A program made the position numbers and the translations under genes. The notes under the pieces are model-generated. The model had not been told where the DNA came from. It did no database searches and saw only the letters and a program-made list of their open reading frames with translations. Shown here in pieces: positions 1 to 64,000 of a stretch of 64,000 nt of DNA. Position 1 is the stretch's first letter; each line of letters opens with the position of its first letter. Source of the stretch: Exiguobacterium aurantiacum (GTDB taxonomy: Bacteria > Bacillota > Bacilli > Exiguobacteriales > Exiguobacteriaceae); NCBI RefSeq assembly GCF_024362205.1, contig NZ_CP101462.1:834501-898500 (forward strand). The letters run 5' to 3'.

Positions 1-30
1 CCAGCGTAGGTGGGAGATGAATCGCCCGTC

Positions 31-59
31 TTGGCAAAATTGTATGTGCTTGATATAAT
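31..59 (+). promoter_or_regulatory. SigA-type promoter of tnpA
   Basis: TTGGCA at 31-36 and TATAAT at 54-59 are separated by 17 bases, close to the ideal vegetative promoter. It lies about 30 bases upstream of the tnpA start, and AAAGGA at 75-80 can serve as the RBS. Confidence 0.7.
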
Positions 60-91
60 CAGTGTAACCAATCAAAAGGACTGATATATCA

Positions 92-490
92 ATGAAAATG
101 GATACAAATAAACATTCAGTCTTTCTTCTAAATTACCACCTCGTCTTGGTAGTCAAATATAGACGCAAGGTGATTGACGACGACGTCTCGGAGTTCGCGA
201 GACAGACGTTCGAACGGATCGGCGCGTCATACCATATCACACTGACCGAATGGAATCATGACGGTGATCATATCCATGTGTTGTTCAAGGCTCACCCGAA
301 CACAGAGATGTCGAAGTTTCTGAACGCCTACAAGAGCGCCAGTAGCCGACTGATCAAACGAGACTTTCCACACGTCAAGAGACGACTGTGGAAAGAAATG
401 TTCTGGTCTCGAAGCTACTGCCTCGTGACGACCGGCGGTGCGACGGTCGACGTCATCAGGCAATACATCGAAAAACAAGGAAAGGAGTGA
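92..490 (+). CDS. tnpA: IS200/IS605 TnpA, Y1 HUH transposase
   Basis: This single-strand DNA transposase cuts and rejoins the element ends through a 5'-phosphotyrosine. At 132 residues it has the normal length for the family. The HUH metal motif is H60-I-H62 in DHIHVLF and the likely nucleophile is Tyr125 in RQYIEKQ, so the catalytic set appears complete. The N-terminal HSVFLLNYHLVLVVKYRRKV stretch is typical of the family. The start at 92 follows AAAGGA with a slightly long gap; an ATG at 98 is an alternative. The stop overlaps the Shine-Dalgarno of tnpB, so the two are probably translationally linked. The gene appears intact, so the element may be active. Confidence 0.93.
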   Translation: MKMDTNKHSVFLLNYHLVLVVKYRRKVIDDDVSEFARQTFERIGASYHITLTEWNHDGDHIHVLFKAHPNTEMSKFLNAYKSASSRLIKRDFPHVKRRLWKEMFWSRSYCLVTTGGATVDVIRQYIEKQGKE

Positions 491-495
491 TCACT

Positions 496-1587
496 TTGCT
501 GAGGGCGTACAAGTTTCGACTATACCCGACGAAACCGCAACGAGAATCCTTCATGAAGACGTTCGGTTGCGTCCGTTTCGTCTACAACAAGATGCTCGAA
601 GAACGGATCCGACTGTATGAAGAGTCGAAGCTGAACCCCGACGCAAAGCAGAAGCTCCCGACCCCGGCGAAGTATAAGCCCGAATTCCCTTTCTTGAAAG
701 AAGTCGATAGCTTGTCTCTGGCGAATGCCCAGATGGACTTAAATAAGGCATATGCCAACTTCTTCCGCGACAAATCTGTGGGGTTCCCGAAGTTCAAATC
801 GAAGCACAGCGATCGTGCCTCCTACACGACCAACAATCAGAACGGGAGCGTCCGGATCGAGGACGGGAAGGTGAAACTTCCTAAGATCGGCTTCGTGAAG
901 TTCAAACAACATCGTTCTTTCGAGGGAATCATCAAGTCCGCGACAATCTCGATGACGAAGACAGGCAAGTTCTTCGTCTCCATTCTTGTCAATCAAGGTG
1001 AAGAAAAGTGGATTCCTGCTAAGAACAAAATCGGCATCGACCTCGGGTTAGAACACTTCGCCATCATGACAAATGATGACATGGTTTCTGAGAAGATCGA
1101 CAACCCTCGCTTTCTTCGCAAGTCGGAAGAAAAGGTCAAGAAGGCACAGCGAGCTTTGTCTCGTAAGAAAATAGGAAGCAAGAATCGAGAAAAAGCCAAG
1201 CTGATTCTCGCCAAGAAGCACGAGAAGATCGCAAATCAACGTAAAGACTTTCTTCATAAGTTGTCGAAACAAATCGTTGACGAGAACCAAGTCATCGTCG
1301 TGGAGACATTGAAATCTAAGAATATGATGAAGAACCACAAGGTAGCTAAGTCTATTGGAGACGTAAGTTGGTACGAGTTCGTCCGCCAATTGGAGTACAA
1401 ATGTAAGTTCTATGGTCGAACGCTTATTAAAGCAGACCAGTGGTTTGCATCAACCCAAATATGTTCTTCTTGCGGCGAGAAAGGCCAGAAGAAGACTATG
1501 GACGTCCGTGAATGGACGTGTACTTGTGGCGCTCATCATGATCGAGATATCAACGCGAGCATCAACTTGTTGATGTTAGCTGACTAA
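496..1587 (+). CDS. tnpB: TnpB, RNA-guided DNA nuclease of the IS200/IS605 element
   Basis: TnpB is the IS-encoded relative of Cas12 that uses an omega RNA made from the element's right end to cut DNA. The product is 363 residues from a TTG start preceded by AAAGGAGTGA at 481-490; GTG at 487 is possible but would place the RBS too close. The RuvC-like acidic residues are visible: D182 in GIDLG, E270 in VIVVET and D351 in HDRDINAS. A zinc finger (C323-x2-C326 and C342-x-C344) lies between the second and third. The N-terminal LRAYKFRLYPT and the helix-turn-helix region are typical. No truncation is seen, so the nuclease should be functional. Confidence 0.93.
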   Translation: MLRAYKFRLYPTKPQRESFMKTFGCVRFVYNKMLEERIRLYEESKLNPDAKQKLPTPAKYKPEFPFLKEVDSLSLANAQMDLNKAYANFFRDKSVGFPKFKSKHSDRASYTTNNQNGSVRIEDGKVKLPKIGFVKFKQHRSFEGIIKSATISMTKTGKFFVSILVNQGEEKWIPAKNKIGIDLGLEHFAIMTNDDMVSEKIDNPRFLRKSEEKVKKAQRALSRKKIGSKNREKAKLILAKKHEKIANQRKDFLHKLSKQIVDENQVIVVETLKSKNMMKNHKVAKSIGDVSWYEFVRQLEYKCKFYGRTLIKADQWFASTQICSSCGEKGQKKTMDVREWTCTCGAHHDRDINASINLLMLAD

Positions 1588-1726
1588 AAAAATCTTCAGG
1601 GCAGGGACTTGCCCGACGAGCTTGGTAAACAATCGTGGCTAGTAAAAGTACGGTCTTCCCAAGAAGCTCCCACTTCAATTCGCGAAGCAAATAAGTGGTG
1701 AGTAGTTCACACAAAAGTGAAGCTTC
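1560..1726 (+). ncRNA. Probable omega RNA (reRNA) of TnpB with its adjacent guide
   Basis: In this family the guide RNA overlaps the 3' end of tnpB and the right end of the element, and the flanking chromosome bases act as guide. The region after tnpB is rich in short stems, including GGCAGGGACTTGCCC near 1600-1614 and the CCCACTT/AAGTGG stem. If the right end is at 1710, the guide would be about 1711-1726, starting ACAAAAGTGAAG. The 5' boundary is a guess. Confidence 0.5.
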
Positions 1727-1736
1727 TATGTTTACA

Positions 1737-3431
1737 TCAATTCGCGAGCGGATGTTTCAACAAATAGTCTTCAATCTGTCCGACCGTCTGTTTCAACACG
1801 CCGTCTTCGAACGGAGACTGGAGTCCCGCCAGTTCGACGAGCTTGAGGAATGAGCGGCTTCCGCCGGCTTGGCAGAGCGTGAGATAATCGCTCCATGCCG
1901 CCTCACGGTCCTCATGCATGCGCACCCAGAACTGGAAGGCACACACTTGCGCGAGCGTGTAGTCGATATAATAGAACGGGCTCTGGAAGATGTGCCCTTG
2001 TTGATGCCACCAAGCGCCTGACTCGAGATAATCGTTCGTCTCATAGTCACGGTGCGGCAAGTACACTTTCTCAAGGTCGCGCCATGCCTGGCGACGTTCA
2101 GCGACCGTCATTCCTGGGTTGCGGTAGACGACGTGCTGGAACTCGTCGACGAGGACGCCGTACGGCAAGAACGTGATGCTTCCGGCCAAGTGATTGAACT
2201 TGTACTTGTCGACTTGATCGCCGAAGAACAGCTCCATCCACGGCCAGCAGAAGAACTCCATCGACATCGAGTGAATCTCACACGCCTCGTATGTCGGGAA
2301 CGCGTATTCCGGCGTCGTCAAATGACGGCTCTCATACACTTGGAAGGCGTGGCCGACCTCATGTGTGAGCACGTCGATATCGCCGGCCGTGCCGTTGAAG
2401 TTCGAGAAAATGAACGGGAGACCTTCTGACGGGAGGTACGTGCAGTAGCCACCGCCAGACTTGCCCGGTTTCGCCGTCAAGTCGAGGGCACCGCGCTGTT
2501 GCATGAACTGGAAGAACTCGTCCGTCTCGTTCGAGAGTTCACGATACATCGTGTTCCCGCCTTCGATGATGAACGCCTCGTCGCCTTGTGGTGTCGCGTT
2601 GCCGTCCGGGAAGACGAATGACTCGTCGTAATACGTGAGCGCGTCGACGCCGATCCGTTTCGCCTGCTTCTCTTTTAACGTCGTCGCGAGCGGGACGATG
2701 ACGTCGCGCACTTGTTTGCGGAAGTTGTCGACATTCGACTCGTCATAGCCGACACGCTGCATCCGGGCGTAACCGAGCTCGACGAACGACTGGAAGCCGA
2801 GCGCGTGAGCGATATCGGTCCGGACGCGGACGAGTTCGCCGTAGATGCGGTCGAGTTCGTCCCCGTTGTCGGCCAGATATGTATAACGGGCCTCGGATGC
2901 CGCTTTTCGTACCGAACGGTCAGGAGATTGCAAATACGGGCCGAACTGGGACAAGTTGAGCGTCTTGCCGTCGAATTCGATTTGGGCCGCCGACATGACT
3001 TTCTGATAGGCGGTCGCCAATCGATTCTCTTCCTGCAGTTTGGGGATGAGCGACTCCTCGAACGTCTTGAGCGCGCGCTCGGCGAGTTCGAACAATTGGC
3101 TGCCCCATTCCTTCTCGAGTTCACGGCGCAGGTCGTGCTCGGTCAAGACGCGATAATACGCTTGGACCTCTTTCTCATAAACCGGTAAGGCGTCGTCAAA
3201 GAACGTCTGTTCGGCCTCGTAGAACGCGTCGCGCGTGTCGATCGAGTGACGGATCGCGACGAGCTGACTTTGCGTCTCGAACTCGTTGCGTTCCTGGTTG
3301 ATTTGGCGAATCAATTCGTTCGCTTCTTCAAGTGTGCTCGCTTGCTGCAATTCGACTGAATAGTCCGACAATCGGCTGTTTAGAGCGTCCAAGTCGGGCC
3401 GTTCATATGACAATTTTGTGAAAGTGGTCAT
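1737..3431 (-). CDS. pepF: M3-family oligoendopeptidase (PepF-like zinc peptidase)
   Basis: This cytoplasmic zinc metallopeptidase cleaves short peptides. The M3 signature HEVGH is at about residues 357-361, preceded by DIDVLT and followed by AFQVYES; a second zinc ligand region (YEACEIHSMSMEFF) follows, as expected. The protein has about 564 residues, normal for oligoendopeptidases. The start at 3431 (MTTFTKLSYER) was chosen because GGAGG precedes it by 8 bases; an upstream ATG pair adds six residues but has no RBS. It is a single gene transcribed towards the IS element, and no clear terminator separates the two. Confidence 0.92.
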   Translation of the reverse strand: MTTFTKLSYERPDLDALNSRLSDYSVELQQASTLEEANELIRQINQERNEFETQSQLVAIRHSIDTRDAFYEAEQTFFDDALPVYEKEVQAYYRVLTEHDLRRELEKEWGSQLFELAERALKTFEESLIPKLQEENRLATAYQKVMSAAQIEFDGKTLNLSQFGPYLQSPDRSVRKAASEARYTYLADNGDELDRIYGELVRVRTDIAHALGFQSFVELGYARMQRVGYDESNVDNFRKQVRDVIVPLATTLKEKQAKRIGVDALTYYDESFVFPDGNATPQGDEAFIIEGGNTMYRELSNETDEFFQFMQQRGALDLTAKPGKSGGGYCTYLPSEGLPFIFSNFNGTAGDIDVLTHEVGHAFQVYESRHLTTPEYAFPTYEACEIHSMSMEFFCWPWMELFFGDQVDKYKFNHLAGSITFLPYGVLVDEFQHVVYRNPGMTVAERRQAWRDLEKVYLPHRDYETNDYLESGAWWHQQGHIFQSPFYYIDYTLAQVCAFQFWVRMHEDREAAWSDYLTLCQAGGSRSFLKLVELAGLQSPFEDGVLKQTVGQIEDYLLKHPLAN

Positions 3432-3479
3432 TGTAAGCGCCTCCATCATGTGAAATTTTTATAAAGTGTAAAAAGGGCT

Positions 3480-3495
3480 TGCAAAAGCGATTGCA
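3480..3495. promoter_or_regulatory. Palindromic LacI/cre-like box between pepF and crr
   Basis: TGCAAAAGCGATTGCA has TGCAA/TTGCA arms and an AAGCG core that resembles a catabolite-responsive element, though it matches the cre consensus imperfectly (about 11 of 14). It lies in the 206-base divergent region and could act on either gene. Confidence 0.35.
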
Positions 3496-3637
3496 CACTC
3501 GTATTCTTACGATGTGTAAACGAATTCGCACTACCTTATTACAACTATACCGTTTCTAGGGTAGGGATTGAAGTGGAAGCTTTTCGGGTATAAAAGCTAA
3601 GACTTTGATTAACAGAACATGTTGGAGGGATTAAGCT

Positions 3638-4138
3638 ATGGGATTCTTTAAAAAACTATTCGGTGGTAAAGAAGAACAACTTAACGCGGTTTCACCGCTT
3701 ACAGGGAAGGTCATTGACATCACGAACGTTCCTGACCAAGTGTTCTCACAAAAAATGATGGGTGACGGCATCGCCGTCGAACCGACAGACGGCAAAGTCG
3801 TCTCGCCGGTAAACGGTACAATCGCGACTGTCTTCCCGACAAAACACGCGATCGGTATCAACGCTGACAACGGTGCGGAGTACTTGATTCACATCGGTCT
3901 CGACACGGTCAATCTTAAAGGTGAAGGCTTCGAAACGCACGTGACAGAAGGTCAAGCCGTCAAAGCTGGCGACACGCTCGTCACGTTCGACCTCGACTTC
4001 ATCAAAGCGAACGCGCCGTCGACAATCACACCGGTGATTATCACGAACCACGACAACTTCGGTGTGAACAAATTGGTTGCTGAAGGCGACACGGTCACAG
4101 CCGGTTCTTCAGAAGTCGTCGAATTGACGAAAAAATAA
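3638..4138 (+). CDS. crr: PTS glucose-type enzyme IIA component
   Basis: This is a soluble phosphocarrier that takes phosphate from HPr and passes it to a IIB domain. The phosphorylated histidine is His85 in LIHIGLDTV and its partner is His70 in PTKHAIGI. At 166 residues it is a free-standing IIA domain of usual length. The start follows a GGAGGGA RBS. It is monocistronic, with its own terminator. The trehalose permease in this window (20755-22203) has only B and C domains, so this protein is a good candidate for its missing IIA partner; that link is inferred. In Bacilli, IIA-Glc-like proteins can also have regulatory contacts. Confidence 0.93.
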   Translation: MGFFKKLFGGKEEQLNAVSPLTGKVIDITNVPDQVFSQKMMGDGIAVEPTDGKVVSPVNGTIATVFPTKHAIGINADNGAEYLIHIGLDTVNLKGEGFETHVTEGQAVKAGDTLVTFDLDFIKANAPSTITPVIITNHDNFGVNKLVAEGDTVTAGSSEVVELTKK

Positions 4139-4150
4139 GTTGAACATTTT

Positions 4151-4182
4151 ACTCGGAGGCACACGCTTCCGAGTATTTTTTT
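4151..4182 (+). terminator. Intrinsic terminator of crr
   Basis: ACTCGGAGG and CTTCCGAGT form a 9-bp stem (one G-U pair) around a 6-base loop, followed by a run of seven T. Confidence 0.85.
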
Positions 4183-4223
4183 GTGGATTCGGGAACTATA
4201 CTAAAAGAGAGGGGGAGAGACAC

Positions 4224-4823
4224 ATGGATGGAAAAAACGCACCGTACCGGGGTTATGGGGACCGAATTCGAATATTACGTGAGCGGGCTGGCATCTCGGT
4301 CGAGGCACTCGCCGACCGCATCGGCGTCGCCCCATACTTTATTCGCCGGACCGAACTGAGTGAAGTTTACCCGACGATGCCTTACATAGAGGCGCTCGCC
4401 GAGGCGCTCAAGATTGACGCGAACTACTTGGCCCGCCATATTTGGACGGGCGAGTCGCTTAAAGTGCTCATGAAAGGGACGGTCCCTGAGCTCGAGCAGA
4501 TGAAGCTAGCCTACGATGAGGCGATGCACGGCAAGTCGACCGAGGACATGCAGCGGCAGCTCGAGGCGCGCATGCGCATCTTCGACCTGATGCATGAGGA
4601 AGAACTCCGTCGCATCTTCGCCGAGGACGAGGAGCCGACTTCACATCATGCGCTCGAGGCGCTTGTCGATGCCGTGCTCGACCTGGGTCGCTCGCACGAA
4701 CCGACGCATCGGATCGTCCCGTTCGCTCGCTACATTGAGAAACTCGTGCCGGACCAGTTCGTCGACAACTCGTTCCAATATACAGAGTTCGGGGTTGTCG
4801 CTAAATCGTATAAATTGCAGTGA
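4224..4823 (+). CDS. XRE-family helix-turn-helix transcriptional regulator
   Basis: Residues 10-70 form an XRE/Cro helix-turn-helix: YGDRIRILRERAGISVEALA, then IGVAPYFIRRTE, then ALAEALKIDANYL. The rest (to 199 residues) is a charged helical region with no recognised domain, so any ligand is unknown. The start at 4224 was chosen for the GAGGGGGAGAG RBS; earlier in-frame codons run through the crr terminator. The gene is followed by a terminator and then by a SUKH-family gene in the same direction. A role as its regulator is possible but not shown. Confidence 0.8.
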   Translation: MDGKNAPYRGYGDRIRILRERAGISVEALADRIGVAPYFIRRTELSEVYPTMPYIEALAEALKIDANYLARHIWTGESLKVLMKGTVPELEQMKLAYDEAMHGKSTEDMQRQLEARMRIFDLMHEEELRRIFAEDEEPTSHHALEALVDAVLDLGRSHEPTHRIVPFARYIEKLVPDQFVDNSFQYTEFGVVAKSYKLQ

Positions 4824-4826
4824 AGG

Positions 4827-4847
4827 CCGTGGGGGACCACGGTTTTT
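4827..4847 (+). terminator. Intrinsic terminator of the XRE regulator gene
   Basis: CCGTGG-GGGA-CCACGG hairpin followed by five T. Confidence 0.75.
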
Positions 4848-4872
4848 CGCTATGGACGAAAGGAAAAATGTG

Positions 4873-5361
4873 ATGATTGCTGTTCAAGCACTGAAACGAC
4901 GATTGGTGAACAACCGGCTCGATGTCCAGTTAGAAGAAGGATATGTGAACCAACTGACATTCTCCTTCAACGGCCCAGCTACTACGACGGAGCTAGAGCG
5001 GTTGCCGAAAGAGACACCGGCAACGGTCCGTGCATGGTTAGGCGAACATAACGGTGCCAAACTGTTCGAAGACCCGGAGTGTGGCGGAGCAATTGAATTG
5101 TTCTCGATCGATGAGATCCTTGAGCACAAACAGCTCTGGGAATGTCCGGCGCCTTTTCTACCAGTGGGGGCGGGGCGTGACGGAGAATGGATGGTTTGTG
5201 AGTACATAAGTGAGACGGACAATCGGATGTGGATTGGAGAGTTTTTGAGTTTTGACGAAGAGGACGCTAGGTTGAACCGCTTGCCCTTCAACTTTTCGGG
5301 TTGGTTGGATTATGTGATTGTGGCACAAGGTGCCGCGTTTTGGGACTGGTTTCGAACATGA
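4873..5361 (+). CDS. SMI1/KNR4 (SUKH) family protein
   Basis: The protein has about 162 residues and reads as a SUKH domain: an N-terminal helix, LERLPKETPATVRAWL with GAKLF, then EYISETDN and a C-terminal GWLDYVIVAQGAAFWDW. SUKH proteins are often immunity proteins against polymorphic toxins but also occur as housekeeping proteins. No toxin gene lies beside it, so here it is an orphan. The start at 4873 (or GTG at 4870) fits an AAAGGA RBS at 4859-4864; the upstream ATG at 4852 has none. It ends at a hairpin that mainly serves the opposite strand. Confidence 0.7.
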   Translation: MIAVQALKRRLVNNRLDVQLEEGYVNQLTFSFNGPATTTELERLPKETPATVRAWLGEHNGAKLFEDPECGGAIELFSIDEILEHKQLWECPAPFLPVGAGRDGEWMVCEYISETDNRMWIGEFLSFDEEDARLNRLPFNFSGWLDYVIVAQGAAFWDWFRT

Positions 5362-5393
5362 AAAAGAACGGCCGCCCGAATGGGTGGCCGTTC
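5361..5393 (-). terminator. Terminator of the 5400-7962 minus-strand operon
   Basis: GAACGGCCgCCC (5367-5378) pairs with GGGtGGCCGTTC (5382-5393). On the minus strand the stem is followed by CTTTTTC, so it fits the minus-strand operon best; it may also stop the SUKH transcript. Confidence 0.7.
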
Positions 5394-5399
5394 TGTCGT

Positions 5400-5825
5400 T
5401 CAGCGCGCCATGCGCGCGTCGTAGCGCACTTTCGGTCGTGTACCGGCAAGCAGGAAGCCGAGCACGATGTTGAGAATCGTGAGCACCCAACCGACGTAAC
5501 CGAACGTGTAGGCGAGGCTTGCGAGCACTGTCTGCCAGTCGAGTAAGGACGCGGCGTCACCTCGGATAGTGAAACGGATCACTGTGAATCCGATGAGCGT
5601 CGTCGCCGTGATCAAGATGCCGATCCATGCGCCGCCGAACCGCGATGTCTCCGGGCGTCGGCTGACCGGATACCAAAAAGCGAGCGTCCCGAGGAACGTG
5701 CTTCCCGCGTATGCGAGCAAGATTTGCCACAGCGCATCGGCGTCCAAGAAGACGGTATAACAGATGAACGTCGTGAGCGTCGTCATGAAAGTAAAGATTA
5801 AAGCTGCGAGTAATCGTGATCGCAT
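5400..5825 (-). CDS. Small integral membrane protein, four predicted helices
   Basis: I do not recognise the family. The 141-residue product has four hydrophobic stretches (LLAALIFTFMTTLTTFICY, ILLAYAGSTFLGTLAFW, GAWIGILITATTLIGFTVI and a last one ending in ILNIVLGFLLAG) and a basic C-terminus. The start at 5825 has a GAGGAGG RBS nine bases upstream; an earlier in-frame ATG does not. It lies 63 bases downstream of the ABC exporter permease gene and shares its terminator, so it is probably co-transcribed and may be an accessory of the exporter; that is only a positional argument. Confidence 0.65.
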   Translation of the reverse strand: MRSRLLAALIFTFMTTLTTFICYTVFLDADALWQILLAYAGSTFLGTLAFWYPVSRRPETSRFGGAWIGILITATTLIGFTVIRFTIRGDAASLLDWQTVLASLAYTFGYVGWVLTILNIVLGFLLAGTRPKVRYDARMAR

Positions 5826-5888
5826 TGTTCGTTTCCTCCTCATTTTGCACATTCTTTAGAGTATACGAAAACGAAAATGCTGTAAACG

Positions 5889-7082
5889 TTATTGTCGATT
5901 CTGTAATATTTGTCGCCATTGTTTAATCGCGTTGTTGCCGTAGAATAAGACGCCGCCGCGATAAAATTTCGAGCCGACCCACAAAATCACACCAATCGTG
6001 GCGATCATGATGCCGATCGACAAGGCGACTTCCCATACCGGCACGTCGACGAGCATGACGCGGAGGAACATGAGCATCGGCGTGAAGAACGGTACGTACG
6101 ACAAAATCGTGACGATCGGTGCCTCCGGGTTGTTCAAGCCGAACATAGCGGCGAGGAACCCAGCGACGAGCAGCATGATGACCGGCATCGTCATCTGTTG
6201 TGACTCTTCGACCCGGCTGACGAGCGAACCGAGAACGGCGAACATGGCCGCATAAAGCAGATAACCGAGCGTGAAGAACGTCAACAAGTAGACGACGGCC
6301 CGGACGTTGCCTGCGTTGTCGATGACTGACTGGGCCATCTCGTTACTGCGGGCGCTGAAGTAGCCGAAGCCGAGGAAAATCGCGATTTGGAGCAGGGCGA
6401 GCGTCCCGATGGCCGAGATTTTGGCGAGCATATGCGTCACCGGGTGCGTCGTCGAGATGATGAGCTCCATGACGCGCGACGATTTCTCGGTCGTGACCTC
6501 GGTCGAGATCATCGACCCGTACGTGATGATCGAGACGTAGAGCAACATGAGCATGACGTAGACGAACGCGAACGATGAGAACAGCTCGTCCGAGTTTTCC
6601 CCGCCGCGTCCGAGATACGACTCCTCGACCGTGACGGGCTCATTCAACGCCGCGAGGACGGTCGGGTCGATGTTCGACGCCTCGATTAGCTCGGCGTTCC
6701 GAATTTCACGGAGCGCCGTCTGGAGGACCGTCGTGAAGTCCGGTTCCGGCCGTTCCGAGAGCACGCGGGCCGAATCCGCCTCGATGAAGGCGACGATCTC
6801 ATAGTCTCCGTTGTCGAGCCCTTCACGTGCCTCGGACTCGGTGATGGACGCCGATTGGATGTCTTCATAACCAAGCGACTGCATGAGCGTCGTCAGTTCA
6901 TTGTTATCGGTGACGAGGATAGCTTGGGCTTGATCGGTATCCTCGAAGTTCGCGAGCAGACGGTCGATGTTCGTGAAACCGAAAATGAACAAAATCGTCA
7001 ACAGCGTCGAGATGAGGAACGCCTTCGAGCGCAATTTCGAGCGTAGCGTGAACGAGTAGAGTGGTCCGAAGTTATGAAACAT
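5889..7082 (-). CDS. yhaP: ABC-2 type exporter permease (NatB/YhaP-like)
   Basis: This is a membrane partner of the ATPase encoded just upstream. It has 397 residues with an N-terminal membrane helix, a long extracytoplasmic region of about 150 residues, then five or six membrane helices between residues 180 and 375. This is the architecture of NatB/YhaP, for which Na+ or drug export has been proposed. The start overlaps the end of the ATPase gene by 11 bases and has an AAGGAGGT RBS inside that gene, implying translational coupling. The substrate cannot be told from sequence. Confidence 0.85.
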   Translation of the reverse strand: MFHNFGPLYSFTLRSKLRSKAFLISTLLTILFIFGFTNIDRLLANFEDTDQAQAILVTDNNELTTLMQSLGYEDIQSASITESEAREGLDNGDYEIVAFIEADSARVLSERPEPDFTTVLQTALREIRNAELIEASNIDPTVLAALNEPVTVEESYLGRGGENSDELFSSFAFVYVMLMLLYVSIITYGSMISTEVTTEKSSRVMELIISTTHPVTHMLAKISAIGTLALLQIAIFLGFGYFSARSNEMAQSVIDNAGNVRAVVYLLTFFTLGYLLYAAMFAVLGSLVSRVEESQQMTMPVIMLLVAGFLAAMFGLNNPEAPIVTILSYVPFFTPMLMFLRVMLVDVPVWEVALSIGIMIATIGVILWVGSKFYRGGVLFYGNNAIKQWRQILQNRQ

Positions 7083-7962
7083 GTTGGCCGACCTCCTTGA
7101 TGAAGATGTCGTTTAATGAAACAGGTTGGCGCATGAACGTCTTGACGGCGGCGCCGTTCGTCACGAGGGCGCCGAGCACCGCATCACTGTCAGCGAACGA
7201 GTCGAGCCGGACGAAGTGGCCGTCCTTATGCGGTTCGATCGCCCGGACGACCGGGAGGGCTTGGAGCACGTCAGGCCGGTCCGTCTCGATGAAGAGCACC
7301 GGCTCCTCGTAACGAGTCTTGATCGTCGGGACGTCGCCGCTGACGACGGCGCGTCCACCTTTCAAAATGCCGATATGCTGGCACAATTCCTCGACGTGCT
7401 CCATCCGATGGCTCGAGAAGACGATCGTCGTCCCGGCGTCACGGAGGGCGAGCACTTCGCGTTTCAAGATCTCAACGTTGACGGGGTCAAGTCCGCTGAA
7501 CGGCTCATCGAGGATGAGCAGTTCCGGATTGTGGAGCAGGGCGGCCACGAGTTGAATCTTCTGTTGGTTCCCTTTGGACAGTTGTTCGACGCGCATCGTC
7601 TCATACTGCGGGATTTCGAGCCGTTCGAGCCACGTTTTGACGGCCCGTTTCGCCTCGGCCTGACGCATGCCTTTCAGGCTCGCCAAGAAGACGAGCTGGT
7701 CACGGACGGGTGATTTCGGATACAGGCCCCGCTCTTCCGGCAGATAGCCGACGATGCGGTGGTCGACGTTGCGGCCGTCCCACGTAATCGTCCCGGCACT
7801 CGGTTTGAGGATGTCTAGGATCATGCGGAACGTCGTCGTCTTCCCGGCGCCGTTCGCCCCGAGCAGCCCGAACATCTCGCCTTTCGGGACATGAAAGCTC
7901 AAATCGTCGACGGCCGTGAAGTCGCCGAACTGTTTCGAGACACGTTCGATTTGTAACGTCAT
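7072..7962 (-). CDS. yhaQ: ABC transporter ATP-binding protein (NatA/YhaQ-like)
   Basis: This ATPase subunit drives the adjacent permease. The Walker A motif GANGAGKTT is near residue 35, the signature region LSKGNQQKI near residue 130 and Walker B LLILDEPFSGLDP near residue 150; the H-loop is in VFSSHRMEH. The C-terminal 80 residues form the extra domain seen in NatA-like exporters. It is the first gene of a minus-strand operon, with an AAGGAGGT RBS. The divergent neighbour is the quinone-response operon; the shared intergenic space is about 120 bases. Confidence 0.9.
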   Translation of the reverse strand: MTLQIERVSKQFGDFTAVDDLSFHVPKGEMFGLLGANGAGKTTTFRMILDILKPSAGTITWDGRNVDHRIVGYLPEERGLYPKSPVRDQLVFLASLKGMRQAEAKRAVKTWLERLEIPQYETMRVEQLSKGNQQKIQLVAALLHNPELLILDEPFSGLDPVNVEILKREVLALRDAGTTIVFSSHRMEHVEELCQHIGILKGGRAVVSGDVPTIKTRYEEPVLFIETDRPDVLQALPVVRAIEPHKDGHFVRLDSFADSDAVLGALVTNGAAVKTFMRQPVSLNDIFIKEVGQHVS

Positions 7963-8041
7963 AGTATGTACCTCCTTATAGGTGTCTACTAGTAGCGTAC
8001 GCCATGTTGAGCAAAAAGTTTCACATTTCTTCGAAAATGAT

Positions 8042-8061
8042 TTATCTTGAAATCAAGATAA
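8042..8061. promoter_or_regulatory. MhqR-type operator upstream of the mhqE-mhqD-like operon
   Basis: TTATCTTGA and TCAAGATAA form a perfect 9-bp inverted repeat with a 2-base AA spacer. This matches the known MhqR box of Bacillus subtilis (TATCTCGA-like arms) in arm sequence, spacing and position in front of a dioxygenase/hydrolase pair. Repressor binding here would block transcription until quinone or electrophile stress. No mhqR gene lies in the window. Confidence 0.75.
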
Positions 8062-8079
8062 TGAAAAGGAGGACATGAC

Positions 8080-9024
8080 ATGACGAAGCAATCAGCGGGT
8101 ATCCATCACATCTCGGCGATGGTGAAAGACCCACAACGTACATTAGATTTTTACGGGAATGTCCTCGGACTCCGGTTCGTCAAACAGACGGTCAACTTCG
8201 ACGACCCGGGTACGTATCACTTCTATTTCGGGGATGAGCAAGGGTCACCAGGGACGGTCATCACGTTTTTCCCGATTCCAGGGATCGGCAAGGGTAGCGT
8301 CGGTAGCGGGCAGGTCGGGGTCACGGCCTATCTCGTCCCGGAAGGCAGCCTCTTGTTCTGGGAGAAACGATTGAACGACAATGGCGTCGGCACGGTCGCG
8401 ACCGAACGCTTCGGCGAGCCGTCGCTCTTGTTTGAAGACCCGGACGGACTCGTCATCGAGCTCGTCGCCCGGGCGAGTTCGAAACAGACCAATTGGGTCG
8501 TGCCGGGCGTGACAGTACGTGAGGCGATCACCGGCTTTGCCGGGGCGACGCTGTTGTCGAAAGACCCGGAGGCGACGGTCCGCCTGTTGACGGGACTGTT
8601 TGGCTTTGAGACGGTAGGGGAAGATTCAGAATGGATTCGCCTCGAGGCGACGGCCGACTATGGCAACGTCATCGACGTGAAAAAGACCATCCTGCCGAAC
8701 GGGGTTCCCGGTTCGGGGACGGTCCATCATATCGCCTGGCGCATCAATGACGGGGAAGACTATGCCTCGTGGCAAGATGCCATCTTCGAGCTCGGGATGC
8801 GTCCGACCGAAGTGAAAGAGCGTCATTATTTCCGCTCGGTCTATTTCCATGACGGCGGCCGGATTCTCCATGAACTGGCGACCGATGCCCCTGGCTTTTT
8901 GATCGATGAGAGTTTGGAGGGCCTCGGCTCGACACTCAAGCTCCCGGCCTGGTTCGAACAGGATCGGGAGGCGATCACCCGCACGTTACCGACGATTACA
9001 ATCCCGAGAGGAGACATGACATGA
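8080..9024 (+). CDS. mhqE: Ring-cleaving dioxygenase of the glyoxalase fold (MhqA/MhqE/MhqO type)
   Basis: The protein belongs to the vicinal-oxygen-chelate superfamily with two beta-alpha-beta-beta-beta halves in 314 residues. The first half starts GIHHISAMVKDPQRTLDFYG, the second contains TVHHIAWRI, and a late glutamate lies in GGRILHELATD. These His/His/Glu positions are the expected metal ligands. In Bacillus, such proteins degrade or detoxify methylhydroquinone and related quinones. The RBS is AAAGGAGG. The stop overlaps the start of the next gene by 4 bases, and the MhqR-type palindrome just upstream supports the assignment. Confidence 0.85.
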   Translation: MTKQSAGIHHISAMVKDPQRTLDFYGNVLGLRFVKQTVNFDDPGTYHFYFGDEQGSPGTVITFFPIPGIGKGSVGSGQVGVTAYLVPEGSLLFWEKRLNDNGVGTVATERFGEPSLLFEDPDGLVIELVARASSKQTNWVVPGVTVREAITGFAGATLLSKDPEATVRLLTGLFGFETVGEDSEWIRLEATADYGNVIDVKKTILPNGVPGSGTVHHIAWRINDGEDYASWQDAIFELGMRPTEVKERHYFRSVYFHDGGRILHELATDAPGFLIDESLEGLGSTLKLPAWFEQDREAITRTLPTITIPRGDMT

Positions 9025-9620
9025 TTCATCAATTCATTAAAGGCACGACCGAGACGACACTCGTTTTATTGCACGGGACAGGAGGGACGGAGCAGGATTT
9101 GATTCCGCTCGCCCGCGAACTCGCCCCTGAAGTGAACATTTTGACGCTCCGGGGGGACGTGCTCGAGAACGGTATGTCCCGCTTCTTCCGTCGTCACGCG
9201 GAAGGCGTCCTCGACCTCGAGGACTTGAAGAGGCAGACGGAACGGTTCTTGACGTTCTTGGATGATGCCTCGACAGAGTACGGCATCGACCGTGACAAGA
9301 TGATCCCGCTCGGCTATTCGAACGGGGCCAACTTGATCGGTTCGGCGCTTTATCGGAAGCAAGCGTTCCACGCCTCGCTCTTGTTCCACCCGATGGTGCC
9401 CGACCGCTCGCTCACGTTGCCAGACCTCACGGGGGCGAACGTGTTCATCTCGGCCGGGGAGCGTGACCCGATTTGCCCGAAAACAGAAACAGAAGAGCTC
9501 ACGTCGACGCTACGGGGTGCCGGAGCGGACGTTGAACTCTTCTATCACGGAGGCGGGCACGAGCTACGCATGGAAGAAGTCGAGGCGGCCCGGGCCTGGT
9601 TGACACCGTTCCTCGGTTAA
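9021..9620 (+). CDS. mhqD: Carboxylesterase/phospholipase-family hydrolase (MhqD-like)
   Basis: This is a small alpha/beta hydrolase of 199 residues. The oxyanion strand is LVLLHGTGGTEQD, the nucleophile elbow is GYSNG (LGYSNGANLIGSA), the acid is in ISAGERDPICP and the histidine in YHGGGHELR, a complete Ser-Asp-His triad. It is the second gene of the MhqR-type operon, starting inside the preceding stop (ATGA). MhqD in B. subtilis belongs to the quinone-stress regulon; the natural ester substrate is not known. Its 3' end overlaps the 3' end of the opposite-strand gene by 4 bases, with no terminator between them. Confidence 0.87.
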   Translation: MIHQFIKGTTETTLVLLHGTGGTEQDLIPLARELAPEVNILTLRGDVLENGMSRFFRRHAEGVLDLEDLKRQTERFLTFLDDASTEYGIDRDKMIPLGYSNGANLIGSALYRKQAFHASLLFHPMVPDRSLTLPDLTGANVFISAGERDPICPKTETEELTSTLRGAGADVELFYHGGGHELRMEEVEAARAWLTPFLG

Positions 9621-10105
9621 GCCATCTTCTTCGGTTTCGATGGTCTCGAGTAGACGACGAGCACACCGCGATCAATCAAATAGGCGGCGAACAGACGTTT
9701 CGCCTCTTCAGAACGGACGGTTCGGTCGATTTGGATATACAATCGGCCGAGCTTTTTTTGTGACGTGCGGGTCAATAACCAGATGGAGTCGAGGGTGTAC
9801 TGCCAGCTACGGAGCGTATCCGCCCCGATGTACATATACCGGTTCGACGTGCGTTCAAGCAAGTAGTTGAGCCACCAGACGTCACGCGCGAGTTTCATGG
9901 CGACGCCGACGAGGAACGAGATGAACACGAACGACAGGACAGATAGAATCGGATGGATGGCGGTAAATCGTTCCCGGATTGGTTCGAAGGCGACGATGAG
10001 CAGTCCGACGGAAAAGGCGCCGGTGAACCACCAAAATCCGAAGTTAGAGAATGAACGTTTCGGGTCATGTACCATATGGTGACGATTACGAATGACGGAA
10101 GCCAT
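9617..10105 (-). CDS. Unknown membrane protein, two N-terminal helices
   Basis: I do not recognise the family. The 162-residue product has two membrane helices (FGFWWFTGAFSVGLLIVAF and ILSVLSFVFISFLVGVAMKL) followed by a basic cytoplasmic half of about 95 residues. The start at 10105 is preceded by AAGGAGG at the right distance; the upstream GTG is less suitable. The gene is convergent with mhqD, overlapping it at the stop codons. Transcripts from the mhq operon are predicted to run antisense across the whole gene. Confidence 0.65.
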   Translation of the reverse strand: MASVIRNRHHMVHDPKRSFSNFGFWWFTGAFSVGLLIVAFEPIRERFTAIHPILSVLSFVFISFLVGVAMKLARDVWWLNYLLERTSNRYMYIGADTLRSWQYTLDSIWLLTRTSQKKLGRLYIQIDRTVRSEEAKRLFAAYLIDRGVLVVYSRPSKPKKMA

Positions 10106-10255
10106 TCTCCACACCTCCTTTTGTTAGAATATTCTGATTATTTGGTAAGACTACTATACTATACTGTACCCACTCTCGTCTATTTGAATACGCTTGAAAC
10201 CTGCAGTCGGTTGAAGATTTCTTGACGTTTCGGCTTGCGGAATGTAAATCCGGGG

Positions 10256-10285
10256 AATGATGACAGTGACGTCATCATTTTTTTG
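10256..10285 (+). terminator. Plus-strand terminator downstream of the convergent gene pair
   Basis: AATGATGAC-AGTGAC-GTCATCATT hairpin with a run of seven T on the plus strand. The only plus-strand genes before it are the mhq pair ending at 9620. It may therefore end their message after antisense passage through 9617-10105, or act as an attenuator for the gene at 10358. The rest of 10106-10357 holds the minus-strand promoter (TATAGT-type boxes near 10155) and nothing else I can name. Confidence 0.65.
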
Positions 10286-10357
10286 TGGAAACGTAATTTC
10301 ATCAGGTCAAAAAATCAGCTATGATGAATGGGGCAAAAATTGAAGCGAGGGAATTGG

Positions 10358-10912
10358 ATGAAGAAGATGAAAGTAAGCGAGTTGCGGGCCGAGCTCAAGC
10401 AATTCGACCAAAACGAGTTGATTGAGCTCATCGTCGGGTTGTATAAACAACACGCAGACGTGAAGACGACGTTGAACCGTTATTTCAGCGAAGGCTTCGA
10501 AGCTGAAGAGATGCTTCGGCTCATCAAAGAGATTGTCCGACTAGGGGACAAGGGAACGAATCGTTTTTTGATGAACTTTAATATGTTGCGTGAAGGGGCG
10601 GCCATCGTCAAAGAAGCAGAACGCTTCACGGATCCGGTGCTCACGGAACGGGTGCGCATCTTCTATCTCACTTATTTTGGCGGATATGTCGCGGAAGTTG
10701 GACAGCTGCTCGAAACGCAGGCTCCTCGCGAACTCGAGGTGTTCTTTACGCAGTTTGAAAAGATTATGCGGTGCGTTCAGGAAAACCCCGGATTGCTGTT
10801 GCCACTCGAAGGCGAAGTGGGGGAGATGCTCGAGGAGTTTCCGATTGAACGGAAGAAAGAAACGATTGCCTTTTGGAATCGTCAAAAAGAATTGGCGAAA
10901 CAACAATATTGA
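10358..10912 (+). CDS. Unknown protein, possibly DUF6155 family
   Basis: The start of the 184-residue product (MKVSELRAELKQFDQNELIE, then LIVGLYKQHADVKTTLN) resembles a family of small helical cytosolic proteins of unknown function common in Bacilli (DUF6155, from memory). The protein appears all-helical, without membrane segments or catalytic motifs. The start at 10358 was chosen for the GCGAGGG RBS; a downstream ATG at 10367 is possible. It lies 23 bases upstream of the acyltransferase gene and may be co-transcribed with it. Confidence 0.6.
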   Translation: MKKMKVSELRAELKQFDQNELIELIVGLYKQHADVKTTLNRYFSEGFEAEEMLRLIKEIVRLGDKGTNRFLMNFNMLREGAAIVKEAERFTDPVLTERVRIFYLTYFGGYVAEVGQLLETQAPRELEVFFTQFEKIMRCVQENPGLLLPLEGEVGEMLEEFPIERKKETIAFWNRQKELAKQQY

Positions 10913-10935
10913 TTTATAGAACTTGAGGGAATATC

Positions 10936-11991
10936 ATGCGAAATCATTGGTACGATAATATTAAAGGCGTGCTCGTCTTGCTCGTCGTCTTCGGTCACTT
11001 GCTGACCGATGTGCGCGGCGCTTATGACGACATCTTGCCGAAATGGGTCTATTTGTTCTTATACACGTTCCACATGCCGTTATTCATCATGTTGAGCGGT
11101 TACTTCTTCTGGGAGAACCGCTATTTGCGCGTCATCCAGTTGTTCGTCGTCTACATCATCTGGCAGGTCATTCTCGGTTCCTGGTTCGCCTTCACCGAGG
11201 GCATCCCGCTCTTGTCGCTCGAGAACCCGGGGCTGAACATCTTGACGCCGTATTGGGCGCTTTGGTATTTGATGGCGATCATCGTTTGGTACGTCATCAC
11301 CCCATACGTGACCCAGTTGAAAGGATACGTGCTGTACGCGCTCCTCTTCGCGCTCTTATTCGGCTTCCAGGCCGAGTCGACCGGTTTTTTCGCGCTCCGG
11401 AAAGTCATCATGTTCTATCCGTTCTTCTTGATCGGGAACTGGATGAGCGAACGGAACACGATGAACTTCTTCGAGTTGCCGAAGCGGGCCGAGCAACGGA
11501 ACCGGTATCGAATGGGTGGCTTCGCCGTCTTCACGACGCTCACGCTCGGGCTGCTCGCCTCGATGAGTTTTCAAAGCGAGAGCGCGTTCTATCATATCGG
11601 CAACTTGTTCAAGTTCCGGTTCGCCTATGAGACGGCGGTGCCGGAGGCCATCTGGAGCGGGCCGTTCGCCTTCTTGATCGTCTACACGGTGTCGATCCTC
11701 ATGGCGATCAGTTTTGCGCTCATCATTCCGGGTCGCGAGCTGCCGGTCATCACCCGGGCCGGGAAATATAGTCTCTACATTTATTTGGTGCACGTCTTCC
11801 TCGTCGTCGCCTGGAAGGCGTTCGTGCCGGCCGGTTTCATGCCGACGTCGTGGCTCCAGTTGCTCGTCTTGTTCGGCGTCGCCTTCTTGATCGTCCTGGT
11901 GATTATCAGCCCGCCGGTCGTCAAGCTATTGAAGCCGCTCGTCGAGATCGACGTCCGCCGGGTCCAAGATGTGAAGGACGCAAAACCGTAA
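10936..11991 (+). CDS. Membrane acyltransferase family 3 protein (OafA-like)
   Basis: The protein is an integral membrane O-acyltransferase of 351 residues with about ten membrane helices. The N-terminal WYDNIKGVLVLLVVFGHLL carries the family histidine (GH near residue 21), and TFHMPLFIMLSGYFF is the second family motif. The C-terminus ends in YSLYIYLVHVFLVVAW, also typical. Members transfer acetyl or other acyl groups to cell-surface sugars. The neighbours do not reveal the acceptor. An RBS-like TTGAGGGAA precedes the start. Confidence 0.85.
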   Translation: MRNHWYDNIKGVLVLLVVFGHLLTDVRGAYDDILPKWVYLFLYTFHMPLFIMLSGYFFWENRYLRVIQLFVVYIIWQVILGSWFAFTEGIPLLSLENPGLNILTPYWALWYLMAIIVWYVITPYVTQLKGYVLYALLFALLFGFQAESTGFFALRKVIMFYPFFLIGNWMSERNTMNFFELPKRAEQRNRYRMGGFAVFTTLTLGLLASMSFQSESAFYHIGNLFKFRFAYETAVPEAIWSGPFAFLIVYTVSILMAISFALIIPGRELPVITRAGKYSLYIYLVHVFLVVAWKAFVPAGFMPTSWLQLLVLFGVAFLIVLVIISPPVVKLLKPLVEIDVRRVQDVKDAKP

Positions 11992-12064
11992 ACCCTTTTC
12001 TAAATGGCGTTTTTCCGCTACACTTTATAAAGGGAAGCGAAACTAGAGTTAAGGAAGTGACACC

Positions 12065-12400
12065 ATGCCATACGAAAATGGAATGCATAGCACAGAAGGA
12101 GACGTCAACGTCTCACGTCACGTCGTCGAAATGATTGCCGCTGTCGCGGTCAAAGAGACGAAATATGTGTCGTTCACGCAAGAAGATACGAAATTGTCGG
12201 AGCGCGCGCTCATGAAGCACGTCAAAGTCGACGAGTCGTCAGAAGGCGTCACGATCAACTTGTCGCTCTACATCGCCTACGGTCAGTCGATCGTTAAGAC
12301 AGTGACGGCCGTGCAGGAACGCATCACGCAAGACATGGACACGATGCTCGCGATGACACCGCTCTCGGTGAACGTGAAAGTCGTCGGCATCCAGTTATGA
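12065..12400 (+). CDS. Asp23/Gls24 family envelope stress protein
   Basis: At 111 residues the product consists of a single Asp23 domain: DVNVSRHVVEMIAAVAVKET at the start and VTAVQERITQDMDTML and VNVKVVGIQL at the end. Members are cytoplasmic proteins linked to the membrane or to alkaline and envelope stress; several paralogues are usual. The RBS is AAGGAAGTGA. It is monocistronic, followed by a strong terminator. Confidence 0.85.
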   Translation: MPYENGMHSTEGDVNVSRHVVEMIAAVAVKETKYVSFTQEDTKLSERALMKHVKVDESSEGVTINLSLYIAYGQSIVKTVTAVQERITQDMDTMLAMTPLSVNVKVVGIQL

Positions 12401-12402
12401 GC

Positions 12403-12440
12403 AGTGGGAGAGGCGCATGCTTCTCCTACTTTTTTATTTT
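12403..12440 (+). terminator. Terminator of the Asp23-family gene
   Basis: A 12-bp stem (AGTGGGAGAGGC with GCTTCTCCTACT, two G-U pairs), loop GCAT, followed by a T-rich tract. Confidence 0.8.
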
Positions 12441-12441
12441 T

Positions 12442-12511
12442 TTGCGAAAGCGGTTGCATGATGATGGCTTTTTCATTTATAATAGAAATCGAACAAGTGC
12501 AACCGTTTGCA
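12442..12511 (+). promoter_or_regulatory. pgmB promoter with cre-like box and LacI-type operator
   Basis: TTGCAT (12454-12459) and TATAAT (12478-12483) are 18 bases apart. A cre-like sequence CGAAAGCGGTTGCA (12445-12458, 12 of 14 consensus positions) covers the -35 box. A second palindromic box TGCAACCGTTTGCA (12498-12511) lies just after the expected start point. The layout suggests carbon-source control by CcpA and/or a LacI-type regulator; which protein binds each box is inferred. Confidence 0.65.
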
Positions 12512-12600
12512 TCAATGACCAATCGTGCAACGGGTACTTGTCAAGTTCCCTTAATGTAGTCTGACGACAGAAACATTAGAAGGAAAGGCGGAAAGCATGT

Positions 12601-13266
12601 ATGTCGACGATTGAAGCAGTCATTTTTGATTTGGACGGTGTCATCACTGACACTGCGGAGTACCATTACCTCGCTTGGAAACAACTTGGAGAAGAGCTCG
12701 ATATTCCGTTTGACCGTGAGTTCAATGAGACGCTGAAAGGCGTGAGTCGGACGGACTCGCTCGAGCGCATCCTCGCGCTCGGTGGGAGACAGGACGATTT
12801 CACACCGGATGAGAAAGCGGAACTCGCACAGAAGAAGAACGAGCATTACGTTGAACTCATTCAGCACATCTCTTCAGCCGATTTGTTGCCGGGCATCATT
12901 TCATTCCTCGATGAAATCAAAGAGGCTGGTCTCAAAATCGGAATGGCATCGGCTTCTAAAAACGCATTCGCGGTTGTAGACGCACTTGGTGTCCGTCATT
13001 ACTTCGATCACATTGTCGATGCAGCAACTGTCGCCGAATCGAAACCACATCCCGAAGTGTTTTTGAAGGCTGCCTCTGCCCTTGGCGTGAAACCCGAACA
13101 TGCCATCGGCGTTGAAGACGCAGCCGCAGGCGTAACTGCAATCAAAGCGGCAAACATGTTTGCTGTCGCCGTCGGGGAAGAATCGATGCTTGGTCATGCA
13201 GACCTCATCGTCGCTTCGACCGACGAACTCTCGCTCGCACGCATCCTCGAACGCGTCGGCGAGTAA
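12601..13266 (+). CDS. pgmB: Beta-phosphoglucomutase, HAD superfamily
   Basis: This enzyme interconverts beta-glucose 1-phosphate and glucose 6-phosphate, the step after phosphorolysis of maltose, trehalose or similar sugars. The 221-residue protein starts with the nucleophile motif IFDLDGVITDTAEYHYLAW (both Asp present). Motif II is GMASAS, and the late motif is GVEDAAAGVTAI with the conserved Glu-Asp pair. The start at 12601 has a purine-rich GGAAAGGCGG upstream. No phosphorylase or transporter gene is adjacent, so the gene acts alone here behind its own regulated promoter. Confidence 0.9.
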   Translation: MSTIEAVIFDLDGVITDTAEYHYLAWKQLGEELDIPFDREFNETLKGVSRTDSLERILALGGRQDDFTPDEKAELAQKKNEHYVELIQHISSADLLPGIISFLDEIKEAGLKIGMASASKNAFAVVDALGVRHYFDHIVDAATVAESKPHPEVFLKAASALGVKPEHAIGVEDAAAGVTAIKAANMFAVAVGEESMLGHADLIVASTDELSLARILERVGE

Positions 13267-13288
13267 AGACTACGATCATCTTCCGTGA

Positions 13289-13323
13289 GATGACGACTGC
13301 CCCGAACAGTCGTCATCTTTTTT
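13289..13323 (+). terminator. Terminator of pgmB
   Basis: GATGACGACTG and CAGTCGTCATC form a perfect 11-bp stem with a 7-base loop, followed by seven T. Confidence 0.9.
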
Positions 13324-13482
13324 GTTGGTCCAAAAGGCCTAAAATAGATAGGAATGCCTAAAAGTAGATGACAAGTACATTACAAAACCGTTACACTTTT
13401 ATGTGGGACAAGTAATAACTGGCAATAATTGATGAATTTGGGTAATGGGGAACATCAATTAGGTGTAGAGGAGGATTTGTGT

Positions 13483-13896
13483 ATGGAATCTACGGGCGTC
13501 AATGAAAATATTTATCGGGAACTGATGGAAATCGAAGAGTCGTATCGTCAGTTGCAGCGTCGGGCGGAGTACTTGATTTCGGAGTTAAACCGGAACAAGC
13601 GCGAAGAGGAATCACTCCTCGATCCGGCGAAACGAATGCGTCCACGTCGCGTCAATCAACGCTATCCGCTCGAGGTCTACGTCCATCAGGTAACAGACCT
13701 GTTGAAGGAGCGGAAGACGATGAGCGTGCGAGACATCCAGATGGAGCTCGAATTGCGCTACCGACATCATATTAGTAATATTTACCAATTGATGGTGAAA
13801 ATCGAATCGGTCAATCCTGATATCAAAAAGATTGGCCGCGGCTTGTATACATACGAGGCAACGGATGAAGTGGCGACACATCCGGCCCACGCCTGA
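13483..13896 (+). CDS. Rok-like DNA-binding protein (putative xenogeneic silencer)
   Basis: The 137-residue product has an N-terminal coiled coil (about residues 8-40, ELMEIEESYRQLQRRAEYL), a basic linker (PAKRMRPRRVNQRY), and a C-terminal domain of about 65 residues. That domain is VHQVTDLLKERKTMSVRDIQ, then MELELRYRHHISNIYQLM, then ending IKKIGRGLYTYE. The order and the C-terminal pattern match Rok of B. subtilis (LK-x5-SSELQKEIE ... KK-x3-GQYILE), an AT-rich-DNA silencer and repressor of comK. The RBS GAGGAGG fixes the start. Similarity is judged by eye, so function is tentative. The target could include the AT-rich island at 40-44 kb and comK at 54 kb. Confidence 0.6.
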   Translation: MESTGVNENIYRELMEIEESYRQLQRRAEYLISELNRNKREEESLLDPAKRMRPRRVNQRYPLEVYVHQVTDLLKERKTMSVRDIQMELELRYRHHISNIYQLMVKIESVNPDIKKIGRGLYTYEATDEVATHPAHA

Positions 13897-13902
13897 ACGT
13901 GA

Positions 13903-13931
13903 CCCGACGAGACGACCTCGTCGGGTTTTTT
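13903..13931 (+). terminator. Terminator of the Rok-like gene
   Basis: CCCGACGAG-ACGAC-CTCGTCGGG hairpin followed by six T. Confidence 0.9.
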
Positions 13932-14021
13932 GGTTGTAACATTTCTGATACGTCTCGCCTCACGGGAAATATGCTATAATTCGCCAGAGTCTATTTTTTT
14001 ATGAGAGAGGAACGTTGGCCC

Positions 14022-15074
14022 ATGTTATGGATTGCCATGTTGGTCAGTTTTGTGATGGCCATCTTGATCACGCCGCTCGTTCGCCGATTTGCTTTTCTGA
14101 TCGGAGCGGTCGATCACCCGAACGCCCGAAAAGTACATTTACGGACGATGCCACGGATCGGCGGCCTCGCCATCTTCATCGCTTTTTTCATCGGCTACGC
14201 CCTGTTGCTGCCGACGAGTCGATATAACGATGCCATCTTAATCGGGGCGGTCGTCATCCTCTTGACGGGTCTCATTGATGACCGGTTCCAGTTGACGGCC
14301 CGCGTCAAGCTGATGGGACAGATGATCGCGACGGTCATCGTCTTGAATGCAGGCATGCGCATCGAATTGATTAACCTTCCGTTCGACCAGCAGCTTTATC
14401 TCGGGTCGTGGAGCATCCCGGTGACGGTGCTTTGGTTGATCGGGATCACGAACGCGATCAATTTGATCGACGGTCTCGACGGTCTCGCCGCAGGCGTCTC
14501 GAGCATCGCCCTCGGAACGATCGCCTTGCTCGCCATCATCCAAGGCAACGTCTATTTGACGATGATGGCGTTGTTGCTCCTCGCGAGCACGCTCGGTTTT
14601 CTCGTCCATAACTTCTATCCGGCGAAGATCTTCATGGGGGACACGGGGGCGCTCTTCCTCGGCTATATGCTCGCCGTGTTCTCCTTGATCGGGTTCAAGA
14701 ACGTAACGCTGTTCTCGCTCGTCGTGCCGGTGCTCTTGCTCGGACTGCCAATCTCGGACACGATCTTCGCGATCGTCCGCCGGCTCGTCCAAGGGCGTCC
14801 GCCGATGTCGCCCGATAAGTCGCACATGCATCACCAGTTGATTGACATGGGCTTCACGACGCGGCAGGCCGTTCTGCTCATGTACGGGATGACGTTCTTC
14901 TTCGGTATCGCCTCGATTCTGTTCGCGAAGACGACGATGCTCGGAGCGATCATCACGTTCGTCATCGTGCTCATCGTCATCGAGCTGATCGTCGAATCGA
15001 CCGAATTGATTCACCCGAACTATAAGCCGATCATCCAGACGTCTAGGCGTCTGCTCGGCCGGCCGAAGACATGA
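14022..15074 (+). CDS. tagO: Undecaprenyl-phosphate GlcNAc-1-phosphate transferase (TagO-like)
   Basis: This polytopic enzyme starts wall teichoic acid or related polymer synthesis by moving GlcNAc-1-phosphate from UDP-GlcNAc to undecaprenyl phosphate. The 350-residue protein has about eleven membrane helices and the family motifs DHPNARKVH, IGLIDDR-like GLIDDRFQL, NAINLIDGLDGLAAG and FMGDTGALFLGY, and MSPDKSHMHH near residue 265. The start at 14022 follows AGAGAGGAA; an upstream ATG would lie in the RBS. Its neighbour on the other strand is an LCP ligase of the same pathway. Confidence 0.93.
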   Translation: MLWIAMLVSFVMAILITPLVRRFAFLIGAVDHPNARKVHLRTMPRIGGLAIFIAFFIGYALLLPTSRYNDAILIGAVVILLTGLIDDRFQLTARVKLMGQMIATVIVLNAGMRIELINLPFDQQLYLGSWSIPVTVLWLIGITNAINLIDGLDGLAAGVSSIALGTIALLAIIQGNVYLTMMALLLLASTLGFLVHNFYPAKIFMGDTGALFLGYMLAVFSLIGFKNVTLFSLVVPVLLLGLPISDTIFAIVRRLVQGRPPMSPDKSHMHHQLIDMGFTTRQAVLLMYGMTFFFGIASILFAKTTMLGAIITFVIVLIVIELIVESTELIHPNYKPIIQTSRRLLGRPKT

Positions 15075-15085
15075 TCAGACATATA

Positions 15086-15120
15086 AAAACGACCGGGGAC
15101 GCGTGTCCTCGGTCGTTTTT
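15086..15120. terminator. Bidirectional terminator between tagO and the LCP gene
   Basis: AACGACCGGGGAC-GCGT-GTCCTCGGTCGTT stem with A-tract before and T-tract after, so it can work on both strands. Confidence 0.88.
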
Positions 15121-15126
15121 TGGTCG

Positions 15127-16149
15127 TCAGTACGTCGTCGTCTCGCTGAACCCCTCTTCGGTGTCCATCAAGCCATTATCCGTCTCCGTCTCGGAGTCCT
15201 CCGCCGTCACCGGCAGGCCGAGCTCGGTCTTCAAGAGCGATCGTTTCTCGCTCAAATCGGCCGGGTCGAGCTCGTAATAGTAGACGCCACCGATCGTCAA
15301 ATCGCCGCCTGCGAGCGTCTCCTGGTTGAACGAGCGGAGCGACTTCGTATACGGCTGCAACTGTGACGCCTCAGCGAGCGACATGTTCGTTCGGATGTTA
15401 TCGCCGACCGCATTCATGATCCGGTTGAGCTTCGTGAACGAATTGATCGTCGTCGCCTCGTTGATGATGGCCTCGAGTACTTGCTGTTGACGTTTCGCGC
15501 GCCCGACGTCACCCTCGGGATCGTCTTTGCGCATGCGCGCGTAGGCGAGCGCTTCTTTGCCGTTTAACGTCTGGACGCCTGGTTCAAGTTCGACGTTACC
15601 GGTCGCCCGGCCCGAGATTGGGACGAGCACATCGACCTCGACACCGCCGACCGCATCGACGAGATCCTCGATGCCGTCAAAGTTGATTGTCGCGTAGTAG
15701 TCGATGGGGATGTCGAACAGCTTCTCGACCGTCGCGATCGTCGTGTCGATACCGCCGTAGGCATACGCATGGTTGATCTTGTCCTTGAACTCGCTGCCAT
15801 CCGTGACGATATCGACGTATGAGTCACGCGGGATGCTGACGAGTGTCACTTGGCGCGATTCCTTGTTGAACGTCGCCACCATGAGCGAGTCGGTCCGTCC
15901 TTCTTCGAGCGAGGCGCCGCCATCGACGCCGGCGAGCAAGACGGAGAAGTGATCTTTCGTCAGGTCGACCGTCTCTTCGCGACGGTCCGACTTGTCGCCG
16001 CGTGTCAGCTCGCTGTTCGTGTTCTCCGCCGTCTCGTTCGCCTTGAAGACGAAGTAGCCGAAGGCCGACCCGCCGATTAATAGGACGAGGCCGAGCACGA
16101 GCAGGACGATCTTCCACACGGGACGTTTCTTGCGGGAGTCTTGTTCCAT
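15127..16149 (-). CDS. tagU: LytR-CpsA-Psr (LCP) family wall polymer ligase
   Basis: This membrane-anchored enzyme attaches teichoic acid-type polymers to peptidoglycan. The 340-residue protein has one N-terminal membrane helix (residues about 13-33) and an extracellular LCP domain. The domain carries VLLAGVDG, the arginine of EEGRTDSLM, LVSIPRDSYV, INHAYAYGG and the late ALAYARMRKDDPEGDVGRAK, with the conserved Arg/Asp residues. The RBS GAGGAGA fixes the start. It is convergent with tagO, and is read after yvyE in the same direction. Confidence 0.92.
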   Translation of the reverse strand: MEQDSRKKRPVWKIVLLVLGLVLLIGGSAFGYFVFKANETAENTNSELTRGDKSDRREETVDLTKDHFSVLLAGVDGGASLEEGRTDSLMVATFNKESRQVTLVSIPRDSYVDIVTDGSEFKDKINHAYAYGGIDTTIATVEKLFDIPIDYYATINFDGIEDLVDAVGGVEVDVLVPISGRATGNVELEPGVQTLNGKEALAYARMRKDDPEGDVGRAKRQQQVLEAIINEATTINSFTKLNRIMNAVGDNIRTNMSLAEASQLQPYTKSLRSFNQETLAGGDLTIGGVYYYELDPADLSEKRSLLKTELGLPVTAEDSETETDNGLMDTEEGFSETTTY

Positions 16150-16190
16150 GTCGTCTCCTCATTTCATTCGTTTCCTTTAGTATACGTGAC

Positions 16191-16832
16191 CTACCGCACA
16201 AAATCACGTTCGATGATGCGCTGGTCCTGGGTCTCGAGTCCCCCTTGACCGTTCGTCAAATCGACGAGCCAGGCCATCGCGGCCTCGGTCTCTTCGACCG
16301 GTACCGAAATGTGGAACGTGACGGTGTCGGCGTAAACGATGTCATCGAGGAGGTACGATGATTGTCGCAATTCGTTCTCGACCTTGCCGATCCAACCGTA
16401 GTCGACGGTGAGCGTCAACCGTTGCATCGGGATGCGTTCGACGATGCCGACCGCGTCGAGCCCTTCGCTCACCGTGCCGCCGTAAGCGCGAATCAATCCG
16501 CCGCCACCGAGCTTGATGCCGCCGAAGTAACGGGTGACGACGACGACCGTATCTTTCAACTCGCGTTTCCGGAGCACCTCGAGCATCGGCAGCCCGGCCG
16601 TCCCGCTCGGTTCACCGTCATCGTTCGCTTTTTGGAACTCGTTGCGCGCGCCGATGATATAGGCCGAGCAGTTATGGTTGGCGCTCCAATGGGCCTTTTT
16701 GATAGCTTGGATGAACGCCTGCGCCTCTTCCTCGGACGTGACCCGTTTGAAGTGGGCGATAAATTTTGATTTTTGAATGACGACCTCGTATTCTCCGTCT
16801 TGTTTTATAGTATAATTTTGTTCAGCAGACAT
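16191..16832 (-). CDS. yvyE: YigZ/YvyE family protein (IMPACT N-terminal fold)
   Basis: The 213-residue product has the UPF0029/IMPACT domain: QKSKFIAHFKRVTSEEEAQAF near the start, NHNCSAYIIG, then the signature DDGEPSGTAGLPML and VVVTRYFGGIKLGGGGLIRAYG. A second ferredoxin-like domain follows. The biochemical role is not settled in bacteria. In B. subtilis yvyE also lies directly next to degS, divergently, as here. The RBS is AAAGGAG. Confidence 0.92.
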   Translation of the reverse strand: MSAEQNYTIKQDGEYEVVIQKSKFIAHFKRVTSEEEAQAFIQAIKKAHWSANHNCSAYIIGARNEFQKANDDGEPSGTAGLPMLEVLRKRELKDTVVVVTRYFGGIKLGGGGLIRAYGGTVSEGLDAVGIVERIPMQRLTLTVDYGWIGKVENELRQSSYLLDDIVYADTVTFHISVPVEETEAAMAWLVDLTNGQGGLETQDQRIIERDFVR

Positions 16833-17006
16833 TTCTGAAAATTCTCCTTTCTATTTTTGAATATTTTTTTTAGAATTCAAGTAGGCGTCAACGCCTGATG
16901 CGGCGAATGGGAAGGAGAGCCTCCATTTTTTACTGTAAACGAACGTTCCGCAGTCGATAATAGGAATAGATGAAGACTTACTACCGAATTATTAGGGGAT
17001 GGCATC

Positions 17007-18131
17007 GTGAATCATATTACCGATCGTACAGCTTTAGAACATATCATAACAAATATGATTGATACGGTGACGGAAAGTAAAGAGGAGATTGTCCGGATTA
17101 CCGAGAGTTCGGCCAACGAGTATTCGTTGATTCAAAACGAACTGAAAGAGTTGACGCAAAAGATCGAGTTTTATATCGAGGAGTCGGAACGGCTCGACCT
17201 GCTCGTGAAAGCGGCGAAGAACAAACTCGTCCAAGTGAGCAAGAAGTTTCATATACATAGCGAGCAAGAGATCCGGGAGGCGTACGAACGCGCCAACCAA
17301 ATGCAGCTCGAGCGCTTTCTCATCCAAAAAGAAGAGATGGCCGGCCAACAGCGTCGCAACGACCTCGAACGCCGCCTGCTCGTCCTCGAGGACACGATCG
17401 AACGGGCCGACAAACTCGTCAGTCGCGTCTCCGTCGTGCTGAACTTCCTTCGGGACGACCTGCAGCAAGAGTACTCCGACATGATGAAGAAGCAAGAGAT
17501 GGCGATCAGCGTCTTCGAGGCGGCCGAACGTGAGCGGCGCCACCTCGCCCGTGAGATGCACGACGGACCGGCGCAATCGCTTGCTCACATCTTGATTCGG
17601 GCCGATTTGATCGAGAAGACGTTCGACAAGCGCGGGAAAGACGAGGCGTTCGCCGAACTGCACGAGCTCAAACGCCTCATCCGCGGTGCGCTCGTCGACG
17701 TCCGGCGACTCATCTATGACTTGCGTCCGATGTCGCTTGACGACCTCGGCTTCTTGCCGACGCTCGAACGGTACCTCCATCAGACGGAGGAGTATACGAC
17801 CATCAAGACGCGGCTCAACTACCGGGGGTCTCGGGCCCGGTTGCCCGAGAAACTGGAGATCAACGTGTTCCGACTCGTCCAAGAGGCCGTCCAAAATGCA
17901 ATCAAACACTCGAAGACGGCGGAGATCATCGTCAATGTCGAGCAAGCGCACGACGCGATACATATTCATGTACGAGACCATGGGGTCGGATTCGTACCGA
18001 GCACGATTGGCGAAGAGTCGTTCGGGATCGTGGGGATGCGGGAGCGGATCGAGCTGGTGAACGGAAGCATGACCATTGATTCGGAAGTCGGCAAAGGGAC
18101 GGTCGTCCGCATGTCGATTCCAATCACGTAA
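17007..18131 (+). CDS. degS: Sensor histidine kinase DegS
   Basis: This cytoplasmic kinase phosphorylates DegU and controls exoenzymes, motility and competence. The protein has 374 residues with no membrane helices. The first 170 form a long coiled-coil sensor region. The HisKA_3-type phosphoacceptor His185 lies in [15 protein letters not shown], followed by [20 protein letters not shown] and an HATPase region with NAIKHS and DHGVGF. The start is GTG with GGGGAT upstream. The stop is 25 bases before degU, so they form one operon. Confidence 0.95.
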
Positions 18132-18156
18132 GACAAGAACAAGGGGGAGTATCCAG

Positions 18157-18849
18157 ATGGAACAATTACAAACACGCATCGCAATCGTGGATGACCATGA
18201 ACTGTTTCGAGAAGGCTTGAAACGGATCTTTGATTTAGAGGACGAATTCACGGTCGTCGCCGAAGGGCGGACCGGTACCGAGGCGATTCGCATCGCCGCC
18301 GACCATAAGCCGGAGATCTTGATTCTCGACATCAACATGCCTGAACTGAACGGGATCGAGGCGACGAAACAGTTGTCGGTGCTGTCACCGGAGACACGCG
18401 TCCTCATCCTGTCGATCCATGACGATGAGTCATACATCACGCACGCGCTCGAAGCGGGCGCATCGGGCTTCTTGCTCAAGGAAGTCGCCTCGACCGAGCT
18501 CATCTCGGCCGTGCGTTCGGTCGCGAAGGACGGGGCTTACCTGCATCCGAAAGTGACGACGAACGTCTTGAAAGAATACCGTCGTCTGCTCCAATTCAAA
18601 GGCGAACAGGCCGGCCGTAACGTCGAGAACCGGACCGATGACCCGGTCTACCAATTGTTGTCGCGCCGTGAAGTCGAAGTGTTGCACTTGCTCGCCGAAG
18701 GTCGTTCGAACCGCGACATCAGCGACATGCTGTTCATCAGCGAGAAGACGGTCAAGAACCACGTCTCGTCGGTGCTCCGCAAGATGGAAGTGAACGACCG
18801 CACACAAGCCGTCGTCGACGCCATCCGCCGCGGATGGGTCGAGATTTGA
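18157..18849 (+). CDS. degU: Response regulator DegU
   Basis: This is the DNA-binding partner of DegS. It has 230 residues: a receiver domain ([14 protein letters not shown], phosphorylated Asp58 in [12 protein letters not shown]) and a C-terminal LuxR/NarL helix-turn-helix ([20 protein letters not shown], then [17 protein letters not shown]). The start at 18157 follows AAGGGGGAG. In Bacilli, unphosphorylated DegU helps ComK activate comK, and phosphorylated DegU affects flagellar genes; both target classes are in this window. Confidence 0.95.
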
Positions 18850-18877
18850 CCTCGACCGATGCAATACATCGTTTTTA

Positions 18878-18886
18878 TGCTACAAT
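18878..18886 (+). promoter_or_regulatory. Extended -10 promoter element before degV
   Basis: TGC-TACAAT fits an extended -10 box about 60 bases upstream of the degV start. No convincing -35 is visible, and degV may also be read from degSU. Confidence 0.4.
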
Positions 18887-18946
18887 ATGGAATGGAATCC
18901 ACATTCAATTGGAAAACGAAACGATGTAAAGTGAGGATATAATAGC

Positions 18947-19795
18947 ATGGGAAACATAGCCATTTTGACCGACAGTACCGCCTATTTGCCGGCCGAATTT
19001 TGTGAGCGCCACGACGTCCACGTCGCCCCGCTCAGTGTGATCTTTGACGGGGAGTCGTTCCGCGAAGCCGTCGACATCACGACCGAGGCTTTTTATGACC
19101 GGATCGAGGCAGGGAACTTGCCGACGACATCCCAGCCGAGCATCGGGGAGACGATCGAATTGATTGAACGTCTCCCGGACGAGGTGACGGACGTCGTCGC
19201 CATCACGCTCTCGAGCGGGATCAGCGGTACGTACCAGTCGATGATCGCCTTGAACGACATGGTCGACGTCAACGTCCACGCGTTCGACTCGGAAATCTCA
19301 TGTATGCCTCAAGCGTTCCTCGTCGAAGAGGCAATCCATTTGCGTGACGCCGGCGCGTCGGCGCAGGAAATCATGGCTCACCTTGAAAAGATGCGCGAGT
19401 TGATTCGTGCGTACTTCGTCGTCGATGACCTCGACCACCTCCAACGAGGCGGGCGGCTCAGCGCGGCGCAGGCGCTTGTCGGATCGTTCCTTCAAATCAA
19501 GCCGGTGCTTCACTTCCAAGACCGGTTGATCGTGCCGTTCGAAAAAATTCGGACGTACAAGAAGGCGGTCCGCCGCATCGAAGAGATGATGGAACAGTCG
19601 ATCAAGGGCGACGGTGCAGGCTACTGTATCGGGATCATCCACGCCAACTGCCCGGACCGTCAGGCCGAGGAGATCGCATCGATGAAACAGAAGTTCCCAC
19701 AGGCCCATGTCACGGGCGGTCATTTCGGACCGGTCATCGGGACACACCTTGGACCTGGTGCGATCGGCATCACGTGGTATCGCCGCGAGTGGTAA
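18947..19795 (+). CDS. degV: DegV family fatty-acid-binding protein (FakB-like)
   Basis: DegV/FakB proteins bind fatty acids and present them to the kinase FakA. The 282-residue product starts with the family motif IAILTDSTAYLP, has TSQPSIGE (T-S-Q-P) near residue 65 and a ligand-pocket serine in LSSGISGTYQS. It ends in HFGPVIGTHLGPGAIGITWY, with the conserved His-Thr-Gly-Pro pattern. The position directly after degU is the same as yviA in B. subtilis. An AGTGAGGA RBS precedes the start. Confidence 0.93.
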   Translation: MGNIAILTDSTAYLPAEFCERHDVHVAPLSVIFDGESFREAVDITTEAFYDRIEAGNLPTTSQPSIGETIELIERLPDEVTDVVAITLSSGISGTYQSMIALNDMVDVNVHAFDSEISCMPQAFLVEEAIHLRDAGASAQEIMAHLEKMRELIRAYFVVDDLDHLQRGGRLSAAQALVGSFLQIKPVLHFQDRLIVPFEKIRTYKKAVRRIEEMMEQSIKGDGAGYCIGIIHANCPDRQAEEIASMKQKFPQAHVTGGHFGPVIGTHLGPGAIGITWYRREW

Positions 19796-19797
19796 AC

Positions 19798-19825
19798 AAA
19801 AGACGGCCATCTGGTCGTCTTTTTC
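19798..19825 (+). terminator. Terminator of degV
   Basis: AAAAGACGGCC-ATCT-GGTCGTCTTTT hairpin (one G-U pair) with T-tract; it lies just before the treR RBS. Confidence 0.78.
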
Positions 19826-19844
19826 GATAGAGAGGAGTGAGTCT

Positions 19845-20552
19845 GTGGCCAAATATCGTCAAATCTATGAGCGCCTCGCCGAGCGGATGAAGACTGGGGA
19901 GTACGCAGCGGAATCGAAGTTGCCGTCCGAGACCGAGCTGATGCACGAGTATGAGGCGAGCCGAGGCACGGTCCGGAAAGCGCTCGACCTGCTCCAAGAG
20001 CACGGTTACGTCCGGAAGCATCACGGGAAAGGTGTGTTCGTGCTGCGACGCGACCAAATCGAGTTCCAGTTCAACGGCATCGTCAGTTTCTCGGAAGTGT
20101 ACGCCAGCATGCTCGGCCGCTCGATCCAGACGTCGGTCGCCTCGTTCGAGGACATCGAGGCACCGGCTTGGCTCGCCGAGCGAATGAATTTGCAGCCGGG
20201 GACACGGATGTACCGAATCGAACGGGTCCGAAACTTCGACGGGGAGAATGTCATCCTGGACGTGAACTATTTCGTCAAAGACCTCGTGCCCGGCCTGACA
20301 GAAGAAATCGCCGCGCAATCGATTTACGCCTATGTCGAGCACGAGCTCGGGATGCAAATCAGTTACGCCAAGCGGAAGATTGCGGCCGAGGACGTGACCG
20401 AGCTCGACCGGCTGCGACTCGACCTCCACGATTACGAGTACGTCATCGTCATCACGAACGACACGTTCCTGTATGAAGGAAGACAGTTCGAATATACGGA
20501 ATCCCGCCACCGGCTCGATAAGTTCCAGTTCAGCGACGTGGCGCGCCGCTAA
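19845..20552 (+). CDS. treR: Trehalose operon repressor TreR, GntR family
   Basis: This regulator binds trehalose 6-phosphate and represses the trehalose genes. The 235-residue protein has an N-terminal winged helix (YRQIYERLAERMKTGEY, LPSETELMHEYEASRGTVRK, HGKGVFV) and a UTRA ligand domain from about residue 80. The start is GTG, chosen for the GAGGAG RBS seven bases upstream. It is followed by its own terminator and then by the treP-treC operon, whose promoter carries two palindromic boxes that are likely its operators. Confidence 0.92.
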   Translation: MAKYRQIYERLAERMKTGEYAAESKLPSETELMHEYEASRGTVRKALDLLQEHGYVRKHHGKGVFVLRRDQIEFQFNGIVSFSEVYASMLGRSIQTSVASFEDIEAPAWLAERMNLQPGTRMYRIERVRNFDGENVILDVNYFVKDLVPGLTEEIAAQSIYAYVEHELGMQISYAKRKIAAEDVTELDRLRLDLHDYEYVIVITNDTFLYEGRQFEYTESRHRLDKFQFSDVARR

Positions 20553-20554
20553 TG

Positions 20555-20580
20555 CCCCTTCTTCGGAAGGGGTCTTTTTT
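20555..20580 (+). terminator. Terminator of treR
   Basis: CCCCTTC-TTCG-GAAGGGG hairpin with a UUCG-type loop and a six-T tail. Confidence 0.88.
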
Positions 20581-20643
20581 CGTTTTGAATCGGGACAAGA
20601 GGGAACAAAAATAGTGAACGCCTGTCACGAATTTGTCACTCTT

Positions 20644-20692
20644 AACTCATATAGATAAGTTGTTGACAGAACTCGTCTATATAAGTTACACT
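20644..20692 (+). promoter_or_regulatory. treP promoter with two TreR-type operators
   Basis: TTGACA (20663-20668) and TACACT (20687-20692) are 18 bases apart. Two near-identical palindromic boxes, AACTCATATAGATAAGTT (20644-20661) and AACTCGTCTATATAAGTT (20670-20687), flank the -35 box and fill the spacer. Occupation of either would block RNA polymerase. Assignment to TreR rests on position and on the AT-rich palindromic core similar to the known tre operator. Confidence 0.72.
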
Positions 20693-20720
20693 TTGTTTGT
20701 ACTCATAAGTAACCGTTTTC

Positions 20721-20734
20721 AAAAAACGCTTTCA
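20721..20734 (-). promoter_or_regulatory. cre site downstream of the treP promoter
   Basis: On the minus strand the site reads TGAAAGCGTTTTTT, matching the CcpA cre consensus at 13 of 14 positions. It lies about 30 bases after the expected start point, so CcpA would act as a roadblock under glucose. Confidence 0.75.
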
Positions 20735-20754
20735 AACAAAGGAGGCCAACAAAT

Positions 20755-22203
20755 ATGAAGGCAGATTATCGTCAAATCGCCGCGGATATCCTTGAAGCCA
20801 TCGGGGGCAAGGATAACGTCGACAAAGCGGCGCACTGTGTCACGCGACTCCGTCTTTCGTTGAAGGACCAGTCGCTCGTCAACGAAGCAAAAGTAAAAGA
20901 AGCCGATCTCGTCAAAGGCGCATTCGAGAACTCGGGTGTGTATCAAGTCGTCATCGGAGCCGGTGACGTCGAACGCGTCTACGCCGAATTCATCAAACTC
21001 GCCGGGCTCGAAGCGGCGACGGTCGCCGAGGTCAAATCGGCCGGCGGTAAGAAGATGAACCCGCTCCAAAAACTCGTCAAAGTGTTCTCGGACGTGTTCA
21101 TGCCAATCATCCCGGCCATCATCGTCGCCGGTCTGTTGATGGGGATCAACAACTTGCTCGCGTCAGAAGGACTGTTCGTCGAGGGGGCGACGCTGATCGA
21201 GGCGTACCCGAACCTGCAAGGACTTTGGGATCTCATCAATATGATGGCGAACACGGCGTTCGTCTTCCTCCCGGCGCTCGTCGGTTGGTCGGCGACGAAA
21301 CGGTTCGGCGGCAGCGAAGTGCTCGGGATCGTCATGGGTCTCTTGCTCGTCCACCCGGACCTCTTGAACGCCTGGGGTTATGGGCAGGCGGCGCTTGAAG
21401 GCGACGTCCCGACGTTCAACATCCTTGGCTTGTTTGAAATCGAGAAAGTCGGCTATCAAGGTCAGATTCTTCCGATTTTGGCAGCGGCCTTCATTTTGAG
21501 CCATATCGAGATGTTCTTGAAAAAGCATGTCCCGAACGCGATTCAATTGCTCGTCGTACCGATCACGACCATCGTCGTCACCGGTTTCCTCGCGCTCGCG
21601 ATCGTCGGACCGGTCACACGTGGAATCGGGAACGTCATCGCGACGAGCCTCGTCAACGTGTTCGAAGTCGTACCGGTCGTCGGTGCGCTCTTGTTCGGAC
21701 TGTTCTACGCACCGCTCGTCGTCACGGGGATGCACCACTTGTTCATCGCAATCGACCTTCAGCTCATCGCGGAAACGGGCGGTACGTTCATCTGGCCGAT
21801 GCTCGCCTTGTCGAACATCGCTCAAGGCTCGGCTGCACTTGCCATGTTCTTCGTCTATAAGCACAATGCAAAACAAAAGAGTATGGCGTCGACATCAGCC
21901 ATCTCGGCTTACTTCGGGATCACCGAGCCGGCCATGTTCGGGGTGAACTTGCCGAACAAGTTCCCGTTCTACTCGGCGATGATCGGGTCGGCGATTGCCG
22001 CTATCTTCATCACCTTGAACGACGTCCAAGCAATCGGGATCGGGGTCGGAGGTCTACCAGGCTTCCTTTCCATCTTCACCGATAAAATCTTGCTCTTCAT
22101 CGTCGGGATGATTATCGCGATCGTCGTCCCGTTCGTCTTGACGTTCGTCTTGTCGAAACGTTACATGAAAAAAGGCGAAATCGAAGAAAACAAAGTCGCA
22201 TAA
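20755..22203 (+). CDS. treP: PTS trehalose-specific enzyme IIBC
   Basis: This permease imports trehalose as trehalose 6-phosphate. In 482 residues there is an N-terminal IIB domain (phosphorylated Cys28 in KAAHCVTRLRLSLKD) and a IIC domain from about residue 105 with around ten membrane helices. IIC features include GGTFIWPMLALSNIAQGSAA and AYFGITEPAMFGVNL. No IIA domain is present, so an external IIA is needed; the glucose-type IIA at 3638 is a candidate. The RBS is AAAGGAGG. It forms an operon with the hydrolase gene 83 bases downstream. Confidence 0.95.
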   Translation: MKADYRQIAADILEAIGGKDNVDKAAHCVTRLRLSLKDQSLVNEAKVKEADLVKGAFENSGVYQVVIGAGDVERVYAEFIKLAGLEAATVAEVKSAGGKKMNPLQKLVKVFSDVFMPIIPAIIVAGLLMGINNLLASEGLFVEGATLIEAYPNLQGLWDLINMMANTAFVFLPALVGWSATKRFGGSEVLGIVMGLLLVHPDLLNAWGYGQAALEGDVPTFNILGLFEIEKVGYQGQILPILAAAFILSHIEMFLKKHVPNAIQLLVVPITTIVVTGFLALAIVGPVTRGIGNVIATSLVNVFEVVPVVGALLFGLFYAPLVVTGMHHLFIAIDLQLIAETGGTFIWPMLALSNIAQGSAALAMFFVYKHNAKQKSMASTSAISAYFGITEPAMFGVNLPNKFPFYSAMIGSAIAAIFITLNDVQAIGIGVGGLPGFLSIFTDKILLFIVGMIIAIVVPFVLTFVLSKRYMKKGEIEENKVA

Positions 22204-22286
22204 GAAGATGACTGACAAGGGGAGGGACGGAGGTTCTTCCCCTTTTCCTGTACAAATGAAAACTCTTACAAAAGGAGACTACACTT

Positions 22287-23921
22287 ATGACACCATCAAA
22301 CTGGCGCAAATCCGTCGTCTATCAAATCTATCCGAAAAGCTTCTATAGCCCGGAAGGCAATGCCACCGGCTCCATCAAAGGGGTGACGGCGAAGCTCGAT
22401 TATTTGGCCGAGCTTGGCATCGAATATATCTGGATGACGCCGGTGTACAAGTCGCCGCAAAACGATAACGGCTACGACGTCAGCGACTATTACGCGATCG
22501 ACCCTTCGTACGGGACGATGGACGACCTCGATGAGCTCGTCCGTGAGGCCGAGGCGCGTGGTATCGGGCTCATGATGGACATCGTCGTCAACCACTCGTC
22601 GACCGAGCATGAGTGGTTCCAGAAGTCGCTCGCCGGCGACGAGCGCTACCGCGACTATTACATCTGGCGCGACGAGCCGACGAACTGGGAGTCGAAGTTC
22701 GGCGGCAACGCCTGGAAGTATGACGAGAAGAGCGGCCAATATTACCTCCACTTGTTCGACGTGACCCAGGCCGACTTGAACTGGGAGAACGAGCAGATGC
22801 GCGAGGACGTCTATGAGATGATGCGCTTCTGGCGTGACAAGGGCATCAAAGGGTTCCGCCTCGACGTCATCAACTTGATCTCGAAGCAGCAAGAGTTTCC
22901 GGAAGACGACTCGGACGGCCGCAAGTTCTACACAGACGGTCCGCGCATCCATGAGTACTTGAAAGAGATGAACCGCGAAGTGTTCGACGGCCACGATGTC
23001 ATCACGGTCGGCGAGATGTCGTCGACGACGCTCGACCATTGCGTCCGTTACTCGAGCCCGGACGAGCGCGAGCTCAGCATGACGTTCAGCTTCCATCACT
23101 TGAAAGTCGACTATCCGAACGGCGAGAAGTTCGTCGCTGCCCCGTTCGATTTCATCCAATTGAAAGACATCATGTCGACGTGGCAGGAAGGGATGCACGG
23201 CAAGGGATGGAACGCCATCTTCTGGTGCAACCACGACCAACCGCGCGTCGTCAGCCGCTTCGGCAACGACACCGACCACCGTGTCGAGAGCGCGAAGATG
23301 CTCGCGACAGTGCTCCATGGTCTTCAAGGGACGCCATATATTTATCAGGGCGAGGAAATCGGGATGACGAACCCGGGCTTCGACTCGCTCGACGAGTATC
23401 GTGACATCGAGACGCTCAACGCCTATAACTTGAAGCGCGAACAGGGCGTGTCCCATGAGGACATGATGGCCGCCATCAAACAGAAGTCGCGGGACAACTC
23501 GCGGACGCCGATGCAGTGGGACGCGACGCCGCACGCCGGCTTCACGAGCGGGACGCCGTGGATCAACGTGGCGCCGAACTATACGGACGTCAACGTCGAG
23601 ACGGCGCTCGACGACCCGAACTCGGTGTTCTACCACTACAAGAACTTGATCTCGCTCCGGAAAGAGTTCGACGTGTTGACGGACGGGGACTACACGCTCC
23701 TCACACCGGACGCGCTCGACGTCTGGGCATACACGCGGAAGACGGCAGACGAGGAAGTGCTCGTCGTCGCCAACTTCTACGGGCCCGAGACGACGTATGA
23801 GATCCCGGCAGGTTTCACGCAGGCCGAGGTCGTCAGCCATAACTATGACGTGCCCCAGCTCGACGGGACGACGTTGTCGCTCCGGGCGTACGAGGCGATC
23901 ATGTTCTACAAACAACATTGA
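22287..23921 (+). CDS. treC: Trehalose-6-phosphate hydrolase (alpha,alpha-phosphotrehalase), GH13
   Basis: This enzyme splits trehalose 6-phosphate into glucose and glucose 6-phosphate. The 544-residue protein starts WRKSVVYQIYPKSFYSPEGN and has the GH13 regions in order: MDIVVNHSS, GFRLDVINLI (nucleophile Asp), VGEMSS (acid/base Glu) and WCNHDQPR (transition-state Asp). The DNSRTPMQWD motif near residue 405 is typical of oligo-1,6-glucosidase/TreA members. The RBS is AAAGGAG. A terminator follows, ending the treP-treC operon. Confidence 0.95.
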   Translation: MTPSNWRKSVVYQIYPKSFYSPEGNATGSIKGVTAKLDYLAELGIEYIWMTPVYKSPQNDNGYDVSDYYAIDPSYGTMDDLDELVREAEARGIGLMMDIVVNHSSTEHEWFQKSLAGDERYRDYYIWRDEPTNWESKFGGNAWKYDEKSGQYYLHLFDVTQADLNWENEQMREDVYEMMRFWRDKGIKGFRLDVINLISKQQEFPEDDSDGRKFYTDGPRIHEYLKEMNREVFDGHDVITVGEMSSTTLDHCVRYSSPDERELSMTFSFHHLKVDYPNGEKFVAAPFDFIQLKDIMSTWQEGMHGKGWNAIFWCNHDQPRVVSRFGNDTDHRVESAKMLATVLHGLQGTPYIYQGEEIGMTNPGFDSLDEYRDIETLNAYNLKREQGVSHEDMMAAIKQKSRDNSRTPMQWDATPHAGFTSGTPWINVAPNYTDVNVETALDDPNSVFYHYKNLISLRKEFDVLTDGDYTLLTPDALDVWAYTRKTADEEVLVVANFYGPETTYEIPAGFTQAEVVSHNYDVPQLDGTTLSLRAYEAIMFYKQH

Positions 23922-23926
23922 GTGTC

Positions 23927-23956
23927 AGGAGGCGTTCCATGCGGGCGCCTCCTTTT
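23927..23956 (+). terminator. Terminator of treP-treC
   Basis: AGGAGGCG and CGCCTCCT pair around an 11-base loop, followed by a short T-run. Confidence 0.75.
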
Positions 23957-24073
23957 AGTTGCCGAATGAGGGACTCTCAAAATGGGGATCGTTCCAATAG
24001 AGGTGTCCCTCGAGCCTGTCGAGGAACATGTGGATAGGATTTACTCTACATCAACGTCTAAGGTGGGTGAGAT

Positions 24074-24107
24074 AAAAGGTTCCTCCGGGTCGTTGGAGGA
24101 ACCTTTT
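24074..24107 (-). terminator. Terminator of the 24107-24850 gene
   Basis: AAAAGGTTCCTCC pairs perfectly with GGAGGAACCTTTT (13 bp, 8-base loop). On the minus strand it directly follows the stop. The stretch 23957-24073 holds nothing else that I recognise. Confidence 0.85.
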
Positions 24108-24850
24108 TAGTCGTTCAAACGTTGCTTTAGGCGTGCTAAAAGATGAGGGGAGTCGAGGTCGCTATATCGAATTCCTTCCGCATAACGTTCGATGCCATCT
24201 ACCGTGATTTGCAGCGTGATGGCATGGAAGGGAACACTGTTCTCGTCAGCGACACGTTTCACGTCACGCAGTAAACCCATCACTTCTTCAAAGGTATAGG
24301 ATTGATCTTCCGCATGAAGGAAGAGGAGACCGTAGCGCGCCCCATAAAACTCGACGTCGACGGGTTGATCGATTTGCAAGTCATTCGTATCAATCGCCAG
24401 CTCCACCTCGTCGCTCCACGTTGAACTAGGGAGCTCAACCATGAAATCGATGCGGTCTGAAAAGCTTGGTGCGATGAACTGTTGAACAGCAGCGTTATAA
24501 GCGTCACTGATCCGTTGGTGTGTGTTTTCCTTTGACACGACATCTTCTTCATAGCTGTCATCGACGACTTTTCCGCTTCGGGTGATTCGTATCACGAACT
24601 CGGTATCGGTGCTTGTACGAGAAGTCATCGTCACATAATATTTTGGGTCGTATAGCGATAAGTACATGACATCCGCTACGTGAAGCGACAAGTCCGGATA
24701 CGTGACGTGAACATACTCCTCTGCTGCTTCGATTGCGCGTTGCTCAGCTTTGTCGCTCCCGTCAAAGACATACCAGCACCACCATCCGAAGCAGAAGACC
24801 CCGAGCATACCTAAACCGGTCAAGATGTTGTGGATGGGTCGTTTGAACAT
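24107..24850 (-). CDS. Membrane-anchored protein of unknown function, YfjL-like
   Basis: The protein has about 247 residues with one N-terminal membrane helix (residues about 8-28, ILTGLGMLGVFCFGWWCWYVF) and an extracellular remainder. The part after the anchor, EEYVHVTYPDLSLHVADVMY, and YYVTMTSRTSTDTEFVIRI resemble Bacillus YfjL-type secreted proteins; this is from memory and weak. The start at 24850 was chosen for the GAGGAG RBS six bases upstream. It is a single gene, divergent from comFA. Confidence 0.55.
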   Translation of the reverse strand: MFKRPIHNILTGLGMLGVFCFGWWCWYVFDGSDKAEQRAIEAAEEYVHVTYPDLSLHVADVMYLSLYDPKYYVTMTSRTSTDTEFVIRITRSGKVVDDSYEEDVVSKENTHQRISDAYNAAVQQFIAPSFSDRIDFMVELPSSTWSDEVELAIDTNDLQIDQPVDVEFYGARYGLLFLHAEDQSYTFEEVMGLLRDVKRVADENSVPFHAITLQITVDGIERYAEGIRYSDLDSPHLLARLKQRLND

Positions 24851-25033
24851 GATTTTCTCCTCATTTCCAATAAATGGTCTATTTTCAGTATAGTCAATCG
24901 TTTCAACTTTCACCTCGGTCTACAGCATGATATGAGTGGACATCCCATCGTTATCCGTCGTTGTTCCATCGACGAACAGGACATGTGGATGTGATGGTAA
25001 TATGCTAGCGTCAATAGAAAAAGGACTGATCTT

Positions 25034-26191
25034 ATGGGCCAACTGATCGTGTCATCAAACGGAACTCCTGCCATCCGCTTCGGCGTCTGCCAGCGCTGTC
25101 TAAGTGCGGACACGCGTTCATTCACATGCCACCACGGTGCGTGCCGCTATTGCCGGAATTGCCTCCATCTCGGTCGTGTCTGTCAATGTGACCGTCTTCA
25201 GGAAGAAGATGTCACGACACCGGTCGAATCGACGGAACTCGTCATGCCGTTCGAACTGTCGGCCAATCAAAGACGTGTGAGCCGCCAACTGCTCGATTGG
25301 TGGGAAGCACGGACGAGCGGACTCGTTTACGCCGTCTGCGGTGCCGGGAAGACAGAGATGACGTTCCCCGTCATCGCGCGCGTCGTGAATGACGGGAAGC
25401 GTGTCCTCATCGTCTCCCCGCGGCGTGACGTCGCCATCGAATGGGCCGACCGGCTCGAGACGGCCTTCTCCGTCCCGATCACGCGGCGCTATGGGGGTGG
25501 GGATAAGGACACGATTGGGATGATCACGGTCGCGACAGCGCCGTTGCTCTTGAATTTACGACATGTGTTCGATTACGTCCTCGTCGATGAGTCTGATGCT
25601 TTCCCGTTCGCCTTCGACCTAGCACTCTGGTGGATGCTCCGCCGAGCCGGAAAAGGTCTATTTCTGTTCGTGACGGCGACACCGACCGTCTGGCAACGTC
25701 AGTTCCCGACCGTGCATCTGTCGCGCCGCTACCATGGCCATGACCTGCCCGTGCCACGGCTCGTCCGTGAGACGGAGCAGGCCATCCTCGACTTCTGTCG
25801 GCGATACGATGGGTCCCCACGTTTGTTGTTCGTCCCGACGAAGCCGGACCTCATCCGCTATGGCGAACTGCTTGAAGTGTACGGATTCGTATACAAGGCC
25901 GTCTCGGCCGACACGGGCGAGCGGACGGACGTGCTCGAATGGCTGCAGGCGAAGAGCGGAATCGTGCTCGCGACGTCGATTTGGGAGCGGGGCATGACCG
26001 TGACCGGGGTCCACGTCGCCATCCTCGACAGCAGTCACGCCTTGTTCTCGTCCCGCGCCCTCATCCAGATGGCGGGTCGGGCCGGACGGAAACCTGACGC
26101 ACCGACCGGGGACGTCGTCTTCTTCTATCACGAGCGCACGTTCCGGCAAGACCGGGCCATCCGCGAAATCGAGGAGGCAAACCGGCGATGA
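25034..26191 (+). CDS. comFA: ComFA, DNA-uptake helicase
   Basis: This late competence ATPase helps pull single-stranded DNA into the cell. The 385-residue product is shorter than B. subtilis ComFA (about 460). It has an N-terminal four-cysteine zinc cluster (CQRCLSADTRSFTC and YCRNCLHLGRVCQC), Walker A AVCGAGKTEM, a DEAD-type motif LVDESDAFPF and a helicase C-terminal domain ending QMAGRAGRK. The RBS is AAAAAGGA. The stop overlaps comFC by 4 bases. I found no clear ComK box pair in the 183 bases upstream, and nothing else there. Confidence 0.93.
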   Translation: MGQLIVSSNGTPAIRFGVCQRCLSADTRSFTCHHGACRYCRNCLHLGRVCQCDRLQEEDVTTPVESTELVMPFELSANQRRVSRQLLDWWEARTSGLVYAVCGAGKTEMTFPVIARVVNDGKRVLIVSPRRDVAIEWADRLETAFSVPITRRYGGGDKDTIGMITVATAPLLLNLRHVFDYVLVDESDAFPFAFDLALWWMLRRAGKGLFLFVTATPTVWQRQFPTVHLSRRYHGHDLPVPRLVRETEQAILDFCRRYDGSPRLLFVPTKPDLIRYGELLEVYGFVYKAVSADTGERTDVLEWLQAKSGIVLATSIWERGMTVTGVHVAILDSSHALFSSRALIQMAGRAGRKPDAPTGDVVFFYHERTFRQDRAIREIEEANRR

Positions 26192-26856
26192 ACTGTCTCG
26201 TCTGTCGGAAACCGTTCGCCGTCCCGTGGAGCCCGGCGACATTATTAAAATATGACTGGGTCTGCCCGGACTGTGACGCCATGTTCACGCCGCTTGAACC
26301 GGGTTGTCCGCGCTGTGGGCATCCGACCGAGGATGGGGCGACGTGTGACGACTGCGTCCGTTGGCTCGGTCTCGGGCTCGACTTGACCGTCCGCTCGCTC
26401 TTCGCCTATGACGAGGCGGGCGCAAATTGGCTCCATCGCTATAAATTCGGCGGTGATGTCGCCTTGGCGAATCAGATGCGCTCGGTACTCCGGAAGACGC
26501 GGGAACCAGGTGCCGTCTATGTGCCAATCCCGCTCAGCGAGGAGCGGTTGCGGACGCGGCGTTTTAATCAGGCGGAGGTGCTCGCCCAGATGATCGGGCC
26601 GACGAAACAGGTGCTCGTAAAAACCGAGGTTTCAAGTCAGCGTGAACTTGGGAAAGAAGAAAGGCGGCACCGTACGAATCCGTTCACTGTACAGCAGTTG
26701 CCGCGCTGTGGCAAAATTGTCCTCGTCGACGACGTCTACACGACCGGGACGACGCTCCATCAGGCGGCGCTCACCTTGCGTCAGGCCGGGGTAGAACAAG
26801 TTTCTGCCGTTTGCCTGTTCCGGACGCTAAACAAATCAAAAATGCGTCCGATATAA
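26188..26856 (+). CDS. comFC: ComFC, phosphoribosyltransferase-like competence protein
   Basis: This cytoplasmic protein works with ComFA in transformation. The 222-residue protein has N-terminal zinc-binding cysteine pairs (CLVCRKPF, CPDCDAMF, CPRCGHP, CDDC). It also has a PRPP-binding fold with the loop VLVDDVYTTGTTLHQAAL near residue 180. FNQAEVLAQMI is the usual preceding motif. It starts within the comFA stop, so the two are translationally coupled. Confidence 0.94.
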   Translation: MNCLVCRKPFAVPWSPATLLKYDWVCPDCDAMFTPLEPGCPRCGHPTEDGATCDDCVRWLGLGLDLTVRSLFAYDEAGANWLHRYKFGGDVALANQMRSVLRKTREPGAVYVPIPLSEERLRTRRFNQAEVLAQMIGPTKQVLVKTEVSSQRELGKEERRHRTNPFTVQQLPRCGKIVLVDDVYTTGTTLHQAALTLRQAGVEQVSAVCLFRTLNKSKMRPI

Positions 26857-26869
26857 AGGGCAGAGGTGA

Positions 26870-27259
26870 ATGACTGTGGAAGCAACAACTTGTCAAACGT
26901 GCGGACGGCTGTTCATGAAACAAAGCCGCTCGCCTTACTGCCCATCCTGTGCGGAAGTCGATTTCCAAAACTTCTTGAAAGTCCGGGACTTCATCCGCGA
27001 ACCCGCCAACAAACAGACGACGATCGGAGCCCTCGTCGAAGCGACGAACGTCTCCGAACTTGATATCACGCGATACATCCAGGAAGGACGCCTGATCATC
27101 AAAGACAACCCGTCACTGAACATCGCCTGCATCCGTTGCGGCAATCCGACGAACCAAGGAAAGGTATGCGCGGGTTGTCAGACCGACATGCAGCAAGAAC
27201 TGAAAGGGCTACAAGCCACCGTCACGAAACAAAGCGCTCGCGCTTATCGTTTGGATTAA
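26870..27259 (+). CDS. yvyF: YvyF, flagellar operon protein
   Basis: The 129-residue product has four-cysteine clusters at both ends (CQTCGRLF, CPSCAEV; CIRCGNP, CAGCQTD) and a central MerR/HTH-like stretch (TTIGALVEATNVSELDITRY, then IQEGRLIIK). This is the layout of the TIGR03826-type flagellar operon protein, proposed to be a regulator. It follows comFC at 13 bases. The ATG at 26870 is very close to AGAGGTGA; the GTG at 26876 has better spacing, so the start is uncertain by two codons. Confidence 0.88.
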   Translation: MTVEATTCQTCGRLFMKQSRSPYCPSCAEVDFQNFLKVRDFIREPANKQTTIGALVEATNVSELDITRYIQEGRLIIKDNPSLNIACIRCGNPTNQGKVCAGCQTDMQQELKGLQATVTKQSARAYRLD

Positions 27260-27283
27260 CAACTGAGAAGAGGGGGGACACGT

Positions 27284-27535
27284 ATGCGCATCGATTCTGC
27301 AAAGTGGGTACACTTACCGAACACTTATGAGAAGAAAACGCAACCTGAGACGAAGCCCGAGCTGACACGCCAAACGGACCAACTATCGATATCGGCCGAA
27401 GCCCGCGCCCGGTTTGAAGAACCGGTGAAACATCCGGAGCGTCTGGAGAAGATCAACGCCTTGAAGGCGGAGATTAATGCCGGGACGTATGCACGGGACG
27501 CGCGCGAAATCGCCAAACGCTTTCTACAAGGATGA
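27284..27535 (+). CDS. flgM: Anti-sigma-D factor FlgM
   Basis: FlgM holds SigD inactive until the hook is finished. The 83-residue product has a disordered N-terminus and the SigD-binding helices LEKINALKAEINAGTYARDA and REIAKRFLQG at the end, as in the family. The RBS is GAGGGGGG. It is followed by a strong terminator, which separates it from flgN and the hook-junction genes. Confidence 0.92.
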   Translation: MRIDSAKWVHLPNTYEKKTQPETKPELTRQTDQLSISAEARARFEEPVKHPERLEKINALKAEINAGTYARDAREIAKRFLQG

Positions 27536-27566
27536 ATGAAAGCGGGGTCCGAGGGAGACCTTCGCA

Positions 27567-27630
27567 TAAATATGATGGCACGGAAGCTGACTAAACAAGG
27601 GACACCCTTTCTTTAGTCGGCTCTTTTTTT
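27567..27630 (+). terminator. Terminator between flgM and flgN, with a weak SigD-like promoter overlapping it
   Basis: AGCTGACTAAA (27585-27595) pairs with TTTAGTCGGCT (27612-27622), followed by seven T. A TAAA at 27567-27570 is exactly 15 bases before GCTGACTA (27586-27593), a poor match to the SigD -10 GCCGATAT. If used, transcription would begin inside the stem and avoid termination. Confidence 0.7.
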
Positions 27631-27647
27631 GGAAAAAGGAGAGACTT

Positions 27648-28004
27648 ATGCTCACATTACATACACGCTTGCTCGAACTCGCTTATGACAAAGAACGCTT
27701 GCTCGTCAACGGAGATATGCCCGCTTTTAGCGCGCTCGTCAAGGAAGAAGCGACACTCGTCCGACAAATCAAACAAAAAGAGGCGGAACGACTTCAAGGA
27801 ACGTATCATTTGGACGATGAAGAGAAGGAAGCGTTACGACCGGTCGTCCTCGAGCTCAAACGGCAGAACGAATTGAACGCCGTCTTGCTCGAACAGTCGC
27901 TCCGGTATATTGAATGGCATTTGGACATGCTCATGCCAGAGGCAGATGATTTCACGTACGGCCAACAAGCGCTCGAGACGCGCTCGTTCAGCCGGGATGT
28001 ATAA
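27648..28004 (+). CDS. flgN: FlgN-type flagellar export chaperone
   Basis: The 118-residue product is all-helical and is the likely chaperone for the hook-associated proteins FlgK and FlgL, encoded next. Typical features are the N-terminal LTLHTRLLELAYDKERLLVN and the charged middle part. It corresponds to YvyG of B. subtilis by position. The RBS AAAAAGGAGAG immediately follows the terminator T-tract, so there is no room for a separate promoter between them. Confidence 0.88.
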   Translation: MLTLHTRLLELAYDKERLLVNGDMPAFSALVKEEATLVRQIKQKEAERLQGTYHLDDEEKEALRPVVLELKRQNELNAVLLEQSLRYIEWHLDMLMPEADDFTYGQQALETRSFSRDV

Positions 28005-28016
28005 GGAGGAAGTTTG

Positions 28017-29519
28017 ATGGGCTCAACATTTATGGGATTAGAGACGGCGCGCCGCAGTTTGACGACGCACCAATGGGCGCTCCAGGCGACAGGGAACAAC
28101 GTCGCCAACGCCTCGAACCCGGGTTACTCGCGCCAACGCTTGTCGCTCGGCATGACCGAACAACTCAGCGTCAACTTCGGGGGAACGAAGGCCGGGCAGT
28201 TCGGGACAGGTGTCCGTGGCGAGACGCTCGCCCGGATCCGTGACTTGATGATTGATCAACAGTACCGTGACGAGAAAGTGAAAAATTCGTTTTACGCGAC
28301 GAAAGAAGCGGCATTCGGTCGCATGGAAGACATCATCAACGAACCATCGGAGAACGGGCTTGCAAAAGCACTTGACTTGTTTTGGGGCTCGCTCCAAGAT
28401 TTGTCGGTCAACCCGGACGACACCGGCGCGCGCAGTGTCGTGCGTCAACGGGCGATGACGCTCACGGAGACATTCAACTATATGTCGTCTTCGCTCACGA
28501 AAGTACAAGATGATTTGAAATCAGAAGCCGACGTCGTCATCAAGAAAGTGAACGATCTTTTGAAGAAGATTAGTGAAGTCAATCGTCAAATCGGGGATGC
28601 TGAGCCGATTGGGGTTCTCCCGAACGAACTGTATGACGAGCGCGACCGCTATATGGACGAACTCGCCCAATATATCGAGTTCGATCGCAAACCGATCGAT
28701 TACTTGAACGGCGAAAAACGCGGTAACTCGCAACTGATGGCCGAGGGACGGATTGATATCGTCGTTAATATCGGAACGAAAGAGGCGCCGAATAATGTGA
28801 AGCTTGTTGACGCCATCGGAGGAGGGGTCGGGAAATTTGACGGCCTCGAATTAACAAATGCAGCAGGTACGGTGACAATGCTAACTCACGCTGATATTCC
28901 GAACGGGAAGTTGAAAGCACTTGTCGAGATGTATGGTGAAAATGAAAGTGAAGGGGTTGACGGCGCATTCACTGTCATGTTGAAAGACTTAGATGCGATG
29001 GCGCTTCAATTCGCAACTGCCTTCAATACCGCACACAGCGGCAATATCGATGGAGCAGGTGTCGCTGGTACGAATCAATTTTTTAAAAATATGACGAGTG
29101 CCGCAGATATTGCTGTCGGGGATGCGATTATGAAGAACCTTGACTTAATTGCTGCCTCGAAAGATGGCAATATAGGAGATGGCAGTGGAGCATTGGCACT
29201 CGCTGATTTAAAAAATCAAGTATTGTCATTCACTGATGGATCGGTCACGACGAATGCCTCAATTGGTAAATATTATCAAAACATCATCGGCAATATGGCG
29301 GTATCGGCTAGCCAAAGCGGTAGTCTCGCGAAGAGTACGTTCGCGCTCATGGCGAGTTCGGATCAGCGCCGCCAATCGGTGAGCGCTGTCTCACTCGACG
29401 AAGAGATGACGATGATGATTCAGTACCAGCACGCTTATAATGCGGCGGCGCGGAACATAACGGCTGTTGACGAGATGCTCGACAAAATTATTAACGGCAT
29501 GGGTGTCGTAGGGAGGTAA
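28017..29519 (+). CDS. flgK: Flagellar hook-associated protein 1, FlgK
   Basis: This protein forms the first hook-filament junction. In 501 residues it has the N-terminal rod/hook motif GLETARRSLTTHQWALQATG followed by NNVANASNPGYSRQR, a central variable part, and the C-terminal helix SLDEEMTMMIQYQHAYNAAA. The start at 28017 follows AAGGAGGA; a TTG one codon earlier is less likely. The stop is 6 bases before flgL. The middle third (about 28780-29300) is visibly more AT-rich than the ends, as is common for the exposed domain. Confidence 0.95.
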   Translation: MGSTFMGLETARRSLTTHQWALQATGNNVANASNPGYSRQRLSLGMTEQLSVNFGGTKAGQFGTGVRGETLARIRDLMIDQQYRDEKVKNSFYATKEAAFGRMEDIINEPSENGLAKALDLFWGSLQDLSVNPDDTGARSVVRQRAMTLTETFNYMSSSLTKVQDDLKSEADVVIKKVNDLLKKISEVNRQIGDAEPIGVLPNELYDERDRYMDELAQYIEFDRKPIDYLNGEKRGNSQLMAEGRIDIVVNIGTKEAPNNVKLVDAIGGGVGKFDGLELTNAAGTVTMLTHADIPNGKLKALVEMYGENESEGVDGAFTVMLKDLDAMALQFATAFNTAHSGNIDGAGVAGTNQFFKNMTSAADIAVGDAIMKNLDLIAASKDGNIGDGSGALALADLKNQVLSFTDGSVTTNASIGKYYQNIIGNMAVSASQSGSLAKSTFALMASSDQRRQSVSAVSLDEEMTMMIQYQHAYNAAARNITAVDEMLDKIINGMGVVGR

Positions 29520-29525
29520 TAAATA

Positions 29526-30464
29526 ATGCGTGTTACACAGACGATGCTCACACAGACGAATTTGAAACATTTATCAAGTAGCTATAATACGCTCGCTCGT
29601 GTCCAAGAGCAACTCATCAGCGGGAAGCGAATTCAAAAAGCGTCTGAGGACCCGGTCGTGGCGATGCAAGGCATCCGCTATCGGACGGAGGTGCGTGAAG
29701 TCGATCAATTCCGTCGCAACGTCAGTGAGGCGACGAGCTGGATGGATTTGACGGATTCAACGTTGAATGAAGTGACGGAAGCCGTCAAACGGATTCGTGA
29801 ACTGACGACGCAAGCGGCGAACGATACGTATGAATCGTCACAACGTCAAATTATTAAGAGCGAGATTGACCAACTCGTCGAACATATTGGTTCGCTCGCG
29901 AACTCGAAAGCCGGCGAGAAATACATTTATAACGGGACGAAGACGGATGCTCCACTCATCGATATCGAGAGTTTGAAAGCCTATTTGGCGAGTACGGATC
30001 CAGATGCGCCTGTTGCCGATATTTATGAGAGCGGGGCTGTTCCCGCCGCTAGCGGTGAAATCAAATTTGAAGTGTCAAAAGGGATCACGGTTCAAGTGAA
30101 CATGCAGCCGGAAACCGTCTTCGGTGAAGAACTGTTCAAAGGGTTGCGTGACTTGAGTTTGGCGCTTCAAGACCCGACGAAGACCGGGCAAGACTTCTCG
30201 ACAATGCTCGGTACGCTCGATACACTCGGGCAAAGCTTGATCACAGAGCGGGCTGAACTCGGGGCTCGCGCAAACCGGCTTGAACTCGTCGACAACCGTC
30301 TCCAAGACCACGAAATCATCGCGAAGACGATCATGTCGAACAATGAAGATATCGATATCGAACGTGTCATCATGGAGCTCAAATCCCATGAAACGGTACA
30401 CCGGGCCGCACTATCGGCCGGGGCCAGGATCATCCAGCCGACGCTCCTCGACTTCCTCAGGTAA
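29526..30464 (+). CDS. flgL: Flagellar hook-associated protein 3, FlgL
   Basis: This is the second junction protein, related to flagellin. Its 312 residues start MRVTQTMLTQTNLKHLSSSYNT-like with the flagellin N-terminal helix LARVQEQLISGKRIQKASED, and end in a C-terminal helix (VIMELKSHETVHRAALSAGA). The RBS is GGGAGG. The gene is tightly packed with flgK and the YviE-like gene. Confidence 0.95.
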   Translation: MRVTQTMLTQTNLKHLSSSYNTLARVQEQLISGKRIQKASEDPVVAMQGIRYRTEVREVDQFRRNVSEATSWMDLTDSTLNEVTEAVKRIRELTTQAANDTYESSQRQIIKSEIDQLVEHIGSLANSKAGEKYIYNGTKTDAPLIDIESLKAYLASTDPDAPVADIYESGAVPAASGEIKFEVSKGITVQVNMQPETVFGEELFKGLRDLSLALQDPTKTGQDFSTMLGTLDTLGQSLITERAELGARANRLELVDNRLQDHEIIAKTIMSNNEDIDIERVIMELKSHETVHRAALSAGARIIQPTLLDFLR

Positions 30465-30470
30465 GCCCGG

Positions 30471-31046
30471 ATGAACCTGGCGAGACTTGAGATGCGGCAG
30501 ACGCAAGCCGCGATCCAGATGACGTCGAACCGCCCCGTGCTCGAGATGAGACAAGGGCGGGCCGATTTGTCGATGACGCAAGGCAAGGTCGAGATGACGC
30601 AACAGACGAGACAAGGGACGCTCGAAGTCGATTCATCGGTCGCCCGCAGTGAGAGCAACTTGAAAGGCGCGCTCGAGCTCGGCCGCTACTTCGGCCAGCT
30701 CGGCGAACAAGGCGTGCGCGAGGCGACGAGCCAAGCGGCCCAAGAAGGCGATCAACTCATGCGCATCGAGAACGGCAATCCGATCCCGGGCATCGCCGCG
30801 AGTAAAGTGAATGACCCGTATCCGGTCGTCGACATGGACTTCATGCCGAAGTCGCTCGACCGCGTGAAGTTGACGTATACGCCGGCGGATGTCAAAATCG
30901 AGTGGAATCTGACGCCGGCACAGATTGATGTATCACTCACCCCGGCCGACATCTCGTTCACGCCATGGACGACGGACATCTCGCTCCGTCAACAAGCGTC
31001 GCTCGAGATGTGGCCGGTCGGTGGCATGTATGATGAGACGCGTTGA
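30471..31046 (+). CDS. yviE: YviE-like protein (DUF6470)
   Basis: The 191-residue product contains repeated short motifs of the kind LEMRQ-x-A (MRQTQAAIQM, MRQGRADLSM, MTQGKVEMTQ) at the N-terminus and IDVSLTPADISFTPW at the C-terminus, the pattern of YviE of B. subtilis. The function is unknown. The position between flgL and fliW is conserved in Bacilli. The spacing to flgL is only 6 bases. Confidence 0.87.
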   Translation: MNLARLEMRQTQAAIQMTSNRPVLEMRQGRADLSMTQGKVEMTQQTRQGTLEVDSSVARSESNLKGALELGRYFGQLGEQGVREATSQAAQEGDQLMRIENGNPIPGIAASKVNDPYPVVDMDFMPKSLDRVKLTYTPADVKIEWNLTPAQIDVSLTPADISFTPWTTDISLRQQASLEMWPVGGMYDETR

Positions 31047-31061
31047 AAGTGAGGACAACCC

Positions 31062-31499
31062 ATGTTCATTGAGACAGACTATTTTGGCAAGATCGAAGTA
31101 AATGAAGAAGAGACGATCTCGTTCGTCAGCGAGATTCCTGGCTTCCCGGACTCGAAGACGTTCACCCTCATCCCGTATGGGGACGAGCTCCCGTTCTGGT
31201 CGCTCCAGTCGCTCGAGGACCCGGCCTGCGCTTTCGTCGTGACGAACCCGTTCTGGCACAAGTCGGATTATGCGTTTGAATTGAGCGACGGCGCGAAAGG
31301 ACAGCTCGGTATCGACGAGGCGGAGCACGTCTCGGTGTATGCCATCGTGACGCTCCGTGAGCCGTTCGACGCCTCGACGCTAAACTTGAAGGCACCGATC
31401 GTCATCGAGACGAAAGAGCGCCGTGGGAAGCAAGTCATCTTGGACGACGTCTACCCGGCCCGGTTCCCGCTTGGCGGCCAGAAAGCAGAGGTGCGCTGA
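31062..31499 (+). CDS. fliW: Flagellar assembly factor FliW
   Basis: FliW binds either flagellin or CsrA; free FliW removes CsrA from the flagellin mRNA. The 145-residue product starts [20 protein letters not shown] and contains [17 protein letters not shown] and [10 protein letters not shown], the family hallmarks. The RBS is GTGAGGA. The stop shares one base with the csrA start. Confidence 0.94.
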
Positions 31500-31726
31500 T
31501 GCTCGTATTGAAACGAAAACAAGGTGAGGCGATCCACATCGGCGACGATGTGACGCTCACCGTGCTCGCCATCGAAGGCGACCAGGTCAAGCTCGGCATC
31601 GACGCCCCGCGTCACATCGACATCCATCGGCATGAGGTATATGTCCAGATGCAAGTCGAGAACGAGTCGGCCCGCGACAGTGCCAACTTGATGAAACAAA
31701 TGCTTAAAAACAAGTCGGAAGCGTGA
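31499..31726 (+). CDS. csrA: Carbon storage regulator CsrA
   Basis: This RNA-binding translational repressor is expected to act on hag mRNA. The 75-residue product starts [20 protein letters not shown] and includes [19 protein letters not shown] with the RNA-contacting residues. It is coupled to fliW by a 1-base overlap. The hag leader at 41504-41625 contains five GGA triplets, including one in the Shine-Dalgarno, which fits the FliW-CsrA-flagellin switch. Confidence 0.95.
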
Positions 31727-31827
31727 GCTTTCGGCTTTTTAGCTGGCCTAAAATTTGGATGGGGTGACATGTGTCACTTTCGTACGATAGGATAGGAGAA
31801 TGAAATAGCGGGAAAGGACGAGATAGT

Positions 31828-32884
31828 TTGGGTCAAGTCATCAACATCTTTTTCATCAATATCAGTATCATCTATCTCGTCTTGTCGCTGACGCTGTATC
31901 TCATGCGTCAGCTGTTGCCGATTCAGACGGGTTCGCCCTACGCGGTTCGGACCTGGTTCGGTCTCGCCATGGGGCTCGCGGCCGTGCTGTTGACGGTCAA
32001 CTCGTTCCAAGTCGGGGAGGCGCGGGTCGACATGCGAATCATCCCGCTCGCGCTGTCGGCCACCTATGCCGGGCCGGTCGGGGTCGCCGTCACCATCGGA
32101 CTGACGCTCCTCGGCCGCTTCGCCCTCGACGGCATGACCGAGCAACTCGTCCATTCGTTCGGCACGCTCGGGCTGTTCCTCGTCTTGTCGCTCGGGTTGA
32201 GTCGACTCGTGCTCCGGCGGGGCCACCTATACTCGGCCTATCTCGTGTTCGGGACTGTGCTCGTCTTGTTCCGAATCGCTGGCAACGTCCCGATGCACGC
32301 GTTCACGACGGTATTCTTGCCGTATTTTGCGATCACGTTCCTCGGCGGCTGGATGTGCTACTGGGTCGCAAAACAGATCGAGACGCATCTGCGCATGTTC
32401 CGGCTGCATACGCAGCGGGCGACGATCGACGAGCTGACCGGGCTCCCGAACCGGTATATGACGCTCGAACGGTTGAACGAGGTCGAGATGTCGGGTCTTC
32501 CCTTGGGCGCTGTTCGTCATCGACGTCGACCGGTTCAAACAGTTGAACGATACATATGGGCATCGGGCCGGTGACGCAGCGCTTCACCACATCGCCCAAA
32601 CGTTACGGGCCAACTGTCCGGACGACGGCTTCGTCGGCCGTTACGGCGGGGAAGAGTTTTTGATGGTGCTCGAGGACGTGGACGATGTGAGGTCGATTGC
32701 CGACAACGTCGTCACGGTCGTCCGGGACACGCGGTTCTCGTTCGAAGGGACAGAGATTCCGATGACGGTGTCGCTCGGGGCCTCGCTCGCCGGGGCCGAG
32801 CCGGGCACGCTCGTCTTCGAACGGGCCGACGCCGCCCTCTATCACGCCAAGTCGAGCGGGCGCGACCAAGCAAAAATCGGGTAA
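31828..32884 (+). pseudogene. Diguanylate cyclase with 5TM sensor (DgcK/YhcK-like), frameshifted
   Basis: The N-terminal 185 residues hold five or six membrane helices of the 5TMR-LYT type (IIPLALSATYAGPVGVAVTI). A GGDEF domain follows: DELTGLPNRYMTLERL, then after a shift FVIDVDRFKQLND, TYGHRAGDAAL and the active site GGEEF. The reading frame changes at 32500-32505. In CTTCCCTTGGGC one C too many turns LPWALFVIDVDR into a wrong frame that stops at 32574. Removing one C restores an intact protein of about 352 residues. It may be a real inactivating mutation, phase variation or a sequencing error. The start is TTG at 31828 with AAAGGA upstream. Confidence 0.85.
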
Positions 32885-32886
32885 AC

Positions 32887-32916
32887 AAAAAATCGGTCCC
32901 AGAGGATCGATTTTTT
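32887..32916. terminator. Bidirectional terminator between the cyclase and a YitT gene
   Basis: AAAAAATCGGTCC-CAGA-GGATCGATTTTTT hairpin with A and T tracts on both sides. Confidence 0.82.
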
Positions 32917-33830
32917 TAGTGGATATTTTTCTTTTTGAACTGGCCGCCCCGGACGTCATGGATATTGCCGATGGCGAGGAACGCCTTCTCGTCATAGTCG
33001 TCGAGGATGTCTTTCAGTTTCGTCTCTTCGAGTCGGCTGATGACGGTGAAGACGACTTTCTTGCCGTCGCCCGTGTAGGCCCCTTCGCCGTGCAGATACG
33101 TTACGCCGCGGCCGAGCCGGTCCATGATGGCCTGACCGACGTCATCCGGCGCCGTCGTGATGATCCACGCCGCTTTCGACTGGTCGAGCCCCTCGAGGAC
33201 GATATCGATCGTCTTGAAGGCGACGAAGTACGTGATGAGCGAGTACATCGCCCGGTCCCAGCTGAAGACGAACCCGGCCGTCCCGAGGATGAAGATGTTG
33301 AAGAACATGACGATCTCACCGACGGAGAACGGGAGCCGGTCCGTGAACGACACGGCTAAGATTTCGGTCCCGTCGAGCGACCCGCCGGCCCGGATGACGA
33401 GCCCGATGCCGGCCCCGAGCAGGAAGCCGCCGAAGACGGTCGACAAGAGCAGGTCGTCAGTGAACGGTTCGATCGTGTGGAGCAAGATCGTGAAGCCCGA
33501 CATGAGCATGATGGCGATCAACGTGACGACGGCGAACGTCTTCCCGATCTGGCGATAGCCGAAGTAGATGAACGGCAAGTTGAACAGGATGAGCCAGATG
33601 GCGAGTTTCGTCTCCGTCAAATACGACGTGATGATCGAGACGCCGACGATGCCGCCGTCGATGATTTGGTTCGGGACGAGGAACGCCTCGAGCCCGATGG
33701 CGAAGATGAAGGAACCAATCAACAGGAGCAGCCCCTTGGCGAGGAGTTCGGTCGGTTTGATCGGATTGTGTTCACGTTTCAAACGGAGCACTTCTTCTGG
33801 AGATGGGGAAGGCATCGGTGGACGCTGCAT
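32916..33830 (-). CDS. YitT family membrane protein (first of three)
   Basis: The 304-residue product has five or six membrane helices (first half, with GLEAFLVPNQIIDGGIVGVS and GSLDGTEILAV) and a C-terminal DUF2179 ferredoxin-like domain (RLGRGVTYLHGEGAYTG, RLEETKLKDILDDYDEKAF). Members are inner-membrane proteins of unknown function. It has an extra N-terminal 30 residues rich in Pro. The start at 33830 has an AAAGGAGTGA RBS. It is divergent from a second YitT gene, with 161 bases between them. Confidence 0.9.
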   Translation of the reverse strand: MQRPPMPSPSPEEVLRLKREHNPIKPTELLAKGLLLLIGSFIFAIGLEAFLVPNQIIDGGIVGVSIITSYLTETKLAIWLILFNLPFIYFGYRQIGKTFAVVTLIAIMLMSGFTILLHTIEPFTDDLLLSTVFGGFLLGAGIGLVIRAGGSLDGTEILAVSFTDRLPFSVGEIVMFFNIFILGTAGFVFSWDRAMYSLITYFVAFKTIDIVLEGLDQSKAAWIITTAPDDVGQAIMDRLGRGVTYLHGEGAYTGDGKKVVFTVISRLEETKLKDILDDYDEKAFLAIGNIHDVRGGQFKKKNIH

Positions 33831-33991
33831 CGGGGTCACTCCTTTTTTCTTTTTAGTATAGCAAACCTCACGCGGTAGGAAGCAGAAGCGGCAGACAATC
33901 TGACACAAGTTTTTGTCGATATCGTATATGTTATTTTACTATTATTTTATGCTAGACTAGGAAAGTTGATTTTTGAAGGAGGACATGATTC

Positions 33992-34852
33992 ATGAAACGT
34001 GACAATCGAGCCTGGCTGATGGGCTTTCAAATCATTATGAATATCATCGGCGGGATGATCGCGGCGTACGGCCTCGAGTCGGTGTTGATTCCGAATAGCG
34101 TATCGGACGGGGGCATCACCGGCATCAGCATCGTCGTCTCCCAACTGACCGGTGTCCCGCTCGGCGTGTTCCTCGGAATTCTGAACATCCCGTTCGTCTA
34201 CCTCGGCTATAAACAGATTGGGAAGAGCTTCGCGATCCTGTCGGTCACCGGCATCGCCTCGCTCTCGATCGGGACGCTTGTCATGCACCACGTCCCGACG
34301 ATCATCGATGGGGACACGCTCCTCGTCACGGTCGTCGGCGGGATCATCCTCGGACTCGGGATGGGGCTGTCGCTCCGGAACGGGGGCGCGCTCGACGGCA
34401 TCGACATGCTGGCCGTCCTGTTATCACGGAAGTTGCCGTTCGGGACGAGCGACTTGATTCTCTTCTTGAACGTGTTCGTCTTCATCGTCGTCTCGACGGT
34501 GTTCGGCCTACAAGGAGCGGTGCTATCGGCCATCGCTTACTTCATCGCCTCGAAAGTGATTCATATCGTCGAGGAGGGCCTGAGCGGCGCGAAGACGTTC
34601 AAAATCATCACGAGTGTACCGGACGTCATGGTCGAGACGGTGCGGGACCGGCTCGGCCGGAGCGCCACGCTCAACCAGATCCAAGGCGCCTACTCGAAAG
34701 AGTGCTATTACGAGATCACGTGCGTCATCAACCGGCTCGAGGAGCGGAAGATGAAAGAAATCATCAACCAAGTCGACCCGGAGGCGTTCGTCGTCGTGTA
34801 CGAGGTGTCAGAGGTCAAAGGCGGAAATTTCCGAAAACGAGATATCCATTGA
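33992..34852 (+). CDS. YitT family membrane protein (second of three)
   Basis: The 286-residue product has the same layout as its divergent neighbour: membrane helices with YGLESVLIPNSVSDGGITGI and GGALDGIDMLAVLLS, and a C-terminal DUF2179 domain (RLGRSATLNQIQGAYSKECY). The two end in nearly the same peptide (GGNFRKRDIH here, GGQFKKKNIH there), so they look like an old duplication. The RBS is GAAGGAGGA. Function is unknown. Confidence 0.9.
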   Translation: MKRDNRAWLMGFQIIMNIIGGMIAAYGLESVLIPNSVSDGGITGISIVVSQLTGVPLGVFLGILNIPFVYLGYKQIGKSFAILSVTGIASLSIGTLVMHHVPTIIDGDTLLVTVVGGIILGLGMGLSLRNGGALDGIDMLAVLLSRKLPFGTSDLILFLNVFVFIVVSTVFGLQGAVLSAIAYFIASKVIHIVEEGLSGAKTFKIITSVPDVMVETVRDRLGRSATLNQIQGAYSKECYYEITCVINRLEERKMKEIINQVDPEAFVVVYEVSEVKGGNFRKRDIH

Positions 34853-34856
34853 GACG

Positions 34857-34890
34857 AATCAAGCAGCCGGGCGCTGCTTGATTTTTTTAT
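34857..34890 (+). terminator. Terminator of the second YitT gene
   Basis: AATCAAGCAGC-CGGGC-GCTGCTTGATT, a perfect 11-bp stem with a T7 tail. Confidence 0.9.
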
Positions 34891-34951
34891 TTGAGGCAGG
34901 GAAACAGGCGACGGATAGGGAACAAGTCGGGATTCAGAAAGGAGAGAACGT

Positions 34952-35905
34952 ATGCGTCCGCTAATATTAGGTGTGCTCGCCGCCTTGTTTTTCGCGAGCA
35001 CGTTCGTGTTGAATGAATCGATGCAGGTCGGCGGGGGCAGTTGGGCGTATAGCGCCTCGCTCCGTTTCCTATTCATGATCCCACTGCTCATGATCGTCGT
35101 TTATCTCCGAGGTGGCATGACGCGGGTGCGCCGCGCCATCGTCGGTGAGCCGTGGCCGTGGCTCGTCTGGGGGACGGTCGGCTTTGGTCTGTTTTACGTC
35201 CCGATCTGTCTCGCCGCCGAGGTCGCCCCGCCTTGGCTCATCGCCGGTACGTGGCAAGTGACGATTATCGCCGGGGCGCTGTTGTCACCGCTCTTCCGTC
35301 GGAATGACGGGACGCAGGAACAGATCCCGTGGACGGCGCTACGTTTTTCCGGCATCATCCTGTTCGGCGTCGTCTTGATGCAAGTCGAGTTCCTCGCCGA
35401 CTTCGAACCGCGCTTCCTGTGGATCGGGGTGGTGCCGGTATTGATCGCCGCCTTCGCCTATCCGCTAGGCAACCGCAAGATGATGGCCCACACTGATCTT
35501 GACGTGTTCGAGCGTATCCTCGGCATGTGCATCGGCTCGCTCCCAGTCTGGCTCCTGTTGTGCGGCTACGGGCTGACGACGGGGGCACCCACGAGCTCGC
35601 AACTGACGCAGACGCTTCTCGTCGCGCTCTTGTCCGGAGTCGTTGCGACGGTACTCTTCTTCAAGGCGACCGACCTCGTCAAACACGATATGGGGAAACT
35701 CGCCACGGTCGAGGCGACCCAGGCGCTCGAGGTGTTGTTCGCGCTTATCGGGGAGTTGATTTTCCTTCAGGCGCATCTGCCGTCCGGGCTGTCGCTCGTC
35801 GGCATCTCGCTCGTCATGGTCGGCGTCGTGCTGCATAGCCGCAGCCAGTTCAACGTGAAGGAGAGTCTGGTGCCGGCGGCGAATCGATATGACAAGGAGG
35901 GATAA
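34952..35905 (+). CDS. EmrE-like multidrug efflux / DMT superfamily transporter
   Basis: The 317-residue product has about ten membrane helices. The start (LILGVLAALFFASTFVLNES) and SASLRFLFMIPLLMIVVYLR, followed by AEVAPPWLIAGTWQVTIIAG, match the multidrug resistance efflux transporter family (PF13536) within the DMT superfamily. The substrate is unknown. The RBS is AAAGGAGAG. The next gene begins 2 bases after the stop, so the two are co-transcribed. Confidence 0.82.
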   Translation: MRPLILGVLAALFFASTFVLNESMQVGGGSWAYSASLRFLFMIPLLMIVVYLRGGMTRVRRAIVGEPWPWLVWGTVGFGLFYVPICLAAEVAPPWLIAGTWQVTIIAGALLSPLFRRNDGTQEQIPWTALRFSGIILFGVVLMQVEFLADFEPRFLWIGVVPVLIAAFAYPLGNRKMMAHTDLDVFERILGMCIGSLPVWLLLCGYGLTTGAPTSSQLTQTLLVALLSGVVATVLFFKATDLVKHDMGKLATVEATQALEVLFALIGELIFLQAHLPSGLSLVGISLVMVGVVLHSRSQFNVKESLVPAANRYDKEG

Positions 35906-35907
35906 AC

Positions 35908-36201
35908 ATGTCCTATGGATTGATCGGAAAATTGACGGCCGTTCCGGGCGAGCGTGAGACACTGCTCGCAATCTTGCTTGAGGCGGCTACGGCGATGGAA
36001 CGAGAGCCGACGTGCGAAACATACCGAGTGAACGTCTCGCTCGATGACGAGTCGATCGTCGTCTATGAGGTGTGGGCGAGTATGGAGGCGCATCAACAGT
36101 CGCTGTCGCTCGAGACGACAAAGACGTTGATTGGGAAGGCACGGCCGATTCTGGCCAACATCGAGCGTTTGGCCGTGTTCGAGCCGAGGAACGGCCATTA
36201 A
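35908..36201 (+). CDS. ABM-domain protein, putative quinol monooxygenase
   Basis: The 97-residue ferredoxin-like alpha/beta protein shows GLIGKLTAVPGERETLLAIL, the central CETYRVN and VVYEVWASMEAHQQS, which is the antibiotic biosynthesis monooxygenase/YgiN pattern. Such small proteins act as dimers on quinones or related compounds. It sits directly behind the efflux gene, and an AAGGAGGGA RBS lies inside that gene's end. Confidence 0.8.
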   Translation: MSYGLIGKLTAVPGERETLLAILLEAATAMEREPTCETYRVNVSLDDESIVVYEVWASMEAHQQSLSLETTKTLIGKARPILANIERLAVFEPRNGH

Positions 36202-36226
36202 AAAATCCACGTCCGAGGACGTGGAT
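36201..36226 (-). terminator. Terminator between 35908-36201 and 36233-36730
   Basis: ATCCACGTCC and GGACGTGGAT form a near-continuous 10-bp stem. The A-tract on the left gives a T-tract for the minus-strand gene; on the plus strand there is no T-run. Confidence 0.75.
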
Positions 36227-36232
36227 GGCGGG

Positions 36233-36730
36233 TCAAGCTTTCGTCAAGCTGCCTTTGACTTTCTCATAAAACTCGTCCATCATCCCGGTACGGCTACCGA
36301 GCTGACAGATGAGTTCGAGCGTCTCTTTATAGAACTTTTTGACGAGTCCTTTGTTTTTGATCCCGTCCATCGACGCGAGCGTCTTGTCGAGGTTTTGCAG
36401 AATCTCTTCGATCTGGTCGTCCGAGTCCGGTTTCACGACCGTCATGTTGTCCGGGATTTTGACAACTTTGTCTTGTTCCTGGTGACGGAACGACGCGCCG
36501 AAGCCGAGGTTCTCGATGAACAAGTGCGGCATCACTTTCTGGCCGAAGAACTGTTTATGCCAATCTGTCGCTTTCATCGTGTCCATGTCCTGTTTGAACG
36601 TGGACGCCGTCGAGACGTACTTTTTGAACAAGTCGGTCATGAACTTCTCGATGACCGGGATTTGAAGGGCGAAGACGTTCTTTAAGAGCGCGTCGAGCTG
36701 TGCGCGTGACAATTGTTGTTCGTTTGACAT
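36233..36730 (-). CDS. Unknown soluble helical protein
   Basis: I do not recognise the family. The 165-residue product is predominantly helical and charged, without membrane segments or cysteines except one near the end. Motifs that may help a search are KATDWHKQFFGQKVMPH and ENLGFGASFRHQEQDK. It has an AGAGGAA RBS and its own terminator, so it is a single transcription unit. Confidence 0.6.
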   Translation of the reverse strand: MSNEQQLSRAQLDALLKNVFALQIPVIEKFMTDLFKKYVSTASTFKQDMDTMKATDWHKQFFGQKVMPHLFIENLGFGASFRHQEQDKVVKIPDNMTVVKPDSDDQIEEILQNLDKTLASMDGIKNKGLVKKFYKETLELICQLGSRTGMMDEFYEKVKGSLTKA

Positions 36731-36886
36731 GTCGGTTCCTCTTTTCTATAATACGATACTTTTATCGTATGGGATTGCGGAACGTGCGTCAACGCATCCC
36801 TAAACATTTTTTCAGAATATTTAATGATTTAAGGTCATTTTGTGCGATAATCGTCTCATGGCTAGACTAAAGAGGAGTGAATCCAT

Positions 36887-37372
36887 ATGAACAAAACAAT
36901 GAAATGGGCGGTCGCGCTCGGCGTGACGGGCGCCCTCGTCGCAACGGTCGGTGTCGTCTCGTCCCGGGGACGGACTGACGATACGACGCAGACGATCCGT
37001 GACCGGGAGCTCGGTTATGAGATCATCCTCCCATCAAAGATTGTCGAGGCGATCGAGCGTGGGGACGTCTATATTGAGAAGGCACAGGACGTCGTCGATG
37101 TCGGCGACAAAAACAGCTATGGCACGTTCGACCTCTTCTATAACGTCGAGGACGGCGACGACCAGTTGTTGTTCCATTTGGACTTGATTGACCGTGAACT
37201 ATCGGAAGAGGCGTTCGCACAGGAAATCGGCTATGGCAACTACCTTGGTGCGAGCGACAAGACGTTCTTCTGGGTCGAACCGACCGAGGCTGTCCCGGGC
37301 GCCGAGGCGCACACGGAGGAGATCTCAGAGCTGCTCGAGACGCTTCCGGAGCTCGAGTTCCGTACGTTATGA
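36887..37372 (+). CDS. Unknown exported or membrane-anchored protein
   Basis: The 161-residue product starts with a short basic end and a hydrophobic segment (MKWAVALGVTGALVATVGVV), a signal anchor without lipobox or clear cleavage motif. An acidic extracellular domain follows, with RELGYEIILPSKIVEAI and a Trp/Phe-rich late part. No family is recognised. The start follows AAAGAGGAGTG. A terminator follows. Confidence 0.6.
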   Translation: MNKTMKWAVALGVTGALVATVGVVSSRGRTDDTTQTIRDRELGYEIILPSKIVEAIERGDVYIEKAQDVVDVGDKNSYGTFDLFYNVEDGDDQLLFHLDLIDRELSEEAFAQEIGYGNYLGASDKTFFWVEPTEAVPGAEAHTEEISELLETLPELEFRTL

Positions 37373-37376
37373 GTCT

Positions 37377-37397
37377 GCCCGCTACGGCGGGCTTTTT
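37377..37397 (+). terminator. Terminator of the 36887-37372 gene
   Basis: GCCCGC-TACG-GCGGGC hairpin with T5. Confidence 0.8.
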
Positions 37398-37430
37398 CGA
37401 TTATGCTACAATATGACGTGAGGTGATTTC

Positions 37431-38258
37431 ATGAATTGGACAGTAGAAGAAGTGAGACAAGCAGAACAGGTGGCGGCGCTCGAGGCAGCGGTCAATGACT
37501 TTGACAAGATTGACGTGAAACTCGGACACGTGGCGGTCGGTCAGAACGACTACGCCGTCTATGACGATGATACGCTCGTCGGGTATATGGTGCTTTTCCC
37601 GTATCTCCCGAACGAGTATGAAGTGAACGCGCTCGTACATCCGGACTTCCGGAAACAAGGCGTCTTCACGGCACTTTTGGAGGCGGCAAAGCAGGATGCG
37701 AAACAGAACGGTTGTGAGGCGTTCACGTTCGTCATCGACCGCAAATCGAAGGACGGCAAAGCGGTCATCGATCGTCTTGGCGCGGCGTATCAGTTCTCGG
37801 AATACAATTTGGTGCTCAAAAAAGCCGAGCTGTTCTTGAAACCGGACGAGGTGTCACTCCGCGAGGCGACCGATGCCGACCGTCCGCTCATCATCGAGAC
37901 GCTCAGTGAGGCGTTCGGCGACCCGCTCGACGTGACGGAGAACATCTATCAACAGATCGACACGCCGGACCGCGTGACGTACATCGGTGAGGTCGAAGGC
38001 CGTCCTGTCGGGATCATCCGTGCCCTGCTCGCCGGCGAAGATGCCGGCAGCATCCACGCGTTCGGCGTCAAGGCGGACGAGCAAGGCAAGGGCTACGGCA
38101 CGAAGATGTTGAAACAGATGGTCCAGCAGATGTTCCGCATGGGCCGGACGAAACTCGAGCTCGACGTCGAGACAGAAAACAAGGCCGCGCTCGAGATCTA
38201 CAAGCGGGCCGGGTTCGCGGAAAACGGCGGGTATGAGTTTTATTTGTTAGAACTGTGA
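37431..38258 (+). CDS. GNAT acetyltransferase with two GNAT domains
   Basis: The 275-residue product contains two N-acetyltransferase folds. The first (about residues 1-125) has EYEVNALVHPDFRKQGVFTA. The second (about 140-275) has IHAFGVKADEQGKGYGTKML and ELDVETENKAALEIYKRAGF with the full acetyl-CoA loop. The second domain keeps the Q/R-x-x-G-x-G loop as QGKGYG; the first has RKQGVF, so it is probably non-catalytic or divergent. The substrate is unknown. It overlaps the RBS region of the next small gene. Confidence 0.88.
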   Translation: MNWTVEEVRQAEQVAALEAAVNDFDKIDVKLGHVAVGQNDYAVYDDDTLVGYMVLFPYLPNEYEVNALVHPDFRKQGVFTALLEAAKQDAKQNGCEAFTFVIDRKSKDGKAVIDRLGAAYQFSEYNLVLKKAELFLKPDEVSLREATDADRPLIIETLSEAFGDPLDVTENIYQQIDTPDRVTYIGEVEGRPVGIIRALLAGEDAGSIHAFGVKADEQGKGYGTKMLKQMVQQMFRMGRTKLELDVETENKAALEIYKRAGFAENGGYEFYLLEL

Positions 38259-38268
38259 GGTGAGACAA

Positions 38269-38592
38269 ATGGTTCGGAATTTGAAATGGATGGGTGCCGC
38301 TTTTGAGGCGCTGCTCGGTATCCCGGCGCTCGGTGGGCTGTTCATCATCAGTATGGGTTATACGCCGCTCGGGTTCATGCTCGTGTTCCACATTGTCGTG
38401 CTCGTCATGTCGATCACACGACTGAAACGGATTTCGGTTGGGCCGATCGTCGGCATCACGGCGTCGGTGCTCGGGTTCATCCCGTTCCTCGGCATGATGC
38501 TACACTGGGCGGCCGCGATTGCGCTCGCAATCGACGCGCTCATGACCCCGCGCGAACAAGTGCACATGTCAAAAGAAGACGACCGTTTTTAA
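38269..38592 (+). CDS. Small membrane protein with three helices
   Basis: The 107-residue product has three hydrophobic segments (ALLGIPALGGLFIISMGY, PLGFMLVFHIVVLVMSI, GPIVGITASVLGFIPFLGMM plus AAAIALAI) and a charged tail. I do not recognise the family. ATG at 38269 is favoured over GTG at 38260 because GAGGTGA then has workable spacing. It is probably co-transcribed with the GNAT gene. Confidence 0.6.
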   Translation: MVRNLKWMGAAFEALLGIPALGGLFIISMGYTPLGFMLVFHIVVLVMSITRLKRISVGPIVGITASVLGFIPFLGMMLHWAAAIALAIDALMTPREQVHMSKEDDRF

Positions 38593-38597
38593 TCTGG

Positions 38598-38624
38598 ACG
38601 CTCTCGGTGACGAGGGCGTTTTTT
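38598..38624 (+). terminator. Terminator after the 38269-38592 gene
   Basis: ACGCTCTCG-GTGA-CGAGGGCGT hairpin (one G-U) followed by six T. Confidence 0.85.
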
Positions 38625-38652
38625 CATTGACCAAAACTTCAACTGAAAACGC

Positions 38653-38680
38653 TATACAAAAGCTGGCAATCGGACGATAT
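38653..38680 (+). promoter_or_regulatory. SigD-like promoter of the chemoreceptor gene
   Basis: GACGATAT (38673-38680) matches the SigD -10 GCCGATAT at 7 of 8; a TATA box lies 16 bases upstream instead of TAAA at 15. A cre-like TGAAAACGCTATAC overlaps from 38643. Confidence 0.45.
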
Positions 38681-38715
38681 AGTAGGTGATGAATTACACA
38701 GAGGAGGAACTCATA

Positions 38716-40008
38716 GTGAAGCTATTCAAAAACTTTACGACCCAACTGCTCGCTTGGATTTTGGTCACATCCTTTATTACGGGCGGAGCGGTCGGCTGGA
38801 TCACGCTCTTATTGCTCACGGAGCTTGAGATGGCGAAAGGACAGGTCATGCTCGTCGGGACGGCCGTGGCGTTGCTCATCTCAGGGTTAGGCGGAGCTGT
38901 CATCTACTTGATCGCCCGTCGCCCGCTCAAGGCGATCGAATCGGCGTCGGACAAGGCGGTCGAGGTCGGCAATGGCGATTTGACGGTCGTGTTCGCGAGC
39001 GAAACGACGACAGACCGTTCGGAGATGGGACGTCTGCTCCTGTCGATGGACAACATGGTCGGACACCTGCGTGAACAAGGGACGAACATGCGCTACACGG
39101 CGGACCAGCTCACCGGTTCGGCGCAAGAGATTGCGGCAGCGGTTCAAGAAGGGAATATCGCCGGTGAGAACATCCGTCAAGCGATGGATGCGTTGAACAA
39201 GATGCTCGAAGATAACGTCAATGCGACGTACAGTTCGATGGATCTGCTCGGTGCCGTCGCCCGGACGATGGAGAACATCCGTCAAGAGATGGGTTCTGCG
39301 CTCGAATCAGCGAGCGAGATGCAACAAGAGGCCGAGAGCGGTAAAGGCCTCGCCTCGTCGTCGGTCGATGCGATGCATGCGATTGCTGGCAAAGTTGAGC
39401 AGTCGTCGACGCTCAACAGCAAGTTGACAGAGATGACAGGCGAAATCTCGCGTATTACAGACGTCATCAGCGATATCTCAGCACAGACGAACTTGCTCGC
39501 CTTGAACGCGTCAATCGAAGCGGCACGCGCCGGAGAGCATGGACGCGGCTTCGCGGTCGTAGCGGCCGAGGTCAAGAAGCTCGCTGAACAGACGGCGAAC
39601 TCGACGCAAGAGATCACGGATTTGATTGTCGACGTCAAACGTTTAGTTGGGGACACGTCGTCATCGATGGCGAACGTGAAAGCGGAAGTGGAGACGGGTG
39701 TCGGTCTCGTCGAGAAGGCGGGCGGTGCGTTCGCGTCGATCCACAACTCGGCGAACGAAGTGTACAGCCACGTCCATTCGGTCGATGCGCTTTTGGATGA
39801 GTCGCGTGGCCAGATCGACTCGGTCGTCACGAACTCGGCCGGCATCGTCGGCATGGTCGAAGAGGCGTCACGCTACGCGACAGAAGTCACGTCAGCGGCA
39901 AGCCAACAGGCGGCCAGTCTCGGTGAAGTGAACGGCGCGATGACGGAGCTCGTCCGTGTCGCGGAGAGTTTGCAGAACGAGACGGAGCAAGTGAAGGTGG
40001 AAGCGTAA
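38716..40008 (+). CDS. Methyl-accepting chemotaxis protein without extracellular sensor domain
   Basis: The 430-residue receptor has two membrane helices (about 8-35 and 44-66) joined by only about ten residues, so no extracellular ligand domain exists. A HAMP domain follows ([19 protein letters not shown]), then a long signalling domain whose tip is [20 protein letters not shown] then [15 protein letters not shown]. It may sense membrane or cytoplasmic signals, or act through partners. The start is GTG with GGAGGA seven bases before; a more upstream ATG lacks an RBS. Confidence 0.93.
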
Positions 40009-40013
40009 GGAGG

Positions 40014-40038
40014 AGCGGCCCAGAGATGGGTCGTTTTT
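40014..40038 (+). terminator. Terminator of the chemoreceptor gene
   Basis: AGCGGCCC-AGAGAT-GGGTCGTT with G-U pairs and T5. Confidence 0.72.
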
Positions 40039-40131
40039 AATTCGTTCTCTATTTAAAAAGTAATATCTACTTTGTTTAATTGAATTGATATACATAAAAA
40101 ATAAGTCTAAAGATTAGGTGGGCACTAAACT

Positions 40132-41460
40132 ATGAATGATTTAGGAGAACAACTAAAGCGATGGAGTGAAATTACCACCACTCACATAGAAAAGTGGATG
40201 CGAGGAATGGATTCGATGCTAGGTCAAGCGTTAGCTGATTGGATGGCTCAAGAAAAGCGAGTCATCGCGTTTCGGAGGCAAACCCGTGAAGTGGAAGACA
40301 AGCTAAGGAAGCATGATCTCGTTATTCAAGAACTCATTACTCGCTTATACCAACATGACGATACACAACGCTTAGATCAACAAGCTCGTTTTCAACAAAC
40401 GCTGCGTGAAAAAGTGAATCGGATTGAAACGTTACATCATGAACTTCAAGCGAAAGAAGAAGTCGTCATGAAAAGTCGCCTTGCGGTTCAGCAATTGTTG
40501 TTTAAAGTAGACGAGTCAAAGACAAGGGAAGCGCATCTTCAAGAAGAGGTAATAAAACAAAAAACAAAATTGCGACAATTTGTTGTGGAGAAACAACAGC
40601 TGGAAGATCAAATAAAAAACATGACATCGCAACTGTATGACGATGATCTTCAAGCTAATGCGAAAGAACTCTTCAAGGCGCAGATTCATAAAGCGGAGAC
40701 GCGTATTGAAGAGATTGAAGCGCGAGAGCGGGCAGTTCATGAACGGAATAAACACTACGAAGAAGAGCAACAAAAAGTGCAGCATCAAAAAATGGAGCTT
40801 GATCAAATAGTCGCACAAATGGAATTGGTACGTGAAAACTTAGTTAGAGAGAAGCAGCATTTGCTTCATGACGTCGCGTCTCAAGAAAAACAGATTCAGT
40901 TTTCTATCCAAGAGAGTGAGCGGCTTCAAAAGCAACTACAAGCGAGTCGACAAGAACAAGAAGAAGCATATTCATTGTTTAGTGAAGAACTTGAAAAACG
41001 AACAGCGGTAGAACTTGAAAAAGAGGAAATCAATCGCGAATACGATGAAATGATGAAACAGTGGAGTTCGGACAAGAAGAAGTATATGCAAAAAGAGACT
41101 CGCCTAAAAAAGCGGCTCGGCCGTCGTATCGGTGGGAGTATCCCGAACATACTCGTAGAGCCAGAATTCGAAAAAGACTATTTGGAATTGTCCGAACAAG
41201 AGCAGACAGGTGTGGATGCAGCACTTTATGAACTCTCACTTGGATGGCATACCGGGAACGTGACGTTTCGACCGAACAGCGTCAAAGTGAGAACGACAAC
41301 GTACCAGGAATATGGATGGGGATCATCTCATCATGTGCCGGGCCGTCTATATATAAAAAAAGAACAAACGGGTTACCGTGTGTATCGCATTAGCCGGACA
41401 AAAGATGGGAATCATCGATTAAGTCAGTCGCGAGTGATTGAATGGCTAAAAAATCAATAA
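40132..41460 (+). CDS. AT-rich coiled-coil protein of unknown function upstream of hag
   Basis: The 442-residue product is mainly a long coiled coil (about residues 40-335, rich in Gln, Glu and Lys). A basic turn follows (RLKKRLGRRIGGSIPN) and a compact C-terminal domain of about 90 residues (EFEKDYLELSEQEQTGVDAA, ending YRVYRISRTKDGNHRLSQSR). The C-terminal domain is reminiscent of RelE/ParE-type small folds, but this is a visual impression only. Its base and codon use are clearly more AT-rich than the surrounding genes, which suggests transfer. It sits between a chemoreceptor and flagellin and interrupts the csrA-hag order seen in B. subtilis. Confidence 0.7.
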   Translation: MNDLGEQLKRWSEITTTHIEKWMRGMDSMLGQALADWMAQEKRVIAFRRQTREVEDKLRKHDLVIQELITRLYQHDDTQRLDQQARFQQTLREKVNRIETLHHELQAKEEVVMKSRLAVQQLLFKVDESKTREAHLQEEVIKQKTKLRQFVVEKQQLEDQIKNMTSQLYDDDLQANAKELFKAQIHKAETRIEEIEARERAVHERNKHYEEEQQKVQHQKMELDQIVAQMELVRENLVREKQHLLHDVASQEKQIQFSIQESERLQKQLQASRQEQEEAYSLFSEELEKRTAVELEKEEINREYDEMMKQWSSDKKKYMQKETRLKKRLGRRIGGSIPNILVEPEFEKDYLELSEQEQTGVDAALYELSLGWHTGNVTFRPNSVKVRTTTYQEYGWGSSHHVPGRLYIKKEQTGYRVYRISRTKDGNHRLSQSRVIEWLKNQ

Positions 41461-41476
41461 AAGTTGCAAAGAAGAT

Positions 41477-41503
41477 TAAACATTCGAAACAACACTCCGA
41501 TAT
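41477..41503 (+). promoter_or_regulatory. SigD promoter of hag
   Basis: TAAA (41477-41480), 15 bases, then TCCGATAT (41496-41503), which matches the SigD consensus TAAA-N15-GCCGATAT at all but one position. It lies about 120 bases before the flagellin start. Confidence 0.88.
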
Positions 41504-41534
41504 AGAGTATGGAAACGCAAAAACGTTCCAACTA

Positions 41535-41625
41535 ATACAAGGTGAGGGGCCGGCCTAAACCTTGTATGCTCGGACAAATGGATTTGGAAGAGCGGAAAAA
41601 CTCAAACCTATGGAGGGAAATTACA
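41535..41625 (+). promoter_or_regulatory. Structured hag leader with CsrA-type GGA motifs
   Basis: ATACAAGGT (41535-41543) pairs with ACCTTGTAT (41559-41567), with an inner AGG/CCT stem in the loop. After the hairpin come CGGACA, TGGATT, TGGAAG, CGGAAA and the Shine-Dalgarno TGGAGGG, five GGA triplets in all. In B. subtilis CsrA binds two such sites in the hag leader; binding here is inferred. Confidence 0.65.
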
Positions 41626-43014
41626 ATGATTATTAATAACAACATGAACGCAATGAACGCACACCGTAACATGTCTTTCAACACAACACAGACTGGTAAA
41701 TCGATGGAGAAACTTTCTTCAGGTCTTCGCATCAACCGTGCTGGCGATGACGCTGCAGGTCTTGCAATCTCTGAAAAAATGCGTGGACAAATTCGCGGTC
41801 TTGATCAAGCGACACGTAACTCACAAGACTCAATTTCATTGATTCAAACTGCTGAAGGTGCATTGAATGAAACACATTCAATCCTTCAACGTATGCGTGA
41901 ATTAGCTGTTCAATCAGGAAACGATACGAACACAGTGGATGACAGAAATGAAATCCAAAAAGAAATTTCGCAATTAACTTCTGAAGTTGATCGTATTTCG
42001 GCAACGACAGAATTTAACACTAAAAAGCTATTGAATGGTGAGTCTGGTAGTAAAGCAAACTTCGGCTCTAATGCGAACGTATTGATGGCTTCGGCTAGTG
42101 AGCAAGCTGCAGCTGGAACGTATGCAGTTGTTACAACTACAGCGGCTGAACAAGCTTTAACAACAGGAGCTACGTTTGCAAACGCTGCAATTACTGCACC
42201 ATTAAATGGCGCACAAACAGTAAAAATTAACAACCAAAACATCAACTTTAACGCAGTTGCCGGTGATGCTGAAGCGACTGCTACAAACTTCATTAATGCA
42301 CTTAACAGTGCTAATGTTGGTTTGACTGCAAATGGTGATGCAGCTAATGGTATTGATTTGAATTCATTAAAATACGGTTCTGATCAATCAATCACAATTG
42401 AAGCAAGCGCAATTACTGCTGCAATGGGATTGACTACAGATGCAACAACAAACACTTCGGATATCGGAGTTGATGTAGCTGGTACAATTAACGGTGTTGC
42501 TGCTAGTGGAAAAGGCACTACATTGACAGGTAGTGGAGCGTCTACTGGTGTTTCGGTAACGCTTACTAACACTTCTGCCTCTGCAGCTGCTGGAGCACGA
42601 GGAGATGTAGTAGTAACTCAAAATGCATTGACTGCTCAAATTGGTGCAAATGCTGATCAAAATATCTCTATCAGTATCTCAAGCATGTCTTCATCAGACT
42701 TGGGAATCGCTGGTTTAGATTTGACATCACAGTCAGGTGCTAACTCTGCTATTACTCTCGTTGACAATGCAATCAAGTCAGTTTCTGGAGAACGTTCAAA
42801 ACTAGGTTCTGTGCAAAACCGTCTTGAGCACACAATTAACAACTTGAGTGTTGGAGCTGAAAACCTCCAAGCTGCTGAATCACGTGTACGTGACGTTGAT
42901 ATGGCGAAAGAGATGATGAGCTTTACGAAGAACAACATCCTCAACCAAGCTGCGCAAGCAATGATGGCTCAATCGAATTCCCAACCGCAGGCAGTACTTC
43001 AACTCCTTCGGTAA
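41626..43014 (+). CDS. hag: Flagellin Hag; reading frame of the unspliced message
   Basis: This is the main filament protein. The 462-residue product has the conserved N-terminal domain (MIINNNMNAMNAHRNM, SGLRINRAGDDAAGLAISEK, LLQRMREL-like ILQRMRELAVQSGNDT) and C-terminal domain (SVGAENLQAAESRVRDVDMA, NNILNQAAQAMMAQ). Between them is an exposed region of about 200 residues rich in Thr, Ala, Asn. The start at 41626 follows GGAGGGA. The last 45 bases, 42970-43014, appear to belong to a group I intron and encode QSNSQPQAVLQLLR plus stop. The spliced message would end in QANQQPQAVLQLLR from 43366-43410, giving the same length. Codon use is AT-richer than in neighbours. Confidence 0.93.
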   Translation: MIINNNMNAMNAHRNMSFNTTQTGKSMEKLSSGLRINRAGDDAAGLAISEKMRGQIRGLDQATRNSQDSISLIQTAEGALNETHSILQRMRELAVQSGNDTNTVDDRNEIQKEISQLTSEVDRISATTEFNTKKLLNGESGSKANFGSNANVLMASASEQAAAGTYAVVTTTAAEQALTTGATFANAAITAPLNGAQTVKINNQNINFNAVAGDAEATATNFINALNSANVGLTANGDAANGIDLNSLKYGSDQSITIEASAITAAMGLTTDATTNTSDIGVDVAGTINGVAASGKGTTLTGSGASTGVSVTLTNTSASAAAGARGDVVVTQNALTAQIGANADQNISISISSMSSSDLGIAGLDLTSQSGANSAITLVDNAIKSVSGERSKLGSVQNRLEHTINNLSVGAENLQAAESRVRDVDMAKEMMSFTKNNILNQAAQAMMAQSNSQPQAVLQLLR

Positions 43015-43365
43015 GGAATGACGGGCGTCTTATCTGGTAACGGATAAGAGTACAACTGGGTGAATTGCTGGGACTCCTTAGAGCCCTCCTTACGACAACG
43101 TGACTGGAAACGGTGAGCGTGAACGTTTTGAAAAAAGGAAGGGATTGGACAATCAGCAGCCAAGCATCTGTCAGGAAACTGTGATGAAGGTTCAACGACT
43201 AGGATGAACGACCTACCGACTTAACGTCCATGGTTATGAGATCCGTACCTCGTAAACGGCGAGGGAAGTGCCCAGCCCCTACTTTACAATAACATTTGTT
43301 TTTATATCGATATTGTAAAAGGGTGAAGATATAGTCTGGTCCATATTGAAAAATATGGGGAATCG
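42970..43365 (+). ncRNA. Group I intron (IA-like) inside the hag gene
   Basis: The conserved core elements are visible in order: P (GAATTGCTGGGA near 43061-43072), Q (AATCAGCAGCCAAG near 43150-43163), R (GGTTCAACGACTA near 43188-43200) and S (AAGATATAGTC near 43326-43336). GACTA of R and TAGTC of S form P7; a P2-like hairpin CTTATC/GATAAG lies at about 43029-43048, and CCCTCCTT pairs with AAGGAAGGG as P5. The likely 5' site is after U42969 (GGCT|CAAT), and the 3' site after G43365 (AATCG|CAAGC). A pair four bases later (42973/43369) would also stay in frame. I could not find a convincing P1 pairing, so the exact ends need testing. The length is about 396 bases. Confidence 0.8.
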
Positions 43366-43410
43366 CAAGCAAACCAACAGCCGCAAGCTGTGCTTCAATT
43401 GCTCCGTTAA
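43366..43410 (+). other. hag: Second exon of hag
   Basis: These 45 bases encode QANQQPQAVLQLLR and a TAA stop, the normal flagellin C-terminus (compare AMLAQANQQPQ in other Bacilli). They have no start codon or RBS and make sense only when joined to 42969 by splicing. Confidence 0.82.
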
Positions 43411-43438
43411 TATAGCAATTGACTATTTAAAAGTTATA

Positions 43439-44290
43439 CTAAAAACCGTGGAGCTCATGCTTCACGGTTTTCACGTCTTGCCATTTGTAGACAACTGACC
43501 AATATGTTCGATTTAAGCGCCGGGCAATCTCACGGTCAGTGATTTCTTGGTGTTTCCATTTAATCAATAAAGCGATTTCTTCACTTGAATATGGACGGGC
43601 TGGGATTGATACCCGGACCGAATAATCAGGATGTGAGATTTTGTAGTGAGCGATTTCTGAAGCGAGACGTGTCTCCCAATCCAATTTATACGCAAAGTCT
43701 GGCAACTCAGTCAGATAAAATTTCAACATATCAAGTATGTGAAATGTATCGATGACTTTAGTTGTTTTAAGATAATAGCCTTTCCCACTTGGCGTACCTG
43801 ACGTCCTTACATTGACGTGAAAGTGCTCGGATAAGAAAACTACCAGTTTTTCTAACTGTTCTTTAGAGAAAGCTTGTAAATAGAAGGCGATGTGTGGTGT
43901 GAATTGGATTTCTTTTTTCTTGTGATTGAACCGTTTACTAAGTAGAAGGGAACCATCATCGAGATAAAGCGTGAGAAGAAATGAAGGGTGACGAATGTCT
44001 TCGAGCAATTCGAACGGAATCTGTTTTGTATTGTTTGGATAGAATAGTGGAAACAATCTCGTCATGAGTGGAATCGAACGAGATACCAAGTTGTTGCCGC
44101 GTAAATACAGTAAATTAGGAAGCTTTCGTTGCTTCCACTCCCGGTAGCTTAATTGTCCTATGCTAAAATGTTCGCGGTAGCTGTTATTCACACGTCGATC
44201 GTACACATAACATTTCGTGATTTCTCCATCCCCTAAAATACTCGCGACCAATATGGCGATTTGCTCCTCTGAAAGCCCTTCCCACTCCAT
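43439..44290 (-). CDS. LAGLIDADG homing endonuclease, free-standing beside the hag intron
   Basis: This 283-residue DNA endonuclease has two LAGLIDADG motifs: AILVASILGDGE (acidic Asp21) and LLTLYLDDGSL (Asp111 or Asp112), so it can act as a monomer. The two repeats are followed by a C-terminal helix-turn-helix (SSEEIALLIKWKHQEITDRE, then IARRLNRTYWSVV) that may add DNA contacts. It lies outside the intron, 28 bases after exon 2 of hag, in the opposite direction, with an AAGGGAGAG RBS. It is AT-rich like its surroundings. The natural guess is that it cuts intronless hag alleles; not proven. Confidence 0.85.
   Translation of the reverse strand: MEWEGLSEEQIAILVASILGDGEITKCYVYDRRVNNSYREHFSIGQLSYREWKQRKLPNLLYLRGNNLVSRSIPLMTRLFPLFYPNNTKQIPFELLEDIRHPSFLLTLYLDDGSLLLSKRFNHKKKEIQFTPHIAFYLQAFSKEQLEKLVVFLSEHFHVNVRTSGTPSGKGYYLKTTKVIDTFHILDMLKFYLTELPDFAYKLDWETRLASEIAHYKISHPDYSVRVSIPARPYSSEEIALLIKWKHQEITDREIARRLNRTYWSVVYKWQDVKTVKHELHGF
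43442..43471. terminator. Hairpin terminator after hag exon 2, within the end of the endonuclease gene
   Basis: AAAACCGTGGAGC-TCAT-GCTTCACGGTTTT stem (one G-U). It can end hag transcription; on the minus strand its T-run overlaps the endonuclease stop codon, so it may serve both. Confidence 0.72.
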
Positions 44291-44379
44291 CGATGCTCTC
44301 TCCCTTACGAAATAGTAGCTTCAATTTATTTATTCCCGTTTTGAACAGTGGACCGGTTGCAATAATGGACTAGCTCGAA

Positions 44380-44406
44380 TCAACTTTTTGATTGACAAGT
44401 CGATAC
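44380..44406 (+). promoter_or_regulatory. SigD-like promoter before the small ORF, flaG and fliD
   Basis: TCAA, 15 bases, then GTCGATAC resembles TAAA-N15-GCCGATAT (3 of 4 and 6 of 8). It lies 23 bases before the next start codon. Confidence 0.45.
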
Positions 44407-44429
44407 ATACACTGAGAGAAGGTGTATAG

Positions 44430-44657
44430 ATGATTAACGAATTACAGCAGCAACTACATACAATTCAGATTGAACAAAAACGATTGACGGAAGTTGAGGA
44501 CGTCTTACGGACGATGCGTTCAATCGCGATCGAGGCAACACAATGTGTGGGTAAGAGACGATTACAATTGAATGACCAATTTCGGGAACTACAAGCTCAC
44601 CTGTACTATTTAGAACGTGAAAAGCAGGAACCATTTCAGCAAAATACTGCAAATTGA
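44430..44657 (+). CDS. Small helical protein between hag and flaG
   Basis: A 75-residue helical product of unknown function. LTEVEDVLRTMRSIAIEATQ resembles the flagellin N-terminal helix (LNETHSILQRMRELAVQS in Hag), so it could be a flagellin-derived remnant or a small flagellar chaperone-like protein. The start ATG follows GAGAGAAGG. It is 54 bases before flaG and probably co-transcribed. Confidence 0.6.
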   Translation: MINELQQQLHTIQIEQKRLTEVEDVLRTMRSIAIEATQCVGKRRLQLNDQFRELQAHLYYLEREKQEPFQQNTAN

Positions 44658-44711
44658 TGGTGAATGAACCGATAAAGTCCATGAGAACAATTATAAGAGG
44701 AGCAGAAGCTT

Positions 44712-45068
44712 ATGAACCCGACCATCTCTGAAGTCCGGCTTCACCTACCTTCTTCTGTATTGCCGTATGAACAAACGAAAAACGTGTTCGTCGAGGCGAA
44801 TCATGCTCGTCTCGCCGATGAAGGTATCGTTATTCTTCCGACGCCTCAACACGTCACCAAGTTAGAGGCGGCCGTCGAGAAGGCGAATGTTGTGTTAGAC
44901 CAACAACGTACCGGTCTGAAGTTTATGAAACACGAGAAATTGAACGACTATTATATTCAAATCGTGGATACGAATAACGAAGTCATCCGCGAGATTCCAA
45001 GCAAGAAGTCACTCGACTTCTTCGCGGCGTTCATGGAGTTTAACAATTTATTTGATGAACGTGTCTAA
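44712..45068 (+). CDS. flaG: FlaG family flagellar protein
   Basis: The 118-residue product carries the FlaG domain in its second half: LDQQRTGLKFMKHEKLNDYY and VDTNNEVIREIPSKKSLDFF. FlaG proteins affect filament length. It is the counterpart of YvyC, directly before fliD as in B. subtilis. The RBS is AAGAGGAG. Confidence 0.9.
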   Translation: MNPTISEVRLHLPSSVLPYEQTKNVFVEANHARLADEGIVILPTPQHVTKLEAAVEKANVVLDQQRTGLKFMKHEKLNDYYIQIVDTNNEVIREIPSKKSLDFFAAFMEFNNLFDERV

Positions 45069-45080
45069 AGGAGGCTAACT

Positions 45081-46775
45081 ATGACATCACCAATCCGATT
45101 TGGCGGACTCGCCAGTGGAATTGATACCGATACAATCATTAAGCAATTGATGCAAGTCGAACGGGCACCGGTCGACAAGCTCGAACAAAAGAAACAAACG
45201 ACTGAATGGAAGCGTGACGCGTATCGCGAGATCAACCGCTCGCTTATGAATCTACGTAATAGTGCAGTCGATCTCATGTTCAGCCGTAACTTCTATGCGA
45301 AGACGTCGAGTTCTTCCGATTCTTCAAAAATTAGTGTGACGGCAGGACCTTCTAGCGGCAACAGTGCGCTTCGCATCGACTCGGTGACGCAACTCGCAAC
45401 GTCAGCGACGACGATTTTAAGTGCGACTGATAAAAATGGTGCCGCATTGACAGGCACGACAAAGCTCTCAGATATGAATGGTTTTGTCGCCGGCCAAAAA
45501 CGTGTCATTCAAGAGACGGCTCGTACTGAAATGACGTTACCGAAAGATTTGGATTTTGCCGCAATGACACTTAAAGATGCTACAGGAACTGTATTGAACA
45601 AAGCAGATTTTAATTATGATGCGACAACTGGAAAATTAACAGCTACGAATACAACGACCTATCCAGATGGAGTAATTCCTCAAGGAGTTTCTGCAGAGTA
45701 TATTTCAGGTACTGGCTTTGAAATTCAATACAAATCATCGGTGACCGGGACTTACAAAAAGATTGAGTTGAGTGCGACTGCGACCGTACAAGAACTGATG
45801 AGCAAGTTGAACGAGAAAGATACAGGATTATCGGCATTCTTCGAATCCTCGACTGGTAAAATCTCGCTATCTACGAAAGAAACTGGCGCAAATGCTACAA
45901 TTGACTTTGATACGAGTTTCAAAACAGCGTTCTCGGTAGGCGCGACGAATCCCGTCGGTCAGAATGCCAAGTTCAAAGTGAACGGAATCGATGTGGAGCG
46001 AGCTTCGAATACGGTAACCATCGACAATATGACGCTCACATTGAAATCGACGTTTACTGCTACAGAAGGCGCCGTAACACTCTCCGCTGCTACCGATACG
46101 CAAAAAATCTTCGACAACATCAAAGGGTTCGTCGATAAATACAATGAAACGATTGACTTGATGAACAAGAAAGTCCGAGAAGACAAGTTCCGCTCGTTCG
46201 CGCCGCTGACAAAAGCGCAACGTGATGAACTGTCTGAAGACGAGATCAAGAAGTGGGAAGAGAAAGCGATGAGCGGAATGCTCCGTGGCGACACGATTGT
46301 TCGTAGTGCGATGGATACGATGCGCAGTAAGTGGTCAAGCACCTCGTCTGCGACGAACGACGATGCGATGAAGCAACTGTTCCAAATCGGCCTCTCGACC
46401 GGCGCCGACTTCACGAACGGTGGGAAGATTGAGCTGAATGAAGAAAAACTCAAAGCCGCCATCGAGAAGAACCCGGAGCAAGTGTATCAGCTGTTCACGA
46501 ATGCGGAGAGTGGATTACTTCCACAAATCCGGGATGCGGCGGCTGCTTCACGCTCGACCATCACTCGTATCGCCGGAGCTGACGGTTCTGGCGCCCCGAC
46601 GTATTCGATGGGCCGCGAAATGGCACAAATCGATACGCGGATTCAACGTTTGAATGATTTACTCGTCAATAAAGAAAACGCCTACTACCGTCGCTTCACG
46701 GCGATGGAGACGGCGATGAACCAAGCGAATTCACAAGCGGCATCACTGCAACAGTTTCTAGGCGGAGGCATGTAA
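45081..46775 (+). CDS. fliD: Flagellar cap protein FliD
   Basis: FliD sits at the filament tip and helps flagellin polymerise. The 564-residue protein starts IRFGGLASGIDTDTIIKQLM with VERAPVDKLEQKKQTTEWKR, has a variable middle part that includes an AT-richer stretch near 45560-45730, and ends in a helical C-terminus (MGREMAQIDTRIQRLNDLL). The RBS is AAAGGAGG. Confidence 0.95.
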   Translation: MTSPIRFGGLASGIDTDTIIKQLMQVERAPVDKLEQKKQTTEWKRDAYREINRSLMNLRNSAVDLMFSRNFYAKTSSSSDSSKISVTAGPSSGNSALRIDSVTQLATSATTILSATDKNGAALTGTTKLSDMNGFVAGQKRVIQETARTEMTLPKDLDFAAMTLKDATGTVLNKADFNYDATTGKLTATNTTTYPDGVIPQGVSAEYISGTGFEIQYKSSVTGTYKKIELSATATVQELMSKLNEKDTGLSAFFESSTGKISLSTKETGANATIDFDTSFKTAFSVGATNPVGQNAKFKVNGIDVERASNTVTIDNMTLTLKSTFTATEGAVTLSAATDTQKIFDNIKGFVDKYNETIDLMNKKVREDKFRSFAPLTKAQRDELSEDEIKKWEEKAMSGMLRGDTIVRSAMDTMRSKWSSTSSATNDDAMKQLFQIGLSTGADFTNGGKIELNEEKLKAAIEKNPEQVYQLFTNAESGLLPQIRDAAAASRSTITRIAGADGSGAPTYSMGREMAQIDTRIQRLNDLLVNKENAYYRRFTAMETAMNQANSQAASLQQFLGGGM

Positions 46776-46789
46776 GAGGAGGAATTTAA

Positions 46790-47164
46790 ATGGTAGCCAA
46801 CCCATATGCAGCATATCAAAACAACGCGGTCACAACCGCAAATCCACAGGAACTGACGCTCATGCTGTATGACGGGGCGCTCAAGTTCACGCGCCTCGCC
46901 AAGCTCGCACTCGAGCAAGGAAATCCTGACTTGAAAAACACGAACATCCAGAAAACGCAAGCCATCTTCCAAGAGTTGCGTCTGACACTCAATAAAGACA
47001 TCGCGATCTCGGAAAACTTGGATTCGCTCTACGAATATTTGTGGCGCCGTCTCGTCGATGCGAACGTCAAAAACGATACGACGATTCTCGACGAAGTTCT
47101 CGACTTCACGACGGAGCTCCGCGACACGTGGAAGGAAGCGATGAAACTCGCAAAACAAGGATGA
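46790..47164 (+). CDS. fliS: Flagellin export chaperone FliS
   Basis: This helical chaperone binds the flagellin C-terminus. Its 124 residues start NPYAAYQNNAVTTANPQELT then LMLYDGALKF, the family hallmark, and end in TTELRDTWKEAMKLAKQ. The RBS is GAGGAGG. The stop overlaps the fliT start by 4 bases. A divergent second fliS lies at 51603. Confidence 0.95.
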   Translation: MVANPYAAYQNNAVTTANPQELTLMLYDGALKFTRLAKLALEQGNPDLKNTNIQKTQAIFQELRLTLNKDIAISENLDSLYEYLWRRLVDANVKNDTTILDEVLDFTTELRDTWKEAMKLAKQG

Positions 47165-47514
47165 GACCGATTGACGAGATCATCCTCAAAACGCAACGAC
47201 TGAAAGACTTGCTAGCGCAAGTCCCTGAGGAGCCGACGTACGATACGTGGATGGACCAAATCCATGAGCTGCTCGACGACCGCGAGCAGTTGCTGTCAGT
47301 GCACGGTCCTGATTTGAAGGACGCTGACCAGACGGTGATTCGTCAGCTTGTCGACGACAGCCAACAGATTGCCCGCTTAATCGAGGCCGAGCATCAACGG
47401 CTCGGGATGACACTCGGGACGACGCGTCAAGAACGGAAGACGGTCAAATCGTATGTCGACCCTTACGATGACGTCGATTCGAACTTCTCTGGCTTATTTG
47501 ACCAACAGACATGA
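47161..47514 (+). CDS. fliT: FliT-like flagellar chaperone
   Basis: The 117-residue helical protein, coupled to fliS by an ATGA overlap, occupies the fliT position. ILKTQRLKDLLAQVPEEPTY and the central WMDQIHELLDDREQLLSV fit FliT-type helices; sequence similarity within this family is low, so the call relies partly on context. Confidence 0.8.
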   Translation: MRPIDEIILKTQRLKDLLAQVPEEPTYDTWMDQIHELLDDREQLLSVHGPDLKDADQTVIRQLVDDSQQIARLIEAEHQRLGMTLGTTRQERKTVKSYVDPYDDVDSNFSGLFDQQT

Positions 47515-47545
47515 AAACCTCGAGGGCACGCGCCCTCGAGGTTTT
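47514..47545 (+). terminator. Terminator of the flaG-fliD-fliS-fliT operon
   Basis: A perfect 14-bp stem, AAAACCTCGAGGGC-ACGC-GCCCTCGAGGTTTT. Symmetric A and T tracts make it usable for the convergent gene too. Confidence 0.9.
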
Positions 47546-47550
47546 CTGCG

Positions 47551-47916
47551 TCATGACGTCTCCGTTTGTCGTCGTCGTCGCATCAGCTTCAACAGGAAAA
47601 ACGTCACGGTAAAAAGAATCAGCCCGCTCTTGTTGAATTGAATGTAGGCGTGAACCCATGAATCGGTCCGGAGCAAGACGAGCGGGAGGATCGTCACATG
47701 CATGACACTCCAATGAATAAAAATCTGTTTCGGGAACGACCACCGTCTCACTTCGTAAATCACACTCGTCAGGCCGAGGAAGAACGCCATCCCGGCAGCA
47801 ATAAGCGTGTCGTACGCGGCATTCGGTTGACCGTTCCAGATTTGATAGAGGGCCAATAGACCAAAGATGGCAAAGAGAATGATTCCGCGAAACATTCCTT
47901 TTCCTATTAACCTCAT
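47551..47916 (-). CDS. Small membrane protein, DUF3021-like
   Basis: The 121-residue product has four membrane helices. GMAFFLGLTSVIYEVRRWSF followed by KQIFIHWSVMHVTILPL (a helix pair with a histidine) resembles DUF3021 proteins; this is a weak call. The start at 47916 is favoured by AAAGGACGG upstream. It is a single gene convergent with fliT. Confidence 0.55.
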   Translation of the reverse strand: MRLIGKGMFRGIILFAIFGLLALYQIWNGQPNAAYDTLIAAGMAFFLGLTSVIYEVRRWSFPKQIFIHWSVMHVTILPLVLLRTDSWVHAYIQFNKSGLILFTVTFFLLKLMRRRRQTETS

Positions 47917-48072
47917 ATGTACCGTCCTTTCACATATCTGTTTTTTTTTATAGAAGACGTGTGGAAAAGTTTCACCTTGTTGATGTGGATGCAAACACGT
48001 CTGTTTTGTTGTAATATCGGGTAAATACCACTATACCCGTTGCTTCTGTTCTGGAAAGGGGAGGGAAACGAG

Positions 48073-48255
48073 ATGAGTGAGAAAAAGGTAAAACCGAACG
48101 CGAAAGATCGTCGTTACTTCGTCTACGGTCCAGAAGGAGCGTACGATGAATACGTGGAACGGGACCCGAAACTCGAGGCGTACGTCGAAGACGACGCACC
48201 AATCGAAGATAACCCTGATCCGTATGAAGAGGAAGATTTAAAAGCTCGCGGATAA
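48073..48255 (+). CDS. Small acidic protein of unknown function
   Basis: A 60-residue soluble, strongly acidic product with the repeated pattern YVERDPKLEAYVEDDAPIED and EDNPDPYEEEDL. No family is recognised. It has a GGGGAGGG RBS and its own terminator, which support it as a real gene. Confidence 0.6.
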   Translation: MSEKKVKPNAKDRRYFVYGPEGAYDEYVERDPKLEAYVEDDAPIEDNPDPYEEEDLKARG

Positions 48256-48267
48256 ATGTCAAGACCG

Positions 48268-48297
48268 AACAAGGCTCAATTGCGAGCCTTGTTTTTT
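48268..48297 (+). terminator. Terminator of the small acidic protein gene
   Basis: AACAAGGCTC-AATTGC-GAGCCTTGTT with T6. Confidence 0.88.
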
Positions 48298-48407
48298 ATT
48301 GTGACGGGGTGGGGACCTGGTACTTTTTATTGCCAAGGTCAGGTGGATGAATCCGTTATGCTCGTTGTATCAACTATCACTCGTCACATCAAAAGGAGAG
48401 ATTTTCA

Positions 48408-49046
48408 ATGAACATGAAACGATACGGATTCTTATTTGCCTTACCACTCGCGCTACTTGTCGGCTGTGGGGAAGAAGCCGAACTTGCCTCTAGCACGGCA
48501 CCGACGGAACAAACCGAGGATGTGAAAGAACAGAAAGCTGAAAAACAGGCAGAAACAGTGGTCGAGGAAAATGCTGAAGTGTATGACAGTGAAATCGGCA
48601 TAAACACGATTCACATGAAGAATACCGAGTTGACGATGAATGAGACGATGGGATCGGTTCAGTTCAACGTCAATAAAATTCAGACGTCGCGTCTGAACGT
48701 CGCAGAAGACTATCTGGATATGTTCGACGGAAAAGACGAAGTGACGCTCGTCGTCGTGAACGTCACTGCTGAGAACACAGTCGATGACACGATTCACTTT
48801 TATCCGGACCAAGGCACACTCGTCACGAACACGGGTGAACAGATCGATGCCAATCTTTGGTTCTCTGATGACGTCGGCGGGGATTTCCTTGGAAAAGTGA
48901 AGAAGGAAGGGAACGTGATGTTCATGGCGGACGCGATGCCGGAAGAATTGACCGAAGTCCGGTTCATCGTCGGAGGACCAACGAACACGGATTATGAGAA
49001 GTTGGCCGAGGAGTCGTACGAATACAAAATCGATGTCACCAAATAA
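48408..49046 (+). CDS. Lipoprotein, possibly DUF4352-like
   Basis: The 212-residue product has a lipoprotein signal with lipobox LLVGC at residues 17-21, an acidic linker of about 40 residues rich in Glu/Lys/Thr, and a beta-rich domain. The domain includes DEVTLVVVNVTAENTVDDTI and GTLVTNTGEQIDANLWFSDD, with a late GNVMFMADAMPEELTEVRFI, the pattern of DUF4352 immunoglobulin-like domains. The function is unknown. The RBS is AAAGGAGAG. Confidence 0.75.
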   Translation: MNMKRYGFLFALPLALLVGCGEEAELASSTAPTEQTEDVKEQKAEKQAETVVEENAEVYDSEIGINTIHMKNTELTMNETMGSVQFNVNKIQTSRLNVAEDYLDMFDGKDEVTLVVVNVTAENTVDDTIHFYPDQGTLVTNTGEQIDANLWFSDDVGGDFLGKVKKEGNVMFMADAMPEELTEVRFIVGGPTNTDYEKLAEESYEYKIDVTK

Positions 49047-49085
49047 AGAGAAAGCGCATCGTCGTGATGCGCTTTCTCTTTATTT
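49041..49085. terminator. Long bidirectional terminator overlapping both stop codons
   Basis: A perfect inverted repeat of about 20 bp (arms 49041-49060 and 49066-49085) with a GTCGT loop. The stem includes the stop codons of the lipoprotein gene and of the convergent DinB-like gene. Confidence 0.92.
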
Positions 49086-49580
49086 ACGTTGATGCGGCAG
49101 TGGGATCGTCAGCACGTTCCAGTTCTCTCCGGCGAATACCTTCGCCAAGTAGACGATCTGGCCGACATGATAACTGTAATGCGACACTTGTTTCTCGATC
49201 GCCCAGATGACGCTTTTTTCCTGGCCGCGGATGAAGACGGTCTTGCCGATGTCTTCCGGTGTGAGGCTCGCCAAGACATCATCTAACAGCTGCCAGCGCT
49301 CGTCCCACGTCGCCATGAGCTCTGCACGAGACAACTGTTGGTCCTCGAACTCGGCGTCACGGTTCCGGTCCGGTTTCTCACCATCCGTCGTCAAAAAGTT
49401 GGTCCAACGTGACAATATATTGTTCGAGATATGTTGGACGATGACGGCGAGCGAAAGTGTGTCCACTGCCAGCACGCGATGTAAGTCATCGTCGCTTACT
49501 TGATTCAGCGCGCTTTCGGCGAGCTGTTTCTGTTCTTGAAAGATGCTTCGTACTTCTGTCATGTAACGTTGTTCAAACAT
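49080..49580 (-). CDS. DinB-like protein (DUF1572)
   Basis: This 166-residue four-helix-bundle protein has three candidate metal-binding histidines in the usual places: IVQHISNN near residue 50, and VSHYSYHVGQI near residue 135. DUF1572/DinB-superfamily members may be thiol-linked transferases, but the role is unknown. The RBS is AAGGGGG. Confidence 0.82.
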   Translation of the reverse strand: MFEQRYMTEVRSIFQEQKQLAESALNQVSDDDLHRVLAVDTLSLAVIVQHISNNILSRWTNFLTTDGEKPDRNRDAEFEDQQLSRAELMATWDERWQLLDDVLASLTPEDIGKTVFIRGQEKSVIWAIEKQVSHYSYHVGQIVYLAKVFAGENWNVLTIPLPHQRK

Positions 49581-49654
49581 GTTGGTTCCCCCTTATGTCG
49601 TGTCTTTCTCCCATACCCGAAATCAAGAAAAGACGAACAGGAAGTCCTGGCCGT

Positions 49655-50320
49655 CTAAGCGTGTTCGATTCTGAAATCTTCCCAATGTGACCGGGCCTGG
49701 GTCCGGATTCGCTCTGACACTTCCTTGCTGCCAAGCAAGATTCCGTACCACCGCCTCGCGTCCTCATACAGGCCGAGTGCAGCCGACAAGTCGGCGATCC
49801 GCAGCATAAGTTGGTCGTACGGGAGACCGGTTCGGACCTGGTCTGTGTACGCCTCTTGTACTTCATTATACTTATCGAGCGTCCGTTGCATCCATTCCTT
49901 TTCCGCCATCTCGTTGTCGATTAAGCGATTCATCCAGACGAGGCGCATCCCGAGCATGGCGATGACAGACGGTTTCTGTCCGCTCAGCTGCGCCGTCAAA
50001 ACGGCGAACTTGTACAGCTGAATGACGTGCTCAGGCGTGCGGTCACCTTGGAGCGTCTCCGGGTTGACCCGTGAGAGGTAGTTCGTCTCGAGTGCTTCAC
50101 GGTTATGCTTTCGGACCTTGTCGAACGAATCGTGGAAGACAAGGTGACAGTGGTTACAGATGACCGGTTCATACAAGTATGGGTTCTCACCGTCGTATGT
50201 CGTATAGCCGTCCTTCGCAACTTCCTGCGGCCGGATGTGGCGCGACAAGATACGTGGTGTCACACTTTCTTTCAAACAGTACGGGCACTTTACTTTCTTC
50301 GAAAACAGATGTTCAGCCAT
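49655..50320 (-). CDS. DUF2225 family zinc-ribbon/TPR protein
   Basis: The 221-residue product has two CxxC pairs at the start (KCPYCLKE and VICNHCHLVF), then a helical repeat region (LYKFAVLTAQLSGQKPSVIA) with ADLSAALGLYEDARRWY. This is the DUF2225 pattern, common in Bacilli and of unknown function. It is 9 bases from yaaR and shares its strand, so it is co-transcribed. Confidence 0.88.
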   Translation of the reverse strand: MAEHLFSKKVKCPYCLKESVTPRILSRHIRPQEVAKDGYTTYDGENPYLYEPVICNHCHLVFHDSFDKVRKHNREALETNYLSRVNPETLQGDRTPEHVIQLYKFAVLTAQLSGQKPSVIAMLGMRLVWMNRLIDNEMAEKEWMQRTLDKYNEVQEAYTDQVRTGLPYDQLMLRIADLSAALGLYEDARRWYGILLGSKEVSERIRTQARSHWEDFRIEHA

Positions 50321-50328
50321 AGTTCACC

Positions 50329-50772
50329 TCATACGTACACGTTGACGAGTAATCCACGGATCTCACCGACTTGGTCGAGAAGCGACAAGCGTGACGCTTC
50401 CCCCGAGATGACCTGGTCCGTCAGTGCGAGCAGTTTTTGGTCGACCTGCTCGACGATCTTATAGATTTTGGCCCGACCCCGACGATTGAACCCGCGCTTG
50501 TCTTCGAGGCGGAGCGCCGCGTCAACGGCGTCTTTCATAAAGTCTTTAATGAGTTGCTTATATTCAGCGAGTGACTCGACCGTCTGGCTCTCAGCGAGGA
50601 GTTCGCCTTTCTCGTGAATGGCCGCGATTTGGCGTTGGAAGCGCTCGTGCTCGCGATCATCACGCTTTTGGCCGATGACGTTCTGGAACGAGACGCCAGG
50701 CTCGGTATCGGGGCGTTTCGCTTTCCCTGTGCCGTGAAGCGACTGCGTCTCCATGATGCGACGAATATCCAT
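50329..50772 (-). CDS. yaaR: YaaR-like protein (DUF327), flagellar cluster
   Basis: The 147-residue helical product contains GVSFQNVIGQ-type N-terminus and LAEYKQLIKDFMKDAVDAAL then RRGRAKIYKIVEQVDQKLLA, the DUF327 family signature. Members are associated with flagella in several genomes, consistent with its place behind a flagellin gene. The RBS is AAAGGACG. Confidence 0.85.
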   Translation of the reverse strand: MDIRRIMETQSLHGTGKAKRPDTEPGVSFQNVIGQKRDDREHERFQRQIAAIHEKGELLAESQTVESLAEYKQLIKDFMKDAVDAALRLEDKRGFNRRGRAKIYKIVEQVDQKLLALTDQVISGEASRLSLLDQVGEIRGLLVNVYV

Positions 50773-50794
50773 TAGGTCTCGTCCTTTCTTTAGC

Positions 50795-51619
50795 TTAGTT
50801 CAATAATTGTAGCACGCCTTGCGGCAACGCGTTCGACTGGGCGATCATCGCCATGCCTGACTGGTTCAAAATGTTGAGGCGAGCGAAGTCCATCATTTCG
50901 CGGGCCATATCGGCGTCGCGGATGCGAGATTCGGACGCCGTCAAGTTCTCGGAGCCGATTGTGACGACGCTGACGTTCGCCTCGAGCCGGTTCTGGATAG
51001 CACCGAGCTTCGAACGTTCGAGCGAGACCGTATTGATGGCCGCATCGAACTTGGCGATGGCGTTTCCGGCTCCGTTCGGTGTCGTCACATTAATACCATT
51101 GATTCCAAGTGCCGGTGCACGCATATCCTTCACATTTAAGACAACGCCTTCGCCACTGCCAGCACCGAGTTGGAAGAAGAGGGTGTCTTTCCCAGCGATA
51201 TAGTCACCGTTCATAATTTTCTTCGAGTTAAACTCGGTCGTCTCGGCGATCCGGGTTACTTCAGCCGTGAGCGCCGTGATCTCGTCTTGAATCGCCTTGG
51301 CGTCATCACCACTGAGCGTACCGTTCGAAGCTTGAACCGACAGCTCGCGCATTCGTTGGAGGAGGGCGTGCGTCTCGTTCATACCGCCTTCAAGTGTCTG
51401 CGTGAGTGAGATGCCATCGAGCGTGTTGCGTTCGGCCATCGACAGTGAGTCGAGACGCATGCGCATCTTCTCAGAGATGGCGAGCCCGGCCGCGTCGTCT
51501 GATGCCTTGTTGATGCGAACACCGCTCGAGAGACGGTCCATCGTCTTTTTCATCGTTGTCTGATTAAGTGATAGAGACGTGTAGGCTTTCAAAGCTTGCA
51601 CGTTATTGGTAATTTTCAT
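50795..51619 (-). CDS. Second flagellin
   Basis: A short flagellin of 274 residues, close to the minimal D0-D1 size. Its N-terminal domain has SSGVRINKASDDAAGLAISE and LLQRMRELSVQASNGTLSGD; the C-terminal domain has SRIRDADMAREMMDFARLNI and ends NALPQGVLQLLN. It has no large variable region, no intron and the base use of the neighbouring genes, unlike hag. It lies in its own operon with a second fliS. The RBS is GGAGGAAA inside the preceding gene, which it overlaps by 17 bases. Confidence 0.94.
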   Translation of the reverse strand: MKITNNVQALKAYTSLSLNQTTMKKTMDRLSSGVRINKASDDAAGLAISEKMRMRLDSLSMAERNTLDGISLTQTLEGGMNETHALLQRMRELSVQASNGTLSGDDAKAIQDEITALTAEVTRIAETTEFNSKKIMNGDYIAGKDTLFFQLGAGSGEGVVLNVKDMRAPALGINGINVTTPNGAGNAIAKFDAAINTVSLERSKLGAIQNRLEANVSVVTIGSENLTASESRIRDADMAREMMDFARLNILNQSGMAMIAQSNALPQGVLQLLN

Positions 51620-51983
51620 AACGGTTTCCTCCTGCAGGTACGGGTTTCAGACGAGCATTCTCAATCGCTTCGCCCCACGTCTTGTCGAGGTCGGTCGCGA
51701 GGCCATGGAGCTCCTCGATTTTGTCCATATCTTGTTCGATCAACGCCTCGAGACTCGATTTCGCCATATAAAGGTAAAGCTCGTCAAGTTGCGCCGAGAT
51801 GATGCCGCCGCCGTCGTGGAGGCCTTGATGGAGCTTCGTGAGCAGTTCGCGTGCTTGACGCAAGTGGCGGTTGCGTTCGGCGATCGTCGCCGTCCTGGCG
51901 TTTGCATAATGATAGACGAGCGCGTGGAGCATCGCTTGGGTCAGCTCTTGCGGGCTCATTTCGTATAGTCGGTTCGAATTCAT
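51603..51983 (-). CDS. Second FliS-like chaperone
   Basis: The 126-residue helical product starts with NRLYEMSPQELTQAMLHALV, a variant of the FliS N-terminus, and has LLTKLHQGLHDGGGIISAQL and DLDKTWGEAIENARLKP as FliS-like helices. It directly precedes the second flagellin, so it is probably its dedicated chaperone. It overlaps the genes on both sides (4 and 17 bases). Confidence 0.82.
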   Translation of the reverse strand: MNSNRLYEMSPQELTQAMLHALVYHYANARTATIAERNRHLRQARELLTKLHQGLHDGGGIISAQLDELYLYMAKSSLEALIEQDMDKIEELHGLATDLDKTWGEAIENARLKPVPAGGNRYENYQ

Positions 51984-52270
51984 GATGGGTCTCCTTTGAT
52001 AGTATCGAGTTCTTCAATCAGTAATAGCACTTCGGCCATGACGTCATACAGTTGAGGGGGGATTGCGTCCCCGAGGTCAAGGTCGAGCAGGTGGCCAAGG
52101 AGCGAGTGGTCGTGCTCGATGGCGACACCGCGCGATCTCGCCTCGTCTAAAATTTTATCGGCAACGGTGCCTGTCCCGCGGGCGACGACGACCGGGGCCC
52201 GGTCGATCGTCTCGTCATAGCGGACGACGGCGGCCGTCTTTCGTTTCGTCAAATCCATACGTTGATACAT
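51980..52270 (-). CDS. ylqH: FlhB C-terminal domain homologue (YlqH-like)
   Basis: A 96-residue product equivalent to the cytoplasmic C-terminal domain of the export switch FlhB: KRKTAAVVRYDETIDRAPVV then VARGTGTVADKILDEARSRG and IEHDHSLLGHLLDLDLGDAI. The autocleavage NPTH motif of full FlhB is absent. In B. subtilis, YlqH lies next to a YlqG-type protein, as here. The start has AGGAGG five bases upstream. Confidence 0.88.
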   Translation of the reverse strand: MYQRMDLTKRKTAAVVRYDETIDRAPVVVARGTGTVADKILDEARSRGVAIEHDHSLLGHLLDLDLGDAIPPQLYDVMAEVLLLIEELDTIKGDPS

Positions 52271-52279
52271 AACAGCCTC

Positions 52280-53944
52280 CTAGATGCGGAAATCATAGCC
52301 GGTCGTCTCGAGCGTCGGACGCTCGGTCTCCGGTCGATCCGTCTTCGTCAGTGGGCGGAACTGGGTCGTCACGCTCCGGTAACCGATCGCCTCGAGTGTC
52401 GTCTCGATCTTGCCGAGAAGCGGCTTGGCGAGCGTCTCGACGACCGGATCATCGTGTTCGAGCGTGAGCCGCAGATTCCGGTCGATCGCCTCGAGCTTGA
52501 CGCCGATCTCGCCGAGGCGCGGTGTCTCGAGCCGGATATAGAGCACGCTGTTCTCCCAGTCGACGACGTCCCCGGCCTCACGATTTTGGATATGGACATG
52601 GATGCCGGTGTCAATCTCTTGGACTTTCGCCGGCAAGGCGAGGATGAGCTGTTGGAGCTGCCCGCCGTCGAGCCGGTTCAACGTCTGTTGGACTTGGAAG
52701 AACGAGGCGAGCCGCTGCGCTTCAGGTGTCGCCGCGTCGGTTTTCAAGGACAACGTCGACGCTTGGACGCGTTGGGCCGTCTCTTGGATGACGCGGCCCG
52801 ATAGGTTCGGGTCGACTTTGAACGGTGTGACGCGCGGCAGCTCGCCGGCACGAGTCGCCTGGTGCGGGATATACTCGAGTCGGACATGGTTCGGCACGTA
52901 GCGGAAATCGTTCAAGCTGGCACGCACTTCTTTGATGAGCGCGGCGCTCTCGGCCGGTTTAGTCGACAGCAGCCCGAGGGCGACGTCGAGCTTCGCCGTC
53001 ATCGCGACGAGCGCCTTCTCTTGGGTCGCGCTCGTATGTAATAAGGCGTCCGTCTTTTGGATCAGCTGCGTCAGCCGGGTCGACACCGTCTCGAGTGCGG
53101 GCCGTGCCTGATGCGGGTTCGTCTCGACGAGGGAAGCGACTTGGCCGAGCTGTTTCGTGACCGTCACTTGTTCGCTTCGGAACGTGTTCGTCACGTTCGC
53201 GAGATGTGACGTCACTTCTTTGACGAGCACAGGTCGTCCGAGGACGGGCGGTAACGCCTCGCGCGGTTCGATTCGCGTCGGACGCGGCTCCGGCAACTCG
53301 TTGATGAGCCGGTCGACCGTCTCCGGTGTCGGGGTCATGCGCTCGCTGACGGGTCGCGACAAGTTGACGTGCTCGATGAAGCGTTCTTTCTGCGGGTACG
53401 GGGCATCGGGCGCCGGACGTGTCACGAGTTGTCTCGCTTCATCTAATGACGCGACGGCGATGTCGCGCGCTACGTCACGTGGGAGCGTTGGCGCATCAAT
53501 CGTCTTCAACCAGAGTACCGCATCGCGCAGGTCGCCTTTGAAGACGGTCTCAAGCAAACGCACCGTGTCCTCGTTCATGGGCAACCGTCCCGATTGGAGC
53601 AGGCGGCTGACAGCGCTCCGCACTTCGGGCGGTAGTGACGCGAGCAAGGCTTGAATCTTCGTATCGAGTTTTACCGGTTGACCGGTCGGCATGTCCGGCG
53701 TCTCCGGTTCAGGCTTGACGACGATCGTCCCGATCAGCTGGCCGTCTTGTTCGGCGAGCGTCAATTGGAACGGGTTCGTCTTCGGGAGTCCGTTTTCGAA
53801 CGTGACCTCGACGTGCTCGCCGTTAATTTTGACGATGCCGGAATCGGGTCCGGTCTGTTTGACGAGTTCGGCCTTATAGACCCGGTTCGTCTGGATGCCG
53901 GCTGTGACCGCGACGGGCACGGTCAAGGGGGCTTGGATTTGCAT
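52280..53944 (-). CDS. FliK-like / YlqG-like hook-length-control-type protein
   Basis: The 554-residue product is Thr/Pro/Glu-rich in the middle (about residues 90-330, probably disordered). It ends in a C-terminal domain (ALPAKVQEIDTGIHVHIQNR then LYIRLETPRLGEIGVKLEAI) resembling FliK C-terminal domains, which act on the export switch. It sits directly before the FlhB-C homologue, supporting a linked function. The start at 53944 (MQIQAPLTVPV) has GAGGTGA upstream; earlier in-frame starts are not supported. Confidence 0.72.
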   Translation of the reverse strand: MQIQAPLTVPVAVTAGIQTNRVYKAELVKQTGPDSGIVKINGEHVEVTFENGLPKTNPFQLTLAEQDGQLIGTIVVKPEPETPDMPTGQPVKLDTKIQALLASLPPEVRSAVSRLLQSGRLPMNEDTVRLLETVFKGDLRDAVLWLKTIDAPTLPRDVARDIAVASLDEARQLVTRPAPDAPYPQKERFIEHVNLSRPVSERMTPTPETVDRLINELPEPRPTRIEPREALPPVLGRPVLVKEVTSHLANVTNTFRSEQVTVTKQLGQVASLVETNPHQARPALETVSTRLTQLIQKTDALLHTSATQEKALVAMTAKLDVALGLLSTKPAESAALIKEVRASLNDFRYVPNHVRLEYIPHQATRAGELPRVTPFKVDPNLSGRVIQETAQRVQASTLSLKTDAATPEAQRLASFFQVQQTLNRLDGGQLQQLILALPAKVQEIDTGIHVHIQNREAGDVVDWENSVLYIRLETPRLGEIGVKLEAIDRNLRLTLEHDDPVVETLAKPLLGKIETTLEAIGYRSVTTQFRPLTKTDRPETERPTLETTGYDFRI

Positions 53945-53963
53945 AGTTGTCACCTCGACCAAT

Positions 53964-53971
53964 ATATCGAC
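53964..53971 (-). promoter_or_regulatory. SigD-like -10 box for the second flagellin operon
   Basis: On the minus strand GTCGATAT matches GCCGATAT at 7 of 8. No TAAA is found 15 bases upstream. It lies between the comK terminator and the operon's first gene. Confidence 0.4.
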
Positions 53972-54004
53972 CTCTTTTTCAAAAAGTGAAGCGAAACCGA
54001 CAGA

Positions 54005-54033
54005 AAAAACCTCCCGTCGATTCGACGGAAGGG
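54005..54033 (-). terminator. Terminator of comK
   Basis: On the minus strand CCTTCCGTCG-AAT-CGACGGGAGG is followed by six T. Confidence 0.85.
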
Positions 54034-54528
54034 TCAAGAGTTGAGCGTTGCGCTCTGGTTTAATTGTTGGAACCGAGCGACGAGTTCGCCCGTCGCTTTC
54101 AGCTGGTTGCGGAGGACGTACGCGGTCGCATTCGTTTGGATCCGGTGCCCGTCCTGGGTGACGACCGAGCCGTTCGACTCTAGCGGGTCACTCGAGATGT
54201 CACGGATGTGGGACCAAGCGTACCATTCGCAATCAGGGCGCTTCGGAGACTTCGTCGGGAAAAAAACGAGTCCGGACGTCGGTTCGATGACGACAGGTAC
54301 TTTGCCTTTGACACCAGCGACGCGCTTGGCAACGAAGATGCGTTCCTCGATCGAACTGCTGTACTGACGGCACGAGAGTTGCAACAGTTGGTAGGGCCGG
54401 AGCGGCGTCGTGATCTCAGATCCGTCCTCGAGAATGACTCGCGACTGCATCGACATGTCTCGACATGGCAAAATCGCCACAGTCCGTTTCGTGATACGGT
54501 ATTTCTCCTCGGAATGGTAGGGGCGCAT
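54034..54528 (-). CDS. comK: Competence transcription factor ComK
   Basis: ComK activates the DNA-uptake genes. The 164-residue product has the family motifs KYRITKRTVAILP, LSCRQYSSSIEERI, VVIEPTSGLVFFPTKSPKRP and DCEWYAWSHIRDI, in the order of B. subtilis ComK (SCRFFGSS, IMVDP-x6-FPT, W-x-SH-x-H). It is shorter at the C-terminus than the 192-residue B. subtilis protein. The start is uncertain: ATG at 54528 has AAAAGGA but a long gap; ATG at 54573 has no RBS. The targets comFA-comFC are in the same window. Confidence 0.85.
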   Translation of the reverse strand: MRPYHSEEKYRITKRTVAILPCRDMSMQSRVILEDGSEITTPLRPYQLLQLSCRQYSSSIEERIFVAKRVAGVKGKVPVVIEPTSGLVFFPTKSPKRPDCEWYAWSHIRDISSDPLESNGSVVTQDGHRIQTNATAYVLRNQLKATGELVARFQQLNQSATLNS

Positions 54529-54801
54529 ACAGCTGCACCGTCCTTTTCGTATTGGATTTTCAGGCTCGGCCATATCAGATGGAACACAAACCTAAATCAT
54601 CCCTCCCATGATATATCACAAAATATGTAAATTCAATAAGGTGATATGAAAAGTAGGGAAATATAATTCCAATGTAAGCCAAATGCGAATTCGTTTACAA
54701 AAATTTGAGAAAGTGTTTGTCACGCCTGCAAGAAGGTGGTAAGATTACCGATAGAGGGAAAGCCTCTGTATTCTTCAATGGTGAAAGGAATGGATTTACA
54801 C

Positions 54802-54999
54802 ATGGTAGGTAAAGTAAAATGGTTTAACTCAGAAAAAGGTTTTGGATTCATCGAAGTAGAAGGCGGCAAAGACGTATTCGTACACTTCTCAGCAATCCAA
54901 ACTGACGGCTACAAATCACTTGACGAAGGTCAAGAGGTAGAGTTTGAAATCGTTGATGGCGAGCGTGGCCCACAAGCGGCTAACGTTACAAAATTATAA
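54802..54999 (+). CDS. Cold-shock protein, CspA/CspB type
   Basis: A 65-residue RNA chaperone with [20 protein letters not shown] and [10 protein letters not shown], containing both RNA-binding motifs (KGFGFI and VFVHF). The start at 54802 gives the usual length; an ATG at 54790 would add four residues and has a nearer GAAAGGA. The 5' region from 54640 may be a cold-responsive leader, as in many csp genes. Confidence 0.94.
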
Positions 55000-55011
55000 T
55001 TTCGAACCGCG

Positions 55012-55041
55012 AGTCGGCTCCTAACGGGGCCGACTTTTTTG
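55012..55041 (+). terminator. Terminator of the cold-shock gene
   Basis: AGTCGGCTCC-TAAC-GGGGCCGACT with T6. Confidence 0.88.
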
Positions 55042-55170
55042 TTTTTCTCACATAATGACCATCCCCAACAAAATCGCGTTTAAGAACGGGCAGAACGGGT
55101 AGTTTGTTTCTATACCACCGTTTCACGTCGAAGACGGACCTGTCGGAACAAAATTGTCATTATTTTCTGA

Positions 55171-55208
55171 TGATAACGTTTTCAAACGATTTGGATTCGG
55201 GGTATACT
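55171..55208 (+). promoter_or_regulatory. hpf promoter region with a perfect cre site
   Basis: TGATAACGTTTTCA (55171-55184) on the minus strand reads TGAAAACGTTATCA, matching the cre consensus TGWAARCGYTWNCW at all 14 positions. TATACT (55203-55208) is a SigA -10; GTTTTC (55178-55183) and GGGTAT (55200-55205) resemble a SigB promoter with a slightly long 16-base spacer. The rest of the 314-base gap 55000-55313 holds only the csp terminator and an approximately 100-base leader. Confidence 0.65.
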
Positions 55209-55313
55209 ATATATGAGCCACCTGGTTCCACTTTCTTTTCAGAAATGAAGCAGGAGATTCGGTCCACATCGACGAATCATTGGGTCAAGCGGTTATTTTA
55301 AGGAGGAGTTCAG

Positions 55314-55874
55314 ATGATTTATAACATTCGCGGCGAAAACATTGAAGTCACACCAGCCATCCAAGACTATGTGGAGAAAAAGCTGGACAAATTGACTCGG
55401 TATTTCACAACTCCTACGGATGCACAGACGGCTTACGTCAACTTGAAAGTGTACAACGAGAAGCAAAAAGTGGAAGTGACGATCCCGATGCCGAACTTGT
55501 TGCTCCGTGCTGAGGAGACCAACCTCGACATGTACGCGGCAATCGACCTCGTCGTCGACAAATTGGAACGTCAAATCCGTAAGCACAAAACGAAACTCAA
55601 CCGTAAATCGCGTGCCAAAGATGGCGGTATCGGCGAGTACTTCAAATCACTCGAAGGTCCTGAAGACGTGGTCGTCTATGATGAGGACGAGGCAGAACTC
55701 GAACTCGTGCGGACGAAGCGTTTCACGCTTAAACCGATGGACACGGAAGAAGCGATTCTTCAGATGGACATGCTCGGTCACAGCTTCTTCGTCTTCTCAG
55801 ACGCAGAGACGGGCAACACGAACGTCGTCTACCGTCGTAAAGACGGCAAATACGGCTTGATTGAACCTGAATAA
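55314..55874 (+). CDS. hpf: Ribosome hibernation promoting factor, long form (HPF/YvyD)
   Basis: This protein pairs ribosomes into inactive 100S dimers in stationary phase. The 186-residue product has an N-terminal S30AE domain (MIYNIRGENIEVTPAIQDYV, LDMYAAIDLVVDKLERQIRK) and the C-terminal dimerisation domain of long HPF (RTKRFTLKPMDTEEAILQMD, GHSFFVFSDAETGNTNVVYR). The RBS is AAGGAGGAG. It stands before secA as in B. subtilis. Confidence 0.95.
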   Translation: MIYNIRGENIEVTPAIQDYVEKKLDKLTRYFTTPTDAQTAYVNLKVYNEKQKVEVTIPMPNLLLRAEETNLDMYAAIDLVVDKLERQIRKHKTKLNRKSRAKDGGIGEYFKSLEGPEDVVVYDEDEAELELVRTKRFTLKPMDTEEAILQMDMLGHSFFVFSDAETGNTNVVYRRKDGKYGLIEPE

Positions 55875-55891
55875 TTCAACCTTGAAACTAC

Positions 55892-55925
55892 ACGGCCCTC
55901 CGACTCGGAGGGCCGTTTCCTTTTG
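55892..55925 (+). terminator. Terminator of hpf
   Basis: ACGGCCCTCCG-ACT-CGGAGGGCCGT, 11-bp stem followed by a T-rich tract. Confidence 0.82.
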
Positions 55926-56015
55926 CCTTTCCTTGAAAGCGAAGGTCACTTCGGTTAAACTGTACATTAGGGAAAAAACATGCATTTTTCAGTGAATGCA
56001 GAGGAGATAAAGCGT

Positions 56016-58538
56016 ATGGCGAACTTTTTGAAAGATTTATTTGCTCCACAGAAACGAGTATTGAAAAAAGCAGAAAAAGCGGCAGACCTCGTCGAGTCGT
56101 TCGCCGAACCGATCAAGGCGTTGTCTGACGAAGCACTCCAGGCGAAGTCGGTCGAGTTCCGTGAGCGCCTAGACAAGGGTGAGACGCTCGATGATATCTT
56201 GCCAGAAGCGTTCGCGGTCTGCCGCGAGGCGTCTGAGCGTGTGCTCGGCATGCGCCATTACCGCGTCCAGCTCATCGGGGGTTACGTGCTCCATAACGGT
56301 GACATCGCTGAGATGAAGACCGGGGAAGGGAAGACACTCGTCGCGACCCTCCCGGTGTACTTGAACGCACTCACAGGCCGTGGCGTCCACGTCGTGACGG
56401 TCAACGAATACTTGGCCCGTCGTGACAAAGAACTCATGGAGCCGCTCTACTTCGCGCTCGGCCTCTCGGTCGGTCTCAACGTGTCGAACATGGACCGCGT
56501 CGAGAAGCAGGCGGCGTACAACTGTGACATCACCTACTCGACGAACAACGAGCTCGGTTTCGACTACTTGCGTGACAACATGGTCCTTTATAAAGAAGAC
56601 CGTGTCCAACGCGAGCTCTACTTCACGATCGTCGATGAAGTCGACTCGATTCTCGTCGATGAGGCGCGGACCCCGCTCATCATCTCGGGATCGGCCCAAA
56701 AATCGACGGAGCTCTACACACGGGCCGATGCTTTCGTGCGGACGCTCAAGATCGAGGACGACTACACGGTCGACGTGAAGACGAAATCGGTCCTCTTGAC
56801 GGACAAAGGGGTCGACCTCGCCGAGAAGTTCTTCGGCATCGACAACTTGTTCGCGATCGAGCACGTCTCGGTCAACCACCACGTCGGGCTCGCCCTTCGT
56901 GCCAACGCCGTCATGCATCATGACGTCGACTATATGGTCCGTGACGGCCAAGTCATGATCATCGACCAGTTCACCGGTCGTGTCATGGACGGACGCCGCT
57001 ACTCGGAAGGGTTGCACCAGGCGATCGAGGCGAAAGAAGGCGTCGAGATTCAACGTGAATCGATGACGCTCGCGACGATCACGTATCAGAACTACTTCCG
57101 CATGTATGAGAAGCTGGCCGGGATGACCGGGACGGCGAAGACGGAGGAAGAAGAGTTCCGTAACATCTATAACATGCAGGTCGTGACGATCCCGACGAAC
57201 AAACCGATCCTTCGGGAAGACCGTTCGGATCTCATCTTCAAATCGATGGAAGGCAAGTTCAAAGCCGTCGTCGACGAGATCATGGCAGCCCACGCGACGG
57301 GACAACCGGTCCTCGTCGGGACGGTCGCCGTCGAAACGTCGGAGTATTTGAGCAAACTTCTCTCGAAGAAAAAGATCAAACATGAAGTGTTGAATGCGAA
57401 GAACCACGCCCGTGAGGCCGAAATCGTCGAGAACGCCGGCCAAAAAGGTTCGGTCACGATCGCGACGAACATGGCTGGACGCGGTACCGACATCAAGCTC
57501 GGCGAAGGCGTCATCGAGCTCGGCGGATTATACATCGTCGGGACCGAGCGCCACGAGTCGCGCCGGATCGATAACCAGCTCCGTGGACGGGCCGGACGAC
57601 AAGGGGATCCGGGTAAATCCCAGTTCTACTTGTCACTTGAAGATGAGCTCATGCGCCGCTTCGGGACGGACAGCCTCCAGAGCATGATGGAGCGCCTCGG
57701 CATGGACGACACGCAACCGATCGAGAGCCGCATGGTCTCGAAAGCGGTCGAGTCGGCCCAGAAACGTGTCGAAGGGAACAACTATGATGCGCGGAAACAG
57801 CTCCTCGGGTACGATAACGTCATGGCCGACCAACGGAAAGTCATGTACAAAGACCGGGCCAGCATCCTCGAGAACGAGTCGGTCACGGACATCGTCCGTT
57901 CGATGATTCAAGAGACGGTCGAGACGGGCGTTGCGCAATACACGCCGCTCGAGCTCGTACCGGAAGAGTGGAACATCGATGAGCTCGCGCACTGGGCCAA
58001 CCAGACGCTTGCCCTCGAGCAACCGGTCGAAGGCAAAGACTTCTTCGGCAAAGAGCGTGAAGAGATCATCGAGCTCCTCGCTGAACGTACGAACGCGCAG
58101 TATGAGGCGAAACGCCAACTCGCGCCGCCGGAACGCTTCAACGAGTTCGAGAAGATCATCGTCCTCCGTGCCGTCGATTCGCACTGGATGGCACACATCG
58201 ACCATATGGACCAACTTCGTCAAGGGATCCACTTGCGCGCTTACGGACAGAACGACCCGCTCCGCGAGTATCAGGCGGAAGGGATCAACATGTTCGATGC
58301 GATGAACGCGGCCATCTCCGAAGAAGTGACCGGCTTCGTGCTCCGCGCCGAAGTCGGCGACAACCTCCGACGCGAGAAAGTCGTCGAGGAGGAAGTGGCG
58401 GTGTCTGGCAAGGACGACACGCCGGTGAAGAAAAAGCCGGTCCGTCGTTCTGAAGACCAACGGCTCGGGCGCAACGACCCGTGCTGGTGCGGTTCAGGCA
58501 AGAAGTTCAAAAACTGCCACGGCAAACAACAGGCTTAA
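56016..58538 (+). CDS. secA: Preprotein translocase ATPase SecA
   Basis: SecA drives Sec-dependent export. The 840-residue protein has the Walker [42 protein letters not shown], the regulatory [13 protein letters not shown] and [11 protein letters not shown] of the second ATPase domain. It also has a C-terminal zinc-binding SEC-C tail ([16 protein letters not shown]). The start at 56016 follows GAGGAGAT; earlier in-frame codons have no RBS. Confidence 0.97.
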
Positions 58539-58542
58539 TTTT

Positions 58543-58570
58543 GAAAGAGGCGAGTCCGCTCGCCTCTTTC
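58543..58570 (+). terminator. Hairpin between secA and prfB
   Basis: A perfect 12-bp stem GAAAGAGGCGAG-TCCG-CTCGCCTCTTTC; the T-run is short, so it may attenuate rather than stop transcription. Confidence 0.65.
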
Positions 58571-58592
58571 CTACGGAAAGGTGACCTACACT

Positions 58593-59693
58593 ATGGAAAT
58601 TTCAGATATTCGCAACGAACTCGAGGCGATGGCGAAACGCCTCGAGAATTATCGCCAATCGCTCAACCTGACAGAGAAGCAGGCCCGCATCGCCGAGCTC
58701 GAGAATGAGATGACGTACCCAGACTTCTGGGACAGCCAAGAGAAGGCGCAAAAAGTCATCGACGAGTCGAACGCGCTCAAAGCGATGGTCGACAAATACC
58801 AAGAGCTCGCCGATGGGCATGAAGACGGCGAAGTCACGCTCGAATTGATCAAGGAAGAGCCGGACGCCGAGATGCAAGGAGAATTAGGAGAGATGGTCAC
58901 GGCGCTCAAGGCTGACTTCGACGCGTTCGAACTCGAGATCCTCTTGAACGGACCGTACGACGCTAACAACGCCATCCTTGAGCTTCACCCGGGTGCGGGC
59001 GGTACCGAGTCGCAAGACTGGGCCTCGCTCCTGCTGCGTATGTACCAACGTTTCGCGGACAAGCAAGGCTGGAAAGTCGAGACGGTCGATTATCTGCCGG
59101 GCGAAGAAGCCGGCGTCAAGTCGGTCACGCTCCGCATCGTCGGGCATAACGCCTACGGTTATTTGAAGGCTGAGAAAGGGATTCACCGTTTGGTCCGGAT
59201 CTCGCCGTTCGATTCGTCGGGCCGCCGCCATACGTCGTTCGTCTCGTGCGACGTCATGCCGGAATTCAATGACGACATCGAAATCGAAGTGAAGACTGAA
59301 GACCTCCGGATCGATACGTACCGCGCGTCAGGCGCCGGCGGTCAGCACATCAACACGACCGACTCGGCCGTCCGGATCACGCATGTGCCTACGGGCGTCG
59401 TCGTCTCGTGTCAAGCCGAGCGTTCGCAAATCAAGAACCGCGAAGCAGCGATGAAAATGCTCAAGGCAAAACTGTATCAACGCGAACTCGACGAGCAGCA
59501 ACGCAAGCTCGATGAGATTCGTGGCGAGAAGACAGACATCGGCTGGGGCAGCCAAATCCGTTCGTACGTCTTCCACCCGTACGCGATGGTCAAGGACCAC
59601 CGGACGAGTTATGAAGTCGGGAACACGAGCGGCGTCATGGATGGGGACATCATGGGCTTCATCGACGCTTACCTCCGCAAGACAAATATGTGA
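58593..59693 (+). CDS. prfB: Peptide chain release factor 2, without programmed frameshift
   Basis: RF2 reads UAA and UGA stop codons. The 366-residue protein has the SPF codon-recognition motif ([15 protein letters not shown]) and the catalytic GGQ ([15 protein letters not shown]). In many bacteria an in-frame UGA near codon 25 needs a +1 frameshift. Here the frame is open through that region ([18 protein letters not shown]), so the autoregulatory site is absent. AAAGGTGA precedes the start. Confidence 0.96.
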
Positions 59694-59698
59694 TGCAA

Positions 59699-59728
59699 GT
59701 GGCTCAAGGACTGATGTCTTTGAGCCAC
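59699..59728 (+). other. Stem-loop between prfB and the third YitT gene
   Basis: GTGGCTCAAGGAC-TGAT-GTCTTTGAGCCAC is a 13-bp stem without a T-tract, so it is more likely a processing or stability element than a terminator. Confidence 0.6.
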
Positions 59729-59754
59729 GTTGTATGTAGAGGAGAAAACCTTTA

Positions 59755-60612
59755 ATGAAGCAAATCGTCAAAGACTACATCTATTTATTGACCGGGTCCG
59801 TGTTCGTCGCCTCGGCGTTCAGCTTGTTCCTGCTGCCGAACAACCTCGCCTCGGGCGGCGTCAGCGGGATCTCGATCATCACGTACGAGCTGTTCAACAT
59901 CTCGCCGGGGGCGTTCCAGCTCGTGTCGAACGTGTTGCTCCTCCTCGTCGGCTGGATGATCCTCGGGCTTGGCTTCGGCGTCAAGTCGCTCGTCGGGTCG
60001 ATTTTCTTGCCGGGCGTGATCTTATTCTATGAGGCGATCGACGCAGGTGCCGCCGTCAATGACACGCTGCTCGCGGCCATCTTCGGCGGGGCCGGTGTCG
60101 GGATCGGTCTCGGGCTCATCTTCCGAGGGCGTGCCTCGACCGGTGGGATGGACTTGCTCGCGCAAATCCTACATAAATTCACCCACATCCCGCTCTATCT
60201 CTGTATCGCCATCCTCGACGGTGCGGTCGTCCTCGTCGCCGCTGTCACGTTCTCGTTCACGACGGGGCTGTACGCGCTCATCGCCCTCTTCATCACGATC
60301 AAGATGATCGATTTCGTCCAGCTTGGCTTCACGCAGGACAAGATGGCGTACGTCATCTCGGAGAAGCGAGCCGTCATCACGCGCGCCGTCTTCGACGAGC
60401 TCGACCGGGGCGCGACGGAGATTCAGGCGATCGGGGCGTACTCGCGTCTCGAGCGTCCGATGCTCCTCGTCGTCGTCCGCCAGAACGAGGTGAGCCGTCT
60501 GAAAGAGATTATCCGCCGCATCGACCCCGACGCGTTCCTCATCTTCAGCGAGGCGCACGAGGTGATGGGGCAAGGGTTCACGTCGGACAAACGCTATATC
60601 AACGTGCCGTGA
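59755..60612 (+). CDS. YitT family membrane protein (third of three)
   Basis: The 285-residue product has membrane helices with ASAFSLFLLPNNLASGGVSG and FRGRASTGGMDLLAQILHKF, followed by the DUF2179 domain (ELDRGATEIQAIGAYSRLER, RLKEIIRRIDPDAFLIFSEA). It is less similar to the pair at 33-35 kb than they are to each other. Its RBS is GAGGAGA. The function is unknown. In B. subtilis no such gene lies between prfB and cccB. Confidence 0.9.
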   Translation: MKQIVKDYIYLLTGSVFVASAFSLFLLPNNLASGGVSGISIITYELFNISPGAFQLVSNVLLLLVGWMILGLGFGVKSLVGSIFLPGVILFYEAIDAGAAVNDTLLAAIFGGAGVGIGLGLIFRGRASTGGMDLLAQILHKFTHIPLYLCIAILDGAVVLVAAVTFSFTTGLYALIALFITIKMIDFVQLGFTQDKMAYVISEKRAVITRAVFDELDRGATEIQAIGAYSRLERPMLLVVVRQNEVSRLKEIIRRIDPDAFLIFSEAHEVMGQGFTSDKRYINVP

Positions 60613-60720
60613 GTTGTGGAATCTTTGTGTATTTTTGATGAGATTAGGTTAGAAAGCGGTTCATAACGGCTATAATGGTAAAAGTAGGTTATTTCTACAA
60701 CTTAGGAGGGGAACCCTATT

Positions 60721-61053
60721 ATGAAGAAATGGATGATGGCAATCGGCCTCGGCGCCATGCTCACGCTCGGTGCGTGCGGCGGTGGCGATGAAGAAGAGAC
60801 GACGAGCAACGGGGACGGCGCGAACACGGCGTCAGTCGACGCGGAAGCGGTATACGCCCAAAACTGTGCGGCATGTCACGGCGCGAATTTGGAAGGCATG
60901 AGCGGACCGGCACTTGAAGACGTCGGTGCCCGCTTGTCGGCCAGTGAAATTGAAGAAGTCATTCGTAACGGGAAAGGCGCCATGCCTGCGAACGTGATCG
61001 AGGACGACGAAGAAATCACAGCCGTCGCGGCTTGGCTCGCTGAGAAGAAATAA
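60721..61053 (+). CDS. cccB: Cytochrome c-551 lipoprotein (CccB-like)
   Basis: A membrane-attached electron carrier of 110 residues. The lipobox is LGAC near residues 17-20 (LTLGACGGGDEE), followed by an acidic, Asn/Thr-rich linker. The haem site is CAACH (NCAACHGANLEGMSGPAL) and the Met ligand lies in GKGAMPANV. CccB-type cytochromes pass electrons to cytochrome oxidase. The RBS is AGGAGGGG. The location before ftsE is conserved. Confidence 0.94.
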   Translation: MKKWMMAIGLGAMLTLGACGGGDEEETTSNGDGANTASVDAEAVYAQNCAACHGANLEGMSGPALEDVGARLSASEIEEVIRNGKGAMPANVIEDDEEITAVAAWLAEKK

Positions 61054-61062
61054 TCATGGGGG

Positions 61063-61118
61063 ACCACGAGGCGACTCGTGGTTTGACGTAAGGCACTCGC
61101 GAACGCGAGTGCCTTTTT
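61063..61118 (+). terminator. Tandem hairpins ending the cccB message
   Basis: ACCACGAG-GCGA-CTCGTGGT (61063-61082) is followed by AGGCACTCGC-GAAC-GCGAGTGCCT with T5 (61091-61118). The second is a complete intrinsic terminator. Confidence 0.85.
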
Positions 61119-61233
61119 GAATGTGCGTTTCATCATCTGTGTCCGAGTCGTGAAATCTATCTTCAACGCGACAATTTCCCACCGAACTCAATCCAACTGA
61201 AACATTCCTGTAATGGTTATTTAAAAGTCCGAT

Positions 61234-61437
61234 TGCTATAATTGTAGGCGCTTGAACTAACGCTTAATCGCTTTTTTAGACAGTGTTGACCAGGACATGG
61301 TCGCTTGACAGGTTGTCAGGTTATCGTGTAGAACAGAGGCTAGACGAAAATATTCACTAAACGAACCAATTCGCTGAACCAATTCAGAATTCGTCATAGA
61401 TGCATGAAAAATATATAAAAAGGGTAGGGAATACGTT
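61234..61437 (+). promoter_or_regulatory. ftsEX promoter and long leader
   Basis: TGC-TATAAT (61234-61242) is an extended -10 box. The leader of about 190 bases holds small inverted repeats (GACCA/TGGTC near 61290, TTGACA/TGTCA near 61310) but no known riboswitch that I recognise. The RBS is not strong. The rest of the 384-base gap after cccB has only the terminators. Confidence 0.5.
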
Positions 61438-62124
61438 ATGATTTCGATGCAAAAAGTCAGCAAAGTGTATCCAAACGGCGTCGTCGCAGTCGACGACCTC
61501 GATTTGCAGATCCAAGACGGCGAATTTCTTTACGTCGTCGGACCATCCGGCGCCGGGAAATCGACGTTCATGAAAATGATTTATCGGGAGGAGAAACCGT
61601 CGAGCGGCCAGCTCTTGATTGACGGGATCGACGTCGGCAAACTGAAAAACCGCCACGTCCCGAAATTACGCCGTCAACTCGGCGTCATCTTCCAAGACTA
61701 CAAGTTGTTACCGTCACTGACGGTATATGAGAACGTCGCGTTCGCACTCGAGGTCGTCCAGGCCGACACGAACACGATGCGCAAACAGGTCATGGACGTG
61801 TTGAACCTCGTCGGCCTGAAGCACAAGGCGCGCAACTATCCGGATGAACTATCGGGTGGGGAGCAGCAACGTGTGTCGATCGCCCGTGCCATCGTCAATA
61901 AGCCTAAGCTCATCATCGCCGACGAGCCGACCGGTAACTTAGACCCGGATACGGCTTGGGGCATCATGGAAGTATTCCAAGAGATTCACCGTCGCGGGGC
62001 GACGATCGTCATGGCGACGCACAACCGTGACATCGTCGACCGAATCCGCCATCGCGTCATCGCGATCGAGAACGGGAAAGTCGTCCGCGATGAAGAGAAA
62101 GGAGCATATGGCTATGATATTTAA
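61438..62124 (+). CDS. ftsE: Cell-division ABC ATPase FtsE
   Basis: FtsE with FtsX activates peptidoglycan hydrolases from the inside. The 228-residue ATPase has Walker [15 protein letters not shown], the signature [14 protein letters not shown] and Walker [17 protein letters not shown]. The C-terminus overlaps ftsX by 11 bases, so they are coupled. Confidence 0.96.
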
Positions 62125-63016
62125 AAGTGGATTCCGTCATCTGCGCGAAGGGTTCAAGGGAACACTTCGCAACGGTTGGATGACATTCGCGGCAATCAGT
62201 GCCGTCACCATCACCTTGTTACTCGTCGGGGTATTCGCCCTCGTCATGTTCAACGTCAACGAGATCTCGGAGAACGTCGAGAACGACGTCGAGATTCAAG
62301 TGTTCGTCACCCGCACTGCGGAGGAAGCGAACGTCGAGAAGCTCGGGGAGAACTTAGAACAAATCCCTGGCGTCGCGTCGGTCACGTTCAGCTCGAAAGA
62401 GGATGAACTTGAAAACTTCCGTAACCAGCTCGGGGAAGACGCGAACGCGTACGGGACGGTCGAGAAGGATAACCCGCTCCACGACCGTTATATCGTCAAG
62501 GCGTCAGACCCGCTCAACACGGAGACGGTCGCGGACGCGGTCCAGTCGCTCGACAACGTCGATAAGGTCACGTATGGACAGGACTATATCGACAAGATGT
62601 TCGCTTTCTTCAACGGGATTCGCATCGGTGGACTCGTGTTGATCGTCGGTCTCACGCTCATGGCGATGTTCCTCATCTCGAACACGATCAAGATGACGAT
62701 CTTCTCACGCCGTCGCGAGATTGAGATCATGCGTCTCGTCGGGGCGAAAAACAGCTTCATCCGCTGGCCGTTCTTCATCGAAGGACTTCTCCTCGGTGTA
62801 CTCGGCGCGCTCATCCCGATCGCCGTCATCTACTTCGGTTATGACGTCGCATATAGTGCTTTACAACCATCGCTAGATCAACTGAATAGTGATATATTTA
62901 AATTGATTGATCCATCGGTACTGACGACACAAGTGTCGCTCGTCCTCTTGGCGCTCGGTGCCTTCATCGGGATCTGGGGCTCGACGACTTCGCTCGGTCG
63001 ATTCTTGAAAGTCTAA
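62114..63016 (+). CDS. ftsX: Cell-division membrane protein FtsX
   Basis: This membrane subunit has 300 residues: a cytoplasmic start (SGFRHLREGFKGTLRNGWMT), a first membrane helix, an extracellular loop of about 120 residues that contacts the hydrolase, and three C-terminal helices. EIEIMRLVGAKNSFIRWPFF is the permease signature. The start at 62114 has AAAGGAG nine bases upstream; the ATG at 62108 is too close. Confidence 0.95.
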   Translation: MIFKSGFRHLREGFKGTLRNGWMTFAAISAVTITLLLVGVFALVMFNVNEISENVENDVEIQVFVTRTAEEANVEKLGENLEQIPGVASVTFSSKEDELENFRNQLGEDANAYGTVEKDNPLHDRYIVKASDPLNTETVADAVQSLDNVDKVTYGQDYIDKMFAFFNGIRIGGLVLIVGLTLMAMFLISNTIKMTIFSRRREIEIMRLVGAKNSFIRWPFFIEGLLLGVLGALIPIAVIYFGYDVAYSALQPSLDQLNSDIFKLIDPSVLTTQVSLVLLALGAFIGIWGSTTSLGRFLKV

Positions 63017-63046
63017 TTCAATTTAAATATGAGGAGGAGTTGGCGG

Positions 63047-64000
63047 ATGAAACGTTCGCTTGCGCTTGGATTAAGTTTGACGCTACTTGCCTCGCCGGTC
63101 ATGGCGACGGAGAAAGACACGCTGAAAGCACGACAAGATCGTCTATCCAATCAATTGGAGGAGTCCAAGAAAGCGCAAGACGAGACGGACGCCGAGCTCG
63201 ACATCACCGAGGCGGAACGCGACGCGGTATCGACAGAGATTCGCGCCGTCAATGAACGTCTCGAGGGATTAAGTGAACAGATCGCCGTCCAACAGGAAGA
63301 AGCGGACGCGGCGCGCACTGAGCTCGAGGAAACCCGTGATCAACTCGCTGCCCATGGGCAGTACCTCGAAAGCCAGAAGGCGCTCCTTAGTGAGCGTCTT
63401 CGTGTGCTTCAAGTACACGAGGACCGGTCCTATCTCCAAGTCGTCTTTGAGTCCCGCTCGTTCGGAGACTTCGTGACGCGGCTGTTGACCGCGCAGACGA
63501 TCGCGGAGCAGGACCGGGACCTCATACATACGTACATGAATGAAGTCGAGCGGCTCGAAACGCTCGAGGCACGGCAGCGGACCCAGCTGTCGTTCTTGAA
63601 ACAGAAAGAGCGGGAGCTCGTCGTGACGAAACAAGCGCTCGACGTCGCCGCCGAACAGAAGCGCGACTTGTTGTCGGAGCTGAACGAACAGGTCGAACTG
63701 CTCGAGCTTGAAAAAATGAGCCGGGAAGAAGAGCAGGCGCTCATGAATGAACAGAGCCGCATTATCGCCGGTCAACTTGAAGCAATCGCCGAGGCGGAAC
63801 GGGAAGCGGCCGCAGCCCAGGCCCGAGCCGAAGCAAAGGCTAAAGCCGAGGCCGAAGCACGGGCGGAAGCCGAGGCGAGAGAACAGGCCGACGCCAAAGC
63901 CGCAGCGGACGCGAAAGGGCAGACGGAGGATAAGGCTACGACCTCTCCAGCGCCGACAGCACCACCGCCTGCGGAAACCCCGACGAACGTGACGGGACCG
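63047..64000 (+). CDS. Secreted coiled-coil wall hydrolase or activator (CwlO/PcsB/EnvC-like), cut by the window end
   Basis: The frame is open to the last base: 318 codons are visible and the C-terminus is missing. It starts with a signal peptide (KRSLALGLSLTLLASPVMA), followed by about 200 residues of coiled coil (residues 25-235) with SYLQVVFESRSFGDFVTRLL, a motif typical of the FtsX-binding coiled coils of PcsB/CwlO/EnvC. An Ala/Glu repeat region and a Pro/Thr linker follow. The catalytic domain (M23 or NlpC/P60) would lie beyond the window. A GAGGAGGAG RBS is present, 30 bases after ftsX. Confidence 0.87.
   Translation, partial: MKRSLALGLSLTLLASPVMATEKDTLKARQDRLSNQLEESKKAQDETDAELDITEAERDAVSTEIRAVNERLEGLSEQIAVQQEEADAARTELEETRDQLAAHGQYLESQKALLSERLRVLQVHEDRSYLQVVFESRSFGDFVTRLLTAQTIAEQDRDLIHTYMNEVERLETLEARQRTQLSFLKQKERELVVTKQALDVAAEQKRDLLSELNEQVELLELEKMSREEEQALMNEQSRIIAGQLEAIAEAEREAAAAQARAEAKAKAEAEARAEAEAREQADAKAAADAKGQTEDKATTSPAPTAPPPAETPTNVTGP

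Follow-up and report, generated by a model that had tools for sequence, protein, structure and literature searches.

A group I intron with a spare flagellin gene end and an adjoining free-standing LAGLIDADG endonuclease at the 3′ end of hag: a possible loose mobile cassette in Exiguobacterium aurantiacum

The flagellin gene hag of Exiguobacterium aurantiacum is interrupted near its 3′ end by a group I intron that contains no endonuclease gene, while an endonuclease ORF of the LAGLIDADG type lies outside the intron, beyond exon 2. This layout raises the question of whether the neighbouring enzyme spreads the intron by cleaving intron-free hag, as the original prediction proposed, and of how a ribozyme persists in such a heavily translated gene. 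We analyzed the locus in a window of 64,000 nucleotides (contig NZ_CP101462.1, positions 834,501 to 898,500), which comes from a genome belonging to a 38-genome family. In window coordinates, the features are as follows.

41626–42969, + strand: hag (flagellin) exon 1, ending ...ATGATGGCT; Pfam Flagellin_N and Flagellin_C matches; splice site from allele comparison
42970–43365, + strand: group I intron, 396 nt; Rfam RF00028, 82.1 bits; preceding U, terminal G and P1 pairing
42970–43014, + strand: copy 1, a recoded spare flagellin C-terminus QSNSQPQAVLQLLR with stop codon, at the 5′ end of the intron
43023–43026, + strand: internal guide sequence GGGC, of which GGC pairs with exon GCU (42967–42969)
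43366–43410, + strand: hag exon 2, QANQQPQAVLQLLR with stop codon; from allele comparison
43439–44290, − strand: free-standing LAGLIDADG endonuclease gene, 283 aa; from ORF, Pfam, motifs, AlphaFold2 model and PDB fold match
44228–44230, − strand: codon of D21, the acidic residue of LAGLIDADG motif 1; from the alignment of relatives
43955–43960, − strand: codons of D111 and D112, LAGLIDADG motif 2; from the alignment of relatives
43445–43585, − strand: C-terminal helix-turn-helix-like region, residues 236–282; three model helices and weak HTH matches in relatives
43442–43471, strand not assigned: strong hairpin within the last endonuclease codons; from folding energy on both strands

The endonuclease gene is placed as had been claimed, outside the flagellin intron and opposite to hag in orientation. 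Since the comparison of alleles fixes exon 2 at 43366–43410, the gap between its end and the endonuclease stop codon at 43439 is 28 bp, again as claimed. The hairpin at 43442–43471 has folding energies of −19.9 and −18.5 kcal/mol on the two strands and z-scores of about −6 (−6.1 for the −19.9 value). It is absent from the output of the consensus terminator scan, and it probably acts as a terminator common to the converging hag and endonuclease genes. In a second genus, a hairpin with a T-run was also seen by eye 3′ of hag, directly before the endonuclease gene. Elsewhere in the window, a cspA thermoregulator RNA matches 54652–55040 (+ strand) with 78.9 bits, barely above the gathering score of 78, and at about 50801–51040 (− strand) the window encodes a second protein whose C-terminus resembles that of flagellin, with 63% identity to the hag end and no intron within the match.

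The Rfam group I intron match covers 42999–43358, and the exact intron ends at 42970 and 43365 were obtained by comparing alleles. The intron-bearing hag genes of the family share the pattern GCT/CAA ... G/CAAGC, in which the slashes mark the intron ends. We compared 79 distinct alleles, taken from the genomes and loci retrieved. All of them (79/79) have U directly before the intron, compared with 11/25 among the hag ends of the family that lack an intron (p = 5.6e-11). The intron ends in G in 78/78 alleles whose exon 2 fits the search pattern, and the one allele that departs from the pattern (G059) also shows a terminal G, with an exon 2 that is intact by eye. In 77/79 alleles, exon GCU is paired with the guide GGC. 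In L157, exon TCU is accompanied by guide GGA, a two-sided change that keeps the P1 pairing, and in L174 exon GCU is accompanied by guide GGU. All the characteristic features of a group I intron are present: the core is conserved, the 5′ splice site has its U.G, and both the terminal G and the P1 pairing are found. GCU/CAA was taken as the 5′ splice site since it fits all 79 alleles together with the P1 changes, and the boundaries 42970–43365 are strongly supported by this allele comparison. The 5′ boundary given by Rfam (42999, with P1 formed by CUCCUU and AAGGA) was rejected, as splicing there would yield a flagellin with a 14-residue tandem extension. Splicing between GCU and CAAGC is predicted to restore the C-terminus QANQQPQAVLQLLR.

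The endonuclease ORF is intact and encodes 283 residues from an ATG start. Its sole Pfam family is LAGLIDADG_2 (residues 12–168, E = 6.6e-12), and the two expected motifs were found as ILVASILGDGEI, which contains D21, and LLTLYLDDGSL, which contains D111 and D112. The AlphaFold2 model shows a mean pLDDT of 91.2, and its best PDB folds are the monomeric I-WcaI and I-SceI at 21–22% identity; the sequence similarity to I-SceI is weak (E = 0.0024). Among 65 aligned relatives, six of which contain internal stops, D21 is kept in 60 and falls in a gap in the remaining five, and D111 and D112 are each aspartate in 64. The four closest endonuclease genes give a pN/pS of 0.14. With two motifs, catalytic acidic residues and a matching fold all present, the protein is predicted to be a LAGLIDADG homing endonuclease; NCBIfam gave no family for it. 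The C-terminal helix-turn-helix described in the original prediction is seen in the model as a unit of three helices (236–247, 252–259 and 263–282) resembling this motif. The Pfam search of the window protein itself gave no HTH match, and the matches among 17 relatives, HTH_23 in eight and Myb_DNA-bind_6 in two, are weak (best E = 6.1e-4). An N-terminal extension resembling a second helix-turn-helix was observed in the endonucleases of L066 (G059) and L067 (G038). A phage origin was considered and rejected: relatives number zero in 50,697 phage records, and none of ten pattern matches in viral contigs was confirmed.

A scan of public genome contigs yielded 71 endonuclease loci. Two of these, L110 and L111, represent a contig duplicated in a single genome, and L170 and L176 also come from the same genome as each other. 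In 64 of the 71, a hag group I intron lies upstream on the opposite strand, within 250 bp in 45 and farther away in 19; the endonuclease is therefore not widespread without any hag intron. In one of the 64 (L151), only the upstream hag intron site is filled. The endonuclease stands beside an intron-free hag in four Exiguobacterium loci (L150, L152, L155 and L165) and one Sporosarcina locus (L156), and no hag was found at two loci on short contig ends (L130 and L159). The relatives include named Exiguobacterium species at 72–80% identity. The record labelled Pseudomonas sp. ISL-84 (L139) carries a hag locus of the Bacillus type, and the tree places it with Bacillus sp. J33; this record is probably mislabelled or contaminated. 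Tandem flagellin genes were observed in L071 (G016, 3691–6106), with an intron in the first and an endonuclease remnant between them; the second is intron-free, with GCG replacing GCT at the insertion site.

Sorting 151 relatives of the window genome by hand, with strict intron filters that may miss weak introns, gave 18 genomes with the intron and an intact or broken endonuclease, five with the endonuclease alone, nine with the intron alone and 119 with neither (Fisher p = 1.2e-12). In the 38-genome family, the association is weaker, with p = 0.028, or 1.6e-5 when only the closer endonuclease type is counted. The 27 introns at the window site are accompanied by an intact endonuclease frame in 13 cases, a broken one in five and none in nine, and the endonuclease occurs without the intron in five Exiguobacterium genomes, once with two in-frame stops. 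The suggested check that the two elements are always found together thus holds as a strong association and fails as a rule, given these single-element genomes, L156, and L151 with only the other intron. We also compared endonuclease and intron distances over 45 loci plus the window, with the distance of the hag N-terminus as the control. The correlation is r = 0.45, and the partial r is 0.38 with the hag N-terminus controlled, a value reached in 0/2000 permutations. On joint transmission the observations are divided: the association and the positive partial correlation speak for it, and the single-element genomes against strict linkage.

These exceptions bear on an alternative in which the two elements are independent neighbours. 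The endonuclease would home alone into the gap after hag by targeting the conserved hag end, and the intron would have settled in the same hot spot, gaining little from the enzyme. The genes beside intron-free hag and the nine introns without an endonuclease agree with this, as does the clade (support 100/100) formed by the Exiguobacterium genes beside intron-free hag in the tree of 65 endonucleases; this tree is rooted at the midpoint only, includes the six rows with internal stops, and omits L165 from the 'intron absent' label though it is intron-free. However, an intron accompanies most endonuclease loci, and the distances of the two elements correlate beyond hag divergence. We regard independent neighbours as unlikely, though still the strongest of the alternatives.

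More surprising than the position of the endonuclease is a conserved spare gene end. The hag frame is already complete inside the intron, with a C-terminus and a stop codon ending at 43014, and exon 2 then codes for this end a second time. In frame, the first 45 nt of the intron read as QSNSQPQAVLQLLR and a stop codon, and exon 2 reads as QANQQPQAVLQLLR and a stop codon, with 14 codons in each. Since the intron starts with this copy and its stop just 5′ of the guide sequence, the unspliced message should also encode a full-length flagellin. Both messages encode 462 residues (461 after Met), and the two products of the window differ at two residues. Copy 1 is intact in 76/79 distinct alleles, being missing in G059 and G070 and frameshifted in L170, and its stop codon lies 7–16 nt before the guide sequence. 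Exon 2 is intact in 78/79 alleles by pattern, in addition to G059 mentioned above. The pN/pS of copy 1 is 0.22 in frame versus 0.93 and 3.47 in the shifted frames, and that of exon 2 is 0.12 versus 1.07 and 5.64. By these ratios, both ends evolve as coding sequence under coding selection, which suggests that both flagellin forms are, or were, translated.

The two ends have diverged strongly within alleles (synonymous pS 0.80). They match over the first 15 nt in 0/76 alleles, with a median of six mismatches. Copy 1 varies in amino acids chiefly at codons 2–6, with some changes at codons 7, 8 and 14, and VLQLL (codons 9–13) is invariant in both copy 1 and exon 2. Mismatch near the insertion site fits the expectation that the spare must not rebuild the endonuclease target. 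In a stricter test for repulsion, the within-allele identity of the two ends over the first 15 nt was not below that of random pairing (0.625 versus 0.632), and over all 45 nt it was above it (0.707 versus 0.686). A second hag intron site further upstream is filled in 27 of the 64 intron-bearing loci. These introns, at loci including L116, L119, L121–L128, L132, L133, L138 and L139, follow RDVDYA or a similar sequence and leave a very short exon between the two introns. In those inspected by eye, there is no spare copy and the hag frame reaches a stop within a few codons. In the literature searched, which covered the primary flagellin-intron papers through citations, no description emerged of the window endonuclease, of a gene end duplicated within a group I intron, or of a ribozyme carrying the end of its host gene with the endonuclease outside.

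Two gene ends might also serve as a switch, in which splicing, for example with temperature, alters the flagellin C-terminus and selection maintains this change. The coding selection on both ends and the consistent difference in codons 2–6 are compatible with regulated isoforms, and an excerpt of PMC4853749 describes temperature-dependent splicing of the flagellin intron in thermophilic Bacillus species. However, the differing residues of copy 1 vary from lineage to lineage (M, T, L, Q, A or S at codon 5), unlike a specific second form, and we consider a switch improbable. A maturase, an endonuclease-like protein aiding intron splicing in the way that LAGLIDADG proteins can (PMC3984707, in excerpt), is very improbable because introns persist without the gene (nine of 27 have none nearby and five a broken one, with exon 2 still intact); moreover, the catalytic aspartates are kept and the gene also occurs beside intron-free hag.

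Co-conversion of the flanking DNA was examined in the second genus. Among 14 intron-bearing genomes of this genus, exon 2 shows almost no synonymous variation (pS 0.03), and pS is 0.63 for flaG, 0.69 for fliS, 0.68 for the intron-free hag ends of four genomes and 0.34 for copy 1, inside the intron. The uniformity of exon 2 resembles co-conversion, yet copy 1 is not uniform, and the pattern is ambiguous: simple co-transfer does not predict an exon 2 far more uniform than copy 1. Candidate explanations are that exon 2 is held constant because it forms a half-site for the endonuclease, or because it pairs with the intron.

On balance, we lean towards a reading in which the 3′ end of hag houses a single loose mobile cassette, made up of the intron, the spare gene end and the outside endonuclease. 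The endonuclease would cleave hag alleles that lack the intron, at the insertion site or close to it, and the ensuing repair would copy in the intron, exon 2 and the endonuclease gene together. The intron would split the target and so protect its own allele, and the spare would be rewritten so that exon 1 plus the spare does not rebuild that target. The spare end would also make the intron harmless even without splicing. We lean to the cassette because the U before the intron is universal, copy 1 is nearly always intact and the P1 pairing is kept through a two-sided change; because both ends have low pN/pS, copy 1 differs from exon 2 at its start and 64/71 loci carry an intron; and because endonuclease and intron distances correlate beyond hag divergence, with the catalytic aspartates and a low endonuclease pN/pS maintained. 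Against it stand the endonucleases beside intron-free hag, the nine introns without an endonuclease, the 3/79 alleles without an intact spare, the negative repulsion test, and the greater uniformity of exon 2 over copy 1 in one genus. The sequence pattern fits collaborative homing, here in bacterial chromosomes. The proposed spread of the intron through cleavage of intron-free hag is partly supported by these comparisons, and the collaborative reading put forward originally appears plausible and the best available, with real exceptions.

A further proposal, which we hold tentatively and at slightly less than even confidence, is that of a self-insuring group I intron. The rewritten host gene end would let the host protein form from either the spliced or the unspliced message, and the adjacent endonuclease would impose this rewriting, since an unaltered spare joined to exon 1 would be cut by it. 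The layout would be old, spread across several Bacillales families, and would explain how the ribozyme has persisted although the flagellin gene is so heavily translated. In bacteria, group I introns within protein-coding genes are considered costly, as translation interferes with folding and splicing (PMC3984707, in excerpt). If the proposal is correct, an intron bringing its own spare gene end avoids this cost, which is testable in one gene, and collaborative homing, known from phages, would also operate by means of a LAGLIDADG enzyme on the chromosomes of many Bacillales genera. Since relatives carry the endonuclease only, the intron only, both, or decayed versions, the steps of mobile-intron formation and decay can be studied directly.

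To place the hag locus among known systems, we compared it with four kinds of element, using excerpts of the cited papers. Collaborative homing is described for F-CphI and the psbA intron of cyanophage S-PM2 (PMC6083498; reviewed in PMC3984707), and PMC10448857 describes another phage case with the endonuclease gene beside rather than inside the intron. As in F-CphI/psbA, the hag intron lacks an endonuclease gene of its own, a free-standing one adjoins the intron-bearing gene, and the intron is expected to block self-cleavage; cleavage by the hag enzyme is predicted. Unlike F-CphI, which belongs to a phage and is of the Endo VII type, the hag system resides in bacterial chromosomes of many genera, uses a LAGLIDADG enzyme and has an intron that carries a spare gene end. 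For thermophilic Bacillus and Geobacillus, PMC3984707 and PMC4853749 cite Hayakawa and Ishizuka (2009, 2012) on flagellin genes with group I introns, which are reported as temperature-dependent. These introns share the gene, the RNA class and the order Bacillales with the hag intron, and Geobacillus jurassicus (L173) has an intron at the same site, with a spare end and an endonuclease remnant.

In fungal mitochondria, hybrid genes whose C-termini are supplied by endonuclease elements are described for Glomus atp6, atp9, cox2 and nad3 (PMC3630166) and for Phlebia atp6 and cox2 (PMC4019555). The gene ends supplied by the Glomus elements are 64–81% identical in DNA and 94–100% identical in protein (PMC3630166). 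As at hag, a mobile element with an endonuclease provides a recoded gene end upstream and leaves the native end downstream. The endonuclease ORF of the fungal elements lies between the two ends, whereas at hag a ribozyme occupies this position and the endonuclease lies beyond exon 2; furthermore, the downstream end of hag remains under coding selection and is positioned to be joined by splicing. Lastly, the enzyme shares the two-motif monomeric LAGLIDADG fold with I-SceI and I-WcaI, and differs from them as a free-standing bacterial gene product with an added C-terminal helix-turn-helix-like region.
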